Shown here: in pieces, positions 1 through 26,471 of the stretch
Position numbering within the stretch: position 1 is the first letter of the stretch
Layout: each line of letters starts with the position of its first letter
Source: a virus
Length of the DNA: 26,471 nt
Strand: one strand, 5' to 3'
IMG/VR virus record: IMGVR_UViG_3300046684_000015
Coordinates: 1 to 26,471 of that record
Position numbers and translations under genes: made by a program
Notes under the pieces: model-generated
The model's input: the letters and a program-made list of their open reading frames with translations, nothing else
Databases searched by the model: none
What the model was told of the DNA's origin: nothing

Positions 1-20
1 TCGACAAGTTCGGGACGAGA

Positions 21-305
21 GTGACCGTGATGGACCTGATCGGCGCGGGCACCAGGTTAGAGCAATTGGCCGTAGTGGGCGCAGTGGGTGCCTGCTACTA
101 CGTAGGGGCATTAATCGGCAGTCTTGCAGTTGCGACAGGCCGGACACTAAGCGGCGGGACTTCACTGGCCGATGTTCTCTATGAGGCTTCCAAGTGGAAG
201 CTGGACCGACCGTGGCTCACGTCCCTTTTCCATCGGAGCCCGGGCCTCTACAACCCGAGTGTCCCGGGCCGCACCCATATCAAGCTCTACGAGAATCTCA
301 GATGA
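21..305 (+). CDS. Small membrane-associated protein of unknown function
   Basis: This 94-residue reading frame belongs to no family I recognise. Residues about 17-40 form one hydrophobic stretch rich in Ala, Val and Gly, which looks like a transmembrane segment. A basic, aromatic C-terminal half follows and includes a WKLDRPWLTSLF patch. The GTG start at 21 lies in a GTGA overlap with a TGA at 22-24, which could end an upstream gene whose last few codons are in the window. ATG at 30 is an alternative start, and the frame is open to the window edge, so the true start may lie outside. Its stop overlaps the next start by ATGA, so it probably forms an operon with the two genes that follow. It runs opposite to the late phage genes and could be an accessory phage gene or flanking DNA. 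Confidence 0.5.
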   Translation: MTVMDLIGAGTRLEQLAVVGAVGACYYVGALIGSLAVATGRTLSGGTSLADVLYEASKWKLDRPWLTSLFHRSPGLYNPSVPGRTHIKLYENLR

Positions 306-475
306 AAGACGCCCTATTGCTGCTTGTGACAGGTGCTGCTTGCTCCCTGGTCGCCTGGGCCTTCTGGCACTACCTCGGGAACGATGCATTTGGCGTGCTA
401 AATACTCTCTTTCTTGTTGCCGCAGTTGTAGATAACTTCCGGCTCCGCCGGCAACTGCGCGCGCATCGTGGTTGA
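302..475 (+). CDS. Small two-helix membrane protein
   Basis: This is a 57-residue protein starting at ATG 302, whose start codon overlaps the upstream stop as ATGA. Two hydrophobic segments are visible, at about residues 4-25 and 29-46. They are followed by a short very basic tail containing RLRRQLRAHR, so by the positive-inside rule the C-terminus should be cytoplasmic. The size and topology recall class II holins, but small phage membrane proteins of other kinds look the same. A separate holin candidate already sits beside the endolysin on the other strand. The role is therefore unassigned. Overlapping junctions on both sides support it as a real gene. Confidence 0.5.
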   Translation: MKDALLLLVTGAACSLVAWAFWHYLGNDAFGVLNTLFLVAAVVDNFRLRRQLRAHRG

Positions 476-653
476 GCGCACCGACCTGATCACTGCCAGT
501 CGGGTCGACCTGGCCCTGATCCTGATGCCGGCGATCACCTGGCAGGAGGCCTCCGTGATGCTGGCGGTCAGCGGCGTACCGGCTGAGGTGGCGGCGCGGG
601 TGATGGCCCTGCCGCTCGAGCGCCGGCAGCCGCCGCTTACGCTGCAACCTTGA
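468..653 (+). CDS. Small protein of unknown function
   Basis: This is a 61-residue frame with a GTG start at 468 that overlaps the end of the preceding gene by 8 bases. It is mostly helical-looking, with a central ITWQEASVMLAVSGVPAEVA segment and a proline-rich tail. There is no signal peptide or convincing membrane segment. The last 17 bases overlap the end of the metallophosphoesterase gene on the opposite strand, so the two units converge and share their 3' ends. No family is recognised. The gene is supported mainly by coupling to its two upstream neighbours. Confidence 0.4.
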   Translation: MVERTDLITASRVDLALILMPAITWQEASVMLAVSGVPAEVAARVMALPLERRQPPLTLQP

Positions 654-1833
654 GCTGTCCCTTGATCATGTCGAAGCTCACCGTGATTCTGCCAACCTCG
701 CCGTACTCCCGGTGATAGGTGATCACCTTCGCATCACGCCCGGTAATCCATCCACCGCGAGCCGCGTACGCATCCGGCGCCGCAAGGGTGCGGTGCTGCT
801 CGACGATCATCAGGTTGTTCTCCTTGACGTCGACGTGATGCAAGTGGCCGGTGTGAGCATAGGCGAACCTGGTCCGGCCAAACATCTCCCGGAACTGCGC
901 GGCGAAGACTTCCGAGACGTTGGACATCCTGCGTTTGTGGCCGTGGTGCGTGAAGATCGCGACCTTGCCGAACTCGTAGGCGTTGTACGGCGATGGACTG
1001 GTGTCGACGGTGACCCGCGGGTTGTTCTCGTACAGGACGGCGATCCATTCGCGCAGCCAGACTTGGCTTACCGGGTCGTGGTTCGCATCGGCCATGATGA
1101 TATGCAGGCGCTCGTGCTTGGCGAGCAGCATGTCGATCACCCGGCGCAGCACGCGGATAGCGATCCGGACCAGTTTCGGGAATCGGGTGTCGGCATCGAG
1201 CAAGTGCTTAGACGCCGGCGTGACCGCGTCGAAGCCATCCCAGTGAAGGAGGTCAGAAATTTGCGCCAGGAGCGCGGTCTTGGCATTCGGGGACTGCGCG
1301 ATCGCCCGCTCGAACCACGCCACCAGTGTCTGCTCGGCGATATCGAGGTTCCAGTCGGCTCCCGTCTCGGCCGCCCAGCTGAGAGCCCCCATGTGGAAGT
1401 CCGTGATAACAAAGCAATTTAGAAGATCGCCGTTGCCGACCGGGCCTGCGTACTTCTGGCGCGGTAGGCGGGGCAACTCCTCAGCCAATGCCGCGAAGGC
1501 CTCGCGCATCATTTCCGCCTGGCGCTCCTGATCGGGACTCTGCCGTTCCCACGTGCGCTCGACCTCGCCGCCGGGCCCTCGCTGCACGGTGACTTTGCCC
1601 ATGCTGAAGCCAGGGGCAACACCGCTCTCGAAGTGACCTGGCGCATAGCCAAATTCGCGAGCCGCGCGCGCCTTTAGTCTCGTGATCGAATCCTGCACGG
1701 CGTTCTTACTCTTGAGGCCGAGCGCGCGAGCCGCCTTTTGATAGCTTCCGTGCTCCATATAGGCATCGAAGTGCTTTTTCTGGACATCGCTGGCGTAGTC
1801 GCGCAGCTTCGGGTCGAGTGTAGTGTTGGTCAT
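637..1833 (-). CDS. Helix-turn-helix / metallophosphoesterase protein
   Basis: This 398-residue protein has two parts. Residues about 15-60 look like a helix-turn-helix, with the run YQKAARALGLKSKNAVQDSI. Residues about 135-350 carry the metal-binding motifs of calcineurin-like phosphoesterases in order: TDFHMG (D145, H147), an Asp at ISD (D194), ADANHD (N251, H252), THHGHK (H296-H299) and HTGHLHH (H330, H332). The family uses two metal ions to cleave phosphodiester or phosphomonoester bonds, often in nucleic acids. Fusion to a DNA-binding element suggests a DNA-directed nuclease or phosphatase, which is inference. The start at 1833 has an AAAGG ribosome site. It follows the spanin gene by 14 bases and ends the leftward unit, an unusual place for a nuclease. 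Confidence 0.85.
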   Translation of the reverse strand: MTNTTLDPKLRDYASDVQKKHFDAYMEHGSYQKAARALGLKSKNAVQDSITRLKARAAREFGYAPGHFESGVAPGFSMGKVTVQRGPGGEVERTWERQSPDQERQAEMMREAFAALAEELPRLPRQKYAGPVGNGDLLNCFVITDFHMGALSWAAETGADWNLDIAEQTLVAWFERAIAQSPNAKTALLAQISDLLHWDGFDAVTPASKHLLDADTRFPKLVRIAIRVLRRVIDMLLAKHERLHIIMADANHDPVSQVWLREWIAVLYENNPRVTVDTSPSPYNAYEFGKVAIFTHHGHKRRMSNVSEVFAAQFREMFGRTRFAYAHTGHLHHVDVKENNLMIVEQHRTLAAPDAYAARGGWITGRDAKVITYHREYGEVGRITVSFDMIKGQLKVAA

Positions 1834-1847
1834 GCTGGCCTTTCTGG

Positions 1848-2402
1848 TTACCGGGCGTTAGCCGCGGCTTCTACAGCGTCATAGGCTGCGGTGCAGGCCT
1901 GGAGAGCGGTGATTGCCTCGTTCCGGGTCGACCTTGCCCATTCAAGATCGCTTGCCACTCGTCCATCGAGAGTTGCGGTTGCTGGCTCGCCTCCCGGATC
2001 CACGCCGGCAGCGGCGGCACCTTGAGCTTGTCCGGCTGGATCAGACGCTCTCGTACGGGTGAGGACTGACAGCCGGCGACGGCCAACAGTAAGGTCAGAC
2101 TGCAGAGCAGCCGAGTTGGCTTGTTCATGGGAGAGCTCCGTTTGAAGTTGGGTCAGGCCAGCGAGCGTCGTGTCGAGCTTTGCCTGGGCGGCAGCGGTGC
2201 GCTGGTTTGCCTGGTCCAGCGCGACCCTGGCGCGGCGGCTGTTCTCGGCGTCGATCGCATCGCGCCGGGTTGCCTCCATTGCCACGCCGGCGCGGATCAG
2301 GTGAGCGCGGTACGCCAGGGCGCCGAGGGCGGTCAGCACGCAAAGCATGGCGATCGCGCCCCATTTCGGGATACCCAGGCGGGCGAGCAGCGCGGCGATC
2401 AT
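1848..2402 (-). CDS. Rz: Inner-membrane spanin (Rz-like)
   Basis: This 184-residue protein is anchored in the inner membrane. A single hydrophobic segment lies at about residues 14-32, followed by a long charged, Ala/Gln-rich helical region (about 45-110) suited to a coiled coil in the periplasm. Rz proteins pair with the outer-membrane lipoprotein Rz1 to fuse the two membranes in the last step of lysis. The ATG at 2402 overlaps the endolysin stop by ATGA. A longer in-frame reading upstream would run through the endolysin gene and is not used. Rz1 is nested inside in another frame. The assignment rests on topology, position and the embedded lipoprotein, since Rz sequences are poorly conserved. 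Confidence 0.88.
   Translation of the reverse strand: MIAALLARLGIPKWGAIAMLCVLTALGALAYRAHLIRAGVAMEATRRDAIDAENSRRARVALDQANQRTAAAQAKLDTTLAGLTQLQTELSHEQANSAALQSDLTVGRRRLSVLTRTRASDPAGQAQGAAAAGVDPGGEPATATLDGRVASDLEWARSTRNEAITALQACTAAYDAVEAAANAR
1871..2128 (-). CDS. Rz1: Outer-membrane spanin lipoprotein (Rz1-like), nested in Rz
   Basis: This 85-residue lipoprotein precursor has a basic N-terminus, a hydrophobic core and the lipobox LAVAGC. Cleavage would leave Cys20 as the lipidated first residue. The mature part of about 66 residues is proline-rich (PPLPAW, then a Pro-rich tail), as is typical of o-spanins. The gene lies wholly within Rz in a different frame, the lambda arrangement, and ends 23 bases before the Rz stop. 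A GGAG ribosome site sits 7 bases ahead of its ATG. The embedded frame, lipobox and proline content together make this a confident call. Confidence 0.92.
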   Translation of the reverse strand: MNKPTRLLCSLTLLLAVAGCQSSPVRERLIQPDKLKVPPLPAWIREASQQPQLSMDEWQAILNGQGRPGTRQSPLSRPAPQPMTL

Positions 2403-2878
2403 GTCAGCCCCTTGAGGCAAAGCTCGCGCTCGCGCTGCCGGCGCCGAGTCAGCCCCAGCACCTCTTTCCCGCCCGCTCGATTCCACATCAGCAGGGCATC
2501 GCAGGCACCGACCACATCTCCGGCGTTGATCTGGCGCGCCATGCTCGACCCGCAGAACGCCGGCACGCCGATATTGAAGGCGGCGTCGACGAACGCCACC
2601 TTCTGGCCCGCGGTCAGGCGATCCATCCGGATACACTTGGCGATGCCGGCGGCGTGCCGCTCTAAGTCGCGATCCAGCTGCGCGTCACACTCGGCCGGGG
2701 TGTAGGTTCTACCTGCTTGGGCGTTCTCGGTCGCCCCATCGCAGTAGCTTAGGACGCCACCGATGTCGCGGTAGGTCGTGAGTACTCTCCCCTCTTGCGC
2801 CGGCGTGAAGATCAGTAGCGTAGCCGCTGCGACGGCACCGACGAATCCGACCAAGCCAGCGGCACGTTGGCGACTCAC
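2399..2878 (-). CDS. Endolysin, glycoside hydrolase family 24 lysozyme, probably SAR type
   Basis: This 159-residue lysozyme cleaves the glycan strands of peptidoglycan. The catalytic signature is visible: E29 followed after eight residues by D38, then S44 where T4-type enzymes usually have Thr, and then C46-D-G48-A-T50. Residues about 7-25 are weakly hydrophobic and rich in Ala and Gly, as in signal-arrest-release endolysins. Those are exported by Sec, held inactive at the membrane and freed when it is depolarised. The start is GTG at 2878 in a GTGA overlap with the holin stop, so translation is likely coupled to the holin. Its stop overlaps the Rz start. No Cys is present in the SAR segment, so activation resembles the cysteine-independent type, which is inferred. 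Confidence 0.92.
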   Translation of the reverse strand: MSRQRAAGLVGFVGAVAAATLLIFTPAQEGRVLTTYRDIGGVLSYCDGATENAQAGRTYTPAECDAQLDRDLERHAAGIAKCIRMDRLTAGQKVAFVDAAFNIGVPAFCGSSMARQINAGDVVGACDALLMWNRAGGKEVLGLTRRRQRERELCLKGLT

Positions 2879-3093
2879 TTCTCACCTCCGTGCTGGTGGA
2901 TGTCCTCGAGCCGTGCATCGCTCTCGATCTGCTCACGGCGATCCTTGCGGTACATATAGATCGCGTTCAGGCCGAATGTGAGCAGCGCTGTCAGGATACC
3001 GACCACGACACCGAAGCGCTCCAGGGTCAGCCCTGCGCCGATCGACGTAACGGCGCCGGCGATACTGCCTGCCTCGAAGTTATTCAATTTCAT
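2875..3093 (-). CDS. Holin, two membrane segments
   Basis: This 72-residue membrane protein lies directly upstream of the endolysin. Two hydrophobic segments are visible at about residues 9-25 and 28-48, followed by a strongly charged C-terminal tail (RKDRREQIESD and onward) ending in GGEK. This matches class II holins or pinholins, which trigger lysis by permeabilising or depolarising the inner membrane. With a SAR-type endolysin next door, a pinholin is plausible but not shown. The ATG at 3093 overlaps the upstream stop (ATGA) and has an AAAGGG ribosome site. A terminator-like hairpin 24-46 bases upstream may limit its expression. Confidence 0.85.
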   Translation of the reverse strand: MKLNNFEAGSIAGAVTSIGAGLTLERFGVVVGILTALLTFGLNAIYMYRKDRREQIESDARLEDIHQHGGEK

Positions 3094-3665
3094 TTCTGCC
3101 CTTTCGCTGCAGGCGTAAAAAAACCCGCATCAGCGGGTTGGCTCGGTGGTCGAGTCGGTGGTTGTCGCCGCCGCACGATCGGCCCTTTGGGGAAATCTGC
3201 CATGTGCAGGTCGATCGGGCGGGCGCGCTTCATCACATCCGGATCGAGCAAACGCGTGCCGCCGGCCAGGATGATGGCGAAGGAGTAGTCGGAACACCAC
3301 CAGCAGCTATCGTCGCTCCAGTCCTCCGAATAGGTGAACGGGATGCCGATCGCGCCTGACCAGTCGTAACCTTTCCCCACCTGGGCCTCAGCGAACGCCT
3401 TCGCGGCGTCGATGTCCGGAACCCAGACATCCATGTCGCGGTAGACGGCTATACCTTCCATTAGCTCATCGACCGTACCGGCGCGGCAGCCGTGCGTCAT
3501 CGAGGCTTCGTACGCGCGGTGGCCGATGATGGTGATGGCGTGGCTGAACTGGCGCGAGCCGGCAGCGATGCCGACGGCGAGGCTCAGCGGGTTGTAGGGC
3601 CAGCGGCTGGTAAGCCGCACGGTGACGTAGCCGCCTCGCTCGGCGCCGAGAACTTGAGCGCTCAT
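3090..3665 (-). CDS. Permuted papain-like peptidase/amidase (YiiX/NlpC-P60-like)
   Basis: This 191-residue protein carries the circularly permuted NlpC/P60 order in which His precedes Cys. SHAITIIG gives H42, AYEAS gives E53, and the later WWCSDYSFAIILAG gives C124, with C121 as a less likely nucleophile. This H...E...C layout is that of the YaeF/YiiX amidase group. Members hydrolyse amide or thioester bonds; a phage copy could act on peptidoglycan peptides or on a lipid or protein target in the host. I chose ATG 3665 because the frame upstream runs through the DUF4376 gene. The C-terminal 25 residues are Pro/Arg-rich and are encoded partly by the terminator-like hairpin. Placement between tail and lysis genes fits a virion or lysis-associated enzyme. 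Confidence 0.7.
   Translation of the reverse strand: MSAQVLGAERGGYVTVRLTSRWPYNPLSLAVGIAAGSRQFSHAITIIGHRAYEASMTHGCRAGTVDELMEGIAVYRDMDVWVPDIDAAKAFAEAQVGKGYDWSGAIGIPFTYSEDWSDDSCWWCSDYSFAIILAGGTRLLDPDVMKRARPIDLHMADFPKGPIVRRRQPPTRPPSQPADAGFFTPAAKGQK
3117..3139 (-). terminator. Intrinsic terminator-like hairpin ahead of the holin
   Basis: On the minus strand a 7-bp stem AACCCGC/GCGGGTT with a 4-base loop runs into seven T residues, two of them in the stem. It lies inside the last codons of the papain-like gene and just upstream of the holin. Transcription reaching the lysis genes must pass it, so it could delay or dampen lysis gene expression unless antiterminated. Confidence 0.75.
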
Positions 3666-3669
3666 GGTG

Positions 3670-4209
3670 TCACCAGACGATCGCCGCGATTTCTTCCGGC
3701 GTGCTCGCGGCTGCAAGCTGCGCCTTCAGATCCTGCGAGTGGTTGAAGTTGTCGGCGCCGCGCTTCGTCATGGCGCGGAACATCGCCCTGAAGTCATCGA
3801 CGGTCGGCAGCGGCACGTAAGTGTTATCCGTTGCCTTCCAGCCGCCCGGGAAGTTCTCAGGGAACGTTCCGAACAGCGCGATCTCGCCGGCGGTGGACAA
3901 GATGTCCTTCCACGACAGTGCATCGACGGCAATCTCCTTGCCGGCGTACGGGAAGGTTTTTGCGTTCGCCGCCTCTCGCCAAGCGTTGATCTCGTCGTTC
4001 TTTGCCACTTTGAGCGCGGCCAGGTCCGGGCTGGCCGGCGGCGCCAGCATGATGCCGTCGCGCGCTTCGTTTGCGCGGTAGTTGACCCACACCCCTGCCA
4101 GCGCTTCATCGATGACGATCATGCAGTCGAGGTGCTCCGCAGGTGGCACCTGCAGGAGGCATTCGGCGAGCTTGCCATCGGCATCATAGGTGACGTATCG
4201 GATAGTCAT
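3670..4209 (-). CDS. DUF4376 tail-fibre-associated protein
   Basis: This 179-residue protein has an N-terminal half typical of small fibre-associated proteins and a C-terminal half that matches what I know of the DUF4376 family. The motifs are NAWREAANAKTFPYAGKEI, DALSWKDI, an FPGGWKATDNTYVPLPTVDDF segment and a STPEEIAAIVW end. DUF4376 proteins are usually encoded next to phage tail fibres, and a fibre assembly or tip role is assumed but not proven. Its first codon touches the stop of the preceding fibre gene, and the next gene starts five bases past its stop, so expression is coupled. No signal peptide or catalytic motif is visible. Confidence 0.82.
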   Translation of the reverse strand: MTIRYVTYDADGKLAECLLQVPPAEHLDCMIVIDEALAGVWVNYRANEARDGIMLAPPASPDLAALKVAKNDEINAWREAANAKTFPYAGKEIAVDALSWKDILSTAGEIALFGTFPENFPGGWKATDNTYVPLPTVDDFRAMFRAMTKRGADNFNHSQDLKAQLAAASTPEEIAAIVW

Positions 4210-5216
4210 CAGGCCACTTTCTTGAATTTAAGTTCGGCGTACACCTCGACAACTCCAGCACTGCTGAAGGACGCGCTTCCGGCATTAGTCGCGTTGACAA
4301 ACCGACGGAGTGCGATGGTCTTCGCCGCGGATATCGTGAACCTTCCGCGCAAAACAGAACGATAGGTGCTGGTCGCGGTCGCGTTTGAGGCGTCTACCGT
4401 TCCCGCGTCAATGACGGTTGCGTCGGTGACGTTGTACAGCTGCGTTTTGTGCGCGGTGAGAGCCTGTGCGTAGACCGGAGAACTGCCCTCAAACTCGTAG
4501 GTTCCTGCCGGCAGAACAATCTGGTTGGCCGAAAGCGATGCGCCGCTAATCTCGTTCACCTTCACCGTGTTCAGGACACACGTTACCCACGCGGCGGTTG
4601 TCGACGAGGTTCCCGAGGCAGTTCCTGAAGCCAGTTCTTCGCGCACATACAAGACTTGGGAAACCGCAGCCGCCCCCGCGTCGCCCTTGTCGCCCCTGTC
4701 GCCGGTGCGTGTGAACTTGATCAGCACCGACTCACTTGCGCCGAACGGGTTTGGCGAGCTACCGCCGGTATTCGTCACCGTCAGCTTTCGGTATCCGGTC
4801 GCGGTCGTGCGCGCAATGATGTCGAATGTAAGGAATTGGGTCTGATCGCCTTGCTTGACGATCCGGATCTGCCCCTTAACAGTGCTGCTCGATGCGTCAA
4901 ACTGGTCGAGGATTGATGTGTTATCAACCCCGTCCGCCCCGAGCAAATCAAGATAGAGCGCAGTCGCTGCGTTCTGCGTCGAGGCGTTCAGGCGCAGCTT
5001 CCCGGGGGTCGGGTCGCCATCTGCGGTAGACGACAGGTCGACCGTGTAGGCCAGCGCGTACGCGCCGCCAGTTGCGAGGGAGTTGAGCCCGGCAACGAGG
5101 GCAAGAAGCTCAGTGACGAAGTTGACGATCCATGTAATGAAGGCGTCGAAGCGATCGCTGAACGTCGCTTTATCCTTCCGCTGCGGTGCCAGCGGCGGTG
5201 GGGTGAGAAGTGCCAT
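4209..5216 (-). CDS. Tail fibre / receptor-binding-like protein with short collagen-like linker
   Basis: This 335-residue protein has three visible parts. Residues about 1-50 hold a Pro-rich start and a hydrophobic helix (FITWIVNFVTELLALVAGL). Residues 55-170 are beta-rich. A short Gly-X-Y stretch, GDRGDKGDAG at 172-181, leads into a C-terminal beta-rich domain at about 190-335 resembling trimeric C1q/TNF-like fibre heads. Collagen-like linkers are common in phage fibres and favour trimers. The gene lies after the tape measure and a tail protein and before a DUF4376 gene, the place for host-recognition fibres. Its ATG shares one base with the previous stop. It is short for a fibre, so it may be a tip protein rather than a long fibre. 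Confidence 0.72.
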   Translation of the reverse strand: MALLTPPPLAPQRKDKATFSDRFDAFITWIVNFVTELLALVAGLNSLATGGAYALAYTVDLSSTADGDPTPGKLRLNASTQNAATALYLDLLGADGVDNTSILDQFDASSSTVKGQIRIVKQGDQTQFLTFDIIARTTATGYRKLTVTNTGGSSPNPFGASESVLIKFTRTGDRGDKGDAGAAAVSQVLYVREELASGTASGTSSTTAAWVTCVLNTVKVNEISGASLSANQIVLPAGTYEFEGSSPVYAQALTAHKTQLYNVTDATVIDAGTVDASNATATSTYRSVLRGRFTISAAKTIALRRFVNATNAGSASFSSAGVVEVYAELKFKKVA

Positions 5217-6148
5217 TAGATGAGCCCTTTTACTGTCATTGAGATGTTGCAGCGGTCAGCGCGGTAGACGAACTTTCCAGAGCCGAGACCCCAGCTTCGA
5301 AGTCCAGCCGCATCGGGACTGTCGGAGCAGAACCAGAACGCCGGCTTACCGAGCAGAGAGGTGACGACGGTCTGTGCGCGCAGGCCAGCAGCGCGGCTAT
5401 CGGTGATCGCCGACATCGACAAGTTCGTGGCCGAAGGGCCGTCGACAATGTCGGTGTTACCCCACTGGTCCGTGTCGATATAGGCGAACGAGGTTGGCTC
5501 CGCCTCGGCATCGGACAGGGTTTTGCCTAGCACCTTGACGTCTCCGACCGCCAATGCACCGCAGCTCACCGCGCCACCCCCAGTGAGCGAGACTGTGATC
5601 TCCCCGGTTCCGTATGGCGGCAGGTCCGTCAGCAGCAAATCCGTCAACGGCTCGAACGGGTCAAAGAAATATTCCCAGTAGTCGTCGGGAGCACTCGCCT
5701 CCATCGCCTGGGTGTAGGAGTAGACAAGGGCGCCGCCCGGCGAATCCTTCACGCTGACAGCGATATCGGTTGCCGACACACCAACCACATACAGCGAGCC
5801 GGCCGGACCTGGGCGCAGGACCACCGTCAGGTCGCCAGTCGCCGTGGTCGCCGTGCCGATCTTCTTGTCGAACATCGCCCAAGGGTTGGCCGGCCCCAGG
5901 TCCTGCCAGTACACGACGCCGCCGCTCGATGCTGCGACCCGATTGACCGGGTCAGTCGGGTCCTTCCCGACGTTGCTGGCAACCAGGCTTCGGTAGTTGT
6001 GCTGAGTCACGGGGCTGTAGCAGTAGGCGCCCGACGCGAAGGACGTTGTATCGTCCCAGGTCGGGTAGCCCTCCGTTACAGCCGTGGTGCTCTGTAGGAT
6101 TGCCGATGTGATTGTGACCGGCACCAGAACGCTGAGGTAGCCGCTCAT
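5216..6148 (-). CDS. Tail protein with carbohydrate-binding-like N-terminal region
   Basis: This 310-residue protein starts directly after the tape measure stop (TAA then ATG with no gap). Residues about 28-67 (YPTWDDTTSFASGAYCYSP, then HNYRSLVASNVGKDPTDP) follow the pattern of CBM5/12-like carbohydrate-binding modules: W, a Gly turn, a Tyr-Arg strand, then Asn-x-Gly. The rest is beta-rich with aromatic patches (DDYWEYFFDPF) and a C-terminal NISMTVKGLI strand. I recall similar proteins among siphophages in the gene following the tape measure, so a distal tail or tail tip role is likely. It might bind surface polysaccharide. No catalytic motif is visible. The family name cannot be given from sequence alone. 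Confidence 0.65.
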   Translation of the reverse strand: MSGYLSVLVPVTITSAILQSTTAVTEGYPTWDDTTSFASGAYCYSPVTQHNYRSLVASNVGKDPTDPVNRVAASSGGVVYWQDLGPANPWAMFDKKIGTATTATGDLTVVLRPGPAGSLYVVGVSATDIAVSVKDSPGGALVYSYTQAMEASAPDDYWEYFFDPFEPLTDLLLTDLPPYGTGEITVSLTGGGAVSCGALAVGDVKVLGKTLSDAEAEPTSFAYIDTDQWGNTDIVDGPSATNLSMSAITDSRAAGLRAQTVVTSLLGKPAFWFCSDSPDAAGLRSWGLGSGKFVYRADRCNISMTVKGLI

Positions 6149-9100
6149 TTAGAGGCCTTTCACGCGAATGAAGTTGCCGCCTGGGCTCGCACCCTTAAGC
6201 ACATCAGCCATGGTTGCCATGTCTTTTGCCATGCCCTCGATTACCTCCCGCTGTTTGGCGTTTTCTTCCCGCAGGTTCTTGATTTCCTCAGCCAGCACAC
6301 CGTTGTTACTCGGCGGGTTCCGCAGCGCGTTGATGATCGCCTGCGTGCTGTGGATCCTCGATGCACCAGTCGCCTCGATCTCGACCCCCACCTCGCCAAC
6401 TGCGCGAATGCCGCCGGCGAAGTCGCCGCCATTGGCAAAGCCCGGAATCTTGTGAAGCTTCTTGTACTCATCCGAATCCATGAAGAAGGAGCGGATCTTG
6501 TCGAGCGAAGTGCCTCCGGCCAGAATGCCCTGCCAGTACTGCATGCCCGCTTGATCCGGCGCCCGCTCGAGCAGCGCCTGATACAAGTCGGCGACGCCCG
6601 AAGTGCCACCAACGACAGGATTCGTCTTCGCCACACTGATCGACGACTGGAACGCGGCCATGGCTTGCGCCAGGGAGAGCGTTGCAACCGACTGCCCATT
6701 CAGTGCATCGATCTGCGCCTGCCCATTCGCCACGATGTCATCCAGGCGCTTGAGCTGATCCTTCCCGACCTCGAGAGCCTTCTGCTCGACCGACAGGGAA
6801 TCGTCGGTGATGCCCGCAAGCTGCGAGACGTCGTTCTGCGTGGTCAGCAGATCGAACAGATAGTCCTCGCGCGAGCCGAACAGCTTCGACGCATCCTGAT
6901 TTACTGCGCCGAGCGCCTTCTTCAGCGACTCGACCTGAGCATCGGAAAGCGACCCGCCAGCCTTGGTGATAGCCAGGCCGGCCTGAATCTCAGCCCGCGC
7001 GCTGGCTCGAGCAAACAGTTTCTGCTCTGGCGATTGGATGCTATCGAGCGTGCTGTGAAGCGCTTGGGACAGGGACTGCAGCTTCGCCACCGATGCCGTA
7101 TGGGCATCGATACTTGACTGAATCCCGGCCTTTTCGCGCGTCACAACCCTCTGCAGAACCGAGTAGGAGTCGTTCACACCACCAAGCAGCTTGCTTGCAG
7201 CATCCTTGACGGCCTCTAGGGCCTGCACCTGGGCGTCCGCGGCATCCTTCTGCGCATCGACGATCGTCTTGAGCGCTGGGGCGATCGTCATCAGCTCGGT
7301 GTACGCTTCGGCGCTTGCCTCCTTCGTCATATCCAGGCCGACGATGAAGTCGCGGAACACCTTCGAAGCGTCCGGACCATCGGCCGACAGCCCGTACTTC
7401 GACAGCGTCGGCGCGATCCGCTTCTTCAGTGCATCCGCCTGCTCCTGCGGGGTGAAGAAGTTAGTCAGGAAATACTCGGCCTGGCTGGTGAACTTATCCA
7501 AACCGCCGGCGAGCTGCACCAGGTGGTCGCGAGCCCCGATCGAAGCCAGCCCCACGGCGCCGAACGTCTTTCCGAACGACTGGAACACCACGTCGATGGT
7601 CTGATATTCGGACGCGACTCGCACCAGGGTTTCGAGGTAGCCTTCGCCGACCTGCTGTAGCTGCGACAGGCCGCCGACAGCAAACTGCGCCATGTCGTCG
7701 CCCAGCTTCGAGAAGACCGATTCGAGCGCCTTCTGCAGGTCGTCGCCCTTCAGGTCTTTCAGGCTCACATGGCCGATATCGACCACGAAACTATTCAGCC
7801 TACTGGTGAAGTCGTCGCCGGCGAGCCCAAGCAAGTCACCGGCACTCTTGACGCTGTCCGCCATCGACTTGATGATCGTGGTGAACTGTTGATTCGCCGT
7901 ATCACCAAGAGCGGTGATCTGCTCACTGTGCTTGTCGCTGCCAAACCAGCCGCCCGACGTCTTAATGTCGGCATATTGAAACGCCTTGACCCCATCGCCA
8001 ATGATCGTCGCCAGGCTGGCCGGGTTGATGCCAAAACCAGAATCCTCGACGCTCTGCTTGCCGCCGAAGATCGACGTAGCGATCTTGCCCAGAATCGGGA
8101 TGTTCTTCGCCATCACGCCGACGAGCGCACCGATCGCTGCGCCGATCGGGCCAAAGTACGAGCCGATGGCCGCGAACGTAGCCACTTGAACGCCCTTGGT
8201 TGCGGCGCCGTTGTTGCTGTTCAGCGGCCCTACACCCGGATTCGTGATGTCCGTGGTGCGGACCAATTGACTTGCAAAGGTGCCGATGTTGGTGTCGATG
8301 CTGCGCAGGGTGGCGAGCATGCTGTAGTTGATCGCCAAGCCCTGGTACGTGTTTTTCTCGACCGCGTCGAGCGCTCTCTTGATCGACTCCGATTTCGCGT
8401 CGCTGTCGCCCAGTACTGACCCAGTGCCCTGCGTCTTCTGCCGATCTTCCGCCAGGCTGACGCTGCTGCGACCGCCGGAGACAGCGAAGCCCAGCCCGAC
8501 CATCACTGCGGCCATTGCTGCCATACGCGGCCACGCGCTATAGGGATCACCCTGAGCTTGATTCGCAACACCGACAACTGCTGCCGCCTGTCCCTTGATC
8601 TGGGCAGCGGCGACTTCGGGACCGACGCTGGCGAGTGTCGCACTTGTCTCGGCCTGCTTGCCGGCGATTACCGCAGTGGTGTATGCGCCGAGCAAGCCCG
8701 ACTTCTTCACCATGTTCGTCACCGCCATCACCATCTCGGTGGCGCGGTAGGCCTTCTCTACGCCCTCAAGCACCTTATAGCCCTTCGAGTTCTGGTCGAA
8801 GAAGCCTTTCGCCGCGCCCGCCATATCGCCATAGCTTTTTATCTGAGCCTGGGCCGACGCCTGAGCAGCCATCTGGTTAGCGCGCTGGATCTTAGTCGGA
8901 TCGCCGTGGGCGTCCTTGGTCGCGTTCGCCAACTGCGCGGCGATTGCTGCCTGGGTGCGCTCGTAGCCGGTAAGCGCGGTAGTCATTCCTCCAATTGCCT
9001 GGCCCACGGTTCCGAAGGATTGAGTCATGCCCTGAGCTGCAGACTGCGCAGCCTGGTCGAGCGCGGACAGAATGTCCACCATCGCATTGAGGTCTTGCAG

Positions 9101-11257
9101 GGGCTTGTCGAAGATTTCCTGCTTGGCGGCGCCGCGGACCTTGGCGTCTGCGAGGTCGCGCATCTGCTGCGCTTGCTCGCGATACAACTTCGCCAATTCA
9201 TTGCCCGGCTTTATAGCATCGAGCTCAGCAGCAGTTTCCTCCTTGAGTGCGGCAGCACTGTAAAGACGAGCCGACTGAAGTTCAGCAACCTGCCTCGTGC
9301 TAAGGCCAATTGCCTGGTTGGCCTCAAATTGCGCCTTGGTCTGCTCGAGCAGACTGTTGCGCTCCGCAGTCGCCCCTACGATGCCAGCGTTGTAGAGAGC
9401 TTCGGAACTTTGGCGGCGGCGCTCCTGCAGTTCAAGAAGGTCGTTTTGCTGCTTTTCCTCGCGGTTCGTGCGCTGCTCCCGCAGCGCTTTAATTTCGCCC
9501 TCCTTATCAGCTTGATCTTTGCCGGAGTTGAACTTCTTCTTGATCTGATCTAACTCTGCCTGCCTCGACTGGATCTCGCGGTCAATCTTCGCAAGTTCCT
9601 CCTCCGCCGTGTCGTTGATGGCCTGCTCTTCGCTAATATCGCCGACGTTTCGCTGTGTGGCAATTCGCGCAACTCTCCGCTGCGCCAGCAAATCTTCGAC
9701 CTGGTCACGCCTCTTGAGAGCGGCAATGTTCGAGTCGATACCTGCGTTATAGAGGTCGGAGTAGCTTTTCCGAATTGCGGCTACCCGCTTCTCGACCGTC
9801 TCAGAGTCGAGGTGCGCTTCCGTTCCAAGCCTGATTGCCGCAGCGATGTCACGGCGCTGCTGGGCCTCACGGTCCAGGTATTTGTCCGCCTGCTTGTCCC
9901 ACTCCTTTTGCGCATCGTCGATCTTCTGTGCCGCAGCGTCTGCCTTGGCCTGGTCGTTCTTTGCCTTCGCCTTTTCCCGGAGTCCGTCGATCGAACGCTG
10001 ATTAGCATCCAGCTCCGCCTGATACGACGCAACATCCGCTGCGAGGCCGCGCTTCTTGGCGCGCTCCAGGTTTTCCTCGATGCTTGAGCGTGCGGCCAGC
10101 AGAGTGTTGATCTTCTCGAAGTCCGAAGCCTCTCGCCCACCAGCGAAGTCAACGACCGCGTTCGCCGCATCCGACGCGTACATCTTTAGGCCCAGCCAAG
10201 CCTTTTCCCAACTGTTCAGTGTCGCGAGAACTTTATCCTTTTGCTCCGCGACGCCGGCCGCATATGCCTGTTGCGCCACGTCGGCGGCACGGGTCATGTC
10301 GCCAACGTCTTGCAGGGCCTTCACCTGGCGGAGGGTGCTCGCATTGATGAAGTGATACTTCTCATCAATCGCATTCAGCGCCTGAAGCGGCGACTTGCCA
10401 AGTTTTTCGAACTCGCCGACCGTGTCCTTTACGCTGCGACCCAAGATCTGCTGCGCACCGATGGCCACTACCGCGAACTTCTGGATGCTGTCGGCCGGCA
10501 CCTGCGCAGTCTCTACGAGCTGCGCCACCGCGTCAGCCGCATCGCGCGACCCGGAGATGGCAGCAACGTTGTGCGACATCTCAGCAAGGCGAGACGACGT
10601 CACTCCTGCGGCGTTGCCGCTCAGGATAATGGCACGCTGGAACGCGGCTGCCTCATCAGCACCAGACTTATATGCCAAAGCCAGGGCGGCGACTGCCGCC
10701 ACGCTCACGGTCAGTGGGTTCACCATCCCCAGTAAATTAGACCCCAGAGCGCGGGCCGCGGCGCCTGCTCCGCCGAATTGATCGCGAAGCTGTCCGCCCT
10801 GCTGCAGAGCCACCGTCAGAGGAGCCTGCCCGCCCTGCAGGGCAGTAACAATATCCGTTATCTGGGCCGGCACAGTCCGCATTGCTGCCGCGATTTGAGC
10901 GGCTGATGCGCCAGCAGATGCCGCTGTGCGGGTCTGGGCCTGCTCGACCGCCCGCAATTGCGCAATGTACGGCGCCAGGGTGTTCGGGTCGATACCACGC
11001 TGGCGCGCCATAGTCTCGTAGTAGGCGGCGGTGTTCCTGCCGCCGGACTCCATGGCAACCGTCGTGCGCTGGATCGAGGCGATGATGTTGCGCTGCGCCG
11101 CCTCCACATTTCGAGCCGCTGCGGCGGCCCCATTGCCAACCTGTGCGACCGCCTCGCCGGTTCGGCGAGCAGCGTCTACTGCTGGGCGCAGTCCAGCTTC
11201 GACACCAGAGGCGTCCGCGACGACCCGGATTGTTGCGGTGTTGGTGATTTCAGACAT
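6149..11257 (-). CDS. Tape measure protein
   Basis: This 1702-residue protein is the longest in the window. The N-terminus is of the lambda-type tape measure class (RVVADASGVEAGL, then long Ala/Gln-rich helices). Several hydrophobic patches follow: about residues 180-200, about 910-925 and a long Gly/Ala-rich one at about 1025-1065. Coiled-coil charge patterns dominate residues 380-680 and 1350-1540. Tape measure proteins set tail length and thread the tail tube; at roughly 0.15 nm per residue this predicts a tail near 250 nm. Residues about 1555-1600 resemble a DUF4214 segment (LYQALLERAPDQAGMQYWQG), which is unusual here. An IPGFANGGDFAGG hinge typical of tape measure C-termini follows. It lies downstream of the tail chaperones, as expected, with one gene intervening. 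Confidence 0.95.
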   Translation of the reverse strand: MSEITNTATIRVVADASGVEAGLRPAVDAARRTGEAVAQVGNGAAAAARNVEAAQRNIIASIQRTTVAMESGGRNTAAYYETMARQRGIDPNTLAPYIAQLRAVEQAQTRTAASAGASAAQIAAAMRTVPAQITDIVTALQGGQAPLTVALQQGGQLRDQFGGAGAAARALGSNLLGMVNPLTVSVAAVAALALAYKSGADEAAAFQRAIILSGNAAGVTSSRLAEMSHNVAAISGSRDAADAVAQLVETAQVPADSIQKFAVVAIGAQQILGRSVKDTVGEFEKLGKSPLQALNAIDEKYHFINASTLRQVKALQDVGDMTRAADVAQQAYAAGVAEQKDKVLATLNSWEKAWLGLKMYASDAANAVVDFAGGREASDFEKINTLLAARSSIEENLERAKKRGLAADVASYQAELDANQRSIDGLREKAKAKNDQAKADAAAQKIDDAQKEWDKQADKYLDREAQQRRDIAAAIRLGTEAHLDSETVEKRVAAIRKSYSDLYNAGIDSNIAALKRRDQVEDLLAQRRVARIATQRNVGDISEEQAINDTAEEELAKIDREIQSRQAELDQIKKKFNSGKDQADKEGEIKALREQRTNREEKQQNDLLELQERRRQSSEALYNAGIVGATAERNSLLEQTKAQFEANQAIGLSTRQVAELQSARLYSAAALKEETAAELDAIKPGNELAKLYREQAQQMRDLADAKVRGAAKQEIFDKPLQDLNAMVDILSALDQAAQSAAQGMTQSFGTVGQAIGGMTTALTGYERTQAAIAAQLANATKDAHGDPTKIQRANQMAAQASAQAQIKSYGDMAGAAKGFFDQNSKGYKVLEGVEKAYRATEMVMAVTNMVKKSGLLGAYTTAVIAGKQAETSATLASVGPEVAAAQIKGQAAAVVGVANQAQGDPYSAWPRMAAMAAVMVGLGFAVSGGRSSVSLAEDRQKTQGTGSVLGDSDAKSESIKRALDAVEKNTYQGLAINYSMLATLRSIDTNIGTFASQLVRTTDITNPGVGPLNSNNGAATKGVQVATFAAIGSYFGPIGAAIGALVGVMAKNIPILGKIATSIFGGKQSVEDSGFGINPASLATIIGDGVKAFQYADIKTSGGWFGSDKHSEQITALGDTANQQFTTIIKSMADSVKSAGDLLGLAGDDFTSRLNSFVVDIGHVSLKDLKGDDLQKALESVFSKLGDDMAQFAVGGLSQLQQVGEGYLETLVRVASEYQTIDVVFQSFGKTFGAVGLASIGARDHLVQLAGGLDKFTSQAEYFLTNFFTPQEQADALKKRIAPTLSKYGLSADGPDASKVFRDFIVGLDMTKEASAEAYTELMTIAPALKTIVDAQKDAADAQVQALEAVKDAASKLLGGVNDSYSVLQRVVTREKAGIQSSIDAHTASVAKLQSLSQALHSTLDSIQSPEQKLFARASARAEIQAGLAITKAGGSLSDAQVESLKKALGAVNQDASKLFGSREDYLFDLLTTQNDVSQLAGITDDSLSVEQKALEVGKDQLKRLDDIVANGQAQIDALNGQSVATLSLAQAMAAFQSSISVAKTNPVVGGTSGVADLYQALLERAPDQAGMQYWQGILAGGTSLDKIRSFFMDSDEYKKLHKIPGFANGGDFAGGIRAVGEVGVEIEATGASRIHSTQAIINALRNPPSNNGVLAEEIKNLREENAKQREVIEGMAKDMATMADVLKGASPGGNFIRVKGL

Positions 11258-11270
11258 TCACTCGCCCATA

Positions 11271-11294
11271 AAAAAGGCCAGCTCTAGGCTGGCC
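11271..11294 (-). terminator. Intrinsic terminator-like hairpin, second of a tandem pair
   Basis: On the minus strand a perfect 7-bp stem GGCCAGC/GCTGGCC with a 5-base loop is followed directly by six T residues. It sits 14 bases ahead of the tape measure start, downstream of the first hairpin of the pair, and would end transcripts from the exported-protein gene. Confidence 0.82.
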
Positions 11295-11297
11295 ATC

Positions 11298-11323
11298 AAA
11301 AAAGCCAGCGCTATGGCCGGCTT
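11298..11323 (-). terminator. Intrinsic terminator-like hairpin, first of a tandem pair
   Basis: On the minus strand an 8-bp stem (AAGCCGGC with GCTGGCTT, one G-U pair) with a 6-base loop leads into a T tract. It begins 15 bases after the stop of the exported-protein gene. Its arms resemble those of the adjacent hairpin, so one may be a diverged copy of the other. Confidence 0.75.
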
Positions 11324-11337
11324 ATCGAACTTCGCTC

Positions 11338-11682
11338 TCAACTACATGATGGCGGCTTGCTCTTAAATCTCCGCGATAGCGCGTCAGCGATCGCTCCGGC
11401 GGCAACCTTGCAGGAGGTTGCCGCTTTCAATTCACTCATACTCAGCTCTCGATCGCTCGAAGTATCTAAGTGCAGCTCACGCTTCTTAGCAATCGAGTCC
11501 CGGGTTATTTGATGGGAGCGGTCATTACTTTGCGCACGACGGGTCAGCGAGCAGTACTCGTCTCGCATCTCAGCTTTGCTAGCGGATCTAATAAAGAGGT
11601 ACTCCGGCTCCTTGCACGGATTCCCCTGCGCCATAACTCCGCATGACACAAAGACCAAACCAATCCATAACAGGCGTTTCAT
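11338..11682 (-). CDS. Exported small cysteine-containing protein, moron candidate
   Basis: This 114-residue protein belongs to no family I know. The N-terminus (MKRLLWIGLVFVSCGVMAQG) is a clear Sec signal peptide, with likely cleavage after VMA near residue 18. The SCG at 13-15 is a poor lipobox because Phe sits at -3. The mature part of about 96 residues is charged and carries four Cys (23, 44, 91, 113), enough for two periplasmic disulfides. It lies between the tail chaperone and tape measure genes, which are normally adjacent. An AT-rich leader precedes it, with a strong GGAGG site, and tandem terminators follow. Lower GC than its neighbours suggests transfer. Superinfection exclusion or lysogenic conversion is possible but only inferred. 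A TAATAT box at about 11710 lacks a good -35. Confidence 0.72.
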   Translation of the reverse strand: MKRLLWIGLVFVSCGVMAQGNPCKEPEYLFIRSASKAEMRDEYCSLTRRAQSNDRSHQITRDSIAKKRELHLDTSSDRELSMSELKAATSCKVAAGAIADALSRRFKSKPPSCS

Positions 11683-11735
11683 CGCTCCCTCCTGGGTGAA
11701 AGAGGGAATATATTACCTCAGTGCAAATAACCGCC

Positions 11736-12472
11736 CTACTTCTTCTCGTGCATCACCGCCAGCGCCGCAAGTTCCATCGCCTGGAGGTCTTGGTCTAACT
11801 CGTCGTACTCTTCCGGCGCCAGGCCCATGCGGTCCATCCGCTGGTACGCCACCATGAAGTCCAAGCCGCTTGCGCCACCCGCGGAAACCCGCCATTGCGT
11901 TTGGAGCGATACGAAGAGCAGGTAGGCCTGGTGGTTCTCGGGCCAAACCTCTACCTCCTCGCACTCGAAGTCTTCCGCTGTCAGGCCGGCCGCCGCGAGC
12001 TCATGCTCACTCGGCGCCGGCGTGAACATGGCTCGGGCGGCGTCAGTCAGTTTCCCAAACGCCCTTCGTTGATCGCCTTGCGGTAGGTTTCGATCGCGAC
12101 CGAGATCGCCGCCGGCACCTCGTCCGCAAGTTGCTCGACGGCTGCGCGGTCGAACTTCTCGTCCAGGTTCCAGCCTTCGACGACCTGCATCAGGTAATCC
12201 ACCTGCAGCGACACGTCGCGATCCAGCAGATCGATCTGCTTCAGCGGCACGATCGTCTCGCCCTTTTCCGCTTTCGCCTTGAGCGCGGCCATGTCGGCGT
12301 CGTGCTGCGCCTGGGCGGCGGCCTGCACCTCGTCGGTCAGCTTGGCCAGCTCTTTGCGACTGCGGTATCGGTAGACCAACTCCATGCTGCCTTCGCCTCC
12401 CTCCACCATTGCGAAGGTGATGGTGCGAGCGAACGATTTCGGGCGAGCGCCCAGCTTGATTTTTTGTGCCAT
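11736..12472 (-). CDS. Tail assembly chaperone fusion (gpGT-like) made by -1 frameshift
   Basis: This is the predicted 245-residue frameshift product. It shares the first 140 residues with the shorter chaperone, then slips back one base at G GGA AAC and continues as GKLTDAARAMFTPAPS to a TAG at 11736. The added segment of about 105 residues holds an acidic DFECEEVEVWPEN patch and ends in AVMHEKK. In lambda-like phages the longer GT form links the tape measure protein to tail tube subunits during assembly and is absent from the finished tail. The downstream part has no plausible start codon or ribosome site of its own near the junction. That, the slippery heptamer and its position between tail tube and tape measure all support the fusion. 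Confidence 0.88.
11989..12056 (-). promoter_or_regulatory. Programmed -1 ribosomal frameshift site with downstream stem
   Basis: The mRNA reads UUG GGA AAC UGA, so the heptamer G GGA AAC (12050-12056) is of the same type as lambda's G GGA AAG. The stop follows at once. Eight bases after the heptamer, GCCGCCCGAGC (12041-12031) can pair with GCTCGCGGCGGC (12000-11989): 11 base pairs with one bulged base and a 30-base loop. Slip site, spacer and stem have the spacing expected of a stimulated -1 shift. Confidence 0.85.
12047..12472 (-). CDS. Tail assembly chaperone (gpG-like)
   Basis: This 141-residue protein is the zero-frame product of the chaperone locus. It looks like the Phage_TAC group of chaperones: a short beta-rich start with ARTITFAMVEGGEGSM, then helical and strongly charged segments, with a C-terminal YRKAINEGRLGN. 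It would coat the tape measure protein while the tail assembles and is made in large excess over the fused form. ATG 12472 has an AAGAGA site upstream. The UGA stop immediately follows the slippery codon pair, so unshifted ribosomes stop there. It follows the tail tube gene by about 100 bases holding a terminator-like hairpin. Confidence 0.85.
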   Translation of the reverse strand: MAQKIKLGARPKSFARTITFAMVEGGEGSMELVYRYRSRKELAKLTDEVQAAAQAQHDADMAALKAKAEKGETIVPLKQIDLLDRDVSLQVDYLMQVVEGWNLDEKFDRAAVEQLADEVPAAISVAIETYRKAINEGRLGN

Positions 12473-12497
12473 GGTTATTCTCTTTCGGAGTCAGGGT

Positions 12498-12527
12498 AAA
12501 AAAAGACCGCAGGGGGCGACCCTGCGG
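12498..12527 (-). terminator. Intrinsic terminator-like hairpin between tail tube and chaperone genes
   Basis: On the minus strand an 8-bp GC-rich stem CCGCAGGG/CCCTGCGG with a 5-base loop is followed by TC and then seven T residues. It lies downstream of the tail tube stop and 26 bases upstream of the chaperone start. It would let tail tube mRNA exceed chaperone mRNA. Confidence 0.8.
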
Positions 12528-12574
12528 CTGGAAGGGCCGGCGGCGGGCTTTTAGGCGCCAGCCTGGCAAGCCAA

Positions 12575-13216
12575 TTACGAGGCGTAGCGGACGACGCGGC
12601 CCTGCAGCGCCAAACCGCACTTGACAGTCATGGCGCCGCTGCCCATGGCGGGGTTGGGGTTGTACCCGACAAACCCGTTGTAATACAGCGGGGCGCCATT
12701 CGGGAGGATGGCGCGCACGGCGGTCACTGCCTGCGAATCGGTAGCCGCCTGCATCACCGGCACGTGCGGAGCCGACGGGTCGTCGGCGATGGTCATCGTT
12801 ACCGCAGTTGCCGAGAAGCCGTTCGGCAGCTGGATTTCGTCCGGATAGTCCAGGAATTCTTCGTTCTGGTACTTCGGATCACCGCCCGACACTTCGAACG
12901 ACTTCATGAACGGGATCGGGGTCCAGGTCGAGATCTTGCGCACCGAACCGGAGCCGCCGCCCACTGGGAAGATCTTGGTCGACGTGGTGTCGAAGCCTTC
13001 CAGGGTAACGGTGGTGCCGGTCGCAGCCTTGACGCGGAAGACGCGGAGATTGGCGCGCGGCCAGCCTGCGCAGCTGTACTCGACGATGTCGCCGGCGGCA
13101 TAGGTATTCGCAGCCGTCGTCAGCACGCATTCGGTTGCGTTGCTGGCCGCCGAGACCGCGAGTGCCGCAGCGTAGGCCGAGGCAATCGCGTAGGTCGAGC
13201 CTTTCGGGAGTTGCAT
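12575..13216 (-). CDS. Major tail tube protein
   Basis: This 213-residue protein polymerises into the tail tube. It is beta-rich and Gly/Thr/Ala-rich, beginning MQLPKGSTYAIASAYAAA, with SFEVSGGDPKYQNEEFLDYP in the middle and GRVVRYAS at the end. These features agree with siphophage tube proteins of the gpV-like group in length, composition and position. The gene lies after the tail completion gene and before the chaperones. Its leader has several hairpins and an AAGGAAATAC box identical to that of the capsid gene. Terminator-like hairpins on both sides suggest a separately regulated, abundant transcript. Confidence 0.85.
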   Translation of the reverse strand: MQLPKGSTYAIASAYAAALAVSAASNATECVLTTAANTYAAGDIVEYSCAGWPRANLRVFRVKAATGTTVTLEGFDTTSTKIFPVGGGSGSVRKISTWTPIPFMKSFEVSGGDPKYQNEEFLDYPDEIQLPNGFSATAVTMTIADDPSAPHVPVMQAATDSQAVTAVRAILPNGAPLYYNGFVGYNPNPAMGSGAMTVKCGLALQGRVVRYAS

Positions 13217-13217
13217 A

Positions 13218-13227
13218 GTATTTCCTT
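13218..13227 (-). promoter_or_regulatory. Ribosome-binding box of the tail tube gene
   Basis: On the minus strand AAGGAAATAC lies one base before the ATG at 13216. The same ten bases precede the major capsid start, so the two most abundant virion proteins share a translation leader. Confidence 0.75.
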
Positions 13228-13231
13228 TCCA

Positions 13232-13266
13232 GCCGCTCGCGGCCGATGGATTGCGCCCGTTCGGGC
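13232..13266 (-). other. Two short palindromes in the tail tube leader
   Basis: GCCCGTTCGGGC (13255-13266) is a perfect 12-base palindrome, and GCCGCTCGCGGC (13232-13243) has 5-base arms around two bases. With the hairpin at 13270-13292 they give the tail tube leader three possible stem-loops in about 60 bases. They might protect the mRNA 5' end or control processing; this is inferred only from base pairing. Confidence 0.5.
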
Positions 13267-13269
13267 ATG

Positions 13270-13292
13270 AAAAAGCCGCCCTAAGGCGGCTT
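13270..13292 (-). terminator. Intrinsic terminator-like hairpin ahead of the tail tube gene
   Basis: On the minus strand an 8-bp stem AAGCCGCC/GGCGGCTT with a TTAG loop runs into a tract of five T residues, two of them in the stem. It follows the tail completion gene stop by about 20 bases and precedes the tail tube start by about 54. Confidence 0.8.
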
Positions 13293-13312
13293 GGTTTATC
13301 GCGCGGCTGGCA

Positions 13313-13663
13313 TCACAGCCACAAACTGAAGTCTTGAATCGCGCCCCGATACCGCGTCGTTTCGTCATAGGTGGCGACACGGCCGGTGAGCACCTCGGTC
13401 TGGAGTGCGGTCGCGGCGCGAATTGCATCCTCGATCTGGGCGCCGAGCTCCGACGCCTCGATTCGGCTCTTCGCCCAGACATTCACCTGCATGCGGGTAT
13501 TCGTTTTGTCCGGACGGTCGCCGCTTAGGAAGTTGACCGGCGCGCCGCCGACTGCCTGGTAAGTGATATACGGCACCGGAGTGCCCTCGGGCGCAACGTC
13601 GGGGTAGACACGCCCGCCCACCAGGCCTTTCAGCACTTCATAGACTTGAGCTTCGATTGTCAT
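13313..13663 (-). CDS. Tail completion / terminator protein (DUF3168-like)
   Basis: This 116-residue protein has the DUF3168 layout: TIEAQVYEVLKGLVGGRVYP near the start, then PEGTPVPYITYQAVGG, a MQVNVWA strand, and a helix before a FSLWL end. Family members cap the tail tube and form part of the head-tail interface. The start at 13663 overlaps the upstream stop by ATGA. It is the last gene before the terminator-like hairpin and the tail tube gene, so it closes the connector group. Its length of about 115 residues is normal for the family. Confidence 0.85.
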   Translation of the reverse strand: MTIEAQVYEVLKGLVGGRVYPDVAPEGTPVPYITYQAVGGAPVNFLSGDRPDKTNTRMQVNVWAKSRIEASELGAQIEDAIRAATALQTEVLTGRVATYDETTRYRGAIQDFSLWL

Positions 13664-14175
13664 TGGGATGCATTCGCTAGTAGGAGCTGGATCAGCCTTT
13701 GTGTCATGACGTCTACCGCCTCCTGTTTTTTGCTTTCATAGGCTGGGCGCATGAACGGGTAAGCTGGAACGGTGGCGTCGCCATACTCCAGGAGAGCGGC
13801 GGCGCGATGGGCTTTCCATCCGACCTTTCGGCCTCTCTTGCCGTATTTAGTGTTCTCTGGGACGAACTTGTGCCCCTTCTCCACCCACTTCCAATAGAAA
13901 GCATCATCGCCGCCGTATCCACCTTGCCGAACCGTCACAAGGTAGACCTGCCGGATACTCCCGTCCGATTGCTCTTCTAGGCGTTTGATGATGATGTTGT
14001 CGTGGATCGTCCAGGTCTTAGCGTGCCTGGCTGCGTTTCGCTTCGCCTCCTCGCGGAAGATCTCGGCGCCAGCGAAGCCGGTAACGCGGAGCACGTCCTC
14101 GCTGACGGCCGATTCGAGTCGAGCGAGCGCCGTTGCGAACTCCGTTTCGAAGGCCGAGGTGTCAAACTCGATCAT
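13660..14175 (-). CDS. HK97 gp10-like tail completion protein
   Basis: This 171-residue protein resembles HK97 gp10. It opens with a helical FETEFATALARLESAVSEDV region, has an Ala/Arg-rich segment that includes EEAKRNAARHAKTWT, then YYWKWVEKG-like and PFMRPAY motifs (here FYWKWVEKGHKFVP and PAYPFMRPAYESKK). The last motif is characteristic of the family. These proteins join the tail tube to the head during assembly. It is coupled by ATGA overlaps to the head closure gene before it and the DUF3168 gene after it. The length is slightly above the typical 130-150 residues because of a middle insertion near residues 90-130. Confidence 0.85.
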   Translation of the reverse strand: MIEFDTSAFETEFATALARLESAVSEDVLRVTGFAGAEIFREEAKRNAARHAKTWTIHDNIIIKRLEEQSDGSIRQVYLVTVRQGGYGGDDAFYWKWVEKGHKFVPENTKYGKRGRKVGWKAHRAAALLEYGDATVPAYPFMRPAYESKKQEAVDVMTQRLIQLLLANASQ

Positions 14176-14471
14176 TTCGCGCTCTCGACAACCAGGAAAG
14201 CAAACGATCGATCGGTATCAGGCAGCACCGACTTGACGTCGTATTCCTCGCCGGCGTAGCGCACGCGCCAGGCCGGGGTAACGTCTGTTCGAGTGCGGAT
14301 CCGGATCGAGGCGCGCTTGACTGCCACTTCCGCGTTAGCGCGCAGCACTTCGGCGCCGCTCTGGAATCGGACGTCAGCCCACACGGTAGCGACGTCTGCC
14401 CAGTCTTCAGTCGGCTGGCCGGCGGCATCTCTTCCCGTTATGCGCTGCAGGAGTGTGATTCGATGGTTCAT
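14172..14471 (-). CDS. Head closure protein (head-tail adaptor)
   Basis: This 99-residue protein matches the phage head-tail joining family (PF05521 type, SPP1 gp16-like). The start MNHRITLLQ is typical, followed by GQPTEDWADVATVWADVRF and, near the end, WRVRYAGEEYDVKSVLP. These small beta-barrel proteins stack below the connector and stop DNA leaking from the head. The ATG overlaps the upstream connector stop, and its own stop overlaps the next start. Length and motif order are as expected, so the call is firm. Confidence 0.9.
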   Translation of the reverse strand: MNHRITLLQRITGRDAAGQPTEDWADVATVWADVRFQSGAEVLRANAEVAVKRASIRIRTRTDVTPAWRVRYAGEEYDVKSVLPDTDRSFAFLVVESAK

Positions 14472-15049
14472 AGGTACACCACAAGTCCGTCTAGCAAGTG
14501 CTCAAAGTTGGTTTCCTTGGCGTTCGGCACTGGAGCGAAGTACTGCGCCACGCGCGCCAGGATGTAGCTCTTAGCCTCGTCCGGCACGGCTGCGTCGGTC
14601 GGACCATAGCCGCAGGTGTACTGGACCTCGACGGCACTGACGCGCGCTTCAGCCAAAGGCCAGGTTCGACCAGCTGCTGGAACAACACGCCCGGGCTCGC
14701 ACTTGGTGTCCACGATGTAATCCGCCGGGTCCAGCCGCTGCAGAGTACCGTCGACGTCGTAAAACCGAACCTCATCAACGGCGATCAGGCGCGACTTTGG
14801 CAGCTGGATGGCGCCGGGCCCGCCATTGCGCGCCATCGGGAAAGCATCAAACGTCTCTTCCCAGGTCTGGGTGACGAACGCGCGATTGGTCTTGTGCTCT
14901 GCATCCCTGGTGTAGGTGCGAACTTCGCGCGCAATGTCTACGTCGAGTGGTGAGGTGCCGTCGGCATCGACGTCAACTCGCGCGGACCGACGCGCCTCAG
15001 CCAGTGAGACTGCGAGCGCGGCCGGTGGTGTGATTTGCCGTTGCCCCAT
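14468..15049 (-). CDS. Head-tail connector protein (phiE125 gp8 / HK97 gp6-like)
   Basis: This 193-residue protein resembles the connector family that docks below the portal ring. It has an N-terminal ALAVSLAEARRSARVD helix, a central TYTRDAEHKTNRAFVTQTWE motif, the QLPKSRLIAVDEVRFYDVDG strand pair, and a late YTCGYGPTDAAVPDEAKSYI. The TQTWEETFDAFP and CGYG motifs are characteristic of phiE125 gp8-like proteins. It lies at the start of an overlapping four-gene connector block. It is separated from the portal and capsid by an insert of accessory genes, which is less usual because connectors commonly follow the capsid directly. Confidence 0.88.
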   Translation of the reverse strand: MGQRQITPPAALAVSLAEARRSARVDVDADGTSPLDVDIAREVRTYTRDAEHKTNRAFVTQTWEETFDAFPMARNGGPGAIQLPKSRLIAVDEVRFYDVDGTLQRLDPADYIVDTKCEPGRVVPAAGRTWPLAEARVSAVEVQYTCGYGPTDAAVPDEAKSYILARVAQYFAPVPNAKETNFEHLLDGLVVYL

Positions 15050-15246
15050 CAGCCACCTCCGCGCCTTGCGGCGTTAGGCTGGTAACCAGGGCCAGCCGGC
15101 GCTCGAACAAAGCTTGCCGTCGGCGGCTCCGACTCGGAACGCGCCACTCCGCTAGTCGGCTGCGAAGCATCCTGCGGTTGGTGAGCCTTCCTCAGCGTCA
15201 CCCCCGGCGGGGCGTTGTATTGGATCGGATAAGTTGGGCCGGACAT
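15049..15246 (-). CDS. Small Pro/Gly-rich protein of unknown function
   Basis: This 65-residue protein is not recognised. The ATG at 15246 is preceded by GGAGGATCACTG and overlaps the upstream stop as TGATG, which decides the start over longer readings. The sequence has MSGPTYPIQYNAPPGVTLRK at the N-terminus and is then Ser/Pro/Ala-rich and apparently disordered, ending in RRGGG. It shares one base with the connector start, so it is translated with the head-tail block. It could be a flexible structural peptide, but nothing in the sequence shows a function. Confidence 0.6.
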   Translation of the reverse strand: MSGPTYPIQYNAPPGVTLRKAHQPQDASQPTSGVARSESEPPTASFVRAPAGPGYQPNAARRGGG

Positions 15247-15578
15247 CAGTGATCCTCCCGGACGAACCACATCGTCCTGTCGATCTGCTCGCCGTTCGCG
15301 CAGAACAGGCGAATCGTGCAGAAGTTGGCGGCGCCGCTCGCGAGGTCCAGCCCGCCCAGGTACACGCAAACATCAGTTCCGACCACTTTCAGGTTCGGAA
15401 GGCCGTCGGGGTGCGTCGCAAGGGAAACGCCGGCACATATGGGCGCCAGCGCCCTCGTCGCATGCGGCGTCGTGCCCGAGTCAGCAAGGTCTTTAGCGAA
15501 GCCGAACTTGTACCAGCGGATATCGTCCGGATCCTTCGGCACAGTCCACTTGAGGCCTACTAATGTTGGGTCAGCCAT
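15246..15578 (-). CDS. Small virion-type protein of unknown function
   Basis: This 110-residue protein has an N-terminal LKWTVPKDPDDIRWYKFGFA segment and a beta-rich second half: VVGTDVCVYLGGLDLA, then FCTIRLFCANGEQIDRTMWF. The end, a strand with IDRTMWFV, resembles the last strands of small beta-sandwich phage proteins such as fibre or head adaptors. This resemblance is weak. It has four Cys. It sits between the esterase group and the connectors, so it might mount an accessory protein on the virion. No catalytic motif is seen. Confidence 0.6.
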   Translation of the reverse strand: MADPTLVGLKWTVPKDPDDIRWYKFGFAKDLADSGTTPHATRALAPICAGVSLATHPDGLPNLKVVGTDVCVYLGGLDLASGAANFCTIRLFCANGEQIDRTMWFVREDH

Positions 15579-15604
15579 TGGAAATTTATCCTGTTAGTTC
15601 GAGA

Positions 15605-15790
15605 TCAGAAGTCAACGCGATTCGTCCCGCCGCCGAAGTCAACTCGGTTGGTCCCGCCGCCAAAATTCACCGTGCGTGCGGACGAAATCTTCGATGGATC
15701 GATGCCGGTCGCCGGGTCAGTCGGCGGCACGTCAACCGTCCTGCTTACCTCCCCCAGCGCAAACTCGCCGAGTGCTCCAAATCCGAGCAT
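15605..15790 (-). CDS. Small repeat-containing protein
   Basis: This 61-residue protein starts at ATG 15790 with an excellent AAAGGAGAGGCC ribosome site, which rules out a longer reading through the esterase. The N-terminus MLGFGALGEFALGE is a pattern I have seen in small proteins encoded near phage head genes, with no known role. The C-terminus repeats FGGGTNRV in tandem, encoded by a 27-bp duplication. It begins 10 bases after the esterase stop. A structural or adaptor role in the virion is only a guess. Confidence 0.65.
   Translation of the reverse strand: MLGFGALGEFALGEVSRTVDVPPTDPATGIDPSKISSARTVNFGGGTNRVDFGGGTNRVDF
15608..15661 (-). repeat. Two tandem 27-bp repeats in coding sequence
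   Basis: Copies at 15608-15634 and 15635-15661 differ at three of 27 positions, and a partial third copy follows. They keep the frame and encode the repeated FGGGTNRVD ending of the small protein, so copy number could vary without disrupting the gene. Confidence 0.85.
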
Positions 15791-15800
15791 GGCCTCTCCT

Positions 15801-17363
15801 TTAACTGACCGCGATGGGTGCGCATGGCTGGAGCGGGGCGCCGCCCATGGTCTTGTTGACGTAGCTGAGGTTGTCGTACAGGCATCGAGCCGGATCGAAC
15901 GACAGGCCGTTACCGCTGGCCGCGCCGCAGGGCACATCCATATAGGCGTTCGAAACTGTCAGCGGCGCCACAAACGACGCGGTCAGGGACAACTTGAACT
16001 GCGCCGCCGCCGTAACCTGCAGCACGTACGGAATGACCGCGCCAGTCGAGTCCTTCACCTCCAGGCTCGTCACGCTCGCGCCAGTACCGCCGGCGCCATC
16101 AGCCAGGTCCGTGCCGCCGGCGTGAATAACGTTGGCGAAGATGTCCGACCCAATCAGCTTGACGTTGGCTGGGTCGATCTTCGGCCCAGCGCCGCTCGCG
16201 CCGATGCCGTAGACAGCCGCCAGCGCGGAACGGGCGGCGCGGCGATAGACGCGAGACAGCGGCGGGCCATCCTGGTGAACATGGTCCGCCGGGGTGTTGC
16301 CGTCATACGCGGAGCTGGCCAAGAACCAGCCAGCGGTCGTGTTTGCGTAGTCGGCCTGGTTCGCTCGCATCACACCGGACTTGGCGTAGCTTCCATCGCA
16401 GGCGCCGAGCGAAATCATGCCCATCTTGAAATTCGATTTGGTGCGACCAAACGGCGCGAGCAGATCGAGCATCTGGGCCTGAAGGCCATCCCACTTGGCG
16501 CGCATCTGTGCGACGGTCTTGGTAAGCGTGTCCGCTTCGGCCTGCGACCAATCCATTCCCTCGATATCGCCACCGACTGCGGCGACCGCAGCCGCCAGCT
16601 TCGGCCAGTTGATGCCCGTCGTCGGCACCCAGGTATCGATCGACTGGCCACCATACGCTGACAGCACGATCAGGACAGGCACGCCCAGCTCTTGTGCGAG
16701 CATGTTGGCGAAGTAGACCGGCGCATCGGCGTTGGTGACGTCGTTGGTCCATGGTGGGCCAGACGGGTATCCGCCTTGACCGAACAGAATGAACGGCGCA
16801 GACGGCATAGCGCCGCTGGTTGCTCGATTACCCAGGATGCCGCGCCTGTTGTTCGTCGCATCGTAGGCGCGTGCGTTCTTCGAGCCGGTCGGGTACTTGT
16901 CTGCGGTCGTGAACGTGTTCACCATGTTCGACTGCCCGGACCACAGGAAAATCGCACCGACCGCGAACTCGTTCGCACCGTTCGAAACGATGCTGTTATC
17001 GTTGCCATCACGGATCTGCAGCTTACCCCATTTCCCCTGGGACACTCGCAGCACGCCGCTACCGGCGCCGCCGGTCGGGTTCGTGGCGATCGTTGTCCAC
17101 GGCACGATTTCGGCACCGCTCGCGTCGACCATCCGCGCCTGCACGATGGCGGCTGGCCCGGTGTAGGTGAACGGGACCTGCACGTCCTTGTAGGTGGCGC
17201 CGGCTGCGCGTTGCATTATCGTGCCGTCGACAACATCCGCCAGCGAGAGCGACGTCGCTGCCGGGCCGGTCACAGGTGGTTGCGCCTGTGCCGCCCCTGC
17301 TGTCACCAAAGCCGGCTTCCCGCCACGCAGGCGCAGCTTGCCGCCAGATAGACGGATACTCAT
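15801..17363 (-). CDS. SGNH hydrolase, sialate O-acetylesterase-like
   Basis: This 520-residue enzyme is predicted to remove acyl (acetyl) groups from carbohydrate. LWSGQSNM gives the nucleophile S145, YGGQS near 237-241 supplies an oxyanion Gly, W272-x-Q-x-E-x-D is the SASA-type block, and DHVH gives D360 and H363 of the triad. An N-terminal region of about 130 residues (after a basic RLRGGKPAL start) and a beta-rich C-terminal domain (about 395-520) flank the core. There is no signal peptide, so virion attachment is more likely than secretion. The start directly abuts the stop of the Ig/Fn3 protein. Deacetylation of host capsule or O-antigen during adsorption is inferred. Confidence 0.85.
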   Translation of the reverse strand: MSIRLSGGKLRLRGGKPALVTAGAAQAQPPVTGPAATSLSLADVVDGTIMQRAAGATYKDVQVPFTYTGPAAIVQARMVDASGAEIVPWTTIATNPTGGAGSGVLRVSQGKWGKLQIRDGNDNSIVSNGANEFAVGAIFLWSGQSNMVNTFTTADKYPTGSKNARAYDATNNRRGILGNRATSGAMPSAPFILFGQGGYPSGPPWTNDVTNADAPVYFANMLAQELGVPVLIVLSAYGGQSIDTWVPTTGINWPKLAAAVAAVGGDIEGMDWSQAEADTLTKTVAQMRAKWDGLQAQMLDLLAPFGRTKSNFKMGMISLGACDGSYAKSGVMRANQADYANTTAGWFLASSAYDGNTPADHVHQDGPPLSRVYRRAARSALAAVYGIGASGAGPKIDPANVKLIGSDIFANVIHAGGTDLADGAGGTGASVTSLEVKDSTGAVIPYVLQVTAAAQFKLSLTASFVAPLTVSNAYMDVPCGAASGNGLSFDPARCLYDNLSYVNKTMGGAPLQPCAPIAVS

Positions 17364-19193
17364 TTAGGCTCCGGTGAACTGAAGGCCAGCTGGATTGGCA
17401 TTGACAGGCTGACCGGCGAACGTGTTGGTGGTCGTGTCAAATGCAACGAACCACTGGCACCACTTGCCGGTGTCGCCGGCTGGAACCCACAGAATCGCGC
17501 TGTCCACAAAGTTTCCGTTGCCGGAATTGAAGCCGCAGCTGACAAGGCCATTCTTTGACGTACCGCCGTTCTGGTTCGGGTTCGGCGAAGGCGGGGACGC
17601 GCTGGAGAATAGAACGTCTGATTCGGTCGGCGTAACCCCCTGCGGGAACCATCCGGACAGAACGCGAGAGGGAACAACGTTGTCCGAGGTGCGCTTGAAA
17701 TACCAATAACCGTTGCTGTTGATGCTGGTCTTTTCGTTTGTGAGGCCCTTGCCAGCAGGCGGATAGTTGAAGTTGTAATTGCTTGCGACACTGAGGTCGA
17801 TTGAAGGTGAGTTGGGCTTGACCGCGTTCGGCCCGTTCGTGCCAGGGTAGCCGGCGAGCGTGTACGCCGGCAGAACAACCGGCGTCGCCGTGGTCGCGGT
17901 AGCGGTGGCCGAAGCAGCACCTGGGCCGCCCGCGTTGGTGGCGATGACCTGGAATTCGTAACCTTGCGATGCAGTCAGGCCGGTTACGGTGTAGCTCGTG
18001 CCGGTTGCAGTGGTCGTTGCGGCGGTCCATGCCGCGTCGCCGGTCTTGCGATAGTTGACCGTGTAGGCCGACGCGCCGCTTGCTGCGGTCCAGGTCAGCG
18101 GAACGGTACTGCTAGTCGGCGTGCCAGCGGTCAGGCCGGTCACTTGACCCGGGGCAGCCATCGCAGCAACGGTGATCGTCGCCTCGGCGTATTTGGACGA
18201 GTCTTGTGCGCTGGTAGCGCGCACGGTAAAGGTCTGCACGCTGCCGGTAGCGGCAGGAACGGTCGCCAAGCCTGATGCGTTGACCGTCGCCGTATTCGGG
18301 GTGATCGTGTAATTGACAGCCTGTGACGGAGAATTTGCGCCGGCCACGGTGGTCGTAAATTGCTGCGTCCCGCCACCAGCTACGTTGGCGCTTGTCGGGC
18401 TGATGGTGACGCCGGTGACGGTCGGCGCAGGCGTACCCGCTGCCAGCGTCGTAAATGCCGTGCCGAGGCTTAGCACGGCGCTGTCCTGCGGGTAGGTGTC
18501 GCGGTGCAGGACATGCAGGTAGTACGCCGTCGAAGCCTGCAGGCCGCTACCTGGAAGCGACTGCGCGCCGGCCGCAGTGACCGCTTGGCTGTTGCCGGCC
18601 TTGACTTGTGCCGCGGTGGCGGTCGAACTGGTCGAGAACAGCCAATAGATCGTTCCGCCGACTTCGTTCGTGGTCACGCTGCCAGTTGCGCTGGACGAGG
18701 TGACGCCGCTGACGCTAAGTGCGCTCAGGGTCGGCGGGTTATCGACGGGCGTGCCGCTGCCCGTCTGCAGATTGCCTGGATAAATACGCTGCGCAGTGCC
18801 GTCCGCAAGCGTGATTTCGACCGAGGCGTTACTTGGAGCCGTGGCTACGAGCGGTAGATCGAGCACACTCACGCCGGTGAGATCTTCGGCAAACTCGTTG
18901 CACGCGACGGTCACCGTGCCGGAGAACGTCACTGGACCGCCGGCGGCCGAGCTGTCCGAGACACGCTCGCGCGTCAGCGTCGGGTTCTGTGCGGTGCCGC
19001 CAACCGTGAAATAGCTGGCCTCCCAGTTGTTGGCGTCCTCGGCGAAAAGCTTCAGTCCAGTCCGCCCAACTGCGAGCTTCCCGTCCGCAATTGCCACGGC
19101 GGGCGTACGGAATTTGGCGATGCCGGTGAAAGACGTAATGGTCGCTAAGCTCGCTGCTGTCGTTGTGAATTTCAGCCGGTTTACAAGCGTCAT
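17364..19193 (-). CDS. Virion-associated protein with Ig/Fn3-like domains
   Basis: This 609-residue protein has several modules. Residues 1-150 form a head-type N-terminal domain I do not recognise. Residues 153-252 look Fn3-like (TIYWLFSTSS, STAYYLHVLHRDTYP). Residues 257-343 match a BIG2-like Ig fold (VTISPTSANVAGGGTQQFT). Residues 346-435 match fibronectin type III (VPLTWTAASGASAYTVNYRK, then SYTVTGLTASQGYEFQVIA). A unique C-terminal domain (442-609) contains a WYFKRTSDNVVPSRVLSGW segment. Ig/Fn3 modules on phage structural proteins are thought to bind surface polysaccharide. No signal peptide is present. The esterase start abuts its stop, so a joint capsid or tail decoration is suggested but unproven. 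Confidence 0.75.
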   Translation of the reverse strand: MTLVNRLKFTTTAASLATITSFTGIAKFRTPAVAIADGKLAVGRTGLKLFAEDANNWEASYFTVGGTAQNPTLTRERVSDSSAAGGPVTFSGTVTVACNEFAEDLTGVSVLDLPLVATAPSNASVEITLADGTAQRIYPGNLQTGSGTPVDNPPTLSALSVSGVTSSSATGSVTTNEVGGTIYWLFSTSSTATAAQVKAGNSQAVTAAGAQSLPGSGLQASTAYYLHVLHRDTYPQDSAVLSLGTAFTTLAAGTPAPTVTGVTISPTSANVAGGGTQQFTTTVAGANSPSQAVNYTITPNTATVNASGLATVPAATGSVQTFTVRATSAQDSSKYAEATITVAAMAAPGQVTGLTAGTPTSSTVPLTWTAASGASAYTVNYRKTGDAAWTAATTTATGTSYTVTGLTASQGYEFQVIATNAGGPGAASATATATTATPVVLPAYTLAGYPGTNGPNAVKPNSPSIDLSVASNYNFNYPPAGKGLTNEKTSINSNGYWYFKRTSDNVVPSRVLSGWFPQGVTPTESDVLFSSASPPSPNPNQNGGTSKNGLVSCGFNSGNGNFVDSAILWVPAGDTGKWCQWFVAFDTTTNTFAGQPVNANPAGLQFTGA

Positions 19194-19206
19194 GGGCGAT
19201 CATCTT

Positions 19207-19386
19207 TCATGGGTCAGCGAGCCGCCCAGCGATAAACGCCAGCAGCTCGGCGTCGCTTTTCGCGACTATGTCTTCAGGGGGAATCGCCACCGAGGCAGTT
19301 TTGCTGCGCACGATGACGAAAAGAGCGCCCGGAGCCACGGCCTCGGCGCGCACGTTGGCGAGCCAGGCGGTGGTCTCGGGGCTCAT
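19207..19386 (-). CDS. Small protein of unknown function near capsid gene
   Basis: This 59-residue protein starts at ATG 19386, four bases after the stop of the preceding small gene. Translation is probably by coupling, since no strong ribosome site is visible. A longer in-frame reading upstream would overlap that gene and is not credible. The sequence contains LFVIVRSKTASVAIPPEDIVA and ends in a helix with AELLAFIAGRLADP. No signal peptide or catalytic motif is seen and the family is not recognised. The gene lies between the major capsid gene and the Ig/Fn3 protein. Confidence 0.6.
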   Translation of the reverse strand: MSPETTAWLANVRAEAVAPGALFVIVRSKTASVAIPPEDIVAKSDAELLAFIAGRLADP

Positions 19387-19390
19387 GGGG

Positions 19391-19567
19391 TTACTCGTCG
19401 GCCTTCGGCTTCGGGAGCGATTCCGCGTAGGCGACTGCTGCCGGGTCAGCATCCAGGGCGGCGGCGTTAGCCTTGACCTCGGCGTGGTCGACCTCGACGA
19501 CATCGTTCGGTTTGCCGAACGCGCCCTCGACCAGGACGCGCGCTTTCACTTTTTTGGCTTCTGCCAT
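19391..19567 (-). CDS. Small protein downstream of the capsid gene
   Basis: This 58-residue protein starts at ATG 19567 behind a GGAGAAGAAC ribosome site. It begins with the basic AEAKKVKARVLVEGAFGKPN, continues with VVEVDHAEVKANAAALDADP and ends in PKADE. The beta-like start with a Val-rich strand and an acidic second half resemble small accessory head proteins found next to capsid genes, but I cannot name a family. It follows the capsid gene after a 50-base gap holding a strong hairpin, and it is directly followed by the 59-residue gene. Confidence 0.65.
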   Translation of the reverse strand: MAEAKKVKARVLVEGAFGKPNDVVEVDHAEVKANAAALDADPAAVAYAESLPKPKADE

Positions 19568-19585
19568 GTTCTTCTCCAGTGGTAA

Positions 19586-19606
19586 CGGCCGGCGCGGTGC
19601 CGGCCG
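19586..19606 (-). other. Stable hairpin after the capsid gene
   Basis: An 8-bp stem CGGCCGGC/GCCGGCCG with a 5-base loop lies 12 bases after the capsid stop. It is not followed by a T tract, so it is unlikely to terminate well. It could shield capsid mRNA from 3' exonucleases. Confidence 0.6.
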
Positions 19607-19617
19607 GAAGGTTTCGC

Positions 19618-20823
19618 TTACGAGGCGCTGTTCTGGTACAGCTTCACAGCCGCGGTGTCGAGCAGGTTGCCGCCCGAACGGGTCCAGCCGCAGAAGCCGA
19701 CCTGACCGTTCAGCGCGAAGGCCGAGTCGTCGAAGCGGCGCATGGTCGTGCTGTTCTTGACGTCGCGGATGGTGTACTGCGAGAAGTCGCCGAACGCGAT
19801 CGACTTGGCATTTGCAGCCATGACCGGCACGTCGTCGTTGACGGTCACAGCCTTGCCCAGCAGAAGATCAGGGGCGCCTTCGGTCACAGACGGGATCCAG
19901 ATCGGACGACCGACGGTGTCTTTCAGCTTCGACACGGCCGCGACGCTCAGGTCATTCATCATCCACTTGGCGCTGGCACGGTAAGCACGGTTCACTGCGT
20001 GCTTCAGGTCCACCAAGTCGTCGTAGGTAACGGTCAGGGTCTGGCCCGATGCGCCAACCTTGCCGACGGACGAAGCGGTGATCATGCCGGTAGGCTGGCC
20101 GACGCCAGAGCCGGTGGTCTGATGCAGGTTCTGGATGCGGGCGATGCGGGTCACCAGGCGGTTCACGACGAACACGATCACGTCGATGGCGCTGTCCATG
20201 ATCAGCTCCAGCGGCAGCGCGATCTTCTTCGACGAATACTTGTAGACCGGCAGGGCCACGGTGCCGAAGCCGATATCTTGACCAGATGCGCCGCCGTTTT
20301 CAGCCACGATCTCGCCAACTTCGCCGGTGCCGTCGCTGGTTGGGAAGTTCAGCGCGTGGCCCGTATCGGTGGTAAGCACAGTGGCGACGCTGCGCATGCC
20401 GCCGAAGGCTTTCAGCTTGTCGATCACCATTGCGGCCACCTCCGCCGGGACGGTGAAGCCACCCTCGCCTGGCGTGGTGGTAGACATCGCGTTCTTGATC
20501 GCGGCGGCCTGCTCGGGGGTGACGTTGGTACCGTTGCGCAGGTACAGCGCGACAGCGACGAGGTTGGTGATCTCGACATCGCCGCCGGCCGGGTTGAGGT
20601 TCGGCTTAGCCGCCGGGCCGTTGAAGAGCTTGTCGGCGTCCAGCTCGCGCATGGTCTCGATGTTCTTGATCGAAGCCTTTGCGTCGTTGATCTCGTTGGT
20701 GAAACCGTCGAACTTGGCCTGCTCCTCCGAAGTCCAAGGGCGATCGCCTTTCTCGGCGATCAGTGCATTGGCGAGTTTAGCGCGGTCTGCAATCTTCTCG
20801 CGCAGTGCTTGGATGGCGTCCAT
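19618..20823 (-). CDS. Major capsid protein, HK97 fold
   Basis: This 401-residue protein builds the icosahedral head. Residues 1 to about 112 form the helical, charged delta region that acts as an internal scaffold (REKIADRAKLANALIAEKG, then coiled-coil heptads). It is normally removed by the prohead protease. The mature part likely begins near the STTTPGEGGFTVP stretch at 114. GEVGEIVAENGG and the KYSSKKIALPLELIMDS strand are typical of HK97 gp5 relatives. The gene lies after the portal and protease genes, with a terminator-like hairpin and an AAGGAAATAC box ahead of it. The exact cleavage site is not shown. Confidence 0.96.
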   Translation of the reverse strand: MDAIQALREKIADRAKLANALIAEKGDRPWTSEEQAKFDGFTNEINDAKASIKNIETMRELDADKLFNGPAAKPNLNPAGGDVEITNLVAVALYLRNGTNVTPEQAAAIKNAMSTTTPGEGGFTVPAEVAAMVIDKLKAFGGMRSVATVLTTDTGHALNFPTSDGTGEVGEIVAENGGASGQDIGFGTVALPVYKYSSKKIALPLELIMDSAIDVIVFVVNRLVTRIARIQNLHQTTGSGVGQPTGMITASSVGKVGASGQTLTVTYDDLVDLKHAVNRAYRASAKWMMNDLSVAAVSKLKDTVGRPIWIPSVTEGAPDLLLGKAVTVNDDVPVMAANAKSIAFGDFSQYTIRDVKNSTTMRRFDDSAFALNGQVGFCGWTRSGGNLLDTAAVKLYQNSAS

Positions 20824-20833
20824 GTATTTCCTT
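20824..20833 (-). promoter_or_regulatory. Ribosome-binding box of the capsid gene
   Basis: On the minus strand AAGGAAATAC directly precedes the capsid ATG at 20823. It is identical to the tail tube leader box, and a close variant (AAGGAACAC) precedes the portal start. Confidence 0.75.
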
Positions 20834-20864
20834 GAAAAAGAAAAGGGAGCCGCATGGGCTCCCT
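20834..20864 (-). terminator. Intrinsic terminator-like hairpin between protease and capsid genes
   Basis: On the minus strand an 8-bp stem AGGGAGCC/GGCTCCCT with a 5-base loop is followed by TTTCTTTTTC. It lies 46 bases after the protease stop and ends 10 bases before the capsid start, directly upstream of the ribosome-binding box. It may separate capsid mRNA from upstream packaging mRNA. Confidence 0.72.
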
Positions 20865-20910
20865 AAGGGTGGTGGGGCGCTTGGCCCCGGTTGGCGTAGC
20901 GCGAGAAGCG

Positions 20911-21705
20911 TTACGAGGTTGCTTGAAGCAGTGCGAGGCGGTTGCGGTTCGCCTGGGTCATGGAGTTCACGACGACCTCGGGCTCAGCCGCGGGCTCGGG
21001 CTCGGGATCGGGCTCGGCTTGCGGCGTGGTCGGTGCAGCAGCTGGTTCCGGCGCAGCTTGCGCGGCGAGATTCGCAGGCGCTTTCGCGTAGGCCGATAGG
21101 TTCCACGTATTCTTGACCGCCGATTGCGTATCGAGCACGCTGTCGACGAAGCCGTTCTCCAAGGCCTGAGTCGCAGTCATCCAGGTCTCGGCGGCCATGA
21201 GCGCAATGATTTCGGCTTCATCCTTGCCCGTCTTGGCCACGTAGTCCTGGACGATATTCTGCTCGACCGTTTCCATCAGGTCCGCGGTTGCGCGTAGGTC
21301 GGCCTTTTCGCCGAACGCGCCGCCCTGCACGTTGTGGATCATGTACATGGCGTCGCTCGCCATTGCCACCTCATCGCAAGACAGCGCGATGCTCGTTGCG
21401 GCGCTCGCGCACAGAGCGTCGATGTGGCCGATCTTCTTGCCCTTGAAGCGCTTGAGCGCATTCATGATGGCGCGCGACTCGAACACGTCCCCGCCAGGCG
21501 ATGCAATGCGGACGTTCAGTACCGGCACATCGCCGATCGCTGCAAGCGCGGCGATGACATCCATGGCGCCAATGCCCCAGTCTGCCGAAATGATGTCGTA
21601 GATGTAGATGGTTGGGGCCTCACCTTCGGCCTTGGCGTTGACGACATTCACGGGCCGCTTTTCACGCTGCGCGTTGTCGCCGTAAAGCTGGAAGAGTTTG
21701 CTCAT
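20911..21705 (-). CDS. Prohead protease, ClpP/S14 family
   Basis: This 264-residue serine protease matures the head. The ClpP-type triad is visible: S101 in LCASAATS, H124 in MIHNVQGGAFG and D188 in NGFVDSV. The IASPGGDVFESRAIMNAL loop that precedes the nucleophile is typical. The role is to remove the capsid delta region and digest itself out of the prohead. The C-terminus from about 205 is Ala/Pro/Glu-rich (AEPDPEPEPAAEPE) and ends in a helix-like NRLALLQATS. It might anchor the enzyme in the shell, which is inference. The ATG overlaps the portal stop by ATGA. Confidence 0.95.
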   Translation of the reverse strand: MSKLFQLYGDNAQREKRPVNVVNAKAEGEAPTIYIYDIISADWGIGAMDVIAALAAIGDVPVLNVRIASPGGDVFESRAIMNALKRFKGKKIGHIDALCASAATSIALSCDEVAMASDAMYMIHNVQGGAFGEKADLRATADLMETVEQNIVQDYVAKTGKDEAEIIALMAAETWMTATQALENGFVDSVLDTQSAVKNTWNLSAYAKAPANLAAQAAPEPAAAPTTPQAEPDPEPEPAAEPEVVVNSMTQANRNRLALLQATS

Positions 21706-22988
21706 TCGGCTGGCTCGCCTTCTGGTTGCGGTTTGTCGGCACTTTTGCCGGGATCGCGCGGCGCGCGGTAAATCTCTTTGCCACCCTCAGTTGGCGGCAT
21801 GCGCAACCGGCGGCGCACTTCGTCCGTGTTCATCCATCCGTCGCCGGCACCCGGCCCACCGAGCGCAGCGCGGAAGTACTCGCCGAGAGCCTTAAGGTCG
21901 GTCTCGTACAGCGCCTCGCGGTAAAACTCGAGGAAGCGCCCATTGTTTCGGGGGTAAAGCTTGCGGTTCAGCTCCTGCTCGATCTTCCGCAGCCAGGTCT
22001 GCAGCGTGTACTGCACAAAGGCCCGGCCGTTCGTCTCCAAGCCTGAGCCCCAAGACGTTGAGCCGGTGCTCTCGTTAATCATAAAGCCGGGGACGCCGAA
22101 TGCGCGGGCGATGTCCATTACCTGAAACTTCCTAGCTTCGAGCAGCTGCGCGTCTTCGGCCGAAAGGCTGAGCTCTTTGGCTGTAAGCCCTTCAGTCAGG
22201 ACCAGAGGCAGGCGATGGGCGTTCGCCAAGCCCGAATAGCGGTTCGCAAATGCGGTCTGCAGCTGGGTGATCTGCGTGTCGCTCATCTTGGCGCCGGCCT
22301 GCAGGATCATCGACGGGTGCGCGCCGCCTTCGAAGAACTTGCCGCTGTATTCATCCATCGCGAGCGCGTTTCCGATCGCAGTGCGCGCGCCGAACTGAAT
22401 GACCGACATCGACCGCATGGTCGCGTCGTCGAAGCCCAGGCCCGGAAAATGCAGGATGTCGGAGGGGTCGAACCAGGTCGTAATGCCGTGCGAAGGCAGG
22501 TTGACGTAGTATCGAACGCCCTCGCCCGGAGTGCGAATCGGCGAAACGCATCCCCAAGGCAGCGGCAGGATCTCGCGCAAGGCCCCGTTCATGCGCCAGC
22601 GCAGCAGGGCGAACGCGTCGCCGCGCAGGAGCTGCGCCATGCTGACGCCCTCCCACATCGAAGCCGCAGTGAACTGCGGACTTGGCTGCTCGTTCAGCAG
22701 ATACCATGTATCGCTGCGCGGCAGCCTGGCGGGGATCTCGCCACCGTCCAGGGAATATTCGTGGATCGGGCAGCTCACGATCGCGCCGGCGATCTTTGCG
22801 ACGCAAGCGGCAACTGCCGAGACTCGCATTGCAGAAGTGGCCGAAACAGTGGCTCCAGACGGCGCCACTCCGAACGCCTCCATGACGTCCGGGCTGTATT
22901 GCACCTGGTTGGATACCTTGGCCCGCTCGCTACGCTGCGGCGCGTCTCGCCAGTGCGTGGTGGCCGCCAGCGCATCGAATAGTTCCAT
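21702..22988 (-). CDS. Portal protein, HK97 family
   Basis: This 428-residue protein should form the dodecameric ring at one head vertex through which DNA enters and leaves. Family features are the N-terminal VSATSAMRVSAVAACVAKIA helix, LPRSDTWYLLNEQPS, then GMPGF-like motifs (FGVPGFMINESTGSTSWGSG) and VQYTLQTWLRKIEQELNRKL near the end. Length and motif order agree with HK97-type portals. The C-terminal 50 residues are proline- and charge-rich. A ribosome site, AAGGAACAC, overlaps the terminase stop. The protease follows by an ATGA overlap. Confidence is high. Confidence 0.95.
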   Translation of the reverse strand: MELFDALAATTHWRDAPQRSERAKVSNQVQYSPDVMEAFGVAPSGATVSATSAMRVSAVAACVAKIAGAIVSCPIHEYSLDGGEIPARLPRSDTWYLLNEQPSPQFTAASMWEGVSMAQLLRGDAFALLRWRMNGALREILPLPWGCVSPIRTPGEGVRYYVNLPSHGITTWFDPSDILHFPGLGFDDATMRSMSVIQFGARTAIGNALAMDEYSGKFFEGGAHPSMILQAGAKMSDTQITQLQTAFANRYSGLANAHRLPLVLTEGLTAKELSLSAEDAQLLEARKFQVMDIARAFGVPGFMINESTGSTSWGSGLETNGRAFVQYTLQTWLRKIEQELNRKLYPRNNGRFLEFYREALYETDLKALGEYFRAALGGPGAGDGWMNTDEVRRRLRMPPTEGGKEIYRAPRDPGKSADKPQPEGEPAE

Positions 22989-22996
22989 AGTGTTCC

Positions 22997-24682
22997 TTAC
23001 AGGATGACGAAGCCCTGGGTAATTTCGTTGGATGCCGCGACAGGATTAAGGGCCATCAGCGAGACGGCGTTGAACAACGCCATCAGAGGGTCGATCTTCC
23101 CGGTGCCGGACGCTTGCTTGGTAATCAGCGCGGCATTGCCCCGCGGCTCGATCTTCGCGTTGCCGACACACCAGTTCATCAATGGCTGGCCGCCGTGTAT
23201 CAGCACGCCTTCTGCCAACTTTCGCTCGGCGACGCTGATCGCGCCGATCAACTTCCAGCCCTGCGAAACGCCGAAGCACTTCGCCTCATCGATCTCAGCG
23301 TCGACTAGCGCCTGGAACATCACCTTGTGGGTCTTCTCAGGGTCTAGGCCTACAGAGGCAAGAAGCCCCGACTCGTCGACCTCCTTGACGATCGCGGCGA
23401 CCTGCGCCACATCGCCCGGGAGCTCCTCGATGATTACCAGGTCGCCCTGTCGCTTGAAGTCTTCGTATCGGCTTTCTTCACTCTTACGCCGCTCGACCGC
23501 GATCGGGTGCGCCCAGGCGCGCGTCCACGCGAGCCACTTTTGCGTCCCGCGCTCGCGCCCCACAACAGCGAGCCCAAGCAGGTCGTCTAGGCCGCCGCCG
23601 TCGATGCCGACGGTGACGACTTCCGAGCGTTCGAGTAGCTGAGCCAGCGTCAACCCAGGAGTCTTGGCTTGGCGTTCCCAGAAATCCGCTCCACTCCACC
23701 GGTCGGAGCGCAGGTTCAGCCCGATCTCGACGTTCAGGTGCTTACTGAGGAAGCCGCGCAGCGATTCGTCACCGCCGGCCTGGGCCTTGCGCAGCTCGCG
23801 CTCGAGAAATTCGGCATCCACCGAAAATCCCAGGTTTGGGTTCACGATACGGAAGTTTTCCGGCTTCAGGTGCTCACCGGCGGCGATCATCTCTTCCGGG
23901 AACTCGTACAGGACCGGGACGAAGCGTGGGTCAACTATCTTCCCGTCGCGCACATCGCGCGCGTACTGCAGTTTTTGGCGGAAGACGCCGGCCGGGGGCT
24001 CGTCGGACTGAGTCGTCAGATAGATGACGAAGCCCTCAGGGCGCGATGCCAGGCCACCGATTGCCTCGCGCAGCATGTTCTCGGCGTTCGCCTGCTTACC
24101 AAACAGCCAGATCTCGTCGACCAGCGTACCGACCGACTTTTTACCGGCCGCGGTGTTGGCGTCGGCGGCAATCACCTTCAGCGTCGCAGAGGTGCCGCGG
24201 TGCGTGATGGTCTTGATATGGGTCTGGACCTGCATCAGGTCGTCCAGATCCTCCTCGTGCCTCACCATGTCCCGGCTTGGCGCGAAGGAGTTCGCAGCGA
24301 CTTCCAGTGTCGGCGCCAGGATGGTGAATTCGCCCGACATGCGCCAGTTCAGGATCAGCGCCGTCATCATGATGCCGGCTGCGATCGTGGACTTTGAATT
24401 TTTTTTAGGGATAAGGATGAACCACTCGGTGATCAGCCGACGGCCTTCGGTCGGCGATTCCGGTCGCGCATCGTACGCACCAAAGATCGAGGCGACCAGG
24501 TCGAACACCCATTGGTCGCAGGCCTCGCCGAACGTCGGACTGCCAGGGGCGTCGACGATCTTCAGCTGCTTGAAGATCTCGACCGCATGCGCAGCCTGTT
24601 CTGGGAACAGCGGCGGAGGGATGATGGACTGGCCCTTCTTCAGCCGCTCTTTCCAATCGAGACAGGCTGTTGACCATTCCAT
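22997..24682 (-). CDS. terL: Terminase large subunit
   Basis: This 561-residue protein is the packaging motor and DNA-cutting enzyme. The ATPase half shows a variant Walker A, PKKNSKST at about 92-99, with Walker B TLVDEIW at about 186-192 and the TTQSDE coupling motif near 223. The RNase H-like nuclease half has D361 in GIDGGGLDD, with further acidic sites in GLDPEKT near 440 and KIDPLMALFNA near the end. The LRSDRWSGADFWE link is typical of HK97-like large subunits. The ATG at 24682 has an AAGGGG site that overlaps the small subunit stop region. Length is normal. Confidence 0.96.
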   Translation of the reverse strand: MEWSTACLDWKERLKKGQSIIPPPLFPEQAAHAVEIFKQLKIVDAPGSPTFGEACDQWVFDLVASIFGAYDARPESPTEGRRLITEWFILIPKKNSKSTIAAGIMMTALILNWRMSGEFTILAPTLEVAANSFAPSRDMVRHEEDLDDLMQVQTHIKTITHRGTSATLKVIAADANTAAGKKSVGTLVDEIWLFGKQANAENMLREAIGGLASRPEGFVIYLTTQSDEPPAGVFRQKLQYARDVRDGKIVDPRFVPVLYEFPEEMIAAGEHLKPENFRIVNPNLGFSVDAEFLERELRKAQAGGDESLRGFLSKHLNVEIGLNLRSDRWSGADFWERQAKTPGLTLAQLLERSEVVTVGIDGGGLDDLLGLAVVGRERGTQKWLAWTRAWAHPIAVERRKSEESRYEDFKRQGDLVIIEELPGDVAQVAAIVKEVDESGLLASVGLDPEKTHKVMFQALVDAEIDEAKCFGVSQGWKLIGAISVAERKLAEGVLIHGGQPLMNWCVGNAKIEPRGNAALITKQASGTGKIDPLMALFNAVSLMALNPVAASNEITQGFVIL

Positions 24683-24692
24683 AATTACCCCT

Positions 24693-25178
24693 TCACTTCA
24701 CCCGCTTGAGACCTGGCGCCGCCGGCGTGCCAAACTTATTAGCCGCCTTCTTTGCCGCATCGGCCTTGGCGTCCTTCTTGCCGCCCTCACCGATCCTGGG
24801 GTGCTCGTAAGGCAGCAATGCCTTGGCGGCGTCAATGCGCTGCCTTGGATCGAGCGCTGCGTTTTTCATTGCCTTTCGGAGGAACTCGCGCGGATCGTCG
24901 TCGCTTTCCAGCAGATCATCGTCCGGCAGGTCTGGACCAGGCGCGAATGGGGAGCGCGCCGAGGACTTCGGCGTCGCCGGCGGCGCCTTCTTGGGTGGCG
25001 ATGCGGCGCGCTTCCTCATTTCGACTAGGTACGCTTTAACATCGACGTCCTTCGCGAGACGCGACCCCTGGGGGGAGGCTGTTTTTTCGCTGTAGCCCGC
25101 CGTGATGGCAGCTTCGCGGTTCGACTTTCCGGCCAAAAGCGCCTTAGCAAAGGCCAGCTTCTTGCCTGTTAAAGCCAT
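24693..25178 (-). CDS. terS: Terminase small subunit
   Basis: This 161-residue protein recognises phage DNA to start packaging. The N-terminal TGKKLAFAKALLAGKSNREAA and AGYSEKTASPQGSRLAKD form the helix-turn-helix common to Terminase_2 small subunits. The middle is Pro/Ala/Lys-rich, followed by a DDDPREFLRKAMKNAALDPRQRI helical segment and a basic tail. A TTG start at 25184 is possible, but ATG 25178 has correct spacing from GGAGGG and is chosen. It lies between the HNH gene and the large subunit. A basic C-terminus fits contact with the large subunit. Confidence 0.92.
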   Translation of the reverse strand: MALTGKKLAFAKALLAGKSNREAAITAGYSEKTASPQGSRLAKDVDVKAYLVEMRKRAASPPKKAPPATPKSSARSPFAPGPDLPDDDLLESDDDPREFLRKAMKNAALDPRQRIDAAKALLPYEHPRIGEGGKKDAKADAAKKAANKFGTPAAPGLKRVK

Positions 25179-25302
25179 TAACAAATCCCTCCAACCAGAA
25201 AAAAATCCGCGAATGACTTGCCAGTCGGTGTCGGTCGCTTGAACTTGTCAGACTTACAACACACCCTACCCCTTTCGGGTATTCATGGCGGGTTGCCTCG
25301 CC
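25179..25302 (-). other. Non-coding region between HNH and terminase genes, possible cos region
   Basis: About 124 bases hold no credible gene. A short hairpin TACCC-CTTTC-GGGTA lies near 25267-25281 and a run of seven A (T on the minus strand) near 25199-25205. HNH/terminase phages with cohesive ends often cut near these genes, so a cos site is plausible, but no diagnostic motif is visible. Confidence 0.3.
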
Positions 25303-25626
25303 TCACCAACCTCGCGCCCGCGCCGCGGCTTCGCGGGCTGTCTTGGCGTCGTGGCAGGGCTGGCAAAGGGTTTCTTTATTGCTGTCGTCGTCACTGCCGC
25401 CGTCGCACAATGGGATGATGTGGTCAACCGGGTGGCCGACCGTTGTCCTGCCCTGTCGTCTGCACTCCTGGCAAAGGCCGCAGTCGCGCTCCCGGATCCG
25501 CTCTCGATCCTTCACGCCTCGCCAGCCGCGCACGCGCTCGGCCGCTTCGGGCCGCGCTGGGGCGAGCGCCGGTAGTCGGCTGGCAGCAGGTTGCAGCCCC
25601 GACTTGAGCGTTTGAAGCTTCGGCAT
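25303..25626 (-). CDS. HNH endonuclease
   Basis: This 107-residue nuclease carries a compact HNH motif: CGLCQECRRQGRTT, then VDHIIPLCDGGSDDDSNKE and LCQPCHDAKT. The Cys pairs bind a structural zinc and the first His with the Asn/His at the end bind the catalytic metal. Phage HNH proteins next to the terminase are needed for specific cohesive-end cleavage in related phages. The start is taken at ATG 25626, one base past the preceding stop, because upstream codons in this frame overlap a better-supported gene. No strong ribosome site is seen, so coupling is assumed. Confidence 0.92.
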   Translation of the reverse strand: MPKLQTLKSGLQPAASRLPALAPARPEAAERVRGWRGVKDRERIRERDCGLCQECRRQGRTTVGHPVDHIIPLCDGGSDDDSNKETLCQPCHDAKTAREAAARARGW

Positions 25627-25627
25627 A

Positions 25628-25984
25628 TCAGTCCAGTGGCACGCGGAAGTAGCGCGCGATATCTTCAGTAGACGGCGGCTTCCTGTCGCGGCCAGCCGGC
25701 AGGCTGGAGGTGCGCTCCATGAACTCGCGGTGCGCGCGCTCGGTGCGGTCTCGCAGCCAGGCGCCGAAGTCGAATCCCCTTGCGGCCGGGAGGTCACCGC
25801 CGACGGGCAGCAGGTTGTATCGGGCAAGCGCCTTGGCGATGCCGAAGTCTTCCGGCCAGTACTCGCATGTCACGCTCACCATCTCGTTGGCGTGGCAGCG
25901 CAGTGTGAAGCCCACAGTATTCTTCGGCAGGCCCAGCGCGTCACACAACTGCTGGCCGATCTGATGTCCAAGGATTGGTTTCAT
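25628..25984 (-). CDS. Phage protein of unknown function
   Basis: This 118-residue protein is not recognised. It begins MKPILGHQIGQQLCDALGLP and has a beta-like TVGFTLRCHANEMVSVTCEYWPED segment. A charged helix with GAWLRDRTERAHREFMERTS and a final TEDIARYFRVPLD follow. The pattern of Cys and beta strands in the first half suggests a compact fold. A GGAG site precedes ATG 25984, which overlaps the upstream stop by ATGA. Position just before the packaging genes fits a small early-late boundary gene, but nothing more can be said. Confidence 0.75.
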   Translation of the reverse strand: MKPILGHQIGQQLCDALGLPKNTVGFTLRCHANEMVSVTCEYWPEDFGIAKALARYNLLPVGGDLPAARGFDFGAWLRDRTERAHREFMERTSSLPAGRDRKPPSTEDIARYFRVPLD

Positions 25985-26289
25985 CGCGAGCTCCAGATGT
26001 CGAACAATTCGCGCGAGTCCAGGTGCGCCGGCGGCTTATGCGCAGGCCGGAAGATCATCTTCAGAATACCGGGCGAGTTGTCCGGGACCTGTCGCACTAC
26101 CTCAGTAAAGGTCATGCCAGCGCAGCCGTAGCCCTTGGCGCGCAGCGCTGTCTGCGCTTCCTCGCAGTGCGCCAAGTGCTCGGCGATCTGGTTCAGGCGC
26201 GTGAGGTCGGCCGCCTTCAGCTCGCTGGCGCGCATGCCCAGGACGGCACGAAGGATCTCGGCGCGGTAGATTTGTGCGGTGGTGTTCAT
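25981..26289 (-). CDS. Phage protein of unknown function
   Basis: This 102-residue mostly helical protein has an N-terminal EILRAVLGMRASELKAADLTRL, then a LAHCEEAQTALRAKGYG stretch and a FTEVVRQVPDNS region. It is soluble and slightly basic with no signal peptide or catalytic motif. No family is recognised. ATGA overlaps on both sides link it with the 30-residue gene before it and the 118-residue gene after it. It may be a regulatory or packaging accessory protein, but this is unproven. Confidence 0.72.
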   Translation of the reverse strand: MNTTAQIYRAEILRAVLGMRASELKAADLTRLNQIAEHLAHCEEAQTALRAKGYGCAGMTFTEVVRQVPDNSPGILKMIFRPAHKPPAHLDSRELFDIWSSR

Positions 26290-26378
26290 GCCGCTGCTCG
26301 CGCGACATCGATCGCCATATCTTCGCGCAGCACTTGCATCACGAACCGCAGCCAGACGACTTCTGCTTCGACGCTCAT
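26286..26378 (-). CDS. Very short phage gene
   Basis: This 30-codon frame starts at ATG 26378 and overlaps the next start as ATGA. The product has a short helix-like VWLRFVMQVLREDMAIDVAR. It starts three bases after the TAA of the frame before it. Only the operon-like spacing supports it, so it could be a leader peptide or a chance frame. Confidence 0.45.
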   Translation of the reverse strand: MSVEAEVVWLRFVMQVLREDMAIDVARAAA

Positions 26379-26381
26379 GGT

Positions 26382-26471
26382 TTAGTCCCTCAGGCTCTTG
26401 ACGTCTTTGGCCAACTCTTGCGCAGCCTCAGCAACAGGTTTGACGACCGCTCCAGCCAGGTCGGCCACGAT
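26382..26471 (-). CDS. C-terminal end of an unknown gene, cut by window edge
   Basis: Twenty-nine codons run open from the window edge to a TAA at 26382-26384. They encode an Ala/Val/Lys-rich amphipathic helix that includes KPVAEAAQELAKDVKSLRD. The start lies outside the window. It is followed three bases later by the 30-codon gene. No function can be given. Confidence 0.5.
   Translation of the reverse strand: MVADLAGAVVKPVAEAAQELAKDVKSLRD

Follow-up and report, generated by a model that had tools for sequence, protein, structure and literature searches.

A variable slot between the capsid and connector genes of soil siphophages carries a predicted fibre and esterase module that may dock at the neck

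The window (the whole stretch of DNA that was analyzed) is a virus record of 26,471 bases whose late genes are encoded on the minus strand. Beginning with the terminase, these genes encode the portal, a ClpP-type protease, the capsid protein, the cassette described here, the connector and a head-tail adaptor, followed by a gp10-like protein, the tail completion, tube, chaperone, tape measure and tail-tip proteins and finally the lysis genes. Some of these names were taken by analogy from annotated reference phages. The tape measure protein (6149-11257, 1702 aa) is followed by three tail proteins (5216-6148, 4209-5216 and 3670-4209) before the lysis genes are reached. No J-like central fibre was recognized by eye in the window, and the tail tip looks minimal. 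A 398-aa metallophosphoesterase-like protein (637-1833; DFHMG and GHLHH motifs by eye) is encoded after the lysis genes.

The capsid stop codon and the connector start codon are separated by 4,568 bp (approximately 4.57 kb), which agrees with the roughly 4.5 kb given in an earlier note on this sequence. The 609-residue Ig/Fn3 protein and the 520-residue SGNH esterase named there were both recovered in this interval (Table 1), and the esterase ATG (17363) does come directly after the Ig/Fn3 stop codon (17364-17366). The count of three small proteins was incomplete, as the ORFs of 61, 110 and 65 aa are accompanied by two more small genes, of 58 and 59 aa, that had been overlooked. Differences at the three codon positions numbered 89, 63 and 262 for the esterase gene compared with the related locus L003, and 136, 114 and 304 for the Ig/Fn3 gene compared with L006. 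Because of this third-position excess, the cassette genes are regarded as real and under coding constraint. A 337-aa ORF on the plus strand inside the esterase gene was discarded as an artefact, since its equivalent in L003 is broken by stops. A Kyte-Doolittle heuristic found no hydrophobic N-terminal stretch of the signal-peptide type on either large protein, again as noted earlier; the 15-residue maxima were 1.2 and 0.75 for the two proteins, whereas an ORF of the window whose N-terminus looks signal-like reached 2.3. Searches with both large proteins (tblastn) against 50,697 phage records gave no match at 1e-5.

Table 1. Features of the capsid-connector interval of the window, and coordinates of connector fusions in related loci.
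Feature	Position	Strand	Basis or remark
HK97-type major capsid protein, upstream slot border	19618..20823	-	PF05065, E 1.2e-62; annotated reference phage matches
58-aa constant small protein adjoining capsid	19391..19567	-	Translation; family conservation across slots
59-aa small protein (MSPETTAWLANV...)	19207..19386	-	98-aa ORF according to a naive caller; counterparts in L004, L010, L021, L025 etc.
609-aa Ig/Fn3 fibre-like protein	17364..19193	-	Pfam; anchor alignment; structural matches
Type A N-terminal anchor of the Ig/Fn3 protein	18882..19193	-	Anchor alignment A1; common to podophage tail fibres
520-aa SASA-family O-acetylesterase (predicted)	15801..17363	-	PF03629; invariant residues; model and fold matches
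Candidate catalytic codons of the esterase	S145 16929-16931; D360 16284-16286; H363 16275-16277	-	
61-aa protein, N-terminus LGFGALGEFALGE, VNFGGGTNR repeats	15605..15790	-	Ribosome-binding site AAAGGAGAGG
110-aa protein, probable Gp77-type fibre adaptor	15246..15578	-	Homologous L028 copy passes PF23148; alignment A4
65-aa protein, C-terminal end FVRAPAGPGYQP	15049..15246	-	Start overlaps preceding stop (TGATG)
gp6-like head-tail connector, downstream slot border	14468..15049	-	phrog_442; TIGR02215; start overlaps stop of 65-aa gene
Connector fusions in related loci	L010 15556-16491; L021 14780-15796; L025 14595-15611; L097 14997-15971		

The capsid-connector interval is a variable cargo slot. 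A capsid-based collection of 80 viral and 14 genomic loci was used for comparison, and the gap from the capsid gene to the next head-tail gene ranged from 227 bases to 5.8 kb (78 loci). Where hosts are named, most belong to the Burkholderiales or elsewhere in the Betaproteobacteria (Massilia, Janthinobacterium, Rhizobacter, Rhodoferax and Nitrosospira), and the carriers of the cassette are soil phages related to Burkholderiales prophages. Six reference phages with capsids 39-47% identical (VarioGold, PHB09, KS9, Mae-JY02, Marilyn and H4907) place no more than one or two small genes ahead of the connector, so that the insert-free order described as usual for HK97-like phages is right for them. 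The earlier note had counted a common and well-characterized gene order against its own reading; insertions between these two genes are indeed frequent among related metagenomic phages and prophages of Burkholderiales, and no characterized example was found.

The large slot fillers were classed by Pfam scan. SASA esterases occupy the slot in the window and in L004, L006, L009, L010, L021, L035 and L043, GDSL esterases in L012, L017, L029, L030, L031, L040, L042, L077 and L097 (several of them under the Pfam cut-off), and concanavalin-like lectins in L022, L023 and L056. Single slots held a GH43 protein (L045, 12714-14030), a polygalacturonase-like beta-helix protein behind a type A anchor (L096, 12044-14647) and an M14 zinc carboxypeptidase domain (L066, 13204-14814, the same slot as that of the Nitrosospira prophage L103), the last being unusual as a peptidase among phage surface cargo. 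HNH-endonuclease-like genes in L052 (5707-6318), L053 (5479-6213) and L064 (11358-12128) could drive slot exchange, and what looks by eye like an AbiE-type pair of regulator and nucleotidyltransferase (L081, 11298-12475; L082, 8756-9601) suggests that defence genes may be among the cargo. Many fillers begin with one of three recurrent N-termini. Type A is that of the Ig/Fn3 protein, type B reads MTIRLLCAY..., and type C is the RLxNGKLRLRNGK sequence with which the esterases begin. A constant N-terminus joined to a variable business end is also the design of exchangeable receptor-binding proteins. A derivation of the type B anchor as a copy of the 58-aa constant protein was considered and dropped, as the profile-profile comparison gave a probability of only 11.9%.

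The 609-aa protein consists of the anchor (residues ~1-104), a Big_2 Ig domain (259-319), an Fn3 domain (345-439; Pfam fn3 at 350-432) and a C-terminal domain. Only the anchor and the Ig/Fn3 region of its structure model are reliable; residues 256-439 have structural matches in a model-based fold comparison, and residues 440-609 yield no fold. Searching the PDB with the anchor sequence returned nothing. The anchor of L035 retrieved the N-termini of CRP-6, CRP-603, HTVC023P and two other fibres, with E-values of 2e-6 to 2e-9 for these five podo- or myophage fibres or fibre-adjacent genes. The window anchor aligns with the L035 anchor in alignment A1, and its direct match to CRP-603 is weak (E 0.56). 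By these alignments, the window anchor can be assigned to type A and is homologous to the N-termini of annotated tail fibres. Podophage type A fibres are preceded by phrog_644, and in several slots the gene ahead of a type A gene is homologous to it; the window has no phrog_644 partner. The gene order in CRP-603 is coat, phrog_644, type A-anchored fibre, gp57 (a low-complexity protein) and a Gp77-family protein. The adjacency of Ig/Fn3 and esterase genes is kept in the window, L003, L004, L006, L009, L010, L035 and L115 (an Oxalobacteraceae genome), and L021 has the type A anchor fused directly to the SASA domain. This conserved pair order and the anchor-SASA fusion support the view that fibre and enzyme belong together as a linked module.

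The PF03629 (SASA) match of the esterase covers residues 137-286 and scores 33.0 bits compared with a cut-off of 24.8. The protein is composed of an N-terminal motif (1-36), a beta domain (37-136), the SGNH domain (136-388) and a C-terminal beta domain (390-520). The catalytic residues pointed out in the earlier note, S145 (in GQSNM), D360 and H363, were invariant in 8 aligned sequences, while residue 361 was variable. The model has a mean pLDDT of 72 with low confidence at the active-site loops (146-212 and 354-366), and the putative catalytic triad is therefore backed by residue conservation only. A single-sequence search with the esterase against the PDB gave nothing, and profile A2 of the esterase family found CE20 chains with E-values of 6e-7 to 2e-5. 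In fold comparison, the model matched the CE20 enzyme XAC1771 (7kmm; Z 26.1, 390 residues, rmsd 5.1, spanning residues 39-518) and SIAE (Z ~22), such that the three-domain architecture of CE20 is present in the model. Further matches were obtained with the tailspike of the cyanopodophage Pan3 (Z 19.4), NanS (Z 16.9) and the N4 tail protein or complex (Z 16.3). The block V motif of CE20 has been described as DxH with a water-mediated triad (PMC12313940). As the spacing found here is D360-x-x-H363, filing the esterase as CE20 was rejected. The natural reading of sequence and model is a predicted O-acetylesterase with a carbohydrate substrate.

The small proteins tie the cassette to its surroundings in different ways. 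The family of the 58-aa protein (52-66 aa) follows the capsid in nearly all slots, including empty ones, and is also present in VarioGold and PHB09. In L002, L003 and L028 the 61-aa protein is fused to the domain of the 110-aa protein. The L028 copy of the latter, 43% identical to the window protein, matches PF23148 with 39.4 bits compared with a cut-off of 27; the window protein itself has no PF23148 match, and a search of the family against the PDB gave chance-level matches only. PF23148 ("GP4 fiber-tail adaptor") is named after podophage GP4, whose fibre paper is cited in PMC11784390. In 15 loci the gene just ahead of the connector, whatever its kind, ends in a RAP motif (YVRAPLG), with carriers of 53 to 907 aa; the end of the window 65-aa protein (FVRAPAGPGYQP) shares this motif. 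Start/stop overlaps join the 110-aa, 65-aa and connector genes in the window. The last cassette gene and the connector form a single reading frame in L010, L021, L025 and L097, with a fused N-terminal part that shows a hydrophobic-Gly start, Ala-rich repeats and the YVRAPLG motif; these four fusions may go back to a single ancestral event. The window carries the separate 65-aa gene instead. A wider search through 399 genomes from the same order as the Massilia genome G020 yielded connector matches but no additional clean cassette-connector fusion. Fusions, RAP motif and start/stop overlaps together argue for docking at the neck.

The earlier note had suggested that the module is virion-bound, holding and deacetylating host surface polysaccharide, and possibly located on the head. 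Its first part is upheld in qualified form by a linked pair with a fibre-type anchor, Ig/Fn3 domains and a predicted carbohydrate O-acetylesterase fold, and a polysaccharide esterase module of some kind is very probably borne on the virion. The placement fared less well. A head fibre or head decoration, for which Hoc-like Ig proteins and the head spikes of RcGTA are precedents, would explain why the cassette neighbours the capsid gene; an Ig-type decoration protein is present on the head of Moo19 (PMC11654681), and the N-terminal start of the 61-aa protein resembles the Leu-Gly repeat attachment peptide of RcGTA (PMC7296036). Yet the cassette is uncoupled from capsid type. The Ig, small-protein and connector set of L004 is 97-99% identical to that of the window (esterase 72%) beside a capsid that is only 26% identical, and L006 and L009 likewise carry the cassette next to capsids of only ~26% identity. 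L003 has an unrelated head, while L014 and L015 have capsids 81% identical to that of the window and no cassette. The podophage relatives of the anchor are, moreover, annotated as tail fibres. Since the cassette moves between heads, and since anchor, phrog_644 partner gene, adaptor homology and connector fusion favour neck or tail, a location on the head is not favoured for the cassette proteins and we consider it improbable.

The L003 cassette lies after the connector and terminator genes and directly before the tail tube gene, a position equally compatible with tail and neck. A spike at the tail tip or tail side, with the module attached to tube or baseplate and nothing but its genes close to the capsid, would suit this order, and the nearest phage fold matches of the esterase are tailspikes. 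The tail-tip gene phrog_6278 and the C-terminus of the tape measure are the other components common to L003 and the window. Co-occurrence of the cassette with phrog_6278 was dropped as a decisive argument, because phrog_6278 is present in phages with empty slots and was not found in the 44-kb record of L010, which has the cassette and may be incomplete. Fusion and translational coupling involve the connector and not a tail-tip gene, and a tail spike is thus judged rather unlikely.

O-acetyl changes are a known superinfection exclusion route. The esterase could accordingly be imagined outside the virion, as a late enzyme freed at lysis or as the product of a lysogenic conversion gene that changes host polysaccharide acetylation, and some related slots do contain genes that by eye seem non-structural (HNH-like proteins in L052-L054, nucleotidyltransferase-like ones in L081-L083). 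The lack of a signal peptide on both large proteins (by the heuristic above), the presence of fibre-type anchors and adaptor genes, and the position of the cassette inside the morphogenesis operon, to which it is coupled, make such a role very improbable.

The best explanation, held with a probability of about 0.5, is a swappable esterase/fibre module that would be incorporated into the virion and docked at the neck. It is favoured on the neck or tail side by the type A anchor, which begins podophage tail fibres that also have the phrog_644 partner; it is weakened by the window 110-aa protein falling below PF23148, by the separate connector gene of the window and by the position of the cassette in L003. 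According to this explanation, the Ig/Fn3 protein would be a fibre held by its N-terminal domain, and the esterase, a three-domain carbohydrate O-acetylesterase, would be carried by the fibre or next to it. Serving as adaptors, the 61-, 110- and 65-aa proteins would fasten the assembly to the head-tail connector ring at the neck. When the phage meets a host, the fibre may grip an O-acetylated capsule, exopolysaccharide or O-antigen, and removal of acetyl groups by the esterase would make binding reversible and let the particle move on to the final receptor. This receptor would be read by the separate tail-tip proteins (5216-6148 and 4209-5216), completing adsorption. Esterase activity, substrate and role in adsorption are all inferred.

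A wider generalization is more tentative and has somewhat less than even odds. It holds that, in a group of Burkholderiales siphophages, exchangeable proteins active on polysaccharides dock on the connector ring, that the last cargo gene always brings the RAP-motif tail or connector fusion, and that the slot can be filled by lectins, glycosidases, peptidases or esterases from two unrelated Pfam families. Each part is of a known kind; the apparent novelty lies in their combination, in which an exchangeable enzyme slot recurs at this place in siphophages together with a conserved docking tail and fusion to the connector. If true, these siphophages would present their host-range enzymes at the neck, encoded in a plug-in slot that has conserved flanks and a short docking motif, which would explain enzyme exchange among phages with different heads. 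The slot would then be a place to seek capsule- or exopolysaccharide-active enzymes in many unannotated prophages, and the role of siphophage neck appendages would become directly testable.

Several known systems share parts of this arrangement. XAC1771, PpCE20_II and mammalian SIAE resemble the esterase in an SGNH domain with GQSNM, N- and C-terminal beta domains and a near-full-length fold match, but the window enzyme is 15-18% identical to these enzymes, has DxxH in block V, is phage-encoded and shows no ancillary domain in the model. RcGTA head spikes bind capsule and are attached via a short Leu-Gly repeat peptide (PMC7296036). They share with the Ig-type head proteins of T4 and Moo19, and with the proposed module, an extra adhesion to surface sugars; these proteins sit on the capsid lattice, whereas no homology to them was found for the cassette, which follows no single capsid type. 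The lactococcal siphophages of the 936 group have, according to PMC6669499, a neck passage structure with carbohydrate-binding modules. They offer a parallel for the sugar binding at a siphophage neck that is proposed for the window. By that description, they differ in having binding modules and no swappable enzyme cassette, and in their Gram-positive hosts. The CRP-603 fibre cassette has coat, type A-anchored fibre, low-complexity protein and Gp77-like protein in an order shared with the window, in which the 110-aa protein would be the Gp77-type member; CRP-603, in contrast, is a podophage with P22-type tail genes and no esterase, and the phrog_644 gene that precedes its fibre has no counterpart in the window. 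Podophage esterase tailspikes (Pan3, Moo19/B2, G7C gp63.1 and N4) likewise present a carbohydrate esterase on an adhesion protein, with activity demonstrated for the Moo19 and B2 spikes (PMC11654681) and a three-domain arrangement like that of the window enzyme in Pan3. While those spikes belong to short tails and have their own N-terminal tail-binding domains, the window represents a siphophage in which enzyme and fibre are encoded by two genes, within a cassette placed between capsid and connector.
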